64,000 bases of DNA, taken from Agreia bicolorata (lineage in GTDB: Bacteria; Actinomycetota; Actinomycetes; Actinomycetales; Microbacteriaceae). This document shows, one piece after another, positions 1 through 64,000 of the stretch (its first letter is position 1; the number at the start of each line of letters is the position of its first letter). Location of the stretch: the NCBI RefSeq assembly GCF_000938265.1, contig NZ_JYFC01000001.1, positions 62,001-126,000 of the forward strand, given 5' to 3'. The notes beneath the pieces are model-generated. The model saw only the letters and a program-made list of their open reading frames with translations, was not told where the DNA came from and did not search any database. A program made the translations under genes and the position numbers.

Positions 1-225
1 CCCCGCTCCACGCTTGACCGCGCGGTTGATGTTGTCGATGGGAACTGAGGTCTTCTTGGCCTTTTGGATGGCATCGACGAGGGTCGGGTTGCCGTTCAGG
101 TCGGCACCGCCGATCTTGGCTGCCACCTCGATGTTCTTGATCAGCTTCGCGAACGACTTTGCTCGGCGCTGGTCTTTGACGGCTTTTTGGTGCTTGGTGG
201 TTGCCCACTTGGAATGCCCGGACAC
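1..225 (-). CDS. yebC: YebC/PmpR family regulator, N-terminal part (runs off the window)
   Basis: The 75 visible codons start at a GTG and encode [15 protein letters not shown], the diagnostic N-terminus of YebC/PmpR proteins. These are cytosolic DNA- or ribosome-associated proteins of about 250 residues that act as regulators or translation factors. The rest of the gene lies beyond base 1. A GGGAG ribosome binding site precedes the GTG, and a TAGACT hexamer at 263-268 is a candidate -10, so the gene may have its own promoter as well as read-through from pdxT. The order pdxS-pdxT-yebC, often followed by ruvC, is conserved in actinobacteria. Family assignment is secure; the molecular role is known only from homologues. 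Confidence 0.93.
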
Positions 226-323
226 TGTTCTGCTCCCTGCGTACTCTGTTCGATCAACGTTCAGTCTAAGTGAGCGGCGTGTTCTGCCTCGGAGAACCGC
301 CGCCCAAACCGGGCGTGCTCGCG

Positions 324-932
324 CTAGCGAGAGGCGCGGACCTTGTCGAGGAAGTACTCGTGGAATCGCACGTCGCCGGTGACCTCCGGGTGGAATGCGG
401 TACCGAGAAGGTTCTGCGACTCGACTGCGACGACGCGCCCGTCGTCGAGGTGCGCGAGTACCGTGACGCCGTCGCCGACTGACTCGACGACCGGCGCGCG
501 GATGAATACGGCGTGCACGGGCGGATCCCCAAGTACCGGCACGGCGAGATCTGTTTCGAACGAATCAAGCTGATTGCCGAAGGCATTCCGTCTCACAGAG
601 ATGGAAAGCCCCCCGAGGGTCTGCTGGCCCGCGATCGCGTCGAGCACGCCGTCGGCCAACATGATGAGGCCGGCGCAGGTGCCGTACACAGGCAGACCGT
701 CCGCGATCGCCGCCCGGAGTGGCTCCGCGAGTCCGAACGCCCGCGAAAGCTTGTCCATAACGCTCGATTCGCCGCCCGGAATGACGAGGCCGTCGATATC
801 TGCGATCTCCTCGGGGCGGCGTACCGATACGGCATCCGCCCCGAGCGAGGTCAGAACTCGAAGATGCTCTCGAAAATCGCCCTGCAGGGCGAGCACGCCG
901 ACGCGCGGGGCGTTGCCGCGACTACCAGCCAC
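324..932 (-). CDS. pdxT: Pyridoxal 5'-phosphate synthase glutaminase subunit PdxT
   Basis: PdxT (202 residues from the chosen GTG) hydrolyses glutamine and passes ammonia to PdxS for PLP synthesis. Visible marks are [13 protein letters not shown] at the N-terminus, the oxyanion segment [12 protein letters not shown], the nucleophile elbow GTCAGLIML with the catalytic Cys, and FHPEVTGD near the end carrying the His-Glu of the class I amidotransferase triad. The frame stays open upstream to 1067, but that part is antisense to nothing recognisable and lies inside pdxS. The GTG at 932 overlaps the pdxS stop by 11 bases and gives the usual length, so it is preferred. It is translationally coupled to pdxS. 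Confidence 0.93.
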
Positions 933-1839
933 GCTCTGCGAGGCGGTGGGGAGCGGCGACATCCGACACGTTGATTCCGACCATCGCCTCACCGAGACCA
1001 CGCGAGACCTCGGCGACGACCGACGGGTCATCGAAGAAGGTGGTCGCCTTGACGATCGCGGCGGCACGTTCGGCCGGGTTGCCCGACTTGAAGATGCCCG
1101 AACCCACGAACACGCCGTCGGCTCCGAGCTGCATCATCATCGCCGCGTCGGCGGGGGTAGCCACGCCGCCTGCCGTGAACAGCACCACCGGAAGAGTTCC
1201 GGTCTCGGCGATCTCCACAACGAGGTCGTACGGAGCCTGCAGTTCCTTCGCGGCGACGTAGAGCTCGTCTTTCGACATCGACGACAGTGCGGCGATCTCC
1301 GATTTGATCTTGCGGATGTGCTTGGTGGCCTCGGACACGTCTCCGGTTCCGGCCTCACCCTTGGAGCGGATCATCGCCGCGCCCTCGTTGATGCGGCGCA
1401 GAGCTTCACCGAGGTTGGTGGCGCCGCACACGAAGGGAACCTGGAACTTCCACTTGTCGATGTGGTTGACGTAGTCGGCGGGGCTCAGAACCTCGGACTC
1501 GTCGATGTAGTCGACGCCGAGAACCTGGAGAACCTGCGCTTCCACGAAGTGGCCGATGCGCGCCTTCGCCATGACCGGGATGGAGACGGCGCCGATGATG
1601 CCGTCGATGAGGTCGGGGTCGCTCATACGCGCGACGCCGCCCTGCGATCGGATGTCGGCGGGAACGCGCTCCAGCGCCATGACAGCGACGGCGCCCGCTT
1701 CTTCGGCGATCTTCGCCTGCTCGGCGTTGACGACGTCCATGATCACGCCGCCCTTCAGCATCTCGGCGAGACCGCGCTTGACGCGGCTCGATCCGTGCTC
1801 GGTACGGCCGGTCTGGGAAGGTGTTTCTAGGGTGCTCAT
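922..1839 (-). CDS. pdxS: Pyridoxal 5'-phosphate synthase lyase subunit PdxS
   Basis: PdxS makes PLP from ribose 5-phosphate, glyceraldehyde 3-phosphate and ammonia as a dodecamer with PdxT. The 305-residue product has the highly conserved opening [20 protein letters not shown], then [10 protein letters not shown] and the glycine-rich phosphate-binding loop [14 protein letters not shown] near residue 245. Length is normal. GAGAGGAC lies just upstream of the ATG. With pdxT it provides the DXP-independent vitamin B6 route, even though dxs occurs elsewhere in the window for isoprenoids. Confidence 0.96.
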
Positions 1840-1879
1840 TGTGTCCTCTCGAACCCGATTCTACTCGGGTGTGTGGTGT

Positions 1880-2446
1880 CTAGACTGACTCGGGCCATGC
1901 GGCGGCGATCGACGTGCGAACGTCTCCGAGCAGCTGTGGAAGTGCTTTCGTCTGGGCGATGATCGGGAAGAAATTGGCGTCCTGAGACCATCGGGGAACG
2001 ACGTGCTGGTGCAGGTGATCCGCGATTCCCGCACCCGCGACTCTGCCCTGATTCATGCCGATATTGAAGCCGTGGCACTGGGATGTCTCACGCACGACCC
2101 GCATCGCGGTCTGCGTGAGGGCAGCGATCTCCACCACCTCGGCCTCCGTGGCATCGTCGTAGAGCGAGACATGGCGGTAGGGGCAGACGAGGAGATGTCC
2201 ACTGTTGTACGGAAACAGGTTCAGCAACACGTAGGCGTGCTTGCCTCGATGAACGATGAGGGCTTCCTCGTCGCTCAACTGCGGCGCCCGACAGAACGGG
2301 CAGGTGTCGTCACCGTTCACCGGGCCGTTCTCGATGTAGACCATCCGGTGCGGCGTCCAGAGCCGCTGGTACGCATCCGGAACCGCCGCGAAATCACCGG
2401 AGTCCTCTATCGGCACTGCGGGGAACTCCTGGTCAGCGGGAATCAC
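1880..2446 (-). CDS. HIT-domain hydrolase (AP4A phosphorylase-like)
   Basis: This 188-residue protein has a Cys pair (CPFCRAP) early and the histidine triad HLHQHVV near residue 140, as in the actinobacterial HIT group that includes the Mycobacterium tuberculosis diadenosine tetraphosphate phosphorylase (Rv2613c). It probably degrades dinucleoside polyphosphates. The GTG start overlaps the thrS stop in GTGA, so the two are translationally coupled, which fits because aminoacyl-tRNA synthetases make AP4A. In mycobacteria pgsA and mannosyltransferase genes lie between this gene and pdxS. Here pdxS follows after only 40 bases. Confidence 0.9.
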
Positions 2447-4410
2447 GCCTGGCCCTGGCTGGTGACCTGCAGACGCGAATCGATGGCTGCTCGGATGCGG
2501 GCGACGGCTTCGTCGATCGGCACGCCGTTCTCCTGTGTACCGTCGCGGAAGCGGAAGCTCACCGATCCCTGAGCGCGATCCTCTTCTCCTGCGATGAGCA
2601 GGAAGGGAACCTTCTGCAGCGTGTGGTTGCGGATCTTCTTCTGCATGCGGTCGGCGGAGACATCGAGCTCGGCTCGCACACCCTGCTTCTTCAGGGTTGA
2701 CACGACCTCGGCGAGATAGTCCTCGTACTGTTCGGCGATCGGGATGCCCACGACCTGAACGGGCGCAAGCCAGACAGGGAAGGCGCCGGCGTAGTGTTCG
2801 GTGAGCACGCCGAAGAAGCGCTCGATCGAGCCGAAGAGAGCTCGGTGAATCATGACCGGGCGCTGTTTCGTGCCGTCCGACGCCGTGTACTCCAACTCGA
2901 ACCGCTCGGGCAGGTTGAAGTCGAGCTGAACGGTCGACATCTGCCACGTACGGCCGATCGCGTCGCGCGCCTGCACCGAGATCTTGGGACCGTAGAACGC
3001 GGCTCCCCCGGGGTCGGGCACGAGCTCGAGGCCGGACTCGGCGGCGACCTCGGCCAGGGTCGAGGTCGCTTCTTCCCAGACGTCGTCGTCGCCGACGTAC
3101 TTCTCAGGATCTTTGGTCGACAGCTCGAGGTAGAAATCGGTCAGCCCGTAGTCGCGCAGGAGAGCCAGAATGAAGTTGAGCGTCTTGGTCAGCTCTTCCT
3201 TCATGTTCTCGCGGGAGGTGAAGATATGTGCGTCGTCCATCGTGAGCCCGCGCACTCGCGTGAGGCCGTGCACCACGCCTGACTTCTCGTTGCGGTAGAC
3301 GGTGCCGAACTCGAACAGGCGAAGTGGAAGATCCCGATACGACCGACCCGACGACCGATACACGAGGATGTGCATCGGGCAGTTCATGGGCTTGAGGTAG
3401 TAGTCGGCACCCTGGCGAGTGATCTCGCCTTCCTCGTTGCGGCCCTCGTCGAGGTGCATCGGGGGGAACATGCCGTCGGCGTACCAGCCGAGGTGGCCGG
3501 ACTGCTCGAAGAGGTGCGCCTTGGTGATGTGGGGGGTGTAGACGAAGTCGTACCCCTCCTCTTCGTGCTTGCGACGCGAGTAGTCCTCCATCTCACGTCG
3601 GATGATGCCGCCCTTGGGGTGGAAGACGGCGAGCCCGGACCCGATCTCGTCGGGAAAGGAGAAGAGGTCGAGCTCGTTGCCGAGCTTGCGGTGGTCGCGC
3701 TTCGCCGCCTCTTCGAGGCGAGCCTGGTACGCACGCAGCTCGTCCTTGGTCGGCCACGCGGTTCCGTAGATGCGCTGGAGCTGCTTGTTCTTCTCGGAGC
3801 CGCGCCAGTAGGCGGCGGCCAGCCGGGTGATGGAGAACCCGTTTCCGACGAGTCGCGTCGACGGCAGATGCGGGCCGCGGCAGAGGTCCTTCCACAGAGT
3901 CTCGCCCGTCTTGGGGTCGACGTTGTCGTAGATGGTGAGCTCTGCTCCGCCGACCTCGACCGACTCGTCGGCCGTCTCGTCTTCGGGCGCGCCCTTGAGT
4001 CCGATGAGCTCGAGCTTGTACGGCTCATCTGCCAGTTCGGCGCGAGCCTCTTCGTCGGTGACGACGCGGCGGGTGAATCGCTGACCTTGGCGGATGATCC
4101 GCTCCATGGCCTTCTCGATGGCCTTGATGTTCTCGGGAGTGAAGGGCTCGGCGACGTCGAAGTCGTAATAGAAGCCGTCGGTGATGGGCGGGCCGATGCC
4201 CAGCTTCGCCTCGGGGTTGATCGTCTGCACCGCCTGAGCGAGCACGTGGGCTGCGGAGTGGCGGAGAATATTGAGACCATCGGGCGAATCGATCGTCACA
4301 GACTCGACATTGTCACCTGCATCGACCGTCGTGGCGAGGTCGCGCAGTTCGCCGTTCACCCTCATGGCCACGATGGACCGGTCCGGAAAGAGTTCGAATC
4401 CGTCAACCAC
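2443..4410 (-). CDS. thrS: Threonyl-tRNA synthetase
   Basis: Charges tRNA-Thr. The 655-residue protein shows the TGS-like N-terminus, the editing-domain motif [12 protein letters not shown], the class II catalytic core with the zinc-binding [13 protein letters not shown], the segment [16 protein letters not shown], and motif 3 in [15 protein letters not shown], followed by the anticodon-binding domain. A GTG start at 4410 sits 10 nt after AAGGAG. Length matches the family. It heads the operon thrS-HIT. The upstream leader of about 90 bases shows no T-box. Confidence 0.97.
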
Positions 4411-4522
4411 TTTTGTCCCGCTCCTTGTTATGTCACCGACCTATCCACTGTAGTGCCGGGTACGAGCAGCTCGATCCCGCGACGTGCGGCGTGAGCGTGG
4501 GGCGCCGGATGCCCGGGAACGA

Positions 4523-4549
4523 CAAAAGCCCCCGGTTTCCCGGGGGCTT
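4523..4549 (-). terminator. Intrinsic terminator of the tRNA Gly-Cys-Val unit
   Basis: A perfect 10-bp stem (4526-4535 with 4540-4549, GC-rich) with a 4-base loop is followed on the minus strand by TTTTG. It lies 10 bases after the 3' end of tRNA-Val and ends the tRNA transcript before thrS. Confidence 0.85.
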
Positions 4550-4558
4550 CATCTTCTG

Positions 4559-4630
4559 TGGGCGATACTGGGATCGAACCAGTGACCTCTTCCGTGTCAG
4601 GGAAGCGCGCTACCGCTGCGCCAATCGCCC
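4559..4630 (-). tRNA. tRNA-Val (GAC)
   Basis: A 72-base cloverleaf read on the minus strand. The acceptor stem GGGCGAT pairs with ATCGCCC, the anticodon loop CTGACAC gives anticodon GAC, the T loop is GGTTCGATCC and the discriminator is A. No CCA is encoded. It is the last tRNA in the transcript Gly-Cys-Val. Confidence 0.96.
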
Positions 4631-4680
4631 ATTCGTTGTGTCTCGGTAAGAGACCGGGTGAGTGAAACCCTATTGAGTGG

Positions 4681-4751
4681 AGGTGGCGACGGGATTTGAA
4701 CCCGTGTGGACGGCTTTGCAGGCCGCTGCCTCGCCTCTCGGCCACGCCACC
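4681..4751 (-). tRNA. tRNA-Cys (GCA)
   Basis: A 71-base cloverleaf. The acceptor stem is GGTGGCG/CGCCACC, the anticodon loop CTGCAAA gives anticodon GCA, the T arm holds GGTTCAAATCC and the discriminator is U, as expected for tRNA-Cys. It lies between tRNA-Gly and tRNA-Val. Confidence 0.96.
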
Positions 4752-4804
4752 ATTCATTGAGCTACACATGACACATGACTGTGCTTTGTGAATCTTCTCA
4801 CTCG

Positions 4805-4876
4805 AGCGGATGACGAGATTCGAACTCGCGACCCTAACCTTGGCAAGGTTATGCGCTACCACTGCGCCACATCCGC
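4805..4876 (-). tRNA. tRNA-Gly (GCC)
   Basis: A 72-base cloverleaf. The acceptor stem is GCGGATG/CATCCGC, the anticodon loop TTGCCAA gives anticodon GCC, the T arm is GAGTTCGAATCTC and the discriminator is U. It is first in the Gly-Cys-Val transcript typical of actinobacteria. Confidence 0.96.
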
Positions 4877-4905
4877 ATTTGCTCGCTTTTCGGCGTGCGT
4901 TGAAG

Positions 4906-4935
4906 ACTCTAGCCGAAACATCGCGGCATGACCAA
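4906..4935 (-). promoter_or_regulatory. Promoter of the tRNA Gly-Cys-Val unit
   Basis: On the minus strand TTGGTC (4935-4930) and TAGAGT (4911-4906) are separated by 18 bases, about 30 bases upstream of tRNA-Gly. Inferred from spacing and position only. Confidence 0.6.
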
Positions 4936-5120
4936 ACCGAGCGCTTTTCAGGTTCCTGGAATCGTCGGCCGAGATGCTTTCAAGCCCGGGATCAGGCCGA
5001 AGTCGGGCGCTGAATGTGACGGGGCAGCCCGGGCGTGTCGGCGCGATTCCTCTCGTCGATGTGCGATGCGTGCGTCACGTCGGCTAGGATCGATCCGCGC
5101 TGCTTCGTGCGGCGCGTGAC
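4936..5120. other. Intergenic region between divergent tRNA units
   Basis: No coding signal seen. A TAGGAT hexamer at 5085-5090 on the plus strand is a candidate -10 for the tRNA-Val (CAC) that starts at 5121; its -35 is poor. Confidence 0.4.
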
Positions 5121-5193
5121 GGGCGATTGGCGCAGTTGGTAGCGCGCTTCGTTCACACCGAAGAGGTCATCGGTTCGAGTCCGGTATCGCCCA
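5121..5193 (+). tRNA. tRNA-Val (CAC)
   Basis: A 73-base cloverleaf. The acceptor stem is GGGCGAT/ATCGCCC, the anticodon loop TTCACAC gives anticodon CAC, the T arm contains GGTTCGAGTCC and the discriminator is A. It is a separate transcription unit, divergent from the neighbouring cluster that holds the GAC isoacceptor. Confidence 0.96.
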
Positions 5194-5199
5194 CCCGTC

Positions 5200-5240
5200 G
5201 AAAGCCCCGATCAATCGCGAGATTGTTCGGGGCTTTTCTC
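5200..5240. terminator. Bidirectional terminator of tRNA-Val(CAC) and the YhhN-like gene
   Basis: AAAGCCCCGA (5201-5210) pairs with TCGGGGCTTT (5227-5236), and CAATC/GATTG (5212-5216, 5221-5225) extends the stem around a GCGA loop. TTTTC follows on the plus strand. The stop codon of the convergent gene lies inside the stem. Confidence 0.85.
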
Positions 5241-5909
5241 GTTCATCGACCGTGCCGCGCGAACCGCGCCCCACGCGATGAGTCCCTGACCTGCGAGATA
5301 CAGGGCCATGATGATCAGATCCTGCTGAACGAGCTCGAAGTCCGGCAGAAAGATGCGGCACGCGAGCAGGCTGTCGGAGCAGACAAATAGCAGAGCGCCA
5401 ATGGCCGTCAGCCTGTTCGTCGCTAGGGCTGCGGCGCCGGATGCTCCGAGCACGAGACCGTAGGCCGCCACCGGCACGAGCAGTGTGCCGAGCGACGGTT
5501 GCAGCAGAAGCACAAAGGCAATCCACCAAAGAACATAGAGATATGCCGCCAAAGGAACGGGCCGGCGTCTGAACGACGAGGCGAATGCCACGAGGTATAC
5601 CAGGTGGGCGAGGAAGAAAGCCGCAAGGCCCAGCAGAAAACCGACGTCACCCGGCGAGGACAGCAGCACGTCGCCCAGCCAGGAGAACGCCAGGGCGGCC
5701 ACAATGAGCACGATGCCGGCGCCTCCGCGTCGTGCGCTCACCACGAGAGCGACCAGCATCAGTGCTGGCATCAGCAAAGGCTTCGTCCACCCGGCCAGTT
5801 CCGGCAGGCCGGCTGCCAAAGCGACGAGGTGCGCGGCGGACAGGATAAGAAAGAGAACGACCGCCCAGCGGTGGCGTGAGGTGCTCACCCGTGCTCGACC
5901 GTCGATCAT
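5211..5909 (-). CDS. YhhN/TMEM86-family membrane protein (lysoplasmalogenase-like)
   Basis: The 232-residue product is almost entirely hydrophobic with about eight predicted membrane spans. It carries the family marks TKPLLMPALML early and FSWLGDVLLSS near residue 75, the acidic pair region typical of YhhN/TMEM86 proteins. Some members hydrolyse the vinyl ether of lysoplasmalogens. Substrate here is unknown, since plasmalogens are not established for this organism. The stop codon lies within the shared terminator stem. The ATG at 5909 is the best start available, though no strong ribosome binding site precedes it. Confidence 0.85.
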   Translation of the reverse strand: MIDGRARVSTSRHRWAVVLFLILSAAHLVALAAGLPELAGWTKPLLMPALMLVALVVSARRGGAGIVLIVAALAFSWLGDVLLSSPGDVGFLLGLAAFFLAHLVYLVAFASSFRRRPVPLAAYLYVLWWIAFVLLLQPSLGTLLVPVAAYGLVLGASGAAALATNRLTAIGALLFVCSDSLLACRIFLPDFELVQQDLIIMALYLAGQGLIAWGAVRAARSMNEKSPEQSRD

Positions 5910-6029
5910 GCATCACACTGTGGCACGGGGCGAGCCGATGGTGAAGCGTCAGGGGAATACCCGGCCCGACGGGTCCGTTGCCCCAACGGATACATTTGCA
6001 TGGAAGCCGCAGAGAACGAGGAGATCGAC

Positions 6030-7067
6030 ATGACCCAGCAACTCGAGTTAGGACTGGACACGTTCGGAGATGTCACGGCTGATCCCGATGGCACGCCTCG
6101 CAGCTACGCTCAGGTCATTCGAGACGTCATTGCGGAGGGCGTGCTGGCCGATCAGGTTGGAGTCGACTTCATCGGTCTGGGCGAGCATCACCGCGACGAC
6201 TTCGCGATCTCCGCACCGGATGTCGCTCTCGCGGCGATCGCAGGCCAGACGTCGCGCATCCGACTCGGTTCTGCGGTCACGGTTCTCAGCTCCGACGACC
6301 CCGTGCGCGTCTTCCAGCGCTTCGCCACGCTGGACGCGGCATCCAACGGCCGTGCCGAGGTCATTCTCGGTCGCGGCTCGTTCACCGAGTCGTTTCCCTT
6401 GTTCGGCTACGAGCTCAGCCAATATGAGGAGCTGTTCGAAGAGAAGCTCGACATCTTCACTCGCCTGCTGACCGAGAAGCCGGTCACCTGGCAGGGCAGC
6501 ACCCGGCCCGCGCTGGTCGACCAGCGCGTGTTCCCGACCACCGAATCCGGAAACCTGAAGACGTGGATCGGCGTCGGGGGAAGTCCCGAGTCGGTAGTGC
6601 GTGCCGCGAGATACGGGCTTCCCCTGATGCTCGCCATCATCGGCGGCGACCCCGTGCGGTTCGCGCCCTATGCGGATCTCTACAGGCGCGCCCTGGCGCA
6701 GCTCGAGAGCCCCGAACTGCCGATCGGGGTGCACTCCCCCGGATACGTTGCAGCGACCGATGAGCAGGCCCGCGAGGAGTTCTGGCCCGAATACAAGAAG
6801 ATGCGCGACCGCATCGGCGCCGACCGCGGCTGGCCTCCCATGGCCCGATCGGAGTTCGACCGCGAAGCCGGCCCGCACGGGTCGCTGTATGTCGGATCGC
6901 CTGAAACAGTCGCCCAGAAGATCGCGTCGACCGTGCGCGCGATCGGTGCTAGCCGCTTCGACCTCAAGTACAGCGCCGGTCCCCTGTCGCATGATCTGCT
7001 CATGACCTGCATCGAGCTCTACGGAACCGTGGTCATTCCGCGCGTTCGCGAATTGCTCGCCGAATGA
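6030..7067 (+). CDS. LLM-class flavin-dependent oxidoreductase (luciferase-like)
   Basis: The 345-residue protein has the bacterial luciferase-like fold: ELGLDTFG at the start, GLGEHHRDDFAISAPDVALAA near residue 55, GSAVTVLSSDDPVRVFQRFATLD and GRAEVILGRGSF in the flavin-binding half. It probably uses FMN or F420 for an oxidation of unknown substrate. The frame is open from 6000, but GAGGAG sits 7 nt before the ATG at 6030, which also matches family N-termini. Its stop overlaps the next gene's start (ATGA), so it is coupled to an MFS exporter. Confidence 0.9.
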   Translation: MTQQLELGLDTFGDVTADPDGTPRSYAQVIRDVIAEGVLADQVGVDFIGLGEHHRDDFAISAPDVALAAIAGQTSRIRLGSAVTVLSSDDPVRVFQRFATLDAASNGRAEVILGRGSFTESFPLFGYELSQYEELFEEKLDIFTRLLTEKPVTWQGSTRPALVDQRVFPTTESGNLKTWIGVGGSPESVVRAARYGLPLMLAIIGGDPVRFAPYADLYRRALAQLESPELPIGVHSPGYVAATDEQAREEFWPEYKKMRDRIGADRGWPPMARSEFDREAGPHGSLYVGSPETVAQKIASTVRAIGASRFDLKYSAGPLSHDLLMTCIELYGTVVIPRVRELLAE

Positions 7068-8500
7068 CGGCCGTCGATATGAGCGGGGTCGGCTTCAGAT
7101 CCCAGCGTGGCCCCGTTCTCATCGCCCTGATGGTGACGACCGGTCTCGTGGCGATCGATGCGACGATTCTCGCCACGGCGGTTCCGTCGATCGTCGACGA
7201 TCTGGGAGGCTTCGCCCAGTTCCCGTGGCTGTTCTCGATCTATCTGCTCGCGCAGGCCGTGTCTGTGCCTCTCTACGCGAAGCTCTCCGACACGGTGGGC
7301 CGTAAACCGATCATCCTCGTCGGTGTGGGCCTCTTCCTGCTCGGGTCAATTCTCTGCGGATTCGCGTGGAGCCTGCCCGCACTCATCGCGTTCCGCGCGG
7401 TGCAGGGGCTGGGCGCCGGCGCCGTGCAGCCGATGGCGATCACCATCGCCGGCGACATCTACTCGGTCGCGGAGCGCGCCAAAGTGCAGGGCTATCTGGC
7501 CAGTGTCTGGGCCATCAGCTCCGTCGCGGGCCCGACTCTCGGCGGGGTGTTCTCCGAGTTCGTGTCATGGCGCTGGATCTTCTTTATCAACATCCCGCTC
7601 TGTCTCGTCGCAGGGTGGATGCTTGTGGGCCGGTTTCACGAGAAGATCGAGAAACGCAAACACCGGCTCGACATCGCCGGAGCCGTTCTTCTCACGGCGG
7701 GGCTCAGCCTCGTCATCCTCGCCGTACTGGAGGGCGGGCAGGCGTGGACGTGGGATTCGGTTCCGAGCATCGTGGCGTTCACCGTCGGCGGCGCGCTCCT
7801 CGCAGTCTTCGTTATGGTCGAGCGGCGTGCGGCCGAGCCGATACTCCCCCTCTGGGTCTTCTCCCGTCGACTGCTCATCACAACGACGCTCATTTCGCTG
7901 GGTGTCGGGGCGATCCTCATCGGCCTGACCTCGTACGTGCCGACGTTCCTCGAAGGTGTCGCCGGTGCGTCCCCGCTCCTCGCGGGATTGGCTCTGGCCG
8001 CTCTCACCATCGGATGGCCCATCTCTGCATCGCTGTCAGGTCGGTTCTATCTTCGGCTGGGCTTTCGCGTGACCGTGCTCATCGGCATCGGCCTCGCCAT
8101 TCTCGGAGCGGGTGCGCTGATCGTGATCTACCCGAGTGCGAACATCTTGCTGGTCGCGGTGAGTTGCTTTCTGGTGGGCCTCGGACTCGGTCTCGTGGCG
8201 ACCCCGAGTCTGATCGCGGCCCAGTCGAGCGTGCCGTGGAACGAGCGCGGCGTCGTGACCGGCACGAACCTGTTCTCCCGTTCGATCGGCAGCGCCGTCG
8301 GCGTCGCCGTATTCGGAGCGATCGCGAACAGCATCTTCGCCGCCAGTTCGAGGGGCGAGAGCGATCCCTCGGTTCTGACGAACGCATCGGGGGCTGTCTT
8401 CGCGGCCGTGCTCGTGTGCGCTCTGTTCACCGGTGCCGCCGCTCTGGCTATGCCGCAGGCCCGGGTTGAGGATGTCGAGCACGTGGAGACGACGCGGTAG
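7064..8500 (+). CDS. MFS transporter, DHA2/EmrB-QacA type exporter
   Basis: A 478-residue protein with about 14 hydrophobic spans. The loop 2-3 motif reads YAKLSDTVGRKPIILVG, the MFS signature, and VDATILATAVPSIVDDLG in span 1 is typical of drug:H+ antiporters of the DHA2 group. It probably exports a toxic small molecule. It starts at an ATG inside the stop of the oxidoreductase, which suggests a detoxification pair. It ends 9 bases from the convergent PemK-like gene. Confidence 0.9.
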   Translation: MTAVDMSGVGFRSQRGPVLIALMVTTGLVAIDATILATAVPSIVDDLGGFAQFPWLFSIYLLAQAVSVPLYAKLSDTVGRKPIILVGVGLFLLGSILCGFAWSLPALIAFRAVQGLGAGAVQPMAITIAGDIYSVAERAKVQGYLASVWAISSVAGPTLGGVFSEFVSWRWIFFINIPLCLVAGWMLVGRFHEKIEKRKHRLDIAGAVLLTAGLSLVILAVLEGGQAWTWDSVPSIVAFTVGGALLAVFVMVERRAAEPILPLWVFSRRLLITTTLISLGVGAILIGLTSYVPTFLEGVAGASPLLAGLALAALTIGWPISASLSGRFYLRLGFRVTVLIGIGLAILGAGALIVIYPSANILLVAVSCFLVGLGLGLVATPSLIAAQSSVPWNERGVVTGTNLFSRSIGSAVGVAVFGAIANSIFAASSRGESDPSVLTNASGAVFAAVLVCALFTGAAALAMPQARVEDVEHVETTR

Positions 8501-8509
8501 CCCGCTCGT

Positions 8510-9034
8510 CTACGGGCGTCGGCCTTTCAGCGCCGACGTCACTGCGGCGAACTGCGCACGACTGACCGAACTCGCCTCGCGTCGCATCCCTGATTCGAAG
8601 ACGCGGAAGACCCTGTCGAGTCGCACCCAGCTCGGGCGGCCCTGCGAGTCCCATGGCCCCGGCCCGACGTAGACGAAGTGTTGCGCATCGCGATCGTGCG
8701 GCTTGCTGGTGAGTTGCAGGGCGAAGACCGACCTCGACGATTCACGCGCCACGATCAGCACGGGCCGATCCTTTCCGCGTCCGTCGTTCTCCTCGTAGGG
8801 CACCCACGTCCAGACGACCTCTCCGGGATCCGGCTTGCCGTCGACCCTGGGGTCGAACACGATGCGACGTCGCCCCAGTGCCTCGATTCCCACCTCGATC
8901 GTGGCATCGGCTCCTGATTGCCCCGGAGACCAGGCAACACCGCGGCCCTGCGGTGAATCGGGCGTAGCCGGCTTGCTCGTGCGGAACGCGGAGAAAAGGC
9001 TCCTCACGATCTTCGTCAGGGCCCGGAGTCTCAT
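8510..9034 (-). CDS. PemK/MazF-superfamily protein, no antitoxin beside it
   Basis: The 174-residue product carries an SH3-like PemK/MazF domain from about residue 60: GEVVWTWVPYEENDG, then GKDRPVLIV and VFALQLTSK, ending with WVRLDRVFRV. MazF relatives are sequence-specific endoribonucleases. An N-terminal extension of about 60 residues is basic and low in conservation. No small antitoxin gene flanks it; this solitary form is widespread in actinobacteria and may not be a toxin. A TACGCT hexamer (9042-9047) lies 7 nt before the ATG, so it is probably leaderless. Confidence 0.8.
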   Translation of the reverse strand: MRLRALTKIVRSLFSAFRTSKPATPDSPQGRGVAWSPGQSGADATIEVGIEALGRRRIVFDPRVDGKPDPGEVVWTWVPYEENDGRGKDRPVLIVARESSRSVFALQLTSKPHDRDAQHFVYVGPGPWDSQGRPSWVRLDRVFRVFESGMRREASSVSRAQFAAVTSALKGRRP

Positions 9035-9059
9035 GAGGCCGAGCGTACAGCGTCGTCAA

Positions 9060-9081
9060 GCCCCCGAGTTTCGTCGGGGGC
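9060..9081. other. GC-rich hairpin in a divergent promoter region
   Basis: GCCCCCGA (9060-9067) and TCGGGGGC (9074-9081) form an 8-bp stem with a 6-base loop. It looks like a terminator, but it lies between two divergent starts and has no T tract. Confidence 0.5.
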
Positions 9082-9099
9082 GGTTGCTAGACAGGGCGG

Positions 9100-10878
9100 A
9101 TGAAGATTCGCGCCGGACGCACAGTCCCCCTCCGTTCTTACGGAGTCATCGGAGACGGCAGGACGATCGCCCTCATCGCTGAGGACGGCGGCGTTGACTG
9201 GCTGCCTGTGCCGGGAATGGACACGACGCCGGTGTTCGCCCGGCTGCTCGACGCGCACGACGGCGGAGCCATCGAGCTGGCTCCGGTCGAGGACTTCACC
9301 GTGTCGAGGCGCTACATCGACGGCACCAACGTGCTCGAGACCACGTTCACCACGGCGTCGGGCGTCGCCGTTCTCACCGACGCTCTCGTGACGGGCATAG
9401 CCGGAAGGCTGCCGTGGACGGAGATCGCCCGGCGCGTCGACGGCACGTCCGGCAGTGTGCGGTTCCGTTGGCGGGTGGCGCCGGGAACGTGCCTCTCGAC
9501 GGCCTCGCCCTGGAAGCAGGCCACGACGCACGGGCCCGTCATCCGAGTCGACGGGGTGACGATCGCCGTGCGCGGCGTCGAGCACGGTCCGCGCGGCGGT
9601 GGTGACGCCGCGTTCGCCGGTTCCTTCACCACGGAGAAGGGCTCGCGTCACGTGATCACCGTCGTGGGAACCTCGAACGAACCGTTGCACCTGCCAGACG
9701 CGTCCAACGTCGACCGCGGGATAGACCGCACGATCGAGAACTGGCAGTTCTGGTCGCGGGAGTTCAGCTATGACGGCCCGTGGTCTCTCGACGTGCACAG
9801 GAGCGCACTTGCCCTCAAACTGCTCATCTACAGCCCGACGGGTGCCATCGCGGCCGCGGGCACGACATCCCTGCCCGAGAACCCGCGAGGCGGCAAGAAC
9901 TGGGACTACCGCTTCGCCTGGGTACGCGACGTCGCGTACACGCTGCACGCGCTCATCCGGTTCGGGCTGCGTGAGGAGACCCACGCCGCCGTCGCGTGGC
10001 TTCTCACCACCATCAGACAGAACGGCCCCGAGCTGCACATCTTCTATCGGCTCGACGGCTCGTTGCCGTCGGGTGTGACGAAGCACGACGCCCCCGGATG
10101 GAACGGCGCCGGCCCTGTCGTGACGGGGAACCCGGCGAGGGGTCAGTTGCAGCTGGGCGTCTACGGCGACCTGTTCGACGTTATGAGGCTGTACGTCTCG
10201 GCCGGCAACGTTTTGGATGCCGAGACGGGCAGGCTTCTCGCATCGGTCGCCGACCGTGCCTGCGACGCGTGGCGGCAGCGCGACGCGGGCATGTGGGAGC
10301 TCGAGGACGAGCAGCACTACACCTCGTCGAAGATGGGCTGCTGGCAGGCTCTGGATGCCGCGGTCGAGCTGTGCGAGAGAGGCCAGATCCCGGGAGACTC
10401 GGCCCGGTGGAGTGCCGAACGCGAGCACATTCGTGAATGGATCGAGGCGAACTGCTGGTCGGAGGATATGCAGAGCTACGTCGCGTACCCCGGATCGGAC
10501 GAGCTGGATGCCTCGGTGCTGCTGCACGGGCCGAGCGGATTCGATCGCGGTGACAGGATGTCGAGCACCATCGACGCGCTGCATCAGGAGCTGGGCCGCG
10601 GGCCCCTGCTCTACCGCTACTCGGGCGCGGAGGCCGAGGAGGGCGCCTTCGTGGCCTGCTCGTTCTGGCTCGCATCCGCCCTCGCGTGCGTGGGTCGAAC
10701 TGAGGAGTCGGTCGCCCAGATGGAGGCCATGATCGCACTGTCGAACGACGTCGGAATCTTCTCGGAGATGATCGATCCCGACGACCTGTCGTTCCTCGGC
10801 AATCTGCCCCAGGCGCTGAGCCATCTCGCCCTGGTGAACGCCGCCATCACGATCGAGGAGCTCGCCGGGCTCGACTGA
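9100..10878 (+). CDS. Glycoside hydrolase family 15 protein (glucoamylase or trehalase-like)
   Basis: The 592-residue cytosolic protein has the bacterial GH15 layout: an N-terminal beta-sandwich (about 1-220) and an (alpha/alpha)6 barrel. Marks are YGVIGDGRTIALIAEDGGVD, the substrate-site motif NWDYRFAWVRD near residue 265 with the usual Arg-Asp, and EEGAFVACSFWLA near 515. In mycobacteria a GH15 enzyme is a trehalase, so the substrate could be trehalose or an alpha-glucan. There is no signal peptide. TAGACA (9088-9093) lies 6 nt before the ATG, consistent with a leaderless transcript. Confidence 0.9.
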   Translation: MKIRAGRTVPLRSYGVIGDGRTIALIAEDGGVDWLPVPGMDTTPVFARLLDAHDGGAIELAPVEDFTVSRRYIDGTNVLETTFTTASGVAVLTDALVTGIAGRLPWTEIARRVDGTSGSVRFRWRVAPGTCLSTASPWKQATTHGPVIRVDGVTIAVRGVEHGPRGGGDAAFAGSFTTEKGSRHVITVVGTSNEPLHLPDASNVDRGIDRTIENWQFWSREFSYDGPWSLDVHRSALALKLLIYSPTGAIAAAGTTSLPENPRGGKNWDYRFAWVRDVAYTLHALIRFGLREETHAAVAWLLTTIRQNGPELHIFYRLDGSLPSGVTKHDAPGWNGAGPVVTGNPARGQLQLGVYGDLFDVMRLYVSAGNVLDAETGRLLASVADRACDAWRQRDAGMWELEDEQHYTSSKMGCWQALDAAVELCERGQIPGDSARWSAEREHIREWIEANCWSEDMQSYVAYPGSDELDASVLLHGPSGFDRGDRMSSTIDALHQELGRGPLLYRYSGAEAEEGAFVACSFWLASALACVGRTEESVAQMEAMIALSNDVGIFSEMIDPDDLSFLGNLPQALSHLALVNAAITIEELAGLD

Positions 10879-10957
10879 CGGAGTCGTATCTCAGCACGAC
10901 TGAGGTGCGGGCGCAACCCGCTGACCCATGCCTGCGGCGGTGCCTATCGTGGAGACC

Positions 10958-11503
10958 ATGACAACGACAATCGAACGCCCGACAACCGCCCCCAGCGACG
11001 CGGGAGCCAAAAGCACCCGGCGCCAGAACGCGGAGCGGGGTTTCAAGGCCTCGAAGGCCCTGACCGACAGCCTGCAGAAGGTTCTGGTCGATCTGATCGA
11101 GCTGCACCTCCAGGGCAAGCAGGCGCACTGGAACGTCGTGGGCAAGAACTTCCGCGACCTTCACCTGCAGCTCGACGAGATCATCGACGCCGCCCGGGAG
11201 TTCAGCGACACGGTCGCCGAGCGTCTCCGGGCACTGCATGCGGTTCCAGACGGGCGCAGCGACACCGTCGCGGCGACGACCACGCTGCCCGAGTACCCGA
11301 ACGGCGAGGTCGACACGGCCGAGACCGTCGACCTGATCACCGTTCGCATCGAGGCGGTCGTCGGAACCATGCGCGACGTGCATGACGACGTCGACGAGGC
11401 CGACCCGACGAGCGCCGACATCCTGCACGGCATCATCGAGAAGCTCGAGCAGTATGCCTGGATGGTCTCGGCCGAGAACCGCACGGCCACCAAGAAGTCC
11501 TAG
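10958..11503 (+). CDS. dps: Dps-family ferritin-like DNA protection protein
   Basis: The 181-residue protein has the Dps helix-bundle signature: HWNVVGKNFRDLHLQLDEI near residue 48, and SDTVAERLRAL about 30 residues on, supplying the His, Asp and Glu of the intersubunit ferroxidase site. Dps dodecamers oxidise and store iron and protect DNA. The frame starts at 10928, but the ATG at 10958 has GGAG 4 nt upstream and also TATCGT (10945-10950) 7 nt upstream as a -10 for a leaderless message. N- and C-terminal tails are rich in Thr, Ala and Lys, as in DNA-binding forms. Confidence 0.92.
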   Translation: MTTTIERPTTAPSDAGAKSTRRQNAERGFKASKALTDSLQKVLVDLIELHLQGKQAHWNVVGKNFRDLHLQLDEIIDAAREFSDTVAERLRALHAVPDGRSDTVAATTTLPEYPNGEVDTAETVDLITVRIEAVVGTMRDVHDDVDEADPTSADILHGIIEKLEQYAWMVSAENRTATKKS

Positions 11504-11524
11504 GCCTTCTCCGTAACGACGACG

Positions 11525-11565
11525 AACGGCGTGCCGCTCCCAGATGGGAGCGACACGCCGTTCTT
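11525..11565. terminator. Bidirectional terminator between dps and amtB
   Basis: AACGGCGTG (11525-11533) pairs with CACGCCGTT (11554-11562), and GCTCCC/GGGAGC (11536-11541, 11546-11551) forms an inner stem. TCTT follows on the plus strand. It separates two convergent genes. Confidence 0.8.
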
Positions 11566-11589
11566 GGCTGTGTCAGTGATGCGGAGAGG

Positions 11590-12864
11590 TCAGCGGGTCT
11601 CTTCGAGGAGGATGTAGCCCTCTTCGCCGTGAACCACCGTGTCGATGCCGGCGATCTCGTCTTCGTTCTTGACCCGGAAGCCCATCGTCTTCTCGATGAT
11701 GAGTCCGATGATGTACGAGAGCACGAACGAGTAGATGAGAACGGCGAAGGCCGCGATGGCCTGCTTGCCGAGCTGCTCGCCGCCGAAGCCGAAGAAGAGG
11801 CCGACGTTGTTGCCGAGCAGACCGATGTAGAGCGTTCCGATGACGCCGCCGACGAGGTGGATGCCCACGACATCGAGCGAGTCGTCGAAGCCGAGCTTGA
11901 ACTTGAGGTCGATGGCGACGGCGCAGACCGCGCCGACCAGGATTCCCAAGACGATCGCCCAGAACGGCGTCAAGATGTTACACGCTGGGGTGATGGCGAC
12001 CAGACCGGCGACGGCACCCGATGCGGCACCGACCGAGGTCGGCTTGCCGTCCTTGATCTTCTCGACGACGAGCCAGCCGAGGATACCGGCGGCAGGAGCG
12101 GCGATGGTGTTGAGGAACGCGACTGCTGCGACGCCGTCGGCCGCGAGTTCGCTACCCGCGTTGAAGCCGAACCAGCCGAACCACAGGAGGCCGGCACCGA
12201 GGAGCACGAAGGGCGGGTTGTGCGGCTTGTGTACACCCTTGGCGAAGTTGACGCGCTTGCCGAGAACGAGAGCCAGGGCGAGCGCTGCTGCACCGGCGTT
12301 GATGTGCACGGCCGTTCCACCGGCGAAGTCGTTCGCTCCGATCGTGTAGGCGATCCAGCCGCCGTCGGAGACGGCGCCGTCCGTGACCGTGAAGTTGAAG
12401 ACCCAGCTGGCGACCGGGAAGTAGACGACCGTCGCCCAGACACCGGCGAAGACCATCCAGGCACCGAACTTGGCCCGGTCGGCGATGGCGCCGGAGATGA
12501 GGGCGACGGTGATGATCGCGAACGTCGCCTGGAACGCCGCGAACGCGAGAGTCGGGTACGCCGTCGTGATGTCGCCGCCCGTGGCCTCATTGAAGGCACC
12601 CTGCAGGCCGAGCTGGTCGAGGTCGATTCCGAGAACGCCGTCGATTCCGACGAAGTTGCCGACTCCCGCGTTCGAGAACGTGATGGCGTATCCGTACAGA
12701 ACCCAGAGAACGCCGATGAGCCCCATGGCTCCGAAGCTCAGCATCATCATGCTGATAACGCTCTTGGCCTTGACGAGTCCTCCATAGAAGAACGCAAGTC
12801 CGGGCGTCATCAGAAGTACGAGGGCTGCTGCTATGAGCAAAAAGGCGGTATTGCCCTGGTCCAT
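11590..12864 (-). CDS. amtB: Ammonium transporter Amt
   Basis: The 424-residue membrane protein conducts ammonium. It has 11 hydrophobic spans and the Amt signature GLAFFYGGLVKAKS near residue 25, then GAWMVFAGVWATVVYFPVASWVF and the pore region FAGGTAVHINAG with its conserved His. The ATG at 12864 has AGAGAGGTAA 8 nt upstream and removes a nine-residue unsupported extension. A GlnR-type box lies upstream (12985-13022). No glnK or glnD follows, unlike many actinobacterial amtB operons, so PII coupling must come from elsewhere in the genome. Confidence 0.95.
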   Translation of the reverse strand: MDQGNTAFLLIAAALVLLMTPGLAFFYGGLVKAKSVISMMMLSFGAMGLIGVLWVLYGYAITFSNAGVGNFVGIDGVLGIDLDQLGLQGAFNEATGGDITTAYPTLAFAAFQATFAIITVALISGAIADRAKFGAWMVFAGVWATVVYFPVASWVFNFTVTDGAVSDGGWIAYTIGANDFAGGTAVHINAGAAALALALVLGKRVNFAKGVHKPHNPPFVLLGAGLLWFGWFGFNAGSELAADGVAAVAFLNTIAAPAAGILGWLVVEKIKDGKPTSVGAASGAVAGLVAITPACNILTPFWAIVLGILVGAVCAVAIDLKFKLGFDDSLDVVGIHLVGGVIGTLYIGLLGNNVGLFFGFGGEQLGKQAIAAFAVLIYSFVLSYIIGLIIEKTMGFRVKNEDEIAGIDTVVHGEEGYILLEETR

Positions 12865-12984
12865 TGAAATTACCTCTCTTAGTTGTTGCAAGGTGCACCG
12901 AGAGATGATGACGAACGGGGGTGCTGTTAGAAGGAAACCAGCGCGCGCGCCTCACTCGGGTATGCCCAACTATCGTGTGAAGAA

Positions 12985-13022
12985 GTTTCAAGACGTGCGC
13001 CCCAATGTTTCCGGCACGTAAC
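12985..13022 (-). promoter_or_regulatory. GlnR-type nitrogen control box of amtB
   Basis: Read towards amtB the order is GTTAC-n6-GAAAC-n6-GCGCA-n6-GAAAC, matching the GlnR consensus gTnAC-n6-GaAAc repeated twice, with only the second a-site degenerate. A GATAGT hexamer (12974-12969) follows after 10 bases and is the probable -10. The glnA box at 53619-53656 has the same orientation and the same 10-base gap. Confidence 0.8.
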
Positions 13023-13102
13023 GCTCGCACGGCAATTGTAAAAACTGTGTTTCGCGTCGCTGTCGAACCACGCAGAGAGGCTGCGAGCCGGGAGAACGGT
13101 TG

Positions 13103-14143
13103 TCAGTACTGGGTGGAGGCGATGAGTCTGGACACCGCTCGCAGGTACTTCTTGCGGTAGCCGCCCGACATCATGTCGCCGGCGAAGACCCCGTCAAGAG
13201 GGCTGCCCGTTGCGAAGATGGGGATCTGGGCGTCGTAGACCCGGTCTATGAATGCGACGAACCGCAGGGCGTCGGTCTGACCGTGCAGAGGTGCGACTTC
13301 GTCGAGCACGATCGCATCGATGCCGTCGATGAGCTTGACGAACTTCGACGGGTGGATGGTGCCGAGATGAGTGATGAGTCCGCCGAAATCGTCGCGCGAG
13401 ATGGATGCCGAAGCCGATTTCTGCACCACAGCGGAGACGGCGGCATCGATTCCTGAATCGTCGAGCACACGGGCGTGACCCTCGATGTCACGTCGACGGT
13501 AGTCGAGACCGTCGATTCGCACGGTGTCGAAGCGATCGGAGAGCGACTGGATCTCTCGAAGAAAGTCGGCCGCGGCGAATCGTCCTTCGCCCAGCGCGTT
13601 CGGCGGCGTGTTGCTGGTCGCTGCGAGGCGGGTTCCGGATGCGCTCAGCTCGCCGAGCAGGCGCGTCATCATCATCGTGTCGCCCGGGTCGTCGAGCTCG
13701 AACTCGTCTATGGCGATCAGCTTGGCACCGGTGAAGAGCTTCACCGCAGCCGCATAGCCCATCGCTCCCACGATCGCCGTGTACTCGATGAAGGTACCGA
13801 AGTACTTTGGCCCCGGTGCGGCATGCCAGAGGGCGGCGAGGAGGTGGGTCTTGCCGACACCGAAGCCGCCGTCGAGGTAGATCCCTGTCGGCCCGGTTGG
13901 CGCCTTCTTCTGTCGTGAGAAGAATCCGCCCGTGCGAGTCGTCGGTGCCCACGACGTCGAGAATGTCCGCACGATTTCGAGGGCGTCGGTCTGAGAGGGG
14001 TAATCGGGATCGGGCCGATACGAGTCGAACGACGCGCCGTCGAACTGCCGCGGCGGCACGAGCACCGCTGCCATCTCGGCTCCGGAGAGGTTCGGAGCAC
14101 GATCGACGAGTCGAACGAGGGTTGTGGGGATGGATGACGCCAT
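13103..14143 (-). CDS. zapE: ZapE/AFG1-family P-loop ATPase
   Basis: The 346-residue protein has Walker A GGFGVGKTHLL near residue 105, Walker B KLIAIDEFELDD near 155, a sensor-like AATSNTPPNALGEGRF and the arginine-rich C-terminal part of the AFG1/ZapE family. In enterobacteria ZapE destabilises FtsZ; in mitochondria AFG1 is a chaperone ATPase. Its role in actinobacteria is not settled. The frame extends to 14230, but MASSIPTTL at 14143 fits the family and has GGAAGAG upstream. It is divergent from the rhodanese gene. Confidence 0.88.
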   Translation of the reverse strand: MASSIPTTLVRLVDRAPNLSGAEMAAVLVPPRQFDGASFDSYRPDPDYPSQTDALEIVRTFSTSWAPTTRTGGFFSRQKKAPTGPTGIYLDGGFGVGKTHLLAALWHAAPGPKYFGTFIEYTAIVGAMGYAAAVKLFTGAKLIAIDEFELDDPGDTMMMTRLLGELSASGTRLAATSNTPPNALGEGRFAAADFLREIQSLSDRFDTVRIDGLDYRRRDIEGHARVLDDSGIDAAVSAVVQKSASASISRDDFGGLITHLGTIHPSKFVKLIDGIDAIVLDEVAPLHGQTDALRFVAFIDRVYDAQIPIFATGSPLDGVFAGDMMSGGYRKKYLRAVSRLIASTQY

Positions 14144-14304
14144 GACGGAGCTCTTCCGGAGAGTTTGTGTCGAACGGAGACGTTTCCCGGAGAACGAGCA
14201 CCGGAACGGCATAGATTCGAGTGGAGACAAGTGTCTCCAGACTAAACCGCCGATACCGCTGGCCGGTCTCCAACCGGTGCCCGCACTTCCAGGAGGAACA
14301 ACCC

Positions 14305-15204
14305 ATGACTGTCGCCGCCGATCCGTCGCCCCGTTTCGCTGAATTCGCGCATCCGGAGCGTCTCGTGAGCACCGACTGGCTGCAGCAGCACCTCGGCGAA
14401 CCGGGGCTCGTAGTGGTGGAGTCAGATGAGGACGTGCTGCTCTACGAGATCGGACACATCCCGACCGCAGTCAAGATCGACTGGCACACCGATCTCAACG
14501 ACCCTGTGGTGCGGGACTACATCTCGGGCGAGCAGTTCGCCGCGCTGGCGGAGTCGAAGGGCATCTCCCGGGACAGCACTGTGGTCATCTACGGCGACAA
14601 GAACAACTGGTGGGCCGCCTACGCGCTCTGGGTGTTCACCCTGTTCGGCCACACAGACGTGCGGCTGCTCGATGGTGGCCGGGATGCCTGGATCGCCGAG
14701 GGCAGGCCCGTCACGACGGATGAGGCCGAGATCGTCGCAGCGTCGTATCCGGTCGTGGAACGCGACGACACGGCCATCCGGGCGTTCAAAGACGACGTCC
14801 TCGGCCATCTGGGCAGTCCACTCATCGACGTGCGCTCGCCCGAGGAGTACACCGGGCAGCGCACCACTGCGCCGGCGTATCCCGAGGAGGGCGCTCTGCG
14901 CGCGGGTCACATTCCCACGGCCCAGAACGTTCCCTGGGCGCGGGCGGCGGCCCCAGACGGCAGATTCCGGGGCATCGACGAGCTGAACGAGATCTACAGG
15001 GAGGGCGCGGGCCTCGTCGACGGCGACGAGGTCATCGCATACTGCCGCATCGGAGAGAGATCGAGCCACACGTGGTTCGTGCTCACCCATCTTCTCGGCT
15101 TCGACTCGGTGCGCAATTACGACGGATCGTGGACCGAGTGGGGAAGCGCCGTGCGTGTTCCCATTAGCACCGGCGACGCTCCGGGAGTGGCCCCGGCCCG
15201 CTGA
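14305..15204 (+). CDS. Sulfurtransferase with tandem rhodanese domains
   Basis: A 299-residue thiosulfate or 3-mercaptopyruvate sulfurtransferase with two rhodanese domains. The first (about 25-130) is inactive. The second (about 165-285) carries the active-site Cys in the loop [15 protein letters not shown], and [10 protein letters not shown] and [15 protein letters not shown] mark it clearly. AGGAGGA lies 8 nt before the ATG, which decides the start over the longer open frame from 14221. sufE follows 32 bases downstream, so the pair may pass persulfide sulfur. Confidence 0.93.
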
Positions 15205-15236
15205 CCGCACTGTCGAATAGGCGATAATTCATAGAC

Positions 15237-15674
15237 ATGAATGCGACAGAACTTCCCGACTCCCTCGCGGAGATCCGCGACGATTTTCTCGATCTCGAGG
15301 TCAAGGAGCGATTGCAGCTGCTGCTCGAGTTCTCGAATGAGCTTCCGGAGCTGCCCGAGCGCTATCGCGACCACCCGGATCTCTTCGAGCGCGTCGAGGA
15401 GTGCCAGTCGCCGATCTTCATCGTCGTCGAGGTCGACGCAGACAGCGCGGTCCACCTGTTCGCGACGGCGCCGGCCGAAGCGCCGACCACCCGTGGTTTC
15501 GCGTCCATCCTCGTGCAGGGCATCGACGGGCTTGCGGCCTCGCAGGTGCTCGAGCTCGCCGATGACTACCCGAGCATGCTCGGACTCACTGCCGCCGTCT
15601 CACCCCTGCGCATCCGGGGCATGACCGCGATGCTCGCGCGCATCAAGAGACAGGTGCGCGAGCGAGCAGCCTGA
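15237..15674 (+). CDS. sufE: SufE-family sulfur acceptor protein
   Basis: The 145-residue protein accepts persulfide sulfur from a cysteine desulfurase for Fe-S cluster assembly. The acceptor Cys is in RVEECQSPIFIV near residue 53, and GFASILVQGIDGL and SPLRIRGMTAML complete the SufE fold. GATAAT lies 8 nt upstream of the ATG with CTGACC 16 bases before it, so it may be transcribed separately from the rhodanese gene and nearly leaderless. Its stop is one base from the convergent hydrolase stop. Confidence 0.92.
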   Translation: MNATELPDSLAEIRDDFLDLEVKERLQLLLEFSNELPELPERYRDHPDLFERVEECQSPIFIVVEVDADSAVHLFATAPAEAPTTRGFASILVQGIDGLAASQVLELADDYPSMLGLTAAVSPLRIRGMTAMLARIKRQVRERAA

Positions 15675-15675
15675 C

Positions 15676-16851
15676 TCATGCTTCGTGCAGCCAGGCCCTG
15701 ATCGCTTCGTTCCAGCGCTCCGGGTCGTAGTTCCAGAGCTTCGTGTGACGCGCGATGGAGAAAGGCACGAAGGTCACGATGTCGGGTCGGAGTTCTGCGA
15801 GTTTTCTGCTCGATACGCTCGACACGTAACCGTCGTCATCGCTGTGCAACAGCAGGATGCGTGTGTCGAGTTCGCCGCTGCGGGCCACGAAGTCGAGCCG
15901 GTCAAGATCGACAGACTTCTCAAGCCCTGTCGCGACATTGCCCCAGTCATGCGTCAGCGTGGCCAGAGCGGCAGTCTGCACGGGTGCAGGAATGCGCAGC
16001 TGCGTGCTGCGGTATCGGAGCGTCTCGTGCCAGTCGATCACGGGTGAATCGAGCACGATGCCGTCGATCACATGCTTCAGATGCGACCGGGCGGCGACCT
16101 GAAGCACGGTCGCTCCCCCCATCGACCAGCCCATCAAGATGACGCTTGTCGCGCCGGCCGCGACCGCATAGTCCAGAGCGGCGTCGACGTCCTCCCACTC
16201 CGTCTCGCCGAGCCGGAACCGGCCGTCGGCGCTGCGCGGCGCATCCCCGTCGTTGCGGTAGGAGACCAGAAGAGACGTGTAACCGGCCTCGTGGAAGACC
16301 CGGCTCGCGCGAAGCGTCTCGGCGCGCCTGACCGCCCGGCCGTGAACCTGGATGACCCACTGTGTCGAGTCGGGATCGGCCGAAGGGATCAGCCACGCCG
16401 GCGCGTCTCCGACAGGGGTGGGGATGGACACGTTGCGGTAGGCGAACGGGAACTCGCGTGGATGCAGAAAGTACCAGCCGCTGATTCGACCGGTCGACGC
16501 CTGTTCGAGGTCGCCGAAGTCGACCTCGAGAAGGGAACGGGTCACGGCGCCCTCGGTCACGGAGATGACCTCGCCGATTCGGGCGTGGCCACCGCTTCGG
16601 TCGAACCACAGACTGTATCGACCGGGCAGAAGCGTGTCGGCTGCGGCGCGGAGGGTGATCGTTCCGGCTTCGAGATCGACCGACTCGATCTTCGCGTCCT
16701 CTGATGGATTCTTCGGAGGCACGACGACCGAACGTGAGACGAGGGTTGTGAGCACCGCGGCGGCGGCGGTAGCCGCCGCGGCCAGGGCGCCCGCCACGAT
16801 GGCGGCGACAGCCCAGCTCGGTACAGGGCGGCGGTCGTCTGGTGCGGTCAT
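15676..16851 (-). CDS. Membrane-anchored alpha/beta hydrolase
   Basis: This 391-residue protein has a single transmembrane segment at about residues 12-36 and an extracytoplasmic alpha/beta hydrolase domain. The nucleophile elbow is GWSMGGATV (Ser), an Asp sits in LLLHSDDDGYV and the likely His is in SIARHTKLW near the C-terminus. Substrate unknown; distant relatives are peptidases and esterases. The open frame runs to 16980, but MTAPDDRRP directly before the anchor is the natural start. The 5' end overlaps nothing; DUF3000 starts divergently 114 bases away. Confidence 0.82.
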   Translation of the reverse strand: MTAPDDRRPVPSWAVAAIVAGALAAAATAAAAVLTTLVSRSVVVPPKNPSEDAKIESVDLEAGTITLRAAADTLLPGRYSLWFDRSGGHARIGEVISVTEGAVTRSLLEVDFGDLEQASTGRISGWYFLHPREFPFAYRNVSIPTPVGDAPAWLIPSADPDSTQWVIQVHGRAVRRAETLRASRVFHEAGYTSLLVSYRNDGDAPRSADGRFRLGETEWEDVDAALDYAVAAGATSVILMGWSMGGATVLQVAARSHLKHVIDGIVLDSPVIDWHETLRYRSTQLRIPAPVQTAALATLTHDWGNVATGLEKSVDLDRLDFVARSGELDTRILLLHSDDDGYVSSVSSRKLAELRPDIVTFVPFSIARHTKLWNYDPERWNEAIRAWLHEA

Positions 16852-16964
16852 AGCGGTGTGATCTCTCTGTCGTCGACGCGGGGCGAGAGGCCAGAGCCCG
16901 CCCGCAATGGTCGTCATCGGCGTGCCTGCGGCGCGCAGCATGCGGGAAACTCTAGTCTGCAGAC

Positions 16965-17561
16965 GTGTCCGACACTCCAACCACGTCCGAACTCCCTGCT
17001 GCCTTCGAGGCTGCCGTGGCAGCGGTCCGTGCAGCTGCGACCCGACCCGAACTCGTCGTCACCGAGATTCCTTCGCCGGCGAACCTTGCTCCGTACTCGC
17101 TCGCGCTCGCCGCAGATGTGAATCCCGAGCGGCACGGCTCCGATTCGGAGCTCGGCACAGGTCGATTCATTCTTCTCTACGATCCCGACGAGCCGGAAGC
17201 CTGGGGTGGTGCATTCCGGGTCGTCTGTTTCGCCCAGGCGCCGCTCGAGACGGAGATCGGGCTCGACCCGTTCCTCGCCGATGTCACGTGGTCATGGCTT
17301 GTGGACGCGCTCAACACCCGCGGCGCCCGGTACTCTGCAGCCTCGGGAACAGCCACCAAGATCATCTCCAGCGGATTCGGCGAGCTGAGGTCGCAGGGCG
17401 ACGGCGCGCAGATCGAACTCCGCGCATCCTGGACCCCCGACGATTTCGACGTGACGGCGCATGTGGAAGGCTGGGGGGAATTGCTCTGCATGCTCGCCGG
17501 TCTTCCGCCCGCGATCGACGGAGTCACACAATTGAATGCGAGGCGCTTCGGGCGTGACTGA
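16965..17561 (+). CDS. DUF3000 family protein
   Basis: A 198-residue soluble protein of the actinobacterial DUF3000 family: AAFEAAVAAVRAAATRPEL at the N-terminus, then LAADVNPERHG, LLYDPDEPEAWGGAFR and ASWTPDDFDVTAHVEGW. No catalytic motif is evident and the function is unknown. It starts at a GTG with TAGTCT (16953-16958) exactly 6 nt upstream, a clean leaderless promoter. It overlaps the following RNase D-like gene by 8 bases, an arrangement conserved across actinobacteria that suggests a shared RNA-related role. Confidence 0.9.
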   Translation: MSDTPTTSELPAAFEAAVAAVRAAATRPELVVTEIPSPANLAPYSLALAADVNPERHGSDSELGTGRFILLYDPDEPEAWGGAFRVVCFAQAPLETEIGLDPFLADVTWSWLVDALNTRGARYSAASGTATKIISSGFGELRSQGDGAQIELRASWTPDDFDVTAHVEGWGELLCMLAGLPPAIDGVTQLNARRFGRD

Positions 17562-18819
17562 CGACAACGAGACGATCCCAGACACCGGCACGACTCAGGC
17601 GTCGGCGGAGTCGCCTCCGCGCACGATGGCGCTCACCGTCATCGACACTCGCGAGGCCTACCTCGAAGCGGTCGACGTCATCGCCGCCGGGCACGGGCCT
17701 ATCGCGGTCGACGCGGAGCGGGCATCCGGTTTCAAGTTCTCGCAGCGCGCATATCTGATCCAGCTGTATCGGCGGGGCGCCGGCAGTTTTCTCTTCGATC
17801 CACCGGCGATCGGGTCGTTCACAGAGCTGAACGATGCGATCTCCCGCGAGGAGTGGATTCTCCACGCCGCGAGTCAAGACCTGGCCTGCCTCCGTGAGGT
17901 AGGCCTTGACCCTCGCGTCATTTTCGACACCGAACTCGCTGCCCGGTTGCTGGGCATTCCGAGGGTCGGACTCGGCAGCGTCGTCGAGGAGTTCCTCGGC
18001 ATCCACCTCAAGAAAGAACACTCCGCAGCAGATTGGTCTCGCAGGCCGCTGCCCGAATCCTGGCTCGAATACGCGGCTCTCGACGTCGAGCTGCTCCCCG
18101 ATCTTCGAGACAAACTCGCCGAGCTTCTGATCGAGAACTCCAAGGCCGTGATCGCAGCCCAAGAGTTCGAGGCGACGAGGGTGAAGGAGCCCAAACCCGT
18201 CGCCGCCGAGCCCTGGCGCCGGCTCACGGGCATTCATTCGCTGCGCGCCCCCCGAAACGTCGCCGTCGCCAGGTCGCTCTGGATGGCGCGAGACGCGCTT
18301 GCTCGAGAGATCGATGTGTCGCCAGGCCGACTTGTTCCAGATTCGAGTCTGGTCGCAGCCGCGCGCGTTCTTCCCGAATCGAAGAGAGAGCTCGCGGCAC
18401 TGAAAGAGTTCTCCGGCAGGGCGAGCCGAACGGAGATCGACCGGTGGTGGGCTGCCCTCGAGGAGGGTAAGGCAGCCACCGATCTTCCGGTCAACCGCCG
18501 CAGCGAAGACACACTGCCTCCCCCGCGCAGCTGGTCGGACCGCAACCTCGAGGCCGATCTTCGCTTGAAGGCGGCTCGGGCGACCCTTATGGAGCTGTCG
18601 GAGTTCGTCAATATCCCTGTCGAGAATCTCCTCACCCCCGAGATTCTGCGCCGAATAGCCTGGTCCCCGCCCGATCCGATGACCACGACGGCGATCGCGG
18701 AATCCCTTTCGGAGCTCGGTGCCCGGCCCTGGCAGCTTGAACTAACCGCACAGCCGATCGCCCAAGCCTTTGTCGATGCCCACCAAAAGGCAGAGAACGA
18801 GTCCGAGGCCTCGTCGTAG
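17554..18819 (+). CDS. RNase D-like 3'-5' exonuclease with HRDC domain
   Basis: A 421-residue protein with a DEDD exonuclease domain (about 25-205) and an HRDC domain (about 225-300). Exo motif I is AVDAERASGF, motif II HAASQDLACL and motif III YAALDVELLPDL, so all metal-binding acidic residues appear present. It probably trims structured RNA. The GTG at 17554 overlaps the DUF3000 stop by 8 bases; an ATG at 17536 inside DUF3000 is the alternative. Confidence 0.9.
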   Translation: MTDDNETIPDTGTTQASAESPPRTMALTVIDTREAYLEAVDVIAAGHGPIAVDAERASGFKFSQRAYLIQLYRRGAGSFLFDPPAIGSFTELNDAISREEWILHAASQDLACLREVGLDPRVIFDTELAARLLGIPRVGLGSVVEEFLGIHLKKEHSAADWSRRPLPESWLEYAALDVELLPDLRDKLAELLIENSKAVIAAQEFEATRVKEPKPVAAEPWRRLTGIHSLRAPRNVAVARSLWMARDALAREIDVSPGRLVPDSSLVAAARVLPESKRELAALKEFSGRASRTEIDRWWAALEEGKAATDLPVNRRSEDTLPPPRSWSDRNLEADLRLKAARATLMELSEFVNIPVENLLTPEILRRIAWSPPDPMTTTAIAESLSELGARPWQLELTAQPIAQAFVDAHQKAENESEASS

Positions 18820-18834
18820 GAACAGTCAAAGGAT

Positions 18835-18864
18835 TTCGACCGCTTGGAAGCCCCCGCCTAGGAT
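18835..18864 (+). promoter_or_regulatory. Candidate promoter of fadAB
   Basis: TTCGAC (18835-18840) and TAGGAT (18859-18864) are 18 bases apart, about 30 bases before the fadA start and its AAGGAGG site. Inferred from hexamers only. Confidence 0.45.
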
Positions 18865-18894
18865 CGTCTCGGTTCTCAACCAGAAGGAGGCAAA

Positions 18895-20106
18895 GTGGCC
18901 GAAATAGCCGAAGTCGTATTTGTTGATGGGGTGCGCACACCCTTCGGGCGTGCGGGCGAAAAGGGCATGTACTGGCAGACCCGTGCAGACGATCTGGTCG
19001 TGAAGGCGATTATCGGCCTGCTCGAGCGAAATCCGTCTGTTCCCAAGGATCGCATCGACGAGGTCGCCATTGCGGCGACCACCCAGCAGGGCGATCAGGG
19101 GCTCACCCTCGGGCGAACGGCGGCCCTGCTGGCGGGACTCCCTCAGTCTGTTCCAGGCTTCGCTATCGATCGCATGTGCGCCGGCGCCATGACGAGCGTC
19201 ACCACCCTCGGCAGCGGAATCGGTTTCGGAGCGTACGACCTCGCCATCGCCGGAGGCGTCGAGCACATGGGCCGCCACCCGATGGGATTCAACGCCGACC
19301 CGAACCCTCGCTTCCTCGCCGAGAAGCTGGTCTCCGAAGAGGCACTGAACATGGGATCCACGGCGGAGCGCATCCACGACCGCTTCCCCTCACTCACCAA
19401 GGAACGGTCCGACCGCTACGCGCTTCGCAGCCAGCAGAAGGTCGCCGCTGCCTACGAGGCCGGCAAGATCCAGCCCGACCTCATTCCGGTCGCAACGCGC
19501 AGCGCCGCCGGGTGGGGACTGGCCACCCGTGATGAAGCTCCACGACCCGAGACCACCATGGAGGGGCTCGCCGGCCTGCGCACGCCGTTCAGGCCGCACG
19601 GTCGCGTCACGGCCGGAAACTCGTCGGGCCTGAACGACGGCGCCACGGCTTGCCTGCTTGCCAGCGGAGCAACCGCGAAAGAGCTCGGCCTCACGACCAA
19701 GATGAAGCTCGTCAGCTTCGCGTTCGCCGGAGTCGAGCCCGAAATCATGGGCATCGGGCCTGTGCCTTCGACAGAGAAAGCTCTTCGCAAGGCAGGACTG
19801 TCTATCACTGACATCGGTCTCTTCGAGCTGAACGAAGCCTTCGCCGTACAGGTGCTCTCGTTCCTCGATCACTTCGGCATTGACGACGACGATCCGCGCG
19901 TCAACGAGTATGGCGGAGCGATCGCCATCGGCCACCCGCTTGCGTCGTCGGGCGTGCGGTTGATGAACCAGCTCGCACGTCAGTTCGAAGAGCACCCCGA
20001 GGTGCGCTACGGACTCACAGCGATGTGCATCGGTCTCGGCCAGGGTGGCACCGTGATCTGGGAGAACCCGCACTACAACAAGAAGGCGAAGGCAGCGAAG
20101 CGATGA
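18895..20106 (+). CDS. fadA: Acetyl-CoA C-acyltransferase (thiolase)
   Basis: The 403-residue thiolase cleaves 3-ketoacyl-CoA in beta-oxidation. The nucleophilic Cys is in RMCAGAMTSV near residue 98, the catalytic His in IAIGHPLASSGVRL and the second Cys in AMCIGLGQGG, all intact. AGAAGGAGG precedes a GTG start. Its stop overlaps the fadB start in ATGA, so the two subunits of the fatty-acid oxidation complex are made together. Confidence 0.95.
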   Translation: MAEIAEVVFVDGVRTPFGRAGEKGMYWQTRADDLVVKAIIGLLERNPSVPKDRIDEVAIAATTQQGDQGLTLGRTAALLAGLPQSVPGFAIDRMCAGAMTSVTTLGSGIGFGAYDLAIAGGVEHMGRHPMGFNADPNPRFLAEKLVSEEALNMGSTAERIHDRFPSLTKERSDRYALRSQQKVAAAYEAGKIQPDLIPVATRSAAGWGLATRDEAPRPETTMEGLAGLRTPFRPHGRVTAGNSSGLNDGATACLLASGATAKELGLTTKMKLVSFAFAGVEPEIMGIGPVPSTEKALRKAGLSITDIGLFELNEAFAVQVLSFLDHFGIDDDDPRVNEYGGAIAIGHPLASSGVRLMNQLARQFEEHPEVRYGLTAMCIGLGQGGTVIWENPHYNKKAKAAKR

Positions 20107-22247
20107 CCGACTACTCCACAATCGACTTCTCTTCTCTGGCAGATCTGTCGGCAGACGAGGTCGTCACCCACTCGTACGTTCGCGACGTCCCGCTTCCGAG
20201 CGGCAAGGTGCTGGCACTCATCACACTCGACAACGATCGCGACCACACGCGCCCCTCAACGCTCGGACCTAACTCGCTCCTGGAGTACGGCGCCGCACTC
20301 GATGCCCTCGCAGTGCGGGCATCCGCGGGTGAGATTCAGGCCGTCGCCGTCACCGGCAAACCGTACATCCTGGCCGCCGGCGCCGACCTGTCGAAGGTGA
20401 GCGACATCCCCAACCGCGAACTCGCGAAGCAGATGGCCCAGCTCGGGCACTTCACGTTCGGAAAGATGGCCGCCATCGGCGTGCCCACGTTCGCGTTCAT
20501 CAACGGGCTGGCGCTGGGAGGCGGAGTCGAGGTGGCCCTGGCCGCCGACTACCGCACCATCGACTCCTCGATCCCCGCCCTCGCCCTTCCAGAGGTCTTC
20601 CTGGGCATCATCCCAGGCTGGGGAGGCGCCTACCTGCTGCCCAACCTCATCGGAATCGAGAACGCCCTCAAGGTCGTCGTCGAGAATCCGCTGAAGAACA
20701 ACCGCACGCTCAAAGGCCAGCAGGCGTTCGATCTCGGTATCGCCGACGCCATCTTCGGTCCGGCGTCGTATCTGGAGCAGTCCCTCGTCTGGGCCGACGA
20801 GGTGATCTCGGGGCGCATCACCGTGAAGCGACCGAATGTGCCCGGCAAGCTCGAGCGCCTCGTTAAATGGGACGCGGCCATCTCGATCGCACGAAAAATG
20901 CTCGAATCGAAGATCGGCACCGTCGCGGCGTCGCCGTATGCCGCCCTCGATCTGCTGAAGGCTGCGAAGTCGGGCTCGGCAGAAGAAGGGTTCGCCCGCG
21001 AAGATGACACGTTGGCCGACCTCATCTCCGGCGACCAGTTCCGAGCGAGCATCTACGCCTTCAACCTGGTGCAGAAGCGGGCCAAACGGCCTGCCGGGGC
21101 GCCCGATAAGGCGTTGGCGAAGCCCGTGACCAAAGTCGGAGTCATCGGTGCAGGGCTCATGGCCAGCCAGTTCGCACTGCTGTTCGTTCGCCGACTGCGC
21201 GTTCCCGTTGTGATCACTGACCTCGACCAGGCCAGGGTCGACAAGGGTCTGTCCTACATCCGCGACGAGATCACGGCGCTCAAAGACAAGGGTCGAATCG
21301 GATCAGACGAGGCCAACCGGCTCAGTGCCCTGGTCTCGGGCACCACAGACAAGGCCGACTTCGCCGACGCCGATTGGGTGATCGAGGCGGTGTTCGAGGA
21401 GCTCGGCGTCAAGCAGGATGTCTTCGCCGATGTCGAGAAATACGTGTCTGACACGGCCGTGCTCGCCACCAACACCTCGTCGCTGTCGGTCGAGCAGATC
21501 GGTGCAAAGCTGGCACACCCCGAGCGCCTCGTCGGCTTCCACTTCTTCAACCCCGTCGCCGTGATGCCCCTCATCGAGGTCGTCAACACCCCGGCGACCG
21601 ATGAGGCCACGCTCAGCACGGCCATGGTCACGGCCGCCAAGCTGCGCAAGAACGCCGTCATCACTCGCGACACTCCGGGCTTCGTCGTCAACCGCATTCT
21701 GGCGAAGCTATTGGGCGAGGCCATGCATGCCGTCGATACGGGAACCCCGTTCGAGGTCGTCGACAACGCGCTCAAGCCTTTTGGGTTGCCCATGACGCCG
21801 TTCGAACTGCTGGAGCTCGTGGGTCTGAAGGTGGGAGCGCACGTTCTCGACACCCACCACTCGGCATTCCCCGATCGGTTCTTCGAGAGCCCTAATCTTC
21901 ACAAGCTCGCGGAGCACGGCAAGATCTTCGATCGTGATGCGAAGGGTGCGATCAAGGGCTTCGACAAGACGGCGGTGAAGATCGTTGCCGACGGAGGACC
22001 GGGAGGAACCGCCCTCACGGAGGCCGAGCTTCTGCGCCGGGTCGAAGACGGACTGGCCGACGAGATCAAGCGCATGCTCGACGACGAGGTCGTGCACGCG
22101 GCCGAAGACATCGACCTGTGCCTCATCCTCGGGGCCGGGTATCCGTTCCAGATGGGCGGAGCGACCCCGTACCTCGATCGCGTAGGAGCGAGCGAGCGTG
22201 TCTTCGGCGACACGTTCCACCACCCGCCGATCGTCGGAACCGACTGA
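20103..22247 (+). CDS. fadB: Fatty-acid oxidation alpha subunit: enoyl-CoA hydratase / 3-hydroxyacyl-CoA dehydrogenase
   Basis: The 714-residue fusion has an N-terminal crotonase domain (about 20-230, with FINGLALGGGVEVALAADYR and PEVFLGIIPGWGG) and a C-terminal NAD-binding dehydrogenase (about 340-710, with VGVIGAGLMASQFALLF, NTSSLSVEQIGAKL, and the catalytic His-Glu region ERLVGFHFFNPV). It hydrates and oxidises acyl-CoA intermediates for FadA. The frame is open 26 codons further upstream inside fadA, but the ATG at 20103 overlaps the fadA stop and is the clear choice. Confidence 0.95.
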   Translation: MTDYSTIDFSSLADLSADEVVTHSYVRDVPLPSGKVLALITLDNDRDHTRPSTLGPNSLLEYGAALDALAVRASAGEIQAVAVTGKPYILAAGADLSKVSDIPNRELAKQMAQLGHFTFGKMAAIGVPTFAFINGLALGGGVEVALAADYRTIDSSIPALALPEVFLGIIPGWGGAYLLPNLIGIENALKVVVENPLKNNRTLKGQQAFDLGIADAIFGPASYLEQSLVWADEVISGRITVKRPNVPGKLERLVKWDAAISIARKMLESKIGTVAASPYAALDLLKAAKSGSAEEGFAREDDTLADLISGDQFRASIYAFNLVQKRAKRPAGAPDKALAKPVTKVGVIGAGLMASQFALLFVRRLRVPVVITDLDQARVDKGLSYIRDEITALKDKGRIGSDEANRLSALVSGTTDKADFADADWVIEAVFEELGVKQDVFADVEKYVSDTAVLATNTSSLSVEQIGAKLAHPERLVGFHFFNPVAVMPLIEVVNTPATDEATLSTAMVTAAKLRKNAVITRDTPGFVVNRILAKLLGEAMHAVDTGTPFEVVDNALKPFGLPMTPFELLELVGLKVGAHVLDTHHSAFPDRFFESPNLHKLAEHGKIFDRDAKGAIKGFDKTAVKIVADGGPGGTALTEAELLRRVEDGLADEIKRMLDDEVVHAAEDIDLCLILGAGYPFQMGGATPYLDRVGASERVFGDTFHHPPIVGTD

Positions 22248-22284
22248 CCGGAGCACTGTCGGGGGCTCGTCCTAGTCTGGTGGC

Positions 22285-22830
22285 ATGACCAACCAGTACT
22301 ACGTGGCGAGCTCCCTCGACGGTTTCATCGCCGACTCCGACAACCGCATCGACTGGCTGCTTCGCTTCGGCACAGCCGATTTCGACGACGCATACCAGCG
22401 GTTCCTGGCCGGCGTCGGCGCCATCGTTATGGGATCGCGAACGTACGAGTTCCTACTCTCCGAGGGCGGGGGCGAGTGGCCCTATTCCGTGCCCACCGTC
22501 GTGCTCACCCATCGTGACCTTCCCGTCGCCGTCGCGGGTGCAGACATCCGGTTTCTGAGTGGCGACATCGACGCCGTCGCTGCAGAACTCGACGCTCTGT
22601 CCGGCGACCGCGCCGTCTGGGTTGTGGGCGGCGGAGATGTCGCCGCTCAGTTCGCCGCCGCGGGTCGGCTGCACACGGTCATCGTCACGATGATGCCGGT
22701 CGTGCTCGGCTCAGGCATCCGAGTACTGCCCGTCACGGAGTTGCTCGAACTCGAGCTTGTCTCTTCGCTTCCGCTGCCGCAGGGCGCCGTCGAGTTCACC
22801 TATACCGTCACGGGGTCTCGCGACAGCTAG
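22285..22830 (+). CDS. RibD C-terminal/DHFR-like reductase
   Basis: A 181-residue protein of the RibD_C/dihydrofolate-reductase superfamily: YYVASSLDGFIADSDNRIDWL at the N-terminus, GAIVMGSRTYEF for NADPH binding, and VWVVGGGDVAAQF in the third strand-helix unit. The usual partner domain (deaminase) is absent, so it is not a riboflavin enzyme; substrate unknown. TAGTCT (22273-22278) lies 6 nt before the ATG, so the message is probably leaderless. Its TAG stop shares the tetramer CTAG with the stop of convergent dxs. Confidence 0.88.
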   Translation: MTNQYYVASSLDGFIADSDNRIDWLLRFGTADFDDAYQRFLAGVGAIVMGSRTYEFLLSEGGGEWPYSVPTVVLTHRDLPVAVAGADIRFLSGDIDAVAAELDALSGDRAVWVVGGGDVAAQFAAAGRLHTVIVTMMPVVLGSGIRVLPVTELLELELVSSLPLPQGAVEFTYTVTGSRDS

Positions 22831-24764
22831 CGGGTGATCCGGCGCTCGTCCTCGTTCTCGCCCTCGAGCGGGCGTGCGATCGGAATCTTGCTGCCCAAAA
22901 CCTGTGCCACGACGTCTCGCGCGATGTGCTGGGGGGTGAGGCCGACGCGCTCCATGATCTGTGAGCGTTCCGCGTGATCGAGGAACTCGTCGGGCAGCCC
23001 CAGCTCGGTCACTGCAGTGTCGATGCCGGCCTCGCGCAGGTCCTGCCGAATGCGCGTGCCCACGCCACCGACGCGGATGCCATCTTCGATCGAGATCACG
23101 ATGCGGTGTTCGGCGGCGAGGTCGAGCACACTGCGCGGAACCGGAACCACCCAGCGGGGGTCGATCACAGTCGAGCCGATGCCCTGCGCCGCCAGTCGCT
23201 CTGCTACCTCGAGGCCCGTCGTCGCCATCGGTCCCACGGTCACGATCAGAACATCCTTGCGCTCATGCTCGACCAGCACGTCGACACCATCGTCGAGACG
23301 GCGTACGGCCGCGATCTCCTCGCCCACGCTTCCTTTGGGGAACCGCACGACCGTCGGTCCGTCGGAGACGGCCACGGCCTCCCCCAGCTCCTCCCGGAGC
23401 CGCTCGGCGTCGCGCGGAGCGCTTAGACGGATGTTGGGCACGACCTGCAGGATGGCGAGATCCCACATGCCGTGGTGACTCGGCCCGTCGGGGCCCGTGA
23501 CCCCGGCCCTGTCGAGAACGAACGTCACGCCGGCGCGGTGCAGCGCGACATCCATCAGAACCTGGTCGAACGCCCGGTTGATGAAGGTCGCGTAGACGGC
23601 GACCACGGGATGGAGGCCACCGAAGGCCAGCCCGGCCGCCGAGGTGACGGCGTGCTGCTCGGCGATGCCCACGTCGAAGACGCGCGAGGGGAACCTCTCG
23701 GCGAGCTTGTGCAGGCCGGTGGGTCGCAGCATCGCGGCGGTGATGCCGACGATGGTCGGATCCTTCTCTGCCAAGGCCACGATCTCGTCGCTGAAGACAC
23801 CCGTCCACGACGGGGCGCTCGGCCCTCCGAGCGACTCACCCGTTTCGGGATCGATCTGCCCCACGGCGTGGAACTGGTCGGCGACGTCGCTCAGGGCAGG
23901 CTCGTAGCCGCGCCCCTTCTCGGTGATCGCGTGCACGATCACCGGTTGCGCGTAGCGCTTCGCCTGGAGAAGGGCCTCCTCCATCGCCTGCAAGTCGTGC
24001 CCGTGAATGGGGCCGATGTACTTGATGTCGAGATTCGAGTACAGGGCCTCGTTGTTCGAGAATCGGCTGAGGAAGCCGTGCGTGCCGCCGCGGATGCCGC
24101 GGTAGATCGCGCGGCCCGGCCCGCCGAAGCGGTCGAAGAGCTGACGCGACGACTGGTGCAGATTGCGGTACTTGGTGTTCGTCCGCACCGAGTTGAGATA
24201 ACGGGCCATACCTCCGATTGTCGGAGCGTAGGAACGACCGTTGTCGTTCACCACGATCACGAGCTTGCGGGTGTTGTCGTCGCTAATGTTGTTGAGAGCC
24301 TCCCAGGTCATGCCACCTGTGAGGGCCCCGTCGCCGACGACCGCGATCACGTGTCGATCGCTCTGCCCCGTCATCTCGAAAGCCCGGGAGATGCCGTCGG
24401 CCCACGAGAGGGAACTGGACGCGTGCGAACTCTCGACGACGTCGTGCTCGCTCTCCGAGCGCTGCGGGTAGCCTGCGAGGCCGCCCTGCTGCCGGAGTCG
24501 GGAAAAGTCCTGGCGCCCCGTGAGGAGCTTGTGCACGTAGGACTGGTGTCCGGTATCGAAGACGATCGCGTCGCGAGGCGAGTCGAAAACGCGGTGGATG
24601 GCCAAGGTCGTCTCGACCACGCCAAGATTCGGACCGAGGTGTCCCCCGGTCTTCGATACCTCTGCGACGAGGAATTGACGGATCTCGGCAGCGAGCTGAA
24701 CGAGCTGCTCTTGACTGAGAGCGTCGAGATCCCGGGGACCTGAGATGTTCTCCAGCAGGCTCAT
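22827..24764 (-). CDS. dxs: 1-deoxy-D-xylulose-5-phosphate synthase
   Basis: The 645-residue thiamine-diphosphate enzyme starts the MEP isoprenoid pathway from pyruvate and glyceraldehyde 3-phosphate. Marks are FDTGHQSYVHKLLTGR, the ThDP motif GDGALTGGMTWEALNN, DRAGVTGPDGPSHHGMWD in the pyrimidine domain and the C-terminal transketolase domain with VGVGTRIRQDL. Length and motif order are normal. GGAAGGG precedes the ATG. Nothing separates its stop from the convergent gene. Confidence 0.96.
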   Translation of the reverse strand: MSLLENISGPRDLDALSQEQLVQLAAEIRQFLVAEVSKTGGHLGPNLGVVETTLAIHRVFDSPRDAIVFDTGHQSYVHKLLTGRQDFSRLRQQGGLAGYPQRSESEHDVVESSHASSSLSWADGISRAFEMTGQSDRHVIAVVGDGALTGGMTWEALNNISDDNTRKLVIVVNDNGRSYAPTIGGMARYLNSVRTNTKYRNLHQSSRQLFDRFGGPGRAIYRGIRGGTHGFLSRFSNNEALYSNLDIKYIGPIHGHDLQAMEEALLQAKRYAQPVIVHAITEKGRGYEPALSDVADQFHAVGQIDPETGESLGGPSAPSWTGVFSDEIVALAEKDPTIVGITAAMLRPTGLHKLAERFPSRVFDVGIAEQHAVTSAAGLAFGGLHPVVAVYATFINRAFDQVLMDVALHRAGVTFVLDRAGVTGPDGPSHHGMWDLAILQVVPNIRLSAPRDAERLREELGEAVAVSDGPTVVRFPKGSVGEEIAAVRRLDDGVDVLVEHERKDVLIVTVGPMATTGLEVAERLAAQGIGSTVIDPRWVVPVPRSVLDLAAEHRIVISIEDGIRVGGVGTRIRQDLREAGIDTAVTELGLPDEFLDHAERSQIMERVGLTPQHIARDVVAQVLGSKIPIARPLEGENEDERRITR

Positions 24765-24845
24765 GCAGACGGCCCTTCCGTTCGGTCAGGGCCGACCGGC
24801 CCCTCGTTCGAGTCTATGACGGATCGCTCCGGCCGCCGCTCGGAA

Positions 24846-24898
24846 CGACAGAGCGCCCTCGGGGATGCTATATAGCATCCAGCGAGGGCGCTCTGTCG
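24846..24898 (-). terminator. Large hairpin terminator after acnA
   Basis: A perfect 16-bp stem (24846-24861 with 24883-24898) is capped by an 18-base perfect palindrome (24863-24880, centre CTATATAG). It begins one base after the acnA stop. There is no T tract, as is common for actinobacterial terminators. Confidence 0.75.
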
Positions 24899-24899
24899 A

Positions 24900-27719
<2,820 letters not shown>

Positions 27720-27773
27720 GTCGCCTTCTCCTTCGCTCCTGAGGTCAATCTTTGTCCCGGGGAACGCTTGAGG

Positions 27774-27792
27774 GCTAGCAAGGCTAACCTAA
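27774..27792 (-). promoter_or_regulatory. Partial DtxR/IdeR-like iron box before acnA
   Basis: On the minus strand the first 12 positions of the 19-bp iron-box consensus (half site TTAGGTTAG plus CCT) are present; overall 13 of 19 positions match, with the second half degenerate. It lies about 55 bases before the acnA GTG. Control of aconitase by iron regulators is known in corynebacteria; use here is an inference. Confidence 0.4.
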
Positions 27793-27827
27793 CCGCTCTG
27801 TCGGGCCGGGCCTCGATGCGAAGCCCC

Positions 27828-27855
27828 CGATTTATCTTGACGTCAAGATAAATCG
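27828..27855. promoter_or_regulatory. 28-bp perfect palindrome in the acnA promoter region
   Basis: Every base from 27828 to 27855 is self-complementary, with core TCTTGACGTCAAGA. GATAAA on the minus strand inside its right arm, 16 bases after TTACGA, could be the -10, so a bound protein would block transcription. The form suits a MarR-type dimer. The Streptomyces regulator TamR, a MarR protein, is known to control aconitase; identity here is unproven. Confidence 0.6.
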
Positions 27856-27883
27856 TAACACCCGCTTCGTCGAGTGACGGCTT

Positions 27884-28609
27884 TCAGGAACGCGCGTCGA
27901 TCTCGCTCTTGTCGTGTCCGAACGCTGTACGCACGAGAAGCCAGGTGACCCACAGCATGGCTGCATACAGCGGCACGCCGAGGATCAATTTGACCGATCC
28001 GAGGGCGGCCGCCTGGCTCGCGAGGTACAGGGGACCTTCCACGCCGAGGCGCAGGGCGAAAAGGCCGACCCAGCACCAGGTCGCGACGAGAACGACTCGG
28101 AACTTCGCTCGGTCTGATCGCCATCCGGTCGAATCTCCGGTGAGTAACCCCACGATGATGCCGATGAGCGGCCAGCGAGCGATGATCGAGACCAGCAGCA
28201 CCACGATGCTGACCGCGTTGATGATCAGGCCGGGAAGGAAGTTGTCTTCGGCCCGACCGGTGAAGAGCGCGAGGGCTGCCGAGACCGCGACGCCGAGGAG
28301 GCCCGTGATGGCGGGCATGACGGGGCTGCGGGTGGCCGCCCTGACGACGATGAAGCCGACTGCCACGATGACAGGGGCGACGACGCTCGGGGTGAGATCG
28401 CTCGTCACCGTGTAGATCACGAGGAATGCGAGTCCGGGAAGAAGCGACTCGACGAGCCCGCGCACTCCCCCGATGGCACGCAGAAGTGACGCTGCGGTGG
28501 GAGTCTCACCCGGCGCCACCTGGCCGATGCCGGCCCGCCGTGCTGCATCCGCGAATGCCTGCGACAGGCTGGGGGCCGGCGCACGGTCGTCGGGCTGCGG
28601 GTCCGACAT
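27884..28609 (-). CDS. DUF3159 family membrane protein
   Basis: The 241-residue product has a hydrophilic N-terminus and about six membrane spans, with LIGIIVGLLTGDSTGWRSDR and FRVVLVATWCWVGLFALRL, typical of the actinobacterial DUF3159 family. Function unknown. It starts at the stop codon of the DUF3710 gene (TGATG), so it is the third gene of the unit dut-DUF3710-DUF3159, an order shared with other actinobacteria. Confidence 0.88.
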   Translation of the reverse strand: MSDPQPDDRAPAPSLSQAFADAARRAGIGQVAPGETPTAASLLRAIGGVRGLVESLLPGLAFLVIYTVTSDLTPSVVAPVIVAVGFIVVRAATRSPVMPAITGLLGVAVSAALALFTGRAEDNFLPGLIINAVSIVVLLVSIIARWPLIGIIVGLLTGDSTGWRSDRAKFRVVLVATWCWVGLFALRLGVEGPLYLASQAAALGSVKLILGVPLYAAMLWVTWLLVRTAFGHDKSEIDARS

Positions 28610-29280
28610 CAGGCGCCCGTCGGAGGTGTGGCCGTCGCGGCCGTCTTCGGCATGTTGAGAGGAATGAGGTCGCGTGGCGGCATGGGCTGGGTTCCTCGCA
28701 CCACGACCACGCTCCTGAAGAGCTCTTCGATCGCAAGTTCGGCGGCGGGGTTCGTCAAAGCCTCGCCGGCGATGACACCGCGGAGGAACCAGCGAGGGCC
28801 GTCGACGCCGACAAAGCGCGCGAGCCGCGATGATGAAGAAGCGTCGGCCGAGGCACCCGCCGCGACGGGAACCTCCCCCACCAGTTCCGGGCCGAAGGTG
28901 CCCTCGCGAGCAGTGCTGGTTCCGCCCTGCTTGATGATCTGATCTTCGATCTGAGCGCGGATCTCGTGCCAGAGTCCCGTGGACCGTGGAGCAGCGAAAG
29001 CCTGCACCTGAAGAGTGGATCCTGCGTAGTCGAGCCCGACGGCGACGACGCGGTTCGTTCCCTCTTCGACCTCGAGCCGCAGATGAAGTCCCTCGCGAGG
29101 GAGAATCTTGAGACCGCCCAGGTCGACGTACGGGCGAGCGGGGTTCGCCTCGTCTGCGTCGAACGGACCCTCCTCCGCGCGATTCGCCGGAGCCGACTTC
29201 GTGTCGAGCGGCTCCTGCTCTTCGATCTCGTCGATCGACTCGACAGCCGCGTCGTCGTTCGGCTTCTGCAGATCGCTCAT
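28609..29280 (-). CDS. DUF3710 family protein
   Basis: A 223-residue soluble protein. After an acidic N-terminal tail (1-45) comes the DUF3710 domain: PYVDLGGLKILPREGLHLRL, VVAVGLDYAGSTLQVQAFAAP, GLWHEIRAQIEDQI and RFVGVDGPRWFLRGVI. No catalytic residues are recognised and the function is unknown. AGGAGAG sits before the ATG, which overlaps the end of dut by four bases. Confidence 0.9.
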   Translation of the reverse strand: MSDLQKPNDDAAVESIDEIEEQEPLDTKSAPANRAEEGPFDADEANPARPYVDLGGLKILPREGLHLRLEVEEGTNRVVAVGLDYAGSTLQVQAFAAPRSTGLWHEIRAQIEDQIIKQGGTSTAREGTFGPELVGEVPVAAGASADASSSSRLARFVGVDGPRWFLRGVIAGEALTNPAAELAIEELFRSVVVVRGTQPMPPRDLIPLNMPKTAATATPPTGA

Positions 29281-29765
29281 GCGTTCTCTCCTAGTGATTC
29301 GGATGCTGCTGGCCCCTCGGCCGGCAGAGACGTGGAGTACCCGGTCGAACCGAATCCTCCGGCTCCCCTGTCACTGCCGGGAAGGGTGTCGACGGGAATG
29401 AATACGGCACGGGAGACCGGCATAACGATGAGCTGGGCGATTCGATCCCCGACGCCGATATCGTACGGCACGGTGCTGTCCGTGTTCAGGAGGGCCACCT
29501 TGATCTCGCCCCGGTACCCCGCGTCTACCGTTCCCGGAGAATTCACGATCGTGATGCCGTGCTTGGCCGCGAGCCCGCTGCGCGGAACAACGAAGGCCGC
29601 GAAACCGTCGGGAAGGGCGATGCTCACTCCGGTGCCGACGAGTCGGCGCTCGCCGGGAGACAGCGTCAACGCCTCCGTCGACGTGAGATCAGCGCCCGCA
29701 TCGCCAGGGTGGGAGTAGCTGGGAATCGCGGTGGCCTGAATGAGAACTTCGACTGACTGGGTCAC
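29277..29765 (-). CDS. dut: Deoxyuridine 5'-triphosphate nucleotidohydrolase
   Basis: dUTPase (162 residues) converts dUTP to dUMP, keeping uracil out of DNA. All five trimeric dUTPase motifs are visible: HPGDAGADLTS, PRSGLAAKHG, VNSPGTVDAGYRGEI, GDRIAQLIV and the C-terminal RGAGGFGSTG. The frame is open to an ATG at 29807, but that would share CATG with the divergent DUF3093 start. The GTG at 29765 matches family N-termini and has TACCCT (29773-29778) 7 nt upstream, so it is taken as a leaderless start. Confidence 0.93.
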   Translation of the reverse strand: MTQSVEVLIQATAIPSYSHPGDAGADLTSTEALTLSPGERRLVGTGVSIALPDGFAAFVVPRSGLAAKHGITIVNSPGTVDAGYRGEIKVALLNTDSTVPYDIGVGDRIAQLIVMPVSRAVFIPVDTLPGSDRGAGGFGSTGYSTSLPAEGPAASESLGENA

Positions 29766-29805
29766 GCAGTCGAGGGTAGTGCAGTTTGTCTGATCGAATA
29801 GGTGC

Positions 29806-30237
29806 ATGTCTTCGTATCGTGAGCGGCTCTGGCCCTCAATCTGGATCTATCTCGCCACCGCACTCGTCATACCGGCGAGTATTCTCGTTCTCGCGCCAGT
29901 GAATCTCACAGCCGGCATCATTGCGGCCGCTGTTCTGTTCATCGGTCTGACAGGGATCTTCATCGTTCTTGCCCCCGTCATAGAGGTGAAAGACGGCATG
30001 CTGATCGCTGGCAAAGCCCAGATCCCCCTCGAACTGCTCGGTACGCCGTCGATCTTCAAGGGAGGTGCGGCGACTCTTCAACGCGGCCAGCGCCTCGACG
30101 CGCGCGCGTGGCTCTGCCTCCGAGGCTGGGTGGATCCGGTCATAAAAATACCCCTCGAGGATCCGGACGACCCGACGCCGTACTGGCTCGTGTCGTCTCG
30201 GAATCCTGAGGGGTTGGCAGCTGCTCTATCCGCCTAG
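29806..30237 (+). CDS. DUF3093 family membrane protein
   Basis: The 143-residue product has two N-terminal membrane helices (about 10-30 and 35-55) and a cytosolic domain with APVIEVKDGMLIAGKAQIPL and DPDDPTPYWLVSSRNPEGL. This is the DUF3093 family, known from the conserved dut neighbourhood of actinobacteria; function unknown. A short AGG lies before the ATG. Confidence 0.88.
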   Translation: MSSYRERLWPSIWIYLATALVIPASILVLAPVNLTAGIIAAAVLFIGLTGIFIVLAPVIEVKDGMLIAGKAQIPLELLGTPSIFKGGAATLQRGQRLDARAWLCLRGWVDPVIKIPLEDPDDPTPYWLVSSRNPEGLAAALSA

Positions 30238-30267
30238 GCGGCGGCACCGTGCGCGGGGTGCTCTGCG

Positions 30268-30561
30268 TCAGGCAGCGCACTCCACGCAGATCGGGCCGAG
30301 CTTCTCTTCGTGATCGATCTGCGAACGGTGCTTCACAAGGAAGCAGTTGATGCAGGTGAATTCGTCGGCCTGCGGAGGCAGAACGACGACATCGAGATCG
30401 AGGTCCGAGAGGTCTGCTCCCGGCAGTTCGAAGCCACCGGGGTTGTCGGCATCGTCAACATCTACGACACCAGACATCTTGTCTGGAACGCGCTCTTTGA
30501 GCGCTTCAATCGACTCCGAATCGTCGTCGTTCTTGCGCGGAGCGTCGTAATCAGTTGCCAT
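30268..30561 (-). CDS. DUF4193 family protein (small, zinc-ribbon-like)
   Basis: A 97-residue acidic protein beginning MATDYDAPRK, with CINC and CVEC pairs near residues 70-95 that could bind zinc. This is the DUF4193 family, which in M. tuberculosis (Rv2699c) sits in the same position beside dut. Function unknown. The longer open frame to 30843 has no homology; the start is set by the conserved MATDYDAPRK. An in-frame ATG two codons earlier (30567) is possible. Confidence 0.88.
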   Translation of the reverse strand: MATDYDAPRKNDDDSESIEALKERVPDKMSGVVDVDDADNPGGFELPGADLSDLDLDVVVLPPQADEFTCINCFLVKHRSQIDHEEKLGPICVECAA

Positions 30562-30760
30562 GCCCATCCACTTCTGAGGAGATTGATAAAACCAAATCGG
30601 CGGCGTTAGTTTGCACGAAAGCCACCGGAATAGCAATTCGGATCGGAGTCCTCGTCGCCCATCGACGCCATCAACTTGCGGCACGCCCGTTACATTCCCG
30701 GAATTCGGCCGAGAACATGGCATGGTCGTAGCAACAGTGACCGCTGGAGGCCTCTTCACC

Positions 30761-31906
30761 ATGCAGGAATTGACAGTAATCGGCGTCGAAGACGGCGCCC
30801 TCCTTGTTGCGTCCGACGCCGGCGAGCGATACCGCATCGCCATCGACGACGTGCTTCAGAGCCGCATCAGGCAGACCCTGACACCGTCGAACAACGGCAA
30901 ACGCGTCTCGCCCCGCGAGATCCAGGGTCATATCCGTTCGGGCTTGTCTGCTGAAGAGGTGAGCCGACTCACGGGAGCCGACCTCGACTACGTCGAACGG
31001 TTCGAGGGGCCGGTTCTCGCCGAACGCGCCTACGTCGTGAACTCGGCGCTCAAGGTCGCCGTGCAGATCGACTCCGCCCTCGACCCCCTGGGAGAGGAGC
31101 CGACGTCGACATTCGGCGAAGCGATCCAGGAGCGCCTCGAAGGGCTCGGCGCAACCGACGAGCGATGGGCGAGCTGGAAGGACGAATCCGGCTGGATCGT
31201 CAAACTGTCGTTCACGGCGAACGAGATCGATCACGATGCGCGGTGGCAGTACGACCCGAAGCGTCACGCCCTCACTCCTCTCAACACCGAGGCCGTCACC
31301 CTGTCGCAGAACGGTGAGATCACCGAAGGCCTCATTCCGAGGCTCCGTGTCGTCTCGCCGCGCGTCGAGGTAGAGGAATCTGATTCCTCACCCGCCGTCG
31401 CGCCAACCACGACCAACGACACGGCACCGAATCCCGAAGTGATTCCCTACGGTCGAAGCGCGTCTCAGGCAGAGTCGTCGCCCGCCGCCACCTCCGCCGC
31501 GATCTCCCGTTCAGAGGAACGACCCGCGGAGAACCTGAACCAGACGGCAGATCTTCTCGAGGCGCTCCGTCGCCGGCGGGGCGAACGCGAGGCAGCCGTC
31601 TTCGTCGACGACTTCGACGACAGCGGATCCTCGCCCGGCTCGCCAGCCTCCAGTGAACGAACCGCTTCGCAGCGCCCCACCGACATTTCCCGAGAGAAGC
31701 GCGAGACGGAGTCGCGACCCACGCTCACCTCGTCGATCTGGGCCTCTGCCGCACGCAATGACACTCTCGACGGCATCGAGGCGCCGGAGTCCGAGACTCC
31801 CGCTCCTGCCGCATCACAGCCCAAGCCGCCGCGGCGCAGTCGCGCTGCGATGCCCAGCTGGGACGAGATCGTCTTCGGCGCTCGAACCGACGACGATCTC
31901 GCCTGA
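30761..31906 (+). CDS. sepH: Septation protein SepH
   Basis: A 381-residue protein whose N-terminal DUF3071 domain (about 1-195) contains the helix-turn-helix segment GHIRSGLSAEEVSRLTGADL and WASWKDESGWIVKLSF. SepH stimulates FtsZ assembly during septation in Streptomyces and mycobacteria. Residues 200-381 are a disordered Ser/Pro/Thr-rich tail ending in MPSWDEIVFG, a short conserved C-terminal motif. The ATG at 30761 follows GGAGG by 10 bases; the longer frame from 30611 is not conserved. Confidence 0.92.
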   Translation: MQELTVIGVEDGALLVASDAGERYRIAIDDVLQSRIRQTLTPSNNGKRVSPREIQGHIRSGLSAEEVSRLTGADLDYVERFEGPVLAERAYVVNSALKVAVQIDSALDPLGEEPTSTFGEAIQERLEGLGATDERWASWKDESGWIVKLSFTANEIDHDARWQYDPKRHALTPLNTEAVTLSQNGEITEGLIPRLRVVSPRVEVEESDSSPAVAPTTTNDTAPNPEVIPYGRSASQAESSPAATSAAISRSEERPAENLNQTADLLEALRRRRGEREAAVFVDDFDDSGSSPGSPASSERTASQRPTDISREKRETESRPTLTSSIWASAARNDTLDGIEAPESETPAPAASQPKPPRRSRAAMPSWDEIVFGARTDDDLA

Positions 31907-31911
31907 CGGAT

Positions 31912-31953
31912 CGGGTATCAGCGCTCGGGTCTCAACGCTCGGGTCTCAGCGCT
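31912..31953. repeat. Three 14-bp tandem repeats at a convergent gene junction
   Basis: CGGGTATCAGCGCT (31912-31925), CGGGTCTCAACGCT (31926-31939) and CGGGTCTCAGCGCT (31940-31953) lie end to end between sepH and the phosphodiesterase gene and include its stop codon. Confidence 0.85.
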
Positions 31954-33106
31954 CGAAGGCGCCGAATCTGAGTAACGGAACGATCAGCTCGTCGGAACTC
32001 CATGATCCGTGCTGGCCGATCATTCGGCGCGACGGGTCGTGAGGCTTGCGCACGTCGTAGTAGACGACGTTCTTCGCCGCAGCGACGATGATGTCGCCTA
32101 TACGAGGTCTAACGGCATCGGCGACCTCGCCGAACCATCCCGCATCGATCGCCTCATCTCTGGTGAGCACCCACGCGCGATGGCCTTCGGACGCGCGCCA
32201 GGCATCCAGAACCGTCTGGCGCGTGTCTGCCGAGATGTCGGACTCGAGGTGCAACTGGAGACAGCGGGGATCTCCGGCGACGTGAACGACGCCTTTCATC
32301 TGCGCGTCGGTGCCGAAGAGCACCTGAGACGTCTGGGGAACGTCGACGACACCATGATCAGCGGTCAGCAGCACCCCTTCGTCTGTGCGCAGGGTACGCA
32401 CGAACGACTGCATCGCGGAGTCGAGTTCTTCCAGCAGATGAGTCCACCGGTCGGACTGCCATCCGTGGGCATGAGCCGTCATATCTAGCTCGGGAACGTA
32501 GACGTAGGAGATCGACCGGGCGTCGCGATCGAGCACAGAGCGAGCCACCTCGAATCTCTCGGAGATAGAATCGGCCGCCAGATAGTGGGCCCCACGAAGA
32601 ACGGCATCCGTGAAGCCGGATGACTCGTACCTCCTTGGTCCAACGGCCATCGCGCTGATTCCCGCTGCAGTCGCGTGCTCGAACACGGTGGAGCGCCTCT
32701 GCCAGACAGAGGGCTCCATGTCGGCGGCCCATCCGGTCAGCTGATTCGCCACCCTCTGCGACGCCGGAACAAGTGCCGAATAACCCACGAGTCCGTGTTG
32801 CCCCGGCGACGCTCCCGTGGTGAGCGAGGCGAGCGCAGCAGCTGTCGTGGTGGGGAACCCGCTGACGAGCGTCGCCTTCTTGAAGAAGCGCGATGCCAGA
32901 AATCGAGCGTGCCCGGTGCGCTGGCGCAGTGCGGATGCGCCGAGCCCGTCGACGAGTACGACCACGGCCTTCGACACGGCCGGCAGGCCCAGACGATTGT
33001 CTTCGGACGTCACTGCCGCAAGACAACTGGGCAACACGTCCGACAGACGAGGCTCGTCGGATCGGGTCGCCGGTAGCATGGGGGGCATCGGGGCCAAGTC
33101 TGGCAC
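31946..33106 (-). CDS. Alkaline-phosphatase-fold phosphodiesterase (type I NPP-like)
   Basis: The 386-residue protein has metal-site residues of the alkaline phosphatase superfamily: VVVLVDGLGASAL (Asp), the nucleophile segment SGFPTTTAAALASLTTG (Thr), YVPELDMTAHAHGW and LLTADHGVVDVP (Asp-His), and IGQHGSWSSDELIVPLL. It probably hydrolyses phosphodiester or nucleotide bonds. No signal peptide is obvious. The GTG at 33106 gives the longest form; in-frame ATGs at 33088 and 33079 are equally possible because no ribosome binding site decides. Confidence 0.85.
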   Translation of the reverse strand: MPDLAPMPPMLPATRSDEPRLSDVLPSCLAAVTSEDNRLGLPAVSKAVVVLVDGLGASALRQRTGHARFLASRFFKKATLVSGFPTTTAAALASLTTGASPGQHGLVGYSALVPASQRVANQLTGWAADMEPSVWQRRSTVFEHATAAGISAMAVGPRRYESSGFTDAVLRGAHYLAADSISERFEVARSVLDRDARSISYVYVPELDMTAHAHGWQSDRWTHLLEELDSAMQSFVRTLRTDEGVLLTADHGVVDVPQTSQVLFGTDAQMKGVVHVAGDPRCLQLHLESDISADTRQTVLDAWRASEGHRAWVLTRDEAIDAGWFGEVADAVRPRIGDIIVAAAKNVVYYDVRKPHDPSRRMIGQHGSWSSDELIVPLLRFGAFER

Positions 33107-33174
33107 ACGTGACGGCAGGATTTCTCGTCCCGATCACGAACCGAGCGTCGACCGATCTCGTACCGGTGCGCCGC

Positions 33175-33190
33175 CTTTCTTCGAAGAAAG
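33175..33190. promoter_or_regulatory. 16-bp palindrome before parC
   Basis: CTTTCTTCGAAGAAAG is perfectly self-complementary and ends 12 bases before the parC ATG. It may be an operator or an RNA hairpin; no regulator can be named. Confidence 0.4.
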
Positions 33191-33202
33191 CCCCATTCAG
33201 GT

Positions 33203-35704
33203 ATGACCCCTCAGACACCAGACGCCGCCCCCGAGACGCCCGAGAAGATTCTCGACGTCGACGTCTCAACCGAGATGCAGGACTCGTTCCTTGAGTACGC
33301 CTACTCGGTGATCTACTCCCGCGCTCTGCCTGATGCTCGAGACGGCCTCAAGCCGGTGCAGCGCCGCATTCTGTACCAGATGAGCGACATGGGGCTGCGC
33401 CCCGACAGGGGGCACGTCAAGAGCGCCCGCGTCGTGGGCGAGGTGATGGGCAAGCTGCATCCCCACGGCGATACGGCGATCTATGACGCGCTCGTACGCA
33501 TGGCCCAGTCGTGGACTCTGCGCGTTCCCCTCATCGACGGACACGGCAACTTCGGTTCCCCCGATGACGGACCGGCCGCGCCGCGGTACACCGAGGCGCG
33601 CCTTGCGGCGGCGGCTCTCGCGATGACCGACGGACTCGACGAAGACGTTGTGGACTTCGTTCCCAACTACGACAACCAGCTGACCCAGCCCGATGTGCTT
33701 CCCGCGGCATTTCCGAACCTGCTCGTCAACGGCGCAGCGGGCATCGCAGTGGGTATGGCCACGAACATGGCGCCGCACAACCTCATCGAGGTCGTCGCCG
33801 GGGCGCGCTATCTCATCGAGAACCCCGATGCGTCGATCGACGATCTGATGTCGTTCATTCCCGGCCCGGATCTGCCCGGAGGTGGAACGATCGTCGGGCT
33901 GGCCGGCATCCGCGACGCGTACACGACAGGTCGGGGAAGCTTCAAGACGCGTGCCCGGGTGAGCATCGAGAACCTCACCGCGCGCAAGGTGGGTCTCGTC
34001 GTGACGGAGCTCCCCTATCTCGTGGGTACCGAGAAGGTGATATCGAAGATCAAAGACGGAGTGACCAGCAAGAAGCTCGCGGGTATCTCCGACGTCACGG
34101 ACCTGACCGACCGCACCCACGGCCTGCGGCTGGTCATCGGTATCAAGACCGGTTTCAGTCCCGACGCCGTGCTCGAGCAGCTCTATCGGTACACACCGCT
34201 CGAGGAGTCGTTCAATATCAACAACGTCGCCCTTGTGCGAGGCGAGCCGCAGACTCTCGGTCTGCGCGATCTGCTGCAGGTCTATATCGACCACCGCATC
34301 GACGTGATCACGCGACGCACACGTTTCCGTCTCGCGCGCAGAACCGAGCGGCTGCACCTTGTCGAGGGTCTTCTTATCGCCATCCTCAATATCGACGAGG
34401 TCATTCAGGTGATCCGCGCGAGCGAAGACACCGAGGCGGCACGAGCACGGCTGATCGACGTGTTCGAGTTGAGCGTGCTCCAGGCGGATTACATTCTCGA
34501 ACTTCGTCTTCGACGGCTCACCAAGTTCTCTCGCATCGAGCTCGAGGCGGAACGCGACTCCCTCCTTAGAGAGATCGAGGAGCTCACAGCGCTGCTCGGC
34601 TCGTCCGCCCTCATCCGTTTGGCAGTGTCGACAGAGCTCGACGCTGTGGCCGAGAAGCTCGGCACACCGCGCCGTACACTGCTCACCGAGGCGAAGCCCG
34701 GCGCAGCGCCCGCTTCGCGTCGCGCGCAGCCGGTCGTGCTCGAACTCGCCGACACCGCGTGCGTGATCGCTCTCAGCAGCACAGGCAGGGCTATCCGAAT
34801 CGATTACCCCGAAGGCACGGATGCCGCACCGCTTCCTGGGGCGGCCGCTCGCCGGGCGCGTCACGACGCAGTGCTTTCTCTCGTGAGCACCACGAGTCGA
34901 AGCGAGGTCGGTGCCGTCACAACACTCGGCAGGCTCATTCGTATGCCCGTGCTCGATCTGCCTGTTGTGCCGATCAACTCCGTGCAACTCGCTGCTGGTG
35001 TGCGCATCGCGGAGTACCTGGGACTCGATGCGAAGAGGGAGCGCGTGGTCGGCCTGGTGTCGCTCGATTCAGCCCTTCCGATCGCGCTCGGCACGGTCAG
35101 TGGAGTGGTCAAGCGACTCATTCCCCAGGACTATGCGAACAAGCCCGACTTCGAGATCATCGCTCTCAAACCTGGCGACCAGATCGTCGGCGTCGCCCAG
35201 CCCACGGAGCAGAGCGAACTGATCTTCGCAGCCTCCGACGCCCAGCTGCTCCGGTTCTCGGTGAACTCCGTGCGACCGCAGGGTCGTACGGCCGGGGGTA
35301 TGGCCGGCATGAAGCTGTCGCCGGGCGCCCGTTGCATCTTCTTCGGAGCTGTGTCGCCCGAGGAGAGCGCCGTCGTTGCGACCGTCGCGGGCAGCACGTC
35401 GATGCTTGCCGGCACTGATCCCGGCAGCGCCAAGGTGTCCGACTTCTCCGAGTTCCCCGCCAAGGGCCGTGCGACCGGAGGCGTGCGCGCTCAACGGTTC
35501 TTGAAGGGCGAAGACGTCATGATCCTCGCCTGGGTCGGCCCGCAGCCCGCACTCGCTGTCGGCACGGACGGCAGCATTCGCCGGCTCCCGGATGGCGGAT
35601 CTCGGCGCGACGCATCCGGTGCACCCTTGGAGGCGATCGTCGGATCTATCGGAGCCACGATGGCGTCCCTCATGCCCGCCGAGTCCGCGATCAACGCAGA
35701 TTGA
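33203..35704 (+). CDS. parC: DNA topoisomerase IV subunit A
   Basis: The 833-residue type IIA topoisomerase subunit breaks and rejoins DNA. The winged-helix domain has the quinolone region [17 protein letters not shown] (Thr where E. coli GyrA has Ser83, Asp87 kept) and the catalytic Tyr in [11 protein letters not shown]. The C-terminal beta-pinwheel lacks a QRRGGKG-like GyrA box, so it is ParC rather than GyrA, consistent with the parE-like gene downstream. The ATG at 33203 lacks a clear ribosome binding site. Confidence 0.9.
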
Positions 35705-35710
35705 CAAAAA

Positions 35711-35749
35711 GAAGAGAGGCCGTTCCCCTCAGGGGAACGGCCTCTCTTC
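35711..35749. terminator. Bidirectional terminator between parC and the DUF7455 gene
   Basis: An 18-bp perfect stem (35711-35728 with 35732-35749) with a 3-base loop. A runs precede it on the plus strand, giving a T tract for the minus-strand gene. Confidence 0.88.
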
Positions 35750-35772
35750 AGTCTCGCGCTGAGATCTAGGGA

Positions 35773-36000
35773 CTACTTCTCGAGCAGCCGCGCAGACTCG
35801 TCGAGCCAACTCTTGGCGAGCGGCGAAAGCTTGTCGTGGAACTTCTTGCCGTGATGTGAGCAGAAGAAGAGTTCGCTGCCGGACTCCATTTCGACCCGCA
35901 CGTACGCCTGTGCGCCGCAGCTGTCACAACGATCTGCGCCGGTCAGTTGGTAGGTGGTCTCTTCGGTGATGGTGCCGTTCTCCGTTGCTGTTGTGTGCAT
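35773..36000 (-). CDS. Small zinc-ribbon protein (DUF7455)
   Basis: A 75-residue protein with CDSCGAQAYVRV and FFCSHHGKKF, a Cys2 plus Cys-His arrangement likely to hold zinc, and a helical C-terminus. This is a conserved actinobacterial family of unknown function, often near sigA and topoisomerase genes. GAGGAG precedes the ATG. It lies on the opposite strand between parC and parE and ends at their shared terminator. Confidence 0.85.
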   Translation of the reverse strand: MHTTATENGTITEETTYQLTGADRCDSCGAQAYVRVEMESGSELFFCSHHGKKFHDKLSPLAKSWLDESARLLEK

Positions 36001-36157
36001 GTGATGCTCCTCACGCCTCGCTGCTCGACAACCGATCTAGTTATCAAATCACGGGTAGGTTTCGCAGGTGCCGCTTTCGCTCGTGTTTCGCTCTGCGCGT
36101 ACGTCGAATCAGCACATTCGTGTCGGTGAGCCGGCACGCCCCGGCGGGAAACTACAG

Positions 36158-36185
36158 TTGATCGTTGGGCCCGGTTTCGTAGGCT
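36158..36185 (+). promoter_or_regulatory. Candidate promoter of parE
   Basis: TTGATC (36158-36163) and TAGGCT (36180-36185) are 16 bases apart, about 20 bases before the parE ribosome binding site. Confidence 0.5.
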
Positions 36186-36207
36186 CGACGCTTATTTTGG
36201 AGAACAC

Positions 36208-38292
36208 GTGGCATCGGCCGACTATTCCGCACGGCATCTGTCTGTACTCGAGGGTCTCGAGGCTGTGCGCAAGCGCCCTGGCATGTACATCGGGTCAACG
36301 GATTCCCGCGGACTCATGCACTGCGTGTGGGAGATCATCGACAACTCTGTCGACGAGGCCTTGGGCGGCCATGGCTCGGAGATCGAGATTCAGTTGCACG
36401 CCGACTCGAGCGTCGAGGTTCGTGACCGTGCGCGCGGCATCCCCGTCGATATCGAGCCGAAGACCGGCCTGTCGGGCGTCGAGGTCGTGTTCACCAAGCT
36501 GCACGCCGGTGGAAAGTTCGGCTCCGGCTCGTATGCGGCATCCGGTGGCCTGCACGGCGTCGGCGCATCTGTCGTCAACGCCCTCTCAGAACGCCTCGAT
36601 GTCGAGGTCGACCGTGACGGCAAGACCTATGCCATGTCGTTCCACCGTGGAGAACCAGGTGTCTTCGACGACTCCGGTTCGACTCCGACACCGGATGCCC
36701 CGTTCACACCGTTCGAGAACGGCAGCGAGCTGCGCATCGTCGGCAAGGTCAAGCGCGGCGTCACCGGAACACGCATCCGCTACTGGGCAGACCGACAGAT
36801 CTTCAGTTCGACGGCGCGCTTCCAGACAGAGGAACTCTTCGACCGGGCCCGCCAGACGGCGTTCCTCGTGCCCGGCCTATCGATCGGCATCACTGACGAA
36901 CGCGGTGAGGAAGTTCGTCGCGACGCGTTCCGGTTCGACGGTGGGATCGCGGAGTTCGTCGAACACCTCGCAACAGATTCCGGTGTGACCGAGACGTGGC
37001 GGCTTCAGGGCAGCGGGTCGTTCACCGAAACCGTGCCCGTGCTCTCGGCTCAGGGCGCCATGGTTCCTACCGAGCTCAGCAGGGAATGCGAGGTCGATCT
37101 GGCCCTGCGCTGGGGAACGGGCTACGAGACGACGTTCCGCAGCTTCGTGAACATCATCGCGACACCCAAGGGTGGAACCCACCAGGCCGGATTCGAGGCC
37201 GGGCTTCTCAAGTTTCTGCGACAGACCGTGGAGGCGAATGCGCGCCGACTCAAGGCGGGAACCGACAAGCTCGAGAAAGACGATGTTCTCGCCGGGCTCA
37301 CAGCTGTTCTCACGGTGCGGCTGCCCGAGCCACAGTTCGAAGGGCAGACGAAGGAGATTCTCGGAACTCCGGCTGTGCGCAACATCGTCTCGCAGGTCGT
37401 CGCGAAGGGCCTGAAAGAGAGATTCGAGTCGACGAAGCGCGACGACAAGGCTCAGACGGCTCTGGTGCTCGACAAGGTCGTCGCCGAGATGAAGTCGCGC
37501 ATCTCCGCTCGGGCGCACAAAGAGACTCAGCGTCGCAAGAATGCACTCGAGTCGTCTTCTCTGCCGGCGAAGCTCGTCGACTGCCGCTCCAACGATGTCG
37601 CCTTGAGCGAGTTGATGATCGTCGAGGGTGACTCGGCGCTGGGAACGGCGAAGCTGGCCCGCAACAGCGAATTCCAGGCGCTGCTGCCGATTCGAGGCAA
37701 GATCCTCAACGTTCAGAAGGCGTCTGTTTCGGACATGCTCGGCAATGCCGAATGCGCCTCGATCATTCAGGTCATCGGCGCAGGGTCGGGGCGCTCGTTC
37801 GACCTCTCGACCGCCCGCTACGGCAAGATCATCCTGATGAGCGACGCCGATGTCGATGGGGCACACATCAGAACTCTGCTGCTCACGCTGTTCTTCCGCT
37901 ACATGAGGCCACTCGTCGAAGACGGGCGGGTATACGCGGCTGTGCCCCCTCTGCACCGCGTGGTCGTCATGAATCCGGGAACGAAGCCCAACGAGACGAT
38001 CTACACCTACTCGGAGACGGAACTGCACACACTGCTCGCGCAGCTCGACAAGGCCAAGAAGCGCTACCAGGATCCGATTCAGCGCTACAAGGGTCTCGGC
38101 GAGATGGATGCCGATCAGCTCGCGACGACCACCATGGACAAGCGCCACCGCACCCTGCGCCGGGTCGGGGTCAGCGACGCGGAGCGGGCGGAGCGCACGT
38201 TCGACCTGCTGATGGGAGACGATGTGGCACCGCGCAAGGAGTTCATCATCGCCGGCTCCGAAGGAATGTCGCGGGAGCGCATCGATACCTGA
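36208..38292 (+). CDS. parE: DNA topoisomerase IV subunit B
   Basis: The 694-residue ATPase subunit has the GHKL nucleotide site (GLEAVRKRPGMYIGS, WEIIDNSVDEAL, GGLHGVGASVVNALS) and the Toprim domain with IVEGDSALGTAKLARN, LPIRGKILNVQKAS and MSDADVDGAHI. The Toprim EGDSALGTA replaces the gyrase EGDSAGGSA, a change seen in ParE-type proteins. TTTTGGAGAA precedes a GTG start. It ends 33 bases before the convergent racemase operon. Confidence 0.92.
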   Translation: MASADYSARHLSVLEGLEAVRKRPGMYIGSTDSRGLMHCVWEIIDNSVDEALGGHGSEIEIQLHADSSVEVRDRARGIPVDIEPKTGLSGVEVVFTKLHAGGKFGSGSYAASGGLHGVGASVVNALSERLDVEVDRDGKTYAMSFHRGEPGVFDDSGSTPTPDAPFTPFENGSELRIVGKVKRGVTGTRIRYWADRQIFSSTARFQTEELFDRARQTAFLVPGLSIGITDERGEEVRRDAFRFDGGIAEFVEHLATDSGVTETWRLQGSGSFTETVPVLSAQGAMVPTELSRECEVDLALRWGTGYETTFRSFVNIIATPKGGTHQAGFEAGLLKFLRQTVEANARRLKAGTDKLEKDDVLAGLTAVLTVRLPEPQFEGQTKEILGTPAVRNIVSQVVAKGLKERFESTKRDDKAQTALVLDKVVAEMKSRISARAHKETQRRKNALESSSLPAKLVDCRSNDVALSELMIVEGDSALGTAKLARNSEFQALLPIRGKILNVQKASVSDMLGNAECASIIQVIGAGSGRSFDLSTARYGKIILMSDADVDGAHIRTLLLTLFFRYMRPLVEDGRVYAAVPPLHRVVVMNPGTKPNETIYTYSETELHTLLAQLDKAKKRYQDPIQRYKGLGEMDADQLATTTMDKRHRTLRRVGVSDAERAERTFDLLMGDDVAPRKEFIIAGSEGMSRERIDT

Positions 38293-38325
38293 TTAGCGCC
38301 GGTCGGCAGCGAACCGCGGCGTCGT

Positions 38326-39399
38326 TCAGATGAGGCGGCGAGGAACGCGCGGGTTCAGGCGCACGACCAATTCCTCGGACATGGTGTCCGTGGCGTTGCC
38401 CCACTCCTGAAGCGTCGGCTCCCCCGCGCTGCCGTCACCCCACACGGTCACGAGATCGCCGACGATGACATCGCTCTCGTCGCCGAGATCGATCCAGGTG
38501 CGGTCCACCTCGAGCGGCAAGACGATCGGATGCCGCCGGCCGCGGACGGCCACACCGATGCGGCCGGGGGCAAGTGTCGAGATGCCATCGGCGAAGCCGA
38601 GGTCGATCGACGCCCGGCGGCGGCCATCCGGAAGTACGTCGATGGCCGTGACGGGGGCGCGCATCGTCATCACCTGACGCAGCCCCATGCTCTCGGCGCT
38701 CGGACCATCGCCAGGCGGAAGGCCGTAGACGAAGGCGCCGAACCGCACGAGATCGAAGCGCGCATCGGATCGCGCGAACCCGGCAGCACTGGCCGCCAGG
38801 TGCCGCAGAGGCACCCGCACACCGAGTTCACGCGCGACGTCTACGGCCTTCTCGAAGCGGGCGATCGAGAGCGAATCCTCGTGGTCATTGGCCTCGGCGA
38901 TATGAGTCCAGACGGCGACGATCTCGACGATCCCCTGATTCTCCAGCGCCCGTGCGTGTGAAACGAGCCCGGGCCAGTCGTCGACTGTCGCACCGTTGCG
39001 GTGCAGCCCCGTGTCGATCTTGAGGTGAACCCGAGCGGCGTCCGGGCGCCCAGCGGCGGAGATGGTGTGCAGTTGATCGACGGTCGAGATGCCGAGGTCG
39101 ATCGAGGCCGAGATGGCAGGCCCGAGGTCTTCTGCAGGATCGAGTAGCCAGGCGAAAATCCGCGTCGGAGGCGAGATGCCTGCCTCGCGCAGCGCCAGCG
39201 CGGTTGGCACGTCGAGAGCACCGATCCACGAGACGCCTGCGTCGACAGCGGTTCGGGCCACATCGACGAGTCCGTGCCCGTACGCATCGTTCTTGACCAC
39301 GACCATGACCTGAGACGGTGCCACACGCGTGGTGAGCACACCGAGGTTGTGGCGCAGCGCCCCGAGATCGATGAGAATCTCGCTGGTGGAGGTCGTCAT
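38326..39399 (-). CDS. alr: Alanine racemase homologue A: has PLP lysine, lacks catalytic tyrosine
   Basis: This 357-residue protein has the full racemase barrel: LIDLGALRHNLG, the PLP lysine (Lys36) in VVVKNDAYGHG, HLKIDTGLHRNG, and VRFGAFVYGLPPG with the pyridine-contacting Arg. In the C-terminal domain, however, the loop that normally reads GVSYGxT is missing: APVTAIDVLPDGRRRASIDLGFADG joins the strands directly, so the second catalytic base (Tyr265 in Geobacillus Alr) is absent, and GRxxMD is replaced by PLEVDRTW. The ATG overlaps the upstream gene's stop (ATGA). The upstream gene carries the missing tyrosine. Substrate is unproven. Confidence 0.85.
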   Translation of the reverse strand: MTTSTSEILIDLGALRHNLGVLTTRVAPSQVMVVVKNDAYGHGLVDVARTAVDAGVSWIGALDVPTALALREAGISPPTRIFAWLLDPAEDLGPAISASIDLGISTVDQLHTISAAGRPDAARVHLKIDTGLHRNGATVDDWPGLVSHARALENQGIVEIVAVWTHIAEANDHEDSLSIARFEKAVDVARELGVRVPLRHLAASAAGFARSDARFDLVRFGAFVYGLPPGDGPSAESMGLRQVMTMRAPVTAIDVLPDGRRRASIDLGFADGISTLAPGRIGVAVRGRRHPIVLPLEVDRTWIDLGDESDVIVGDLVTVWGDGSAGEPTLQEWGNATDTMSEELVVRLNPRVPRRLI

Positions 39400-40148
39400 G
39401 CGTAACTCCGAACGATTCTGTCGCCCAGCGACGCGGTGACCTCCGCGGCGGTCTTTCCCAGGCTTGCGGCCCACGAAACCGGAGACGGATACCCCTTGGC
39501 CTCGTCTCCGAAGAGCACGACCTCGTCGCCCGGTGAGACAGGATTCTCGCCGACGTCGAGCATAAAGACGTCCATAGCCACTCGCCCGGCGATGGGATGG
39601 GTGGAGCCGGCGAACCATGCCCGCCCGCCGTTGCACGCGTGCCGGTCGATGCCGTCGCTGTAGCCGAGGCACACCATGGCGAGCGTCGTCGGTCGAGCGG
39701 TGCGATAGACGTATCCGTATGAGACGCCTTCGTCGGCGCTGACCCTCTTGATCGAGAGAACACAGGCAGAGAGAGTCATCGCGGGTAGAAGACCACGACC
39801 CCGAGGATCGGGGACAGTGGCTGTGTCGAGCCCGAAGATCTCGGGGCCGATGAGCCTCGCCTCGGCGGAGTTGAACTGGGAACGCAGGATGGCGGGAATC
39901 GAGACGCCCGATTCGCGAACGGCTCGCGCGTCGTCGTCGTGCGACACCAGAAAAGCATCGATCGCCTCGCCGTCGAGGGCCGCGGCAATGGCCACTGCAC
40001 CGTGACCGTATGCATCGCCGCGCAGATCGACCACGATTCCGTGCGGCGACGCTTCAACGATCAGGATGCGCGCATTGCCGCGTACGATCGCCAGATCGAT
40101 CGCCGCGCGGCGCGGCGGCGACGGGTGAGTCGTGAGAGCTGACGACAT
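39396..40148 (-). CDS. Alanine racemase homologue B: half barrel, lacks PLP lysine, keeps catalytic tyrosine
   Basis: The 250-residue protein has the first part of a racemase barrel (about 13-105), but the PLP lysine is Arg43 in DLRGDAYGHG and the segments for roughly strands 5-8 are missing. The C-terminal domain (about 123-250) is complete: MTLSACVLSIKRV, the catalytic Tyr144 in GVSYGYVYRT, LGYSDGIDR and GRVAMDVFMLDVG. It cannot form its own PLP enzyme but could donate Tyr144 to homologue A. The ATG is two bases after the gatD stop; an in-frame GTG at 40151 is possible. Confidence 0.85.
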   Translation of the reverse strand: MSSALTTHPSPPRRAAIDLAIVRGNARILIVEASPHGIVVDLRGDAYGHGAVAIAAALDGEAIDAFLVSHDDDARAVRESGVSIPAILRSQFNSAEARLIGPEIFGLDTATVPDPRGRGLLPAMTLSACVLSIKRVSADEGVSYGYVYRTARPTTLAMVCLGYSDGIDRHACNGGRAWFAGSTHPIAGRVAMDVFMLDVGENPVSPGDEVVLFGDEAKGYPSPVSWAASLGKTAAEVTASLGDRIVRSYA

Positions 40149-40150
40149 CA

Positions 40151-40900
40151 CTAGATCGTCGTGAAGACGCTCTTGACGTTCGCGACGATGACTTCTCGTG
40201 ACTTGGCGGCCAGGCGATCGAGCTCCGCGTGTGCCGTGGACGGTGCATAGGCCACGTCTCGGCGTTCCAGCGCGGCTCGGATGATCGCGTCGCTGAGCGA
40301 AGGGTTCAACGGAAGCACCGGCCCCTTCGTCTGGGTCGCGACGGATGAGCCTGAGATGACGCCTTCGCGTCCGTTGCCATTGCCACCACCGGAGGTGACG
40401 ACGCCGAGCGGTACCGCCCCGGCCTCGAGGTTCCATTCCGATGCGTTGTCTTCGAAGCCCACGACGGTTCCGTGCGCCGACTCGACGACGATGTATCCGA
40501 CCTGACGAGGAACTCCGCGTCGCGCCGAGAACGGGAAGATTCCCACTCCGTCGAGAACTGTCCCATCGGCGAGCGTGATGCCTCCTCCGAGGAGCTCGGC
40601 TCCGGCTCCGACGGCGAAGAAGGGCACACCGTCGTCTGCGAGCGAGCGGAGAGCGTCGGCATTCTCGATGAGGTCGGCGTGCACCGCGCGTACAGCGGAG
40701 ATCGGACCGTTGCCGATCACGACGATGTCGGCATCTTTCGGAACGCGTCGACCGATCGTGTGCTGCACGACGTCGACGCGATGACCCGCCCGTTCGAGAC
40801 GAGCCCGCAGCGCAGTGACGTTGCCGCGCTCACCGCTCGCCTCGAGGTGGTCAGGGTACAGCTCGAGAATCGAGACGGACTGTGCGGATGACGAACTCAA
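40151..40900 (-). CDS. gatD: GatD-like class I amidotransferase homologue without catalytic Cys or His
   Basis: GatD normally supplies ammonia to MurT to amidate D-Glu of lipid II. This 249-residue homologue keeps the fold (ILELYPDHLEASGERGNV, VVIGNGPISAVR, LDGVGIFPFSA) but the nucleophile elbow reads FFAVGAGAELLG, with Gly98 where ICGGYQ has Cys, and the His of YLHGPLLPKNP is Lys192 in TQTKGPVLPLNP. The protein contains no Cys at all. It starts at a TTG overlapping the murT stop (TTGA), with GGAGG 7 nt upstream. It is very likely glutaminase-dead but intact and expressed. Confidence 0.85.
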   Translation of the reverse strand: MSSSSAQSVSILELYPDHLEASGERGNVTALRARLERAGHRVDVVQHTIGRRVPKDADIVVIGNGPISAVRAVHADLIENADALRSLADDGVPFFAVGAGAELLGGGITLADGTVLDGVGIFPFSARRGVPRQVGYIVVESAHGTVVGFEDNASEWNLEAGAVPLGVVTSGGGNGNGREGVISGSSVATQTKGPVLPLNPSLSDAIIRAALERRDVAYAPSTAHAELDRLAAKSREVIVANVKSVFTTI

Positions 40901-42177
40901 AACGAGACCTCCATGTCGCCGTAACCGATGATCTTTCTCGCGAGCATCATCTGCTCATAGTTGACGACCCACGTCTTATGGCCCGTTGCGGGTGCCGGAA
41001 GAGCGCGCATCAGTTCGATGGCCTTCTTGAGGTCTGGTTCGATCGTGCCGACGGGAATTCCCTCGTGCTCGAGGCGGAGCGCGAACTGCCATGCCTTCGC
41101 GCCCGTGAGCACATCGACGTGATCGAGTTGCACGAAATCGATGTCGTAGAGCCAGGAGACGTCGGGAGTGCCCTCGTCGATGGCGACCATGACCTGCTCG
41201 GGTGCTGCAGGAAGGGCGTCGAGATTGAGCTGGAGACTCGCGGCGTTCTTGAACATAACGAACTCCACCTTCTCGTCGCCGAAGTCGAGCAACTCGCCGC
41301 GCCCATAGGCCGGCGTCATCGATGAGAATGCTGCCGATGCCTTCGCGAGGTCGAATTCGGTGCCGAGCAGCTGCGCCGCCGTCGCGAGTGCCGCCGCGGC
41401 ATCGATGCCGTAGTGCAGTCCCTTTGCGGGGAGCGCGATGTCGGCCAGTTCGCCCCCGACCCGAATGCGGGCTCCGGTGCTGTCCCACGACTCGAGTTCG
41501 GCCAGCGCATCGAGCGGCGCCGTCGACGCCTCTTCGCGGTGGTTCGCCGCGTTGAAGAGGCCGTGCGCGGAGTCGGCGACCAATTTCGCCGAGGCCCCGA
41601 AGTAGGTGACATCGGGAACAACGGCTGCCTTCTTCGTGAGGATCTCGCCGATCTTCGACAAATAAGCGTCGTCGCGGTTGCTGATGACGTGCTTCGTCGC
41701 CACCGCCGCCGTGTCGAGCATCATGTCGGCGACGACCTCGGTCTCGAAGAACCTATAGAGCTGGTCGACCTGCACGTTGAGCATGAGAATCGTCGACGGC
41801 AGCAGGGTCTTCGACAGCTCGAGCGCGAACGCCTCGTCGACTTCGAGGATTCCGATGTCCGCCTTCAGCTTTGCGGTAACGCTGACCTCGGACAGAAGGG
41901 CCGACGAAATTCCCTGCGGAAGGTTCGCCCCCGATGGGTTGGTGAACACCGTGAGGCCGTGCCCACGGAGAACCTCCGTGAGCATGTGGGTGGTCGTCGA
42001 CTTGCCATTGGATCCGAGGACGAAGACGACGCCGTATTCGAACTGGGCGACCACATTCTTGATGAAGCCGGGCGCCATCTTGTTGACGATGTACCCGGGC
42101 AGCGCCGATCCGCCGCCGCGGGCCCGGGTGACGGCCCGAACCGCGCGACCGACGAGGACGGGCGCGATATAACGCAT
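40897..42177 (-). CDS. murT: MurT-like Mur ligase homologue lacking the zinc ribbon
   Basis: A 426-residue Mur-ligase-fold protein. The P-loop is VFVLGSNGKSTTTHML (about 52-66), followed by NPSGANLPQGI and LEVDEAFALE, and the C-terminal MurT (DUF1727) domain with PDVSWLYDIDF near 345. Canonical MurT carries a Cys4 zinc ribbon in the central domain; here the corresponding region (about 195-255) has none and the protein has no Cys. The usual KNPAG and NDN motifs read KNAAS and DEG. It probably still activates the D-Glu carboxyl with ATP, but the nucleophile may differ. It starts 7 bases after the sigA stop. Confidence 0.85.
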   Translation of the reverse strand: MRYIAPVLVGRAVRAVTRARGGGSALPGYIVNKMAPGFIKNVVAQFEYGVVFVLGSNGKSTTTHMLTEVLRGHGLTVFTNPSGANLPQGISSALLSEVSVTAKLKADIGILEVDEAFALELSKTLLPSTILMLNVQVDQLYRFFETEVVADMMLDTAAVATKHVISNRDDAYLSKIGEILTKKAAVVPDVTYFGASAKLVADSAHGLFNAANHREEASTAPLDALAELESWDSTGARIRVGGELADIALPAKGLHYGIDAAAALATAAQLLGTEFDLAKASAAFSSMTPAYGRGELLDFGDEKVEFVMFKNAASLQLNLDALPAAPEQVMVAIDEGTPDVSWLYDIDFVQLDHVDVLTGAKAWQFALRLEHEGIPVGTIEPDLKKAIELMRALPAPATGHKTWVVNYEQMMLARKIIGYGDMEVSF

Positions 42178-42184
42178 CCGCGGC

Positions 42185-43510
42185 CTACTCGAGGTAGTCG
42201 CGCAGAGACTGCGACCGCGACGGGTGGCGAAGCTTCGCCATCGTCTTCGACTCGATCTGCCGGATGCGCTCACGGGTGACCCCGAATGTGTCACCGATCT
42301 GGTCGAGCGTCTTCGGCATGCCGTCACCGAGGCCGAAGCGCATGCGGATGACGCCGGCTTCGCGCTCGGAGAGCGAATCGAGAAGCGACTCGAGCTGCTT
42401 CTGCAGCATCGTGAAGCCCACGGCGTCGGCCGGGACGACCGCCTCAGTGTCTTCGATCAAGTCGCCGAACTCGCTGTCGCCGTCTTCACCCAGAGGCGTG
42501 TGCAGCGAGATGGGCTCGCGTCCATACTTCTGCACCTCGACGACCTTCTCAGGGGTCATGTCGAGCTCGCGCGACAGTTCTTCGGGCGTGGGTTCGCGTC
42601 CCAGATCCTGAAGCATCTGGCGCTGCACGCGGGCGAGCTTGTTGATGACCTCGACCATGTGCACCGGAATACGGATGGTGCGGGCCTGGTCGGCCATCGC
42701 CCGGGTGATCGCCTGCCGGATCCACCAGGTCGCGTAGGTGGAGAACTTGAAGCCCTTGGTGTAGTCGAACTTCTCGACCGCACGGATAAGGCCCAGGTTT
42801 CCCTCCTGGATGAGGTCGAGGAACTGCATTCCACGGCCCGTGTAGCGCTTCGCCAGGCTGACGACAAGACGCAGGTTGGCGCCGAGCAGGTGGCTCTTGG
42901 CGCGAGCGCCGTCGCGGGCGACCCACTGGAGCTCACGACCGTAGGCCGACTTCTTCTCTGCCTCGCTCATCGTCGACATGGTGTCTTCGGCGAAGAGCCC
43001 CGCTTCGATACGCATGGCGAGTTCGACCTCTTCGGCCGCGTTCAGAAGCGCGACCTTGCCGATCTGCTTCAAGTAGTCCTTGACAGGATCGGCCGTGGCA
43101 CCGGTGATCGCGGTCGAGTAGACCGGAACATCGCTATCGTCGTCGGCGTCGGAGATGACCAGGGCTCCTGCGGGCAGAACGATCTCAGCCGCGGGCTTGG
43201 GCGATCCGTCGTCGGACTCGTCGTCGGTCGTGGTCTCGTCTTCGTCGACGACGACCTCGATGACGACGCCTGCCTCGGCATCGTCGTCATCAGCGCCGGG
43301 GCCGTCGGCTTCAGCGGCGGCCTTGGCCTTCTTAGCGGCCGCAGCGGTCTTCGCCGCAGCAGCCTTCGTGGGAGCTTTTGGTGCCTTCGTCGCGGGCGCC
43401 TTGGCAGCCGCAGCCTTTGCGGCAGCGGCCTTCGTCACCGGCTTTGCTTTCTCGGCAGCAGGCTCGTCAGCGACGGGTTCGAGTGTTGTGGTTGATTTGC
43501 GGGTGGCCAT
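42185..43510 (-). CDS. sigA: Principal RNA polymerase sigma factor (SigA/HrdB type)
   Basis: The 441-residue sigma-70 protein has an Ala/Lys/Pro-rich N-terminal tail (about 15-60), an acidic stretch, then region 1.2 ([17 protein letters not shown]), region 2 ([20 protein letters not shown] and [17 protein letters not shown]), region 3 and region 4 ([20 protein letters not shown]). This is the full-length group 1 architecture. AAAGGTGA precedes the ATG at 43510. murT starts 7 bases after its stop, so the cell-wall genes can be read through from it. Confidence 0.95.
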
Positions 43511-43710
43511 ACGATCACCTTTCACGCCGGTCTCACCGGGTGGATTCGACTCTCATGAGCCGATGCCAATTGGAGGCTGGAGTTGTTTTCTGACATTACT
43601 AAGACCCATGTCAAGTGCTGGTTTCTTTTGTGTCTGGTTGGCCAGACACCCTGCACAAGAACGGGTCTCGATTCTCAATTATTGCACGGATTGCAGAGCG
43701 GCCCCTCCGC
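43511..43710. other. sigA upstream region with an inverted repeat
   Basis: No gene seen. An 8-bp inverted repeat with a 4-base loop (GTGTCTGG/CCAGACAC, 43630-43649) lies about 120 bases before sigA. TTGACA occurs on the minus strand at 43614-43609, but no convincing -10 follows at the usual distance. Confidence 0.45.
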
Positions 43711-45036
43711 CTACGGGCGTCGGCGCCTCCACTGTCCTACCAATGCAACCCATAAAGGGGCCACAGATATTCCCTCGTCCTCCTGGAGTCGCCGCCGTGT
43801 GTGGCGACGGGCTCGCAGAAGAAAGAGAACGCCCGAGCCGATCACCACGTATTGAATCGAGAAGGCCAACCTGAAGGCATCCATCGAATAGAGGGTCGTG
43901 CTCAGGCCGACGTCGTACTGAACATCGAGGATGACCCCGATCAAGAACAGCATGACGAAGCTGGCCATAAATCCGCCCACGTTCACGACGCCGTTCGCCG
44001 AGCCGAGGGAGCGGGCCGGATTGAAGGATCGCGCGAAATCGAATCCGATCAGGGAGCCGGGGCCGCCGATGCCGAGCGTCACGGTGAGGATCGCGATCAG
44101 CCAGATCGGAGGAACGCCCGGCCACAGGAGCACACCGCCCCAGACCACTCCGAGAGTCGCGGTGATGCCCAGCACGAGGTTCGATCTTCGCAGCGGGAAG
44201 CGGGCGCTCAGAATTCCGAGGATAGGGCCCGCCACCATGCCTGAGATCACGATCACGACGAGAAAAGCCGACGCAGTGCCGCGGTCGAGGCCCACGGCGG
44301 AAACGAGGAAGGGGAATCCCCAGAAAATAGTGAACACCGTTCCCGACGACTGGCTCACAAAATGAGACCAGAAGCCCAACTGCGTTCCCGGCCTGCGCAA
44401 GGTGGGCCCCAGCATCCGGAGCGCCTCGCGCATGCTGGCGACCTGCCCGCTGCCCGGGGCATCCGGCGGGCGATTCGTGAGAAACACGATCGATAGCACG
44501 AGAGCGCTGAACGACAGGGCAGCGGCGACCGAGAACGCGGGCGACCACCCGAAGGTGTGCAGAACCCAGGCGAACGGCAGCGCCGAGAGCACCTGTCCGA
44601 GCTGCCCGACGTTGCCGACCCATTGGCTGAGTTGAGGCACGATCGGCCCGGAGAACCAGGAGTTGACGAGTCGAATGACCGAGATGAACACGGCCGCATC
44701 GCCCGCTCCGACGAAGATCCGCCCGAGGACGGCAGTCGGAATGTCCGGCGCGAACGACAGGACGACCTGGCCCGCCACCATCAGCGTGCATCCGACCGAG
44801 ATCAGCCACTTCGGTCCTACCCGGTCGATGAGGATGCCGACCGGAATCTGCAATCCGGCGTAGACGATGAGTTGGACGACGGCGAGCGTCGACAGAAGTG
44901 CTGCCGACGAATCGAAGCGTGCTGCGGCATCGACTCCGGCAACGCCGAGTGTCGTGCGCTGCATCACCGCCGTCATATAGGCGAAAACGCTGACTCCGAA
45001 TACGAGCCAGGCGCGTCGGGAGTTCACGTGCTTCAT
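43711..45036 (-). CDS. MFS transporter, 12 spans
   Basis: A 441-residue major facilitator with twelve hydrophobic spans; the motif A region reads PVGILIDRVGPKWLISVG, and GRIFVGAGDAAVFISVIRL marks span 4. Substrate unknown; closest in style to nitrate/oligosaccharide or metabolite permeases of actinobacteria. The ATG at 45036 has no strong ribosome binding site. The C-terminus ends in a basic tail. Confidence 0.85.
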   Translation of the reverse strand: MKHVNSRRAWLVFGVSVFAYMTAVMQRTTLGVAGVDAAARFDSSAALLSTLAVVQLIVYAGLQIPVGILIDRVGPKWLISVGCTLMVAGQVVLSFAPDIPTAVLGRIFVGAGDAAVFISVIRLVNSWFSGPIVPQLSQWVGNVGQLGQVLSALPFAWVLHTFGWSPAFSVAAALSFSALVLSIVFLTNRPPDAPGSGQVASMREALRMLGPTLRRPGTQLGFWSHFVSQSSGTVFTIFWGFPFLVSAVGLDRGTASAFLVVIVISGMVAGPILGILSARFPLRRSNLVLGITATLGVVWGGVLLWPGVPPIWLIAILTVTLGIGGPGSLIGFDFARSFNPARSLGSANGVVNVGGFMASFVMLFLIGVILDVQYDVGLSTTLYSMDAFRLAFSIQYVVIGSGVLFLLRARRHTRRRLQEDEGISVAPLWVALVGQWRRRRP

Positions 45037-45105
45037 GCTACGGCCCCGCCGGTGCCGAGCTCGATCTGCAGAGTCAGACTCGCGGAGCCCGATCTGCAGA
45101 CGACG

Positions 45106-46041
45106 TCACAGGCCGAGTGGGGGGCCCGCGTCGTCGTCGCCCGCGCGACGGATGGCGAGGAACTTCTCGAGTTCCTCGGCGATCTCGTCTGCCGACGGCA
45201 GCTCGCCATCCTCATCGGTGAGCGGCGACTTGAGAGGCGTGCCTTGCATGTAGGCGTCGTGGCGCTCCTCGAGGGTGCCGACGAGCTTTTCGAGGTCGCC
45301 GTTGGTGCCGACCTGCTCGTCGATCTTCGAGAGGAACACGCGCCCCTCTTCACGGAGCTTGTCGGTGGGGAAGATCAGCCCGGTGGCGGCGCTGATGCTC
45401 TCGAGACTGGCGAGCGCAGCGAGGGGGAATTCGGTGTCGGCCAGATAGTGGGGAATGAGGAGCGCGAATCCCGCAACGGGGTGGGCCAGCTCCTGAAGAC
45501 GGAACTCGACGAGATGCATCGCGTTGGCCGGAACCTGAGTGTGAGGCTTCCACACGGAGAGAGCGTCGATGAGCTCGAGTCGATTGCCGCTCACGGTCAC
45601 CCTGATGGGCCGGGTGTGCGGAACCGGCATGGGAATGGCGTGAACCGATGTCGTCGTCTTGATCTTGAGGAGGCCGATGATGTCGATGACGGACTTGGTG
45701 AACGCCTCCCACCGGAAATCAGGCTCGAATCCGTTGAGAAAAAGGAAGGGCTGGTTCAACTCGTCTTGCACGAGATAGAGGCGCAGAACGGGCGGCTGAT
45801 AGCCGGTCAGATGATCTTGGTCGAAGTAGATAACGGGCCGCCGAGCGCGGTAGTCGAGAAGGGCATCCGCGTCGAATTCGGCGATGACGCGGTTGCTGAG
45901 ATTCTCGAGAATGTACTCGCCGAGCTGCGCGACGGCACCGCCCGCGTCGGTGAAGCCGGTGAGGCCCACGACCAGGTCGAGGCCCTCCGGAATGTTGCCG
46001 AGCTCGCCGGTGATTTCGTACAGCTCGCTCGAATCCGTCAT
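45106..46041 (-). CDS. PAC2 family protein
   Basis: The 311-residue protein belongs to the PAC2 (proteasome assembly chaperone) family: LDLVVGLTGFTDAGGAVAQLGEYIL, DADALLDYRARRP and SVHAIPMPVPHTRP. Actinobacterial members are conserved but of unknown function. ATG at 46041 has TAGAGT 7 nt upstream (46049-46054, minus), so it is probably leaderless; the longer open frame to 46155 would enter the divergent pepA promoter. Confidence 0.88.
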   Translation of the reverse strand: MTDSSELYEITGELGNIPEGLDLVVGLTGFTDAGGAVAQLGEYILENLSNRVIAEFDADALLDYRARRPVIYFDQDHLTGYQPPVLRLYLVQDELNQPFLFLNGFEPDFRWEAFTKSVIDIIGLLKIKTTTSVHAIPMPVPHTRPIRVTVSGNRLELIDALSVWKPHTQVPANAMHLVEFRLQELAHPVAGFALLIPHYLADTEFPLAALASLESISAATGLIFPTDKLREEGRVFLSKIDEQVGTNGDLEKLVGTLEERHDAYMQGTPLKSPLTDEDGELPSADEIAEELEKFLAIRRAGDDDAGPPLGL

Positions 46042-46125
46042 GAATTCAACTCTAATCGCGACGGTTGACGCCACCGGCCTGCCCCGGCATGCCGAGAGCG
46101 AACATCCGCGCCATAGGGTTGAAGC

Positions 46126-47643
46126 ATGACTCTCGCCTCTCTTGCCATCTCTCATTCCGACGCCGGCGATGTCGCCGTAGACGTTCTCGTTCTCGGCGTG
46201 ACCCGCACAGACGATGGCCCCGCCCTCGTCGGCTCGGCGGACGCTCTGTTCAGCGCGGATCCTTCGTTCGCAGATCTTTCGGTGATCGGTCTGACGGGGT
46301 CGAAAGACGACCTCGTGCGAGTGCCGGCGCCCGCAGGAATCGCGGCTCGGTCAATCGCGTTCGTCGGGTTGGCTTCGGCCACGCCGAGCGCCGACGACCT
46401 GCGGTACGCCGCCGGCTCGGCCGCACGACGGATGCTCGGGGTCGAGTCGATCGCCATCTCGCTGCCCGTCGAAGACGAGTCTCAGGCACAGGCTGTGCTC
46501 GAGGGATGCGTGCTGGGCGCGTACGAGTACACCGAATACCGCGCTGATGGCGGATCCGCGAAGTCGCGTCCCGCCGAGTCGTTCACACTTGTCACGCCGA
46601 TCTCCGTGTCTCCCGAAACCGTGGCGTACGCGACCGAGGTGGGACGCGCCATCCATCTGGTTCGCGACCTGGTCAACGAATCGCCGCTCGACCTCTATCC
46701 GGAGACGTTCGCCGAGCGCGCGACTGAGCTGGGCAGCATTCCCGGCGTCGAGGTCGCGGTCTGGGATGAGGCGAGGCTGGCCGCCGATGGATTCGGCGGC
46801 ATCCTGGGTGTCGGGCAGGGGTCGTCACGTCCTCCGCGACTGGTCAAGGTCAGCTACTCCCCCGCGAACTCGGCCGATGCGAGGCACATCGCCCTCGTTG
46901 GAAAGGGCATCACGTTCGATTCCGGCGGTCTCTCGTTGAAGCCGGCGGCATCGATGATCGGTATGAAGTACGACATGGCTGGGGCCGCCACGGTGCTGTC
47001 CGTCGTTCTTGCCGCGGCGCGGCTCGCATTGCCGACGCGGGTCACGGCGTGGCTCTGCCTTGCAGAGAACATGCCCTCGGCGACGGCGATTCGGCCAGGC
47101 GATGTGCTCCGCATCCGGGGTGGCAAGACGGTCGAGGTGCTGAACACCGACGCCGAAGGTCGACTCGTGCTCGCAGACGGTCTGGTCGCGGCGAGCGAAG
47201 AGTTCCCCGACGCGATCATCGATGTAGCGACTCTGACCGGCGCTGCGAGCGTTGCACTCGGCAACCGCTACGTGGGAACGCTCGGAAGCTCTCCGCTCGT
47301 TGCCGAGGTGCTCGGCACGGCCGAATCCGTGGGCGAACTCCTCTGGCATATGCCCCTCGGTGAGGAATTCCGGCCGATGCTCAACTCCGACATCGCGGAC
47401 ATCGCCAATATCAAGCCGGGCAATACGGCGGGAGGCATGCTCATTGCCGCCGTCTTCCTCAGCGATTTCATCGGCACGACGGCTGACGGGTCAGGCCGCA
47501 TTCCGTGGGTGCACCTCGACATCGCCGGCGCTGGTACGAACAAGGACTCGCTTTACGGGTACACAGGAAAGGGGCCGACCGGTGTCACCGTGCGTACCCT
47601 GCTTGCCCTGGCCGCCTCAGCAGCGCCAGGGCGGTCCGAGTGA
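46126..47643 (+). CDS. pepA: Leucyl aminopeptidase
   Basis: The 505-residue M17 metallopeptidase removes N-terminal residues from peptides. Zinc-binding and catalytic motifs are intact: LVGKGITFDSGGLSLKP (Lys, Asp), MKYDMAGAATVL and the signature NTDAEGRLVLADGL. An N-terminal domain of about 170 residues precedes the catalytic domain. TAGGGT (46114-46119) is 6 nt before the ATG, a leaderless start divergent from the PAC2 gene. Confidence 0.95.
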   Translation: MTLASLAISHSDAGDVAVDVLVLGVTRTDDGPALVGSADALFSADPSFADLSVIGLTGSKDDLVRVPAPAGIAARSIAFVGLASATPSADDLRYAAGSAARRMLGVESIAISLPVEDESQAQAVLEGCVLGAYEYTEYRADGGSAKSRPAESFTLVTPISVSPETVAYATEVGRAIHLVRDLVNESPLDLYPETFAERATELGSIPGVEVAVWDEARLAADGFGGILGVGQGSSRPPRLVKVSYSPANSADARHIALVGKGITFDSGGLSLKPAASMIGMKYDMAGAATVLSVVLAAARLALPTRVTAWLCLAENMPSATAIRPGDVLRIRGGKTVEVLNTDAEGRLVLADGLVAASEEFPDAIIDVATLTGAASVALGNRYVGTLGSSPLVAEVLGTAESVGELLWHMPLGEEFRPMLNSDIADIANIKPGNTAGGMLIAAVFLSDFIGTTADGSGRIPWVHLDIAGAGTNKDSLYGYTGKGPTGVTVRTLLALAASAAPGRSE

Positions 47644-47751
47644 CGTCGACCGTAGTAGGCTCGACAGGGCGCAAAACCGCGCCATCGCAGCCCGTTCCGC
47701 TCATCCGTGGAATGCGGGCGACCACGAATTCTCACGAGGGAGTCACCGCGG

Positions 47752-49125
47752 GTGTCTGAACAGAACTTCGACCTGGTCGTTCTCGGAGGCGGAAGTGGCG
47801 GCTATGCGGCGGCGCTTCGAGCGAGTCTTCTCGGCCTCACCGTGGCCCTGATCGAAAGAGACAAGCTGGGCGGCACGTGCCTGCATCGCGGCTGCATTCC
47901 CACCAAGGCCCTTCTGCACTCTGCGGAAGTGGCCGATGTAGCTCGCGGCGCGTCGAAGTACGGCATCTCGGCCTCCTTCGACGGCGTCGACATCGCCGGT
48001 GTGACCGCCTATCGCGAGGGCATCGTCTCGAGCAAATTCAAGGGTCTCGAGGGGCTCATCAAGGCTCGCAAGATCACCGTGATCAGCGGCGAGGGTCGCC
48101 TTATCTCCCCCACTCGGGTGCAGGTCGGCGATGACGTGATCGAGGGCAAGAATGTCGTTCTCGCAACCGGTTCCTACGCCCGCTCCCTCCCCGGCCTCGA
48201 GATCGGCGGTCGCGTGATCACGAGCGAGCAGGCGCTCGAGCTCGATTTCGTACCCAAGAAGGTCGCCATTCTGGGCGGCGGTGTGATCGGCGTCGAGTTC
48301 GCCAGCGTCTGGAAATCGTTCGGGTCAGAGGTGACGATCATCGAAGCCCTCCCACACCTCGTGCCCAACGAGGAGGAGTCGATCAGCAAGCAGTTCGAGC
48401 GCGCGTTCCGCAAGCGCGGAATCGAATTCTCGCTCGGCACGCGATTCCAGTCGGTCGAGCAGAACGACGACGGCGTCGTCGTGACCCTGGAAGACGGTCG
48501 ACAGATCGAGGCCGAACTTCTTCTGGTCGCAGTCGGACGTGGTCCGTCGACCCAGGGGCTTGGATTCGAAGAGGTCGGAGTGGAGATCGATCGCGGCTTC
48601 GTCATCACGAACGAGAGACTCGAAACCAGCATCCCAGGGCTGTACGCGGTGGGCGACATCGTGCCCGGACTCCAGCTCGCGCACCGTGGATTCCAACACG
48701 GCATCTTCGTCGCAGAAGAGATCGCGGGCCTGTCGCCGCAGATCGTCGACGACGTAAACATCCCCAAGGTGACCTACTCGGATCCGGAGGTCGCGTCCGT
48801 CGGCCTCACCGAGGCTCGAGCGATCGCCCAATACGGCCAGGATCGCGTGACGTCGTATGACTACAGCCTGGGCGGCAACGGCAAGAGCCACATCATCGGT
48901 ACGACCGGCTCGGTCAAGGTCGTGCGAGTCGCCGACGGGCCTGTTGTCGGGATCCACATGATCGGTGCTCGCGTCGGCGAACTCATCGGCGAGGCGCAGC
49001 TCATCGTGAACTGGGAGGCGTATCCGGAGGATGTCGCGCAACTGGTGCACGCGCATCCCACGCAGAACGAAGCCCTCGGTGAGGCACACCTCGCCCTGGC
49101 AGGCAAGCCCCTGCACGCGCTGTAG
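47752..49125 (+). CDS. lpdA: Dihydrolipoyl dehydrogenase
   Basis: The 457-residue E3 flavoprotein reoxidises lipoyl groups. The FAD site is LVVLGGGSGGYAAALRA, the redox disulfide GGTCLHRGCIPTKALLHS, the NAD site VAILGGGVIGVEFASVW, and the C-terminal catalytic His-Glu HAHPTQNEALGEA. A GTG start follows GAGGGAG by about 12 bases; the frame is open to 47707 but not conserved there. sucB follows 73 bases downstream. Confidence 0.95.
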   Translation: MSEQNFDLVVLGGGSGGYAAALRASLLGLTVALIERDKLGGTCLHRGCIPTKALLHSAEVADVARGASKYGISASFDGVDIAGVTAYREGIVSSKFKGLEGLIKARKITVISGEGRLISPTRVQVGDDVIEGKNVVLATGSYARSLPGLEIGGRVITSEQALELDFVPKKVAILGGGVIGVEFASVWKSFGSEVTIIEALPHLVPNEEESISKQFERAFRKRGIEFSLGTRFQSVEQNDDGVVVTLEDGRQIEAELLLVAVGRGPSTQGLGFEEVGVEIDRGFVITNERLETSIPGLYAVGDIVPGLQLAHRGFQHGIFVAEEIAGLSPQIVDDVNIPKVTYSDPEVASVGLTEARAIAQYGQDRVTSYDYSLGGNGKSHIIGTTGSVKVVRVADGPVVGIHMIGARVGELIGEAQLIVNWEAYPEDVAQLVHAHPTQNEALGEAHLALAGKPLHAL

Positions 49126-49198
49126 CCAGACCGCGTCACCCACAGACCCAATACAAGTAAGCTAAAAACCACGATCGGTTTCTAAAGGAGACAAGCTA

Positions 49199-50650
49199 AT
49201 GAGCGAATCCGTCAACCTTCCAGCACTCGGTGAGAGTGTCACAGAGGGAACGGTAACCCGCTGGCTCAAGAGTGTGGGAGACCGCGTCGAGGTCGACGAA
49301 CCCCTGCTCGAAGTGTCAACGGACAAGGTGGACACAGAGATCCCGTCACCCGTAGCCGGTGTGATCGAGGAGATCCTGGTTCAGGAAGACGAGACCGTCG
49401 AGGTCGGCACCGCGCTCGTGCGCATCGGAGACGGCAGTTCTGCTGCTTCATCCGAGGCGCCCGCGGCACCCGCGGCGGCAGAAGAGATTCCCGCCGAGGC
49501 GCCGTCGACCGAAGCCGAGACTGAGGCCGAAGCCCCTGCTCCCGCTCCTGAGCCTGAAGCGGCGCCAGCCGCGCCAGCACCGGCCGCTACTCCTGCACCA
49601 GCGCCGGCACCCGCCGCTACTCCTGCACCAGCGCCGGCACCCGCCGCAACTCCCGCACCTGCTGCTGCCGTACCGGCTGCGACGCCCGCCGCTGCGGCAA
49701 CCGCGCCCGCATCAGACGACGCGTCTCGTGCAGCGAACGCCGGCTACGTGACTCCCCTCGTGCGCAAGCTTGCGGGCGACAACGGCATCGACCTCTCCAC
49801 CCTCACGGGCAGCGGTGTCGGAGGACGTATCCGCAAGGAGGACGTCCTCGCTGCAGCAGAGGCTGCCAAGGCACCGGCTGCGCAGGCATCGACCGGTGCT
49901 GCCACCGCTGTGGCCACGACGCTCCCCGTCTCCGACCTTCGCGGCACGACTCAGCCGATGTCGCGTCTGCGCAAGGTCGTCGCCCAGCGCGCCGTCGAGT
50001 CGATGCAGTCGACAGCTCAGCTGACCAGCGTGGTCGAGGTCGATGTGACCCGAGTCGCCGCCCTGCGCGACAAGGTCAAGGCCACGTTCCAGGAGAAGAC
50101 CGGCAACAAGCTGAGCTTCCTGCCCTTCTTCGCGCTCGCTGCGACAGAGGCACTGAAGGCATACCCGATCATCAACGCGACGGTCGACGGTGACAGCATC
50201 GTCTACCCCGATCACGAGAACGTGAGCATCGCCGTCGACACTGAGCGCGGTCTGCTGACGCCGGTCGTCAAGAACGCCGGCGAACTCGACCTCGCCGGTT
50301 TCGCTCGCGAGATCGCCGATCTGGCGACGCGAACGCGCGACAACAAGCTCAAGCCCGACGAGCTGGCTGGTGGCACCTTCACCCTGACGAACACGGGTTC
50401 ACGCGGTGCGCTCTTCGACACCCCGGTCGTCTTCCTTCCGCAGGTCGCGATTCTCGGAACCGGCATCGTGTCGCGCAAGCCTCTCGTGGTCAAGACAAGC
50501 GAGGGCGAAGCCATCGCCATCCGTTCCACGGTCTACCTGGCACTGAGCTACGACCACCGCATCGTTGACGGAGCCGACGCAGCCCGATTCCTGGTCGCCG
50601 TGAAGAACCGCCTCGAAGAGGGCGCGTTCGAGGGCAACCTGGGCTACTGA
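49199..50650 (+). CDS. sucB: Dihydrolipoamide succinyltransferase (E2 of 2-oxoglutarate dehydrogenase)
   Basis: The 483-residue E2 has one lipoyl domain (about 1-80, lipoyl Lys in VSTDKVDTEIPSP), a long Ala/Pro linker (about 82-175), an E3-binding domain (VTPLVRKLAGDNGIDL) and the catalytic domain ending in SYDHRIVDGADAARF with the active His and Asp. AAAGGAGA precedes the ATG, and TAAGCT about 40 bases upstream may be its own -10. The linker contains a 30-bp DNA repeat. The lipB-lipA genes that usually follow in actinobacteria are absent. Confidence 0.95.
   Translation: MSESVNLPALGESVTEGTVTRWLKSVGDRVEVDEPLLEVSTDKVDTEIPSPVAGVIEEILVQEDETVEVGTALVRIGDGSSAASSEAPAAPAAAEEIPAEAPSTEAETEAEAPAPAPEPEAAPAAPAPAATPAPAPAPAATPAPAPAPAATPAPAAAVPAATPAAAATAPASDDASRAANAGYVTPLVRKLAGDNGIDLSTLTGSGVGGRIRKEDVLAAAEAAKAPAAQASTGAATAVATTLPVSDLRGTTQPMSRLRKVVAQRAVESMQSTAQLTSVVEVDVTRVAALRDKVKATFQEKTGNKLSFLPFFALAATEALKAYPIINATVDGDSIVYPDHENVSIAVDTERGLLTPVVKNAGELDLAGFAREIADLATRTRDNKLKPDELAGGTFTLTNTGSRGALFDTPVVFLPQVAILGTGIVSRKPLVVKTSEGEAIAIRSTVYLALSYDHRIVDGADAARFLVAVKNRLEEGAFEGNLGY
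49584..49660 (+). repeat. 30-bp tandem repeat in the sucB linker
   Basis: Two exact 30-base copies (49584-49613, 49614-49643) and a diverged partial third encode Pro-Ala-rich linker sequence. In frame and typical of E2 linkers. Confidence 0.85.
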
Positions 50651-52269
50651 TCACTCACGAAGACATCGCGAACTCGCCAACCGGCCTCGCCCTTCATCAG
50701 GAGGAACGAGGCCGGTTGGCCGTTTAAGCGGGCAGCGACGAGAGCGGATCCTCCCCACGAACCGGTCACAACCGCATCGCCCGCCTCGATCACAGGTGGT
50801 GGGTCGTCGGCCTGTTGCGACTCCAGATACTCCCGCTGAAAGACCGTCGCCAGGCAGACCTCCGGCTCCGCGGCGGCGGCACACCCGTCGTTCATAAGGG
50901 ACAAGGCCCGGAGCGCTGCGGCCGGATCGTCGCTTCGCAACGTGGACTCTGCTTGAGGATTCGCAGGCGGGGCAGGGTCGCCATGCGGGATGTCATCCGA
51001 CGGAGCGCGCGACGACGACGTCTCCGCACCTGCTTGGGCGCCGTCATTCGGCGAGGGAAGCACAAGCAGCAGCGCGGTGGTGGCGAGGACAGCGCACAAC
51101 GCCCCCACGAGTACCGGCCTACGACCCCAGCGCTTTGAGGAGTTGCTCGCTTCGGTCTTGACCTCTGTCGAGGGTGTTGTGTGCTGTGGTCGCTGTCGAT
51201 GCGTGAAGCGAGCTATACCGTCGACGACAGACGAGGCGAGTTCGAGGCCTGTCGACGATACTCCGAGAACGCGCAACGCGGCGACGAAACGATTCTCGCT
51301 TGGGGTCGGTAGAGGAACCGGCGCTTGTTGGCTCCAATCGTATTCGGTGGTCTGTGCCTGGGCATCGGCGCTATCGGTCGTCGCTGGGTGGCGGTATGCA
51401 GGAGCGCGGGACTCGGCCTCCGAGACCCCTGGAGCGATGGCCACGATCTGGGGTGGTGCGATGGCGAAGAGGGCGCGTTCCAGCTGGGAAAGAAACTCTC
51501 TGCTCGGCCCTTCTCTGATCGCCAGCGACAGGTCCGCCATATCGAAGTCTGCGGGCAACTGTGCTGCTTCGACCCGTGCGAGCACCTCGTCAACGACGTC
51601 GAGCAGGTCGTGCTGATCTGCGGCTACCGCGTCGCGCCACAGAGTCTCCCTCGAATGGGTTGGATCGCCGGTTTGCACACGGCCACCAGGCCAAGCGGCG
51701 GAGTGAAGCGCATCCGGTGAATGACGAAGCACACCGCGGCCAAATCCGGTGAGAGTCGGTGCTCCGCGATGGTCGAAGACGATCCGGCGCAGATGGATCG
51801 CGCCGTGAGTGACGCCCGCATCATGAAGGGCCTGGAGAGTCGAGCACAGCGGAGCAAGAATGGTGACAGCTTGGCCGGCGCCGAGGGCACTCGTCTGCCC
51901 CAGGTATGTCGAAAGGGATGGCCCCGACAATCTCTCCAACACCAGGCAGGGTGGCCCGCCTTCGTCGATGCTGGCGACATCGAGAAGCCGCACGACGTGG
52001 GGTGTCGCGGCTCTGCTCAGGGCTGCCACCTCGACGTCGATGGATGCCGAGGAGGTGCCACTCGTGAAGATCTTCAGAATTCGAGGACTCGAGCCTGCAC
52101 CCTCGCCGCGACCAGACGCGCGAGCCAGCAGAAGCGTCGCCCTGGTTCCGGCGGCGAGCCGGCGCACGATCCTGTGCCCCGCAACGTCGTCGAGTCTTGA
52201 CGGGTCGAGCGCACGTGCTCCGGACTCAGCCTGCGGTACAGGAGGGGTCGATCGCTTGCGGCGGGTCAT
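50644..52269 (-). CDS. Membrane-anchored pseudokinase (Hanks-type fold)
   Basis: A 541-residue protein with a kinase-like domain (about 30-270), a disordered linker, a single span at about 384-404 and an extracytoplasmic tail with two Cys. The beta-3 Lys is kept (ILKIF, Lys66), but the catalytic loop HRDxKxxN reads HGAIHLRR (155-162) and DFG reads GFG (175-177), so Asp and Asn are lost and phosphotransfer is unlikely. The distal domain may act as a sensor. GGAGGA precedes the ATG. It occupies the place where lipB-lipA lie in related genomes. Confidence 0.82.
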   Translation of the reverse strand: MTRRKRSTPPVPQAESGARALDPSRLDDVAGHRIVRRLAAGTRATLLLARASGRGEGAGSSPRILKIFTSGTSSASIDVEVAALSRAATPHVVRLLDVASIDEGGPPCLVLERLSGPSLSTYLGQTSALGAGQAVTILAPLCSTLQALHDAGVTHGAIHLRRIVFDHRGAPTLTGFGRGVLRHSPDALHSAAWPGGRVQTGDPTHSRETLWRDAVAADQHDLLDVVDEVLARVEAAQLPADFDMADLSLAIREGPSREFLSQLERALFAIAPPQIVAIAPGVSEAESRAPAYRHPATTDSADAQAQTTEYDWSQQAPVPLPTPSENRFVAALRVLGVSSTGLELASSVVDGIARFTHRQRPQHTTPSTEVKTEASNSSKRWGRRPVLVGALCAVLATTALLLVLPSPNDGAQAGAETSSSRAPSDDIPHGDPAPPANPQAESTLRSDDPAAALRALSLMNDGCAAAAEPEVCLATVFQREYLESQQADDPPPVIEAGDAVVTGSWGGSALVAARLNGQPASFLLMKGEAGWRVRDVFVSDQ

Positions 52270-52418
52270 AGAGCGATCCTCCGTCAACCCGCGGGTACGT
52301 ATGAACCGACAAACGCCATCTGTGCAGTCCGTTGCGTCCCCGCTCGTGTGGAGGAGCAGTGAAGCTGCCGTGAGCGAACTGGTCGGCATGAACGAATTCG
52401 ACTCGGTATCCTTGACGC

Positions 52419-53138
52419 ATGGCACGCAAGTCTGAGCAATCCACCCCGAAGGCCCCCAAAGAACCGGGTCGCATCAAGCAGATGTGGCAGGTCTTCAACA
52501 TGACCCGTCGCTACGACAAGAACGTCGTCTGGATCATGGCGCTCGGCTTCCTTCTTCCTATCGCAGCGGGTCTCGTCGTCGCCCTGCTCCTGTCGGATGG
52601 CAACGGCTTCTCCATGGCCATGTGGATTGTCGCAGGCGTTCTCGCAGGCTTCCTGGTCGCGCTCATCATTCTCGGGCGCCGGGCAGAGCGAGCGGCATAC
52701 GGCCAGATCGCCGGGCAGCCAGGCGCGGTGGGCGCTGTACTTCGGTCGAGCCTCAAGCGCAGCTGGCGAGGCAGCGAGATGCCTGTCGCCGTGAACGGCA
52801 AGACTCAGGATGCGGTCTATCGCGCCGTCGGTCGCGGTGGTGTCGTTCTGATCAGCGAGGGTTCGAAGACTCGCACGACCCGGATGCTCGAAGAAGAGCG
52901 CCGCAAGGTGTTGCGGGTCCTTCCCAACGTGCCGGTCACATTCCTGTACGTCGACTACAACGATCCCGATGCCGTTCCGTTGCACAAGGTCGCCAGCCGT
53001 ATGGCCAAGGTCAAGCCGAGCCTCAACAAGGCCGAGGTGATGGCGGTGAGCAACCGCCTGACGTCGCTCGGATCGGCCGGAATGCCGATCCCGAAGGGTG
53101 TCGACCCGTTCAAAGTTCGGCCTCAGCGCGGCCGTTGA
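52419..53138 (+). CDS. DUF4191 family membrane protein
   Basis: A 239-residue protein with a basic N-terminus, two membrane spans (about 38-60 and 66-88) and a conserved cytosolic domain (GRRAERAAYGQIAGQPGAVG, VGRGGVVLISEGS, EERRKVLRVLPNVPV). Known as DUF4191, always near lipA and glnA in actinobacteria; function unknown. TATCCT (52407-52412) is 6 nt before the ATG: leaderless. Confidence 0.9.
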   Translation: MARKSEQSTPKAPKEPGRIKQMWQVFNMTRRYDKNVVWIMALGFLLPIAAGLVVALLLSDGNGFSMAMWIVAGVLAGFLVALIILGRRAERAAYGQIAGQPGAVGAVLRSSLKRSWRGSEMPVAVNGKTQDAVYRAVGRGGVVLISEGSKTRTTRMLEEERRKVLRVLPNVPVTFLYVDYNDPDAVPLHKVASRMAKVKPSLNKAEVMAVSNRLTSLGSAGMPIPKGVDPFKVRPQRGR

Positions 53139-53144
53139 TTCGCG

Positions 53145-53573
53145 TCAGCGGCGCATAACGAGCACCGTGCCGGCAAACACGTCGTGCAGGCCACGCTGAT
53201 CGGAATCCCAGATCAAAGCGGGGATGAGGAGCAGAAGCAGGCCCGTTCGAAGAACAGGGCGCCAGAGACCTGCGTAACTGCCGTCGACTTTGACGATGCG
53301 GATTCCGAGAACGAAGTGGCCGAGGCCGCTGCCCAGAGTCGAGAGCAGAACGATCTGCTCGATCGCGAAGATCACCAGGCTGGCCCAGTCGCTGCCGAAG
53401 AAGAACGCGAAGTAAACGACATAACACGCGGCGAAATCGATGAGTATCGCAGCAAGTCGGCGGCCACTGCGGGCGACGGATCCGACACCCGTTCGAGGAA
53501 AGCCCATTCGCTCCCCCGGCCAGTTGCTGGGCGGGGCCCCTTGGGCTGATGACGACGAGGGCGAATTAGGCAC
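53145..53573 (-). CDS. RDD family membrane protein
   Basis: The 142-residue product has three hydrophobic spans and the RDD signature near its middle ([20 protein letters not shown], then [19 protein letters not shown]). Members are of mostly unknown function, with transport suggested for some. The GTG start at 53573 leads into a 40-residue Ser/Pro tail. It converges on DUF4191 with 6 bases between stops. Confidence 0.85.
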
Positions 53574-53618
53574 CAGACGAGTTTACGGCCGCCGTCGTGA
53601 GCGCATTGTGGGCAAGCC

Positions 53619-53656
53619 GTAACATGCCCGAAACAATTGCGTCACTACTGGGTAAT
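53619..53656 (+). promoter_or_regulatory. GlnR-type nitrogen control box of glnA
   Basis: The order is GTAAC-n6-GAAAC-n6-GTCAC-n6-GTAAT; the first three sites match the GlnR consensus and the last is degenerate. TAGGCT (53667-53672), the probable -10, follows after 10 bases, exactly the geometry at amtB. Confidence 0.8.
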
Positions 53657-53728
53657 GGCTTCCCCGTAGGCTCAGGACGGCTGCGTTCGCAGCTGTTCCT
53701 CTGTACCAAGCCATTTGGAGTCTCTCAC

Positions 53729-55153
53729 ATGTTCAGTGATTCTTCCGAGGTGCTCAAGTTCATCAAGGACACGGACGTAAAGTTCCTTGATATTCGGTTC
53801 ACCGACCTTCCCGGTGTCCAGCAGCACATCACAATCCCCGCCTCCACGGTCGACGAGTCGTTCTTCACCGTCGGGCAGATGTTCGACGGATCGTCGATCC
53901 GCGGGTTCGCCTCGATTCACGAGTCGGACATGCAGATCATCCCTGACGTGTCGACGGCCTACATCGACCCGTTCCGCGTCAACCGCACGCTGATCATGAT
54001 CTTCGACATCTACAACCCGCGCAACGGCGAGATCTACCACCGCGACCCGCGCCAGGTGGCCAAGAAGGCAGAGAAGTACCTCGCCTCGACCGGCATCGCC
54101 GACACGGCGTTCTTCGCCCCCGAGGCCGAGTTCTACATCTTCGACGACGTGAAGTACGAAGTGAACCAGCACTCGAGCTCCTACTCCGTCGACTCCGACG
54201 AGGCTGCCTGGAACTCCGGTCGCACCGAAGAGGGCGGAAACCTGGCCAACAAGACCCCCTACAAGGGCGGCTACTTCCCCGTCAGCCCGGTCGATAAGCA
54301 CGCCGACCTGCGCGACGACATCGTGCTCGAACTGATGGCTGCAGGACTCGAGGTCGAGCGTGGCCACCACGAGGTCGGCACCGCTGGCCAGGGTGAGATC
54401 AACTACAAGTTCGACACCATGGTCCACGCGGCCGACGACATCCTGAAGTTCAAGTACATCGTCAAGAACGTGGCCGAGCGCTGGGGCAAGACGGCGACGT
54501 TTATGCCCAAGCCGCTGTTCGGAGACAACGGCTCTGGCATGCACACGCACCAGTCGCTGTGGAACGACGGCGCGCCGTTGTTCTACGACGAGGCGGGCTA
54601 TGGCGGACTCAGCGACATCGCTCGCTGGTACATCGGTGGAATCCTGGCTCACGCCCCCGCCGTCTACGCGTTCACCAACCCGTCGGTCAACAGCTACCAC
54701 CGCCTCGTCCCCGGCTTCGAAGCCCCGGTCAACCTGGTGTACTCGGCTGGAAACCGCTCGGCGTCGATCCGCATCCCGATCACGGGCACGAACCCGAAGG
54801 CCAAGCGCATCGAGTTCCGCACGCCGGATGCCTCGGGCAACCCATACCTCGCGTTCGCCGCTCAGCTCATGGCCGGCCTCGATGGAATCATCAACCGCAT
54901 CGAGCCGCACGAGCCGGTCGACAAGGACCTCTACGAGCTGCCGCCCGAAGAAGCGAAGCTCATCCCCCAGGGTCCGGCATCGCTGGGCGAGGCCCTCGAC
55001 GCGCTCGAGGCCGATCACGAGTTCCTGCTCCAGGGCAACGTGTTCACGATCGACCTGATCGAGAACTGGATCAGCTACAAGCGCGAGAACGAGATCAAGC
55101 CGCTCCAGCAGCGCCCGCACCCGTTCGAGTTCGAGCTCTACTACGGCGTCTAG
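53729..55153 (+). CDS. glnA: Glutamine synthetase, type I
   Basis: The 474-residue GSI-beta enzyme makes glutamine from glutamate and ammonia. Marks are [30 protein letters not shown], the ATP-binding [12 protein letters not shown] and the adenylylation Tyr in [11 protein letters not shown] near residue 400, so control by GlnE (found nearby) is expected. TTGGAG lies before the ATG at 53729. The upstream GlnR box indicates nitrogen control of transcription. Confidence 0.97.
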
Positions 55154-55171
55154 GCACCGAATCTGAGCCAC

Positions 55172-55207
55172 GAAGGGCCGTATTCCGACATCGGAATGCG
55201 GCCCTTC
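55172..55207. terminator. Hairpin terminator between glnA and thrE
   Basis: A 17-base inverted repeat with one G-U pair (55172-55188 with 55191-55207), 18 bases after the glnA stop and between convergent genes. No T tract. Confidence 0.75.
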
Positions 55208-55238
55208 CGCATGCAGTGCCGAGTGCTGGGGGAAACGG

Positions 55239-56687
55239 CTACCGCGTCGCGCGTGAGCGCTGACTGGCGAGCTTGGCCTGTCGGTCGAAGCCGAAGAGAC
55301 GACGGGCGCCGAATCCTCCGATGGTCGTGCCCGCTGCGAGGCCGATTCCCGTGGCCAAGGCCATTACAACCGGGGGCAGAGTGTCTGCCGCGGCGAACTC
55401 GGCATCCATGAATCCGTACAGCGCGCGATACACGGCGAGGCCGGGGATGAGGGAGATGATCCCTGCCATGGTCACGGCCCCTTCCGGAACCTTGACCCAC
55501 CGGTAGGCGAGGTATCCGACGACTCCCGCGACCGTTCCCGCGATGCCCGGAGCCAGCCCGGGCTGAGTCGCAAACGGAAGCACCGTCGAATAGACGGCGA
55601 AGATACCTCCTGCGGCGACCGCCATCAGCAACACGAGCCGGAGGCGCACATAGGTGGTGAGCGCGAAACCGACGCCGATGAGCATCGCTCCTACGGTGCC
55701 GGAAACGAGGCCGATTCGATCGCCCAGCGACGTGGCGATGGTCACGGGAATGCCGATTCTCAGGGCGAATCCGAGTACGAGCGAGATGCCGACGGCGAGG
55801 CCGAGCGTGAGCATCAGCACTTCCATCCCTCGCGCCGTGGCGGTCACGTAGTACCCGTCGATGGCGTCCCTGGCCGATGCTGTCAGTCCGACACCGGAAA
55901 GAAGGGTGATGATCCCGGCGATGACAATCACCGTGGGGCTGTTCGAGCCAGGCAGATCGATGCCTACCGACCGCAGCCAGAAGATGAAGACGGCGATCGT
56001 CGTTGTAGCGATGGCCGCTGCCATCTGGGCGAAGAATCCGGGAACCGACCATTTGCTGAGCCTGCGCACGATGAGATGGGAGGTGGCCGCGGTGATCGCC
56101 GTAGCGAGGACGAGCACGATACTCACATCAAACATCACGACGACACCGCTGGCCAAGACAGCTTGCCCCGCGGCCACGACCCAGTGCCGGTACGGGTGCG
56201 GACTCGCGAGAATTGCCGTCAGTCGATCCCTGGCTGTCTCGACGTCGAGCGGCTCCTGCTGGCCCGCGATTTCATCGATCAGAAGATAGACCGCCTGCAG
56301 GCGTGTGTAGTCGGTGGTGCGCACTCTCACGATACGCATGACCGAGAGCGGGTCCTCGTTCATTCCACGATGGATGGAGACCGTTATCGACGTGAACGTG
56401 ATGTCCACGTGCATCGCGCTAATTCCGTATGCATCGCTGATTCTCAGTACGGTCGCGACCACATCCGACGCCGACGCGCCGGTGGCGAGCATCGCCTCGC
56501 CGGCCCGAAGACAGAGGTCGATAACCAGCCGGGCGTGGCGCTGGGAGAGCGCGTCATCTCCCCCGACAACCGAGATGATCTGAGTGGGGGCGCCGACTCC
56601 CCGGATAGCACCACCCGCCAGCTCGATCAGGGACTGCCTCACCCGTCGTCGGTGCACGCTTTGCCGGTCGTTGATGCCATCAGTCAC
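55239..56687 (-). CDS. thrE: Threonine/serine exporter family protein
   Basis: The 482-residue protein fuses the two ThrE halves: DUF1212 (about 25-260) with GEAMLATGASASDVVATVLRIS and HVDITFTSITVS, and DUF3815 (about 290-460). About ten membrane spans follow a hydrophilic N-terminus. Corynebacterium ThrE exports threonine and serine. GTG start. Confidence 0.9.
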   Translation of the reverse strand: MTDGINDRQSVHRRRVRQSLIELAGGAIRGVGAPTQIISVVGGDDALSQRHARLVIDLCLRAGEAMLATGASASDVVATVLRISDAYGISAMHVDITFTSITVSIHRGMNEDPLSVMRIVRVRTTDYTRLQAVYLLIDEIAGQQEPLDVETARDRLTAILASPHPYRHWVVAAGQAVLASGVVVMFDVSIVLVLATAITAATSHLIVRRLSKWSVPGFFAQMAAAIATTTIAVFIFWLRSVGIDLPGSNSPTVIVIAGIITLLSGVGLTASARDAIDGYYVTATARGMEVLMLTLGLAVGISLVLGFALRIGIPVTIATSLGDRIGLVSGTVGAMLIGVGFALTTYVRLRLVLLMAVAAGGIFAVYSTVLPFATQPGLAPGIAGTVAGVVGYLAYRWVKVPEGAVTMAGIISLIPGLAVYRALYGFMDAEFAAADTLPPVVMALATGIGLAAGTTIGGFGARRLFGFDRQAKLASQRSRATR

Positions 56688-56749
56688 GGTTCAAGGCTAC
56701 GGGCAACTCTCCGCGAATCGTCCGCGCCCGCGTGGCCGTTCGCAGAAAT

Positions 56750-59737
56750 CTAGACGCCGTAGAAGAGCCGCTCGAAGACGGCCCTGGCCCTGCGAGTGAC
56801 TCCGAGGTAGTCCTCTTCCAGGGTTGTGGCCGACCCCGGAGGGTACTCGAGAAGACGCGCGATGCCGTCGAGAGCCTTGCGGTCGCTCGGCAGCACATCC
56901 GAGTTCTTGTTGGCCCACAGGGTCACGGCGGATCGTGCACGCGACGCGAAGACCCAGGCGGCTCGAAGTACGGATGCGTCGGCCTCCGTGACGAGGTCGG
57001 CCGCGACAGCGGCATCCAGAGCCTCGAGCGTCGACGTGGTGCGCAGAGACGGAATGCGGCTGCCCCATTGCAGCTGGGTCAGCTGCACGAGCCACTCGAC
57101 GTCGCTGAGACTGCCTCGGCCCAACTTGAGGTGTCGAAGCGGGTCTGTGCCCTGCGGCAGACGCTCATTCTCGACCCTGGCTTTGATCCTCTTGACCTCG
57201 CGAACCTCCTTCTCGGCGATCTGGGCGGGATACCGAACGGTGTCGGCGAGTTCCTCGAAGTCGCGTATGAGCGATTCGTCGCCGACGAGGCCCCGCGCCC
57301 GGAGGAGAGCCTGCGCTTCCCAGGTCAGCGACCATCTCGCGTAGTACGCCCGATACGAATCGAGCGAGCGAACGATGGCGCCGTTCTTGCCTTCCGGCCG
57401 CAGATCGATGTCGATCTCGAGTGGAAGACGATTGTCTTCGGTGAGGCGCTTGATCTCGGTGGCGATGGCGAGGGCATCCGTCGCCGCCGTCTGATTGTCT
57501 GCCGAGCGTGCACGATAGACGTACATCACGTCGGTGTCGGATCCGAACCCGACCTCGCGCCCGCCGAGTCTGCCCATGCCGATGATCGCGAATTCGATGC
57601 CGTCGGCCCCGCTCGACCCAGGCTGTCGCACGATCGTCGTGATACCCGTGAGCAGAACAGTCGTGACATCGGTCAGACCACGGGCGAGTTCGTCGACCGT
57701 GATGATTCCGAGAATCGACGAGATCGCGAGCCGCAGCACCTCTCGCCGGCGAGCCGCGCGGAGGGCACTCGCCGCGGCATCCTGCGTGTCGTGGCGAGCG
57801 ATGATCGCGCGCATCTCCTCGTCGAGCACCGCTCGGGGACGCGGTCGCAACTCGTCTTCGTTCTCGAGCCACGCCGCGGCCTCCGGTATGCCCTGGAGCA
57901 GCTGTCCGACATAGCGAGACGCCGACAGTACGTGCGTGAGTCGCGCGGCCGCCCCGGATGAATCGCGCAGCATCCGGAGGAACCAGTAGGTGTCCCCCAG
58001 CGAGTCGCTGAGACGCCGGAACGCGAGCAGTCCGTAGTCGGGATCGGCACCGTCGGCGAACCACTGCAGCATCACGGGCAGAAGGTGCCGCTGAATGTTC
58101 GCCTTTCGCGAGACGCCTGACGTCATGGCCTCGATGTGCTTCAGCGCACCCCGCGGGTCGATGAAACCGATGGCTGCAAGGCGCGCCTCTGCCTGAAGGC
58201 TCGTGAGCGCCACGTCATCGGCCGAAAGACCTGCGACGGCCGCGAGCAATGGACGGTAGAAGAGCCTGACGTGAAGGTTGCGCACCCGGTGCTTGATGCC
58301 ATTCCACCGCTCGATGAGCTGTGCCGCAGACGGCTCGAGGTCGGTGGCGCGCGCAAGCACCCGCTGACCGAGTTCGTCGCGGGGCATCAGGTGGGTGCGC
58401 TTCAAGAAGCGCAGCTGCAGTCGGTGCTCAAGAAGGCGAAGGATGCGGTAATCCTCCGCGAACTCGACCTGCTCGGCCCGCCCGATGTAGCCGCGATCGG
58501 CCAGCGCCGTCAGCGCCGCGATCGTGCCGGCCTGGTGGATCTCGTCGTCTGTCTGCCCGTGAACCAGCTGAAGAAGCTGCACGGTGAACTCGATATCGCG
58601 AAGACCACCCGGCCCGAGCTTGATCTGATAATGAACGTCGTCTGCAGGAATGTGCTGCGTGACCCGCTCGCGCATCTTCTGCGCCGACTCGACAAACCCT
58701 TCGCGCGATGCGCTCGACCACACGCGCGGAGCCGTAGCCTCGACGTACTGCCGACCGAGCTCCATATCGCCGGCCAGCGGCCTCGCTTTGAGGAGTGCCT
58801 GGAACTCCCAGCTCTTCGCCCAGCGATCGTAATAGGCGATATGCGAATCGAGTGACCGCACCAGCGCGCCGTCCTTGCCCTCCGGACGGAGATTCGGATC
58901 GACCTCCCACAGCCCGGGCTCGAGGCCCGACTCGTTGATTCCACGCATCGTGAGCATGGCCAGTCTCGTGGCGATCTCGATCGCATGCTCCGGCGCCAGC
59001 TCGCTCTCAGGCTGAGCCTCGCCCACGAAGATCACGTCTACGTCGCTCACGTAGTTGAGTTCACGCGCTCCCGCTTTGCCCATTCCGATGATGGAGAGCC
59101 GGGTTGCGGCGACGCTTTCTCGGTCGAAGAACCAGAGGCCGAGTCCCTTGGTAGAAAGGGTCGTGCGGGCGACGCTCAGCGATGCTTCGAGGGCGGCAGC
59201 CGCCAGATCGGCGAGCACCGCAGCAACCCGATCGAGCCCAGCAACGGCATCCGCCTGCTCGAGATCGTAGGCAGCGACCCGGGCCAGCAGACCCCGGTAT
59301 CGCACTCGAAGCGCCGTCCATGCCTCTTCGCCCGATGCCGCTGCGAAGCCGTCGTGAGATCCGACCGCGTCGAGCAGGGCCGAACGAGCCTCTTCTGCAG
59401 TAGGCAGCGCCAGACGCGGATCGACGAGCACGGCGAGTTCCGATGGGTGTCGAGCGAAGAAGTCTCCGAGCCCCTTGGACGCGCCGAGCACGCGGATGAG
59501 CCGGGCCCTGTAGCGCTCCTCAGCGAGAACCGGGGTGACCTGCTCCGGAGACCGACGCAGAAGAATCGCCAGCAGCGACAGCGCCTGATCCGGGTCTGCC
59601 GCGGAGGGGATGGCCGCGATCAGGTCGTCGATATCGAGGCTCGCCAAGGACGCAACGATGCGGAGCTGTTCGTCAGCCCACCCAAGGTCTGCGAAGCCCA
59701 TCCGGGCCAGATGACTGAGTGATCTCGATTCGCGCAT
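56750..59737 (-). CDS. glnE: Glutamine synthetase adenylyltransferase/deadenylyltransferase
   Basis: The 995-residue bifunctional enzyme modifies the GlnA tyrosine. Two nucleotidyltransferase domains are plain: GMGKAGARELNYVSDVDVIFV near residue 220 (deadenylylating half) and GMGRLGGREVGFGSDTDVMYV near 725 (adenylylating half), each followed by a helical PII-uridylyl-like domain. Both metal-binding DxD motifs are intact. GGAGG is only 3 nt from the ATG at 59737, which may mean weak initiation. It lies between glnA2 and thrE, as in mycobacteria. Confidence 0.95.
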   Translation of the reverse strand: MRESRSLSHLARMGFADLGWADEQLRIVASLASLDIDDLIAAIPSAADPDQALSLLAILLRRSPEQVTPVLAEERYRARLIRVLGASKGLGDFFARHPSELAVLVDPRLALPTAEEARSALLDAVGSHDGFAAASGEEAWTALRVRYRGLLARVAAYDLEQADAVAGLDRVAAVLADLAAAALEASLSVARTTLSTKGLGLWFFDRESVAATRLSIIGMGKAGARELNYVSDVDVIFVGEAQPESELAPEHAIEIATRLAMLTMRGINESGLEPGLWEVDPNLRPEGKDGALVRSLDSHIAYYDRWAKSWEFQALLKARPLAGDMELGRQYVEATAPRVWSSASREGFVESAQKMRERVTQHIPADDVHYQIKLGPGGLRDIEFTVQLLQLVHGQTDDEIHQAGTIAALTALADRGYIGRAEQVEFAEDYRILRLLEHRLQLRFLKRTHLMPRDELGQRVLARATDLEPSAAQLIERWNGIKHRVRNLHVRLFYRPLLAAVAGLSADDVALTSLQAEARLAAIGFIDPRGALKHIEAMTSGVSRKANIQRHLLPVMLQWFADGADPDYGLLAFRRLSDSLGDTYWFLRMLRDSSGAAARLTHVLSASRYVGQLLQGIPEAAAWLENEDELRPRPRAVLDEEMRAIIARHDTQDAAASALRAARRREVLRLAISSILGIITVDELARGLTDVTTVLLTGITTIVRQPGSSGADGIEFAIIGMGRLGGREVGFGSDTDVMYVYRARSADNQTAATDALAIATEIKRLTEDNRLPLEIDIDLRPEGKNGAIVRSLDSYRAYYARWSLTWEAQALLRARGLVGDESLIRDFEELADTVRYPAQIAEKEVREVKRIKARVENERLPQGTDPLRHLKLGRGSLSDVEWLVQLTQLQWGSRIPSLRTTSTLEALDAAVAADLVTEADASVLRAAWVFASRARSAVTLWANKNSDVLPSDRKALDGIARLLEYPPGSATTLEEDYLGVTRRARAVFERLFYGV

Positions 59738-59752
59738 GATCCTCCGGGAGGA

Positions 59753-59776
59753 GGATGCGACGACTCCGTCGCATCC
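59753..59776 (-). terminator. Hairpin between glnA2 and glnE
   Basis: A 10-bp stem GGATGCGACG/CGTCGCATCC with a 4-base loop lies 16 bases after the glnA2 stop and 15 bases before glnE. It could attenuate read-through into glnE. No T tract. Confidence 0.55.
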
Positions 59777-59792
59777 CCTGCTCTGCCTGGTG

Positions 59793-61130
59793 TTAGAGCA
59801 TCTCCAGGTTGCTCTTGAGCTCGAACGGCGTCACCTGGGCACGGTAGGCCTGCCATTCCTGACGCTTGTTGCGCAGCACGTAGTCGAAGACGTGCTCGCC
59901 GAGCGTCTCCGCGACCAGCTCCGAGCCCTCCATCAATGTGATGGCGCGATCGAGGCTGGCGGGCAGCGGGTTGTAGCCCAGTGCGCGGCGCTCGGCCTCG
60001 CTCAGGCTCCACACGTTGTCTTCTGCTTCCGGCGGGAGCTCATAGCCCTCTTCGATGCCCTTCATGCCCGCGGCGAGAAGCAGCGAGTACGCAAGGTACG
60101 GGTTGGCCGCCGAGTCGATGGCGCGGTACTCGATGCGCGAGCTCTGGCCCTTGTTGGGCTTGTAGAGCGGAACGCGCACGAGGGCGGAGCGGTTGTTGTG
60201 GCCCCAGCACACGAAGCTCGGAGCTTCGTCGCCACCCCAGAGTCGCTTGTAGGAGTTGACGAACTGATTGGTGACAGCCGTGATCTCCGGTGCGTGGTGC
60301 AGCAGGCCGGCGATGAACTGGCGCCCGATCTTCGAGAGCTGGTACTCGGCCCCCGCCTCGTAGAACGCGTTGCCGTCGCCTTCGAAGAGCGAGAGGTGGG
60401 TGTGCATTCCCGATCCGGGGTGTCCGGCGAGCGGCTTCGGCATGAACGTAGCGTAGACGCCCTGCTCGATCGCGACCTCTTTGATCACGGTGCGGAACGT
60501 CATGATGTTGTCGGCCGTGGTCAGTGCATCTGCGTACCGCAGGTCGATCTCGTTCTGGCCGGGACCAGCCTCGTGGTGGCTGAATTCGACGGAGATGCCG
60601 AGATCTTCGAGCATACGAACGGAGCGGCGGCGGAAGTCGTGCGCCGTGCCACCGGGAACGTTGTCGAAGTACCCGGCCGAATCCACGGGCTCCGGGCCCG
60701 CAGCGCCGTACTGCGACGACTTCAGAAGATAGAACTCGATCTCCGGATGCGTGTAGAACGTGAAGCCGCGGTCGGCGGCTTTCGCCAGGGTGCGCTTCAG
60801 CACGTTGCGAGGATCTGCAACAGCCGGCAGGCCATCCGGTGTGGTGATGTCACAGAACATGCGAGCGGTCGGGTCGATCTCACCCCGCCACGGAAGGATC
60901 TGGAACGTCGTGGGATCTGGATGTGCGAGCACGTCCGCCTCGTAGGATCGCGTCAGACCCTCGATCGCAGAGCCGTCGAATCCGAGACCCTCGGTGAATG
61001 CCCCTTCGACCTCGGCCGGAGCGATGGCTACTGACTTCAGGGTTCCGACCACGTCGGTGAACCAGAGCCTGATGAATTTGATGCCACGTTCCTCAATGGT
61101 GCGAAGAACGAAGTCACGCTGCTTATCCAT
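59793..61130 (-). CDS. glnA2: Glutamine synthetase-like protein GlnA2
   Basis: The 445-residue protein is GSI-alpha-like: FDGSAIEGLTRSYEADVLAHPD, THPEIEFYLLKS, HHEAGPGQNEIDLRYADAL and GHPGSGMHTHLSLF. It lacks the adenylylation Tyr loop of GlnA1. It matches GlnA2 (Rv2222c) of M. tuberculosis by position next to glnE; such enzymes can have glutamine or gamma-glutamyl amine activity. Confidence 0.92.
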   Translation of the reverse strand: MDKQRDFVLRTIEERGIKFIRLWFTDVVGTLKSVAIAPAEVEGAFTEGLGFDGSAIEGLTRSYEADVLAHPDPTTFQILPWRGEIDPTARMFCDITTPDGLPAVADPRNVLKRTLAKAADRGFTFYTHPEIEFYLLKSSQYGAAGPEPVDSAGYFDNVPGGTAHDFRRRSVRMLEDLGISVEFSHHEAGPGQNEIDLRYADALTTADNIMTFRTVIKEVAIEQGVYATFMPKPLAGHPGSGMHTHLSLFEGDGNAFYEAGAEYQLSKIGRQFIAGLLHHAPEITAVTNQFVNSYKRLWGGDEAPSFVCWGHNNRSALVRVPLYKPNKGQSSRIEYRAIDSAANPYLAYSLLLAAGMKGIEEGYELPPEAEDNVWSLSEAERRALGYNPLPASLDRAITLMEGSELVAETLGEHVFDYVLRNKRQEWQAYRAQVTPFELKSNLEML

Positions 61131-61201
61131 CTATGGGGACTCTCTTTCGAACGGGGTCTTTCAACCAGTTACAGGTTAGTGCACGCCCTCTATCTGTCGG
61201 G

Positions 61202-63139
61202 TCAGCTTGGAACGAGCACGATCCACGCAAACCAGGCGAGCATCCCGAGCCAGACGATGACACCGGTCGATGCAAGAAGTGCCGCACCTCTGCTTCCGAG
61301 CTTCCAGACGACGATCAGCGCGAAGAGGCCGACGGCAAGCAGAATGCCGAGATAGGGGAAGTACGAGGGAACTCCCACCAAGGTGAGCGCGGGCTGCTCT
61401 GCCGTCGCGGAGGTCATACCGAGAGCGACAATGCCACCGAAAAGCAGTCCGGTGACGGGCGAGATTCCGGATGCGATGAGCAGGCCGAGCCGTTCTCGCT
61501 GGATACCGCGCACGATGAGTGTGATGACCCAGCCGACGAACCAGAGTGCGCAGAAGCCGAAGAAAATGATCGGAATCAGCAGCTCGAACCAGTTCACGTC
61601 ATCGACTGCGCGAACGACGGACGCGGCCCGCGACGTCTCATGAATAGACGAAGCTTCGATGAGCGGCGTGACGGCATCGTCGTGGTCGCAGAGGCTTGAG
61701 ACATCGTCGCCAGGCTTGTCGAGCCAGGCGACAGCGGTTTCGACGGCACAGTCGCTCGTGCCGAGCACCTCATGCCCCGCACCGGTGAACGAGACGAACT
61801 GGCTTCCCACGATCGATCCTGCGGCAGCCTGCGCGGTCGCGGCGGGCGAAATCGGGTCGTTCGATCCGGCGAGGATCAAGGTGGGCTGGGTGAAAGTGGG
61901 CGGCACTCGCAGTTCGGTGCCCGCAGGCGCGATGCCCGACTGCGCGCACACGGCGTCGGTGAGCGAGTAGGTCACGAGCAGTGGCGGATCGACGGGAACG
62001 ACTGGATCCTGGCCCTCGGCAGGGGCCACGGCCTCAGGCGCTGCGGGATCGGTCGACCAGTTCGCCTTCTGGTCAAGACAGGTCGACGTCAGGTATTGAC
62101 CCCAGTTCGTTGTGCCGATAGCGTCGGCGCCGAGCACCACGTACGGTGCGAGCGCGCCTGTGTCACCCGCTTCGAGACGATCGAAGAGAACAGGGAGCGT
62201 GCTTGTGACCGCGGGATCGGTGAGCAGTTGTTGCACAAGGCTCACGAAGTCGTTTCCCTCGAGCTCGACAAAACGCTGCCTGTCGGTGAACGGGTTGGTG
62301 ACAGGGCCCTTGAATGGATTGTCATCGAAATCGGATGCGAGTTGCGTCACCGTCGCCGCGTAGTCGGTGCCCTCGACCCCTGTGCGAGCAGACAGGTCAT
62401 CGAGCGATGTCTTGAGCGCCGTGTACGCATCGCCCTTGATGTCGGCTGCGGCCGGACTGTATGAGTCGAGAAGCACGGCATCGCTTCCGGCTGCGTCGAG
62501 TCCGGCGACCGCCGTCATCACCTTCGACGACCAACCGGAGCCGAAGAGGGTCCAGGTGGGAATCTGAAGCTTGTTCCGCAGGTCGACCACATCGGCTGCG
62601 GTCTGGGCGATCGTGTAACCGTTCGGGTCTCCCCCGGCTTCGACGAAGGCTGCGAGACAGTCCGAAAGCTCGATGCCGACGGCGGTGCCCTCGGCCTCCA
62701 GCGCGTCATTGGTCGAGGTGAATGCGTCGATCCACGCGTCTGTGACCGCCGGACAGTCCAGGTTCGGCGTCGACGCCGTGCCGCCACGCTGCTCGAGCAC
62801 AACGACATCTCGATGGGTACCGAATCCGAGATCGCGAGACAGGTGCTCGCCGACGGAGGCCGCTGACTGGCCGAGCCCGGGAGCCATGACGATCACGGGC
62901 GTGCCCGTGGCCGGCTGATCACTCGCCGGGATGACCGCGTACGGGATGTCGATGGTTCGGCTGGCAGGGTTCAGCCTGTTCTCCGGAACAGTAAGCACCC
63001 CGCAGTCGGCGTCGCCACTCGAAGGCTCCGGGCAACCGTCGTTTGCCGCCGCAGTCGCGGGAACGGGCGCGCTCAGGGCCAGCACAACGCCTGCCACAAG
63101 GGCGATGAACGGCATTCGCAGCCGACTTGTTCTTTTCAC
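61202..63139 (-). CDS. Secreted alpha/beta hydrolase-like protein with C-terminal membrane domain
   Basis: A 645-residue protein: signal peptide (about 1-31, AxA before cleavage), a TAP-like alpha/beta hydrolase domain (about 35-480) with EQRGGTASTPNLDC, Asp in LAGSNDPISP and His in GAGHEVLG, then four membrane spans (about 525-645). The nucleophile elbow, normally YGxSYGT, reads FGSGWSS, with Gly202 in the Ser position, so it may be inactive as a peptidase. A neighbouring Ser could substitute. Substrate unknown. ATG at 63139. Confidence 0.83.
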   Translation of the reverse strand: MKRTSRLRMPFIALVAGVVLALSAPVPATAAANDGCPEPSSGDADCGVLTVPENRLNPASRTIDIPYAVIPASDQPATGTPVIVMAPGLGQSAASVGEHLSRDLGFGTHRDVVVLEQRGGTASTPNLDCPAVTDAWIDAFTSTNDALEAEGTAVGIELSDCLAAFVEAGGDPNGYTIAQTAADVVDLRNKLQIPTWTLFGSGWSSKVMTAVAGLDAAGSDAVLLDSYSPAAADIKGDAYTALKTSLDDLSARTGVEGTDYAATVTQLASDFDDNPFKGPVTNPFTDRQRFVELEGNDFVSLVQQLLTDPAVTSTLPVLFDRLEAGDTGALAPYVVLGADAIGTTNWGQYLTSTCLDQKANWSTDPAAPEAVAPAEGQDPVVPVDPPLLVTYSLTDAVCAQSGIAPAGTELRVPPTFTQPTLILAGSNDPISPAATAQAAAGSIVGSQFVSFTGAGHEVLGTSDCAVETAVAWLDKPGDDVSSLCDHDDAVTPLIEASSIHETSRAASVVRAVDDVNWFELLIPIIFFGFCALWFVGWVITLIVRGIQRERLGLLIASGISPVTGLLFGGIVALGMTSATAEQPALTLVGVPSYFPYLGILLAVGLFALIVVWKLGSRGAALLASTGVIVWLGMLAWFAWIVLVPS

Positions 63140-63309
63140 TTCACGCCACCGTCACTATCGATTCAGCCAAACGATACCGTGATCGATCGCTGTGCCCGCC
63201 CGCGCCCCGCAGAGTGTTTCCAGATGCGACGGGCTCCTCGCGGCACTGCTGATCGCGACGACGGGCAGCGCCAGGACCGAACGGTTGTGGCCCTCGATAG
63301 ACTGGCACG

Positions 63310-64000
63310 ATGTCAGAGACGCCGCCGTCAGTACCCCCTTCTGCTCCGAAGCGCGTGCGCACGCGCCATTTTCAGAATGCGAAGGCGACCGGAACCCCGA
63401 TCACCGGACTCACGAGCTACGACCAGCTGTCTGCCCGCATCTTCGATGAGGCGGGCATCGATTTTCTTCTGGTGGGCGACTCTGCAGGCAACACCGTTTT
63501 CGGCTATGACACCACCCTCCCGGTCACCGTCGACGAGCTGATTCCGTTGACCCGCGCTGTGGCGCTGGCCGTGCAGCGGGCGTTCGTTGTCGCTGACATG
63601 CCTTTCGGCTCATACGAGAGCGGCCCCCTCGAAGCCCTGCACACGGCCGTGCGCTTTATGAAAGAGACGCACGCCCACGCCGTCAAGCTCGAGGGCGGAG
63701 TACGCAGCGTCGAGCAGATTCGGCGCATCGTCGGCGCCGGCATCCCGGTGATGGCGCACATCGGCTTCACCCCGCAGAGCGAGCACGGCCTCGGCGGCCA
63801 CATCATCCAGGGCCGAGGCGCTGGCCTAGAGCAGTTGATGGCCGACGCACTCGCTGTCGAAGAGGCCGGCGCGTTCGCCGTCGTTCTCGAGATGGTTCCG
63901 AGCGAGGCTGCGCGGCTCGTGACAGAGAAGCTGAGTATCCCCACGATCGGAGTGGGCGCAGGCCCTCACGTCGACGGCCAGCTTCTCGTGTGGACCGACT
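63310..64000 (+). CDS. panB: 3-methyl-2-oxobutanoate hydroxymethyltransferase, N-terminal part
   Basis: The visible 230 residues match PanB, which adds a hydroxymethyl group to 2-oxoisovalerate for pantothenate and coenzyme A. Marks are [34 protein letters not shown] (Mg-binding Asp), [21 protein letters not shown] and [14 protein letters not shown]. The gene runs past base 64000. TAGACT (63298-63303) lies 6 nt before the ATG, so it is probably leaderless. A Pro/Ser tail of 20 residues precedes the catalytic fold. Confidence 0.95.

Follow-up and report, generated by a model that had tools for sequence, protein, structure and literature searches.

The closest described relatives of the two proteins considered here are the alanine racemases (Alr; 1VFH, 1XFC, 1SFT), PLP enzymes of fold type III, which they resemble in their domains, in their active-site residues and in the predicted two-base chemistry of a lysine and a tyrosine. 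In Alr, the lysine works with the tyrosine of the other subunit, the active site combining one subunit's barrel with its partner's C-terminal domain (PMC3485190), an arrangement which the two proteins would share, and the enzyme was described as active only as a dimer (PMC2743695). Following PMC3485190, residues acting in the lysine's own subunit are designated cis, and residues reaching into the partner's site are designated trans. The known alanine racemases are homodimers with two sites, whereas in the pair from Agreia bicolorata, designated A and B, the lysine and the tyrosine are located on different proteins, and only one site per pair appears able to form. The lysine racemase Lyr and the broad-spectrum racemase Bar are similar to A in that Tyr354 is replaced, and they were reported to accept basic amino acids (PMC3485190). 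However, Lyr and Bar carry Thr or Ala at this position, while A carries Asp or Glu, and both are homodimers with Lys as well as Tyr.

Among other PLP enzymes, the eukaryotic serine palmitoyltransferase SPT1/SPT2 has been described as a heterodimer in which one partner is without the lysine and which presumably has a single site, while its relatives are homodimers (PMC6148460). SPT1/SPT2 is a fold-type I enzyme and unrelated to A/B. The loss reported for SPT is in SPT1, whereas A and B show complementary losses in both partners, and most of one barrel is gone. In trypanosomatid deoxyhypusine synthase and the AdoMetDC prozyme system, an impaired enzyme is combined with a dead paralogue, and both are needed (PMC3663545, PMC6221367). 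These pairs, as described there, differ from A/B in that they involve allosteric activation, include no racemase and are not encoded by tandem overlapping bacterial genes. The preliminary description of the locus knew of no split racemase of this kind, and no description of a natural split Alr was found among the titles and abstract openings listed by searches of open-licence PMC papers for split, heterodimeric or degenerate Alr and for Alr in these genera.

The A/B locus of Agreia bicolorata

The window, a stretch of 64,000 nucleotides, contains the following features at this locus:

36208..38292, plus strand: topoisomerase/gyrase B-type gene, convergent with A and a marker of the conserved locus
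38326..39399, minus strand: subunit A, 357 amino acids; barrel with the cis residues and the PLP lysine Lys36, C-terminal domain lacking the catalytic-Tyr loop
39396..39399, minus strand: ATGA overlap of the B stop and the A start
39396..40148, minus strand: subunit B, 250 amino acids; barrel stub with the lysine replaced by Arg43, complete C-terminal domain with Tyr144 and Met192
40151..40900, minus strand: GatD-like gene just upstream of B, without any cysteine and hence without a glutaminase nucleophile
40897..42327 (ORF limits; the true start is probably nearer 42105), minus strand: MurT-like ligase, far under the curated MurT cut-off
42185..43525, minus strand: principal sigma factor gene, the far flank of the conserved locus

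On the minus strand, the gene order is MurT-like, GatD-like, B and A. The positions originally given for both racemase genes were correct, including the ATGA shared at 39399-39396. Homology to the Alr-type N-terminal and C-terminal domains was identified in both proteins. In A, the Pfam domain Ala_racemase_N is complete (PF01168, 1-220/220, E 1.5e-52), and the match to Ala_racemase_C (PF00842, E 2.2e-14) begins at 31 of 127. A was said to keep the PLP lysine (Lys36 in VVVKNDAYGHG) and to have lost the loop with Tyr265, and both statements were confirmed. For B, the reported Arg43 at the lysine position (DLRGDAYGHG) and the retained Tyr144 were found again; Ala_racemase_C is complete (PF00842, E 5.9e-33), and Met192 is also kept. 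A large part of the B barrel is indeed gone (PF01168, E 1.7e-7), but the missing portion is nearer two thirds than the half first estimated, since Ala_racemase_N is covered at 1-84 of 220.

Both proteins were aligned to the Streptomyces Alr 1VFH, with residue numbers referring to the Geobacillus enzyme. In this alignment, which the preliminary description had proposed as a check, A keeps Lys36 and the equivalents of Arg136 and Arg219, and also those of His166 and Ser204. It is devoid of the Tyr265 loop and of Met312, where Val is present, and it has Glu at the Tyr354 position. Neither A nor B contains Lys and Tyr within one polypeptide; only both proteins together do. These losses of domains and residues rule out, for the window, an ordinary tandem duplication with both copies complete.

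For all four genes of A/B and of a second pair, A2/B2, which is described below, the median pN/pS within the genus was 0.22-0.35 (21 comparisons each, with synonymous differences of about 0.5), and across all comparisons the values were 0.16-0.52. By this measure, A, B, A2 and B2 look to be under purifying selection in the genus. The two frames could overlap by 4 nt in 34 of 65 B-A loci and in all seven A2-B2 loci, these being upper counts because the start codon closest to a 4-nt overlap was picked.

Split, fused and complete racemases in the family

The Microbacteriaceae are soil and plant bacteria. In a first scan, one genome per species was searched with a B-specific motif containing Arg at the lysine position. 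This identified 66 stretches, of which 52 are B-type (with L087 being a fragment only), 13 lack any match to a racemase and one, L129, is not long enough to be assigned. The named genera with B-type stretches, all of them Microbacteriaceae, are Agreia, Leifsonia, Microbacterium, Pseudoclavibacter, Gulosibacter, Salinibacterium, Protaetiibacter, Homoserinibacter, Diaminobutyricibacter and Homoserinimonas; some matches are MAGs under broader or doubtful labels. A is located beside B in 48 of the 52 B loci, and the remaining four reach the sequence end first. L111 has a broken A, spread over two frames.

A second survey, independent of the B motif, covered 150 genomes of the family by a search for the C-terminal domain and by ORF reading. 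The A/B pair was identified in 46 of them, including three of the window's genus (G000, G077 and G140), three in which one partner is cut by a contig end (G012, G112 and G124) and one, G015, in which the A domain was found by ORF comparison only. Two complete genes in tandem beside glmS, alr1 and alr2, are present in 16 genomes, and a fusion only in five. A and B are neighbours on one strand at all 72 loci with one A-type and one B-type gene resolved, some of which cover one gene twice. The order is B then A in 65 of 65 loci, and the direction relative to MurT-GatD varies between genera. The preliminary description would have counted relatives with only one of the two genes against the pair; no such genome was found in the motif scan or among the 150 family genomes. 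The presence of A/B in 46 of 150 family genomes, together with the purifying selection in the genus, argues that the complementary split is not due to chance. A frameshift or assembly error was ruled out by the recurrence of the pair, under purifying selection, in many genomes.

A/B was found together with the complete alr1-alr2 tandem in none of the 150 genomes (46 and 16; hypergeometric P 0.002, with kinship ignored, as in all genome counts given here). Because A/B and a complete alr2 were never found together, A/B has probably taken over the task of alr2.

Beside glmS, the window genome contains the second split pair, A2/B2, in an order opposite to B-A. A2 (371 amino acids) has lost the Tyr loop, and in B2 (258 amino acids) the lysine is replaced by Thr. 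In seven of the eight genomes of the genus, the Ala_racemase_C matches number exactly four and correspond to both split pairs. The remaining genome, G154 (96% complete), carries two complete genes in tandem at glmS. Its A/B site is empty, the GatD and topoisomerase ORFs being separated by only 17 bases (L189:6439-6457).

An intact Alr was not found in the window genome by profile searches with Ala_racemase_C and Ala_racemase_N, the remaining Ala_racemase_N matches being YggS and LysA. No D-amino-acid transaminase of the window genome reaches the cut-off (63.5 of 277 bits). Formation of D-Ala by such a transaminase was rejected as an explanation, with TIGR01121, applied to G000 alone, scoring far under its cut-off. 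Aminotransferase-IV matches number four in the seven split-only genomes of the genus versus two in G154. For the two short extra proteins of G000, the best matches are aminodeoxychorismate lyase models, one scoring above the curated cut-off of 273 bits (277.9) and one below (237.8). As neither an intact Alr nor a D-amino-acid transaminase over the cut-off was found, D-Ala should come from one of the split pairs. Three genomes (L160, L165 and L167) contain another complete but divergent Alr, in which Tyr43 is replaced by Phe and the Tyr354 position is occupied by His.

Natural fusions were identified at six loci. In L169, L206, L207 and L208, an A-like half, in which Lys is kept and Tyr and Met are lost, is joined in one ORF to a B-like half, in which Lys is replaced by Ser or Thr and Tyr and Met are kept; these ORFs adjoin glmS. 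At two further loci, a single reading frame combines an A-like part with a bare Tyr domain and with TsaE:

L204:2686-5055: three-part racemase/TsaE fusion
L205:3188-5452: three-part racemase/TsaE fusion

In five of the six fusion genomes the fusion is the only Alr found, all Ala_racemase_C matches of the genome lying within the fusion ORF (G020, G100, G136, G049 and G119). In the sixth, G073, the fusion is accompanied by an A/B pair and by a further Alr that looks complete. At the sequence level, the fusions are the strongest argument that both parts act together.

With respect to the origin of the split, the A barrel groups with complete alr2, and the A2 barrel groups with complete alr1. A single clade of A and A2 was rejected (p-AU 5e-65, for a selection of 15 A rows and 4 A2 rows). 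One common origin of all split forms is excluded for A versus A2, and for A, A2 and the fusions together the p-AU was 1e-49. A itself did not come out as one clade versus complete alr2 (p-AU 0.003, or 0.16 without one row). In the tree of the C-terminal domain, B2 is placed with alr2, and B makes up a separate group (87/90). Grouping of B with B2 gave a p-AU of 0.10 for this domain; when the barrel stub was added, the two came together at 79/89, placement of B2 with alr2 being equally good (p 0.49). The identity of the B2 C-terminal domain is 0.60 to complete alr2 versus 0.46 to B. A2 with the fusions gave p 0.28, and the six fusions as one clade gave p 0.56. The trees indicate that complete racemases, once duplicated, gave rise to split forms on at least two occasions, and that the second pair evolved separately from A/B, at least on the A side.

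Since the C-terminal domain of B2 is closest to complete alr2 and the A barrel is also of the alr2 type, an assembly of A with B2 is plausible, and subunits might be exchanged between the loci of the window genome (A with B2, A2 with B), so that four parts would give several racemases. This appears unlikely in view of the overlapping or adjoining frames within each pair and of the 43 sampled genomes outside the genus which have A/B without a separate B2, G073 with its fusion being among them.

Division of the active-site residues between A and B

A first residue set consisted of 52 A, 59 B and 48 complete sequences, after removal of rows cut by locus ends and of six odd or broken rows. Met312, Asp313 and His166 were assigned to the cis and trans classes that we assume for them. 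In this set, retention of the five cis barrel columns was 1.00 for A and 0.21 for B. The lysine-less subunit B retained the residues for the partner site, with the six trans columns being kept at 0.94 versus 0.19 in A. In the second pair, the trans columns were kept at 0.50 in A2 and 0.98 in B2. By the same alignments, the partition extends through the C-terminal domain too: columns 358 and 359, close to position 361 (Tyr354) and conserved in complete enzymes, showed a retention of 0.98 and 0.58, respectively, in A and of 0 in B.

The second residue set contained 48 A and 48 B sequences, 42 each from the sample outside the genus and six each from the genus, with the window's own left out. The lysine is present in 48/48 A and in 0/48 B sequences, the catalytic Tyr in 0/47 A sequences with the region present and in 48/48 B sequences, and Met in 48/48 B sequences, with the classes A, B and complete being defined partly by the very residues whose loss is counted. 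None of the ORFs had lost both Lys and Tyr, and one fragment was left over. That both losses never occur in one protein and that A lies beside B is not forced by the sorting into classes. At L053:6002-7618 (identical to L203:4002-5618), A keeps the loop with Gly replacing the catalytic Tyr, which makes it an apparent intermediate.

At the lysine position of B (n=48), Arg was found in 31 sequences, Ser in five, Gly in three, Thr in two, Ala and Asp in one each, and a gap in five. The B barrel is graded, from 113 of 125 positions in L196 (Lys to Thr) over 100-102 in L218, L219 and L222 to stubs and to none at all. Deletions of this size would fit a decaying relic, in which a dead alr2 was split by mutation and is only briefly kept. 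Such a relic is scarcely credible, since pN/pS is 0.16-0.52, the pair occurs in 46 of 150 genomes with Lys, Tyr and Met invariant in the right partners, and there are genomes whose only Alr found is a split or fused form.

Instead, we consider it highly probable that A and B form a PLP racemase which is an obligate heterodimer and in which one active site works. The A barrel would supply Lys36, forming the Schiff base and acting as one base, together with the residues holding PLP. The C-terminal domain of B would reach over with Tyr144 as the second base and with Met192, Arg169 and Tyr163, like the second subunit of a homodimeric Alr. The reciprocal site, composed of the B barrel stub and the C-terminal domain of A, would be dead. 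The sequences themselves display the losses, the conservation, the pairing, the fusions and a window genome in which no intact Alr was found; the physical assembly, the activity and the substrate of A/B are our inference. The heteromer proposed in the preliminary description is supported by the 72 of 72 neighbouring pairs, by the natural fusions and by the lack of a detectable intact Alr in the window genome. The distances of the B C-terminal domain and the A barrel are correlated with r 0.86 (partial 0.75; 16 genomes), and controls with alr1 of the same 16 genomes gave 0.65, 0.67 and 0.74.

Some observations count against the heterodimer. A2 still has half of the trans columns (0.50). Further, the residual motif D-x-R-x-D-A-Y-G-H-G of B is almost invariant, with many of the rows having been found by a motif demanding the Arg, and this is unlike the pure decay of a dead site. 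The earlier suggestion that the reciprocal site was free to decay is refined by the conserved motif, which shows that simple random decay does not describe the dead site of B. The Asp two residues before the lost lysine (40026-40028 in the window) is present in truncated B with a stub, in B2 and in the fused B-like halves with a stub.

A could also act alone, with another base in place of Tyr, and B could be a regulator or chaperone outside the active site. A keeps the PLP-binding residues, and a dead trypanosome paralogue was described to activate an impaired enzyme allosterically (PMC3663545). We regard this as improbable, because B keeps the partner-site residues Tyr and Met, for which a mere regulator would have no use, and has lost its cis residues, because the matching loop of A is gone or, in L053, is without its Tyr, and because the fused second part in L204 and L205 is a Tyr domain only. 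The distances of the B C-terminal domain and the A barrel are correlated with r 0.86 (partial 0.75; 16 genomes), and controls with alr1 of the same 16 genomes gave 0.65, 0.67 and 0.74.

Substrate and the type-B cell wall

In Alr, Tyr354 gates the size of the substrate (PMC3485190, PMC4517790), and in mutants of another Alr, charged residues at this position were reported to lower alanine racemisation (PMC4517790). Replacement of the inner-gate Tyr354, as expected of a diamino-acid racemase, is seen in A, with Asp in 27 and Glu in 20 sequences (n=47 with the position present). Complete alr2 likewise has Asp or Glu in 17/17 tandem genomes (16 of the sample and G154), and alr1 of the same 17 genomes has Tyr or Trp. 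Tyr354 is kept in 7/7 A2 sequences and in 6/6 fusions. The peptidoglycan of Agreia was described to contain L-Dab linked to D-Orn (PMC5945732). Because of the Asp or Glu in A and alr2 and of the D-Orn in Agreia walls, A/B probably makes a D-diamino acid, which would be D-Orn in the Agreia wall. Given the effect of charged residues on the racemisation of alanine, A/B may be a poor alanine racemase, and A2/B2, in which Tyr354 is kept, is probably the D-Ala maker.

At the position which we take to be that of the glutaminase nucleophile in the GatD motif, Cys was found in 0/51 aligned rows, and Ala, Gly, Thr or Ser is present instead; the window's protein is counted twice among these rows, and in three rows a Cys occurs at another place within the motif stretch. 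MurT-GatD may have become a ligase that attaches amino acids in the making of type-B walls. A function in which A/B makes D-Orn or a like amino acid, and the adjoining MurT-GatD may attach it, is on balance slightly favoured by us.

For the combined scenario, the chances appear even: an essential homodimeric racemase would have turned repeatedly, at two loci and from different paralogues, into an obligate one-site heterodimer, in some cases fused as the cell's only Alr; A/B would provide a D-diamino acid that is attached to lipid II by a glutaminase-dead MurT-GatD in type-B peptidoglycan, and the graded B barrel would record the path. To our knowledge, clean and repeated complementary-loss heteromers are rare among essential bacterial enzymes. 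Obligate heteromers of this type are central to the debate on the neutral growth of complexity, as presented in a simulation study (PMC11066126). In the Microbacteriaceae, complete tandems, graded split pairs and fusions coexist in one family, so that each step can be made and measured. A/B is a candidate source of the D-diamino acid in type-B walls, and the racemase is a drug-target enzyme to which the usual two-site homodimer would not apply. An annotation seeking one Alr protein will misjudge such genomes.
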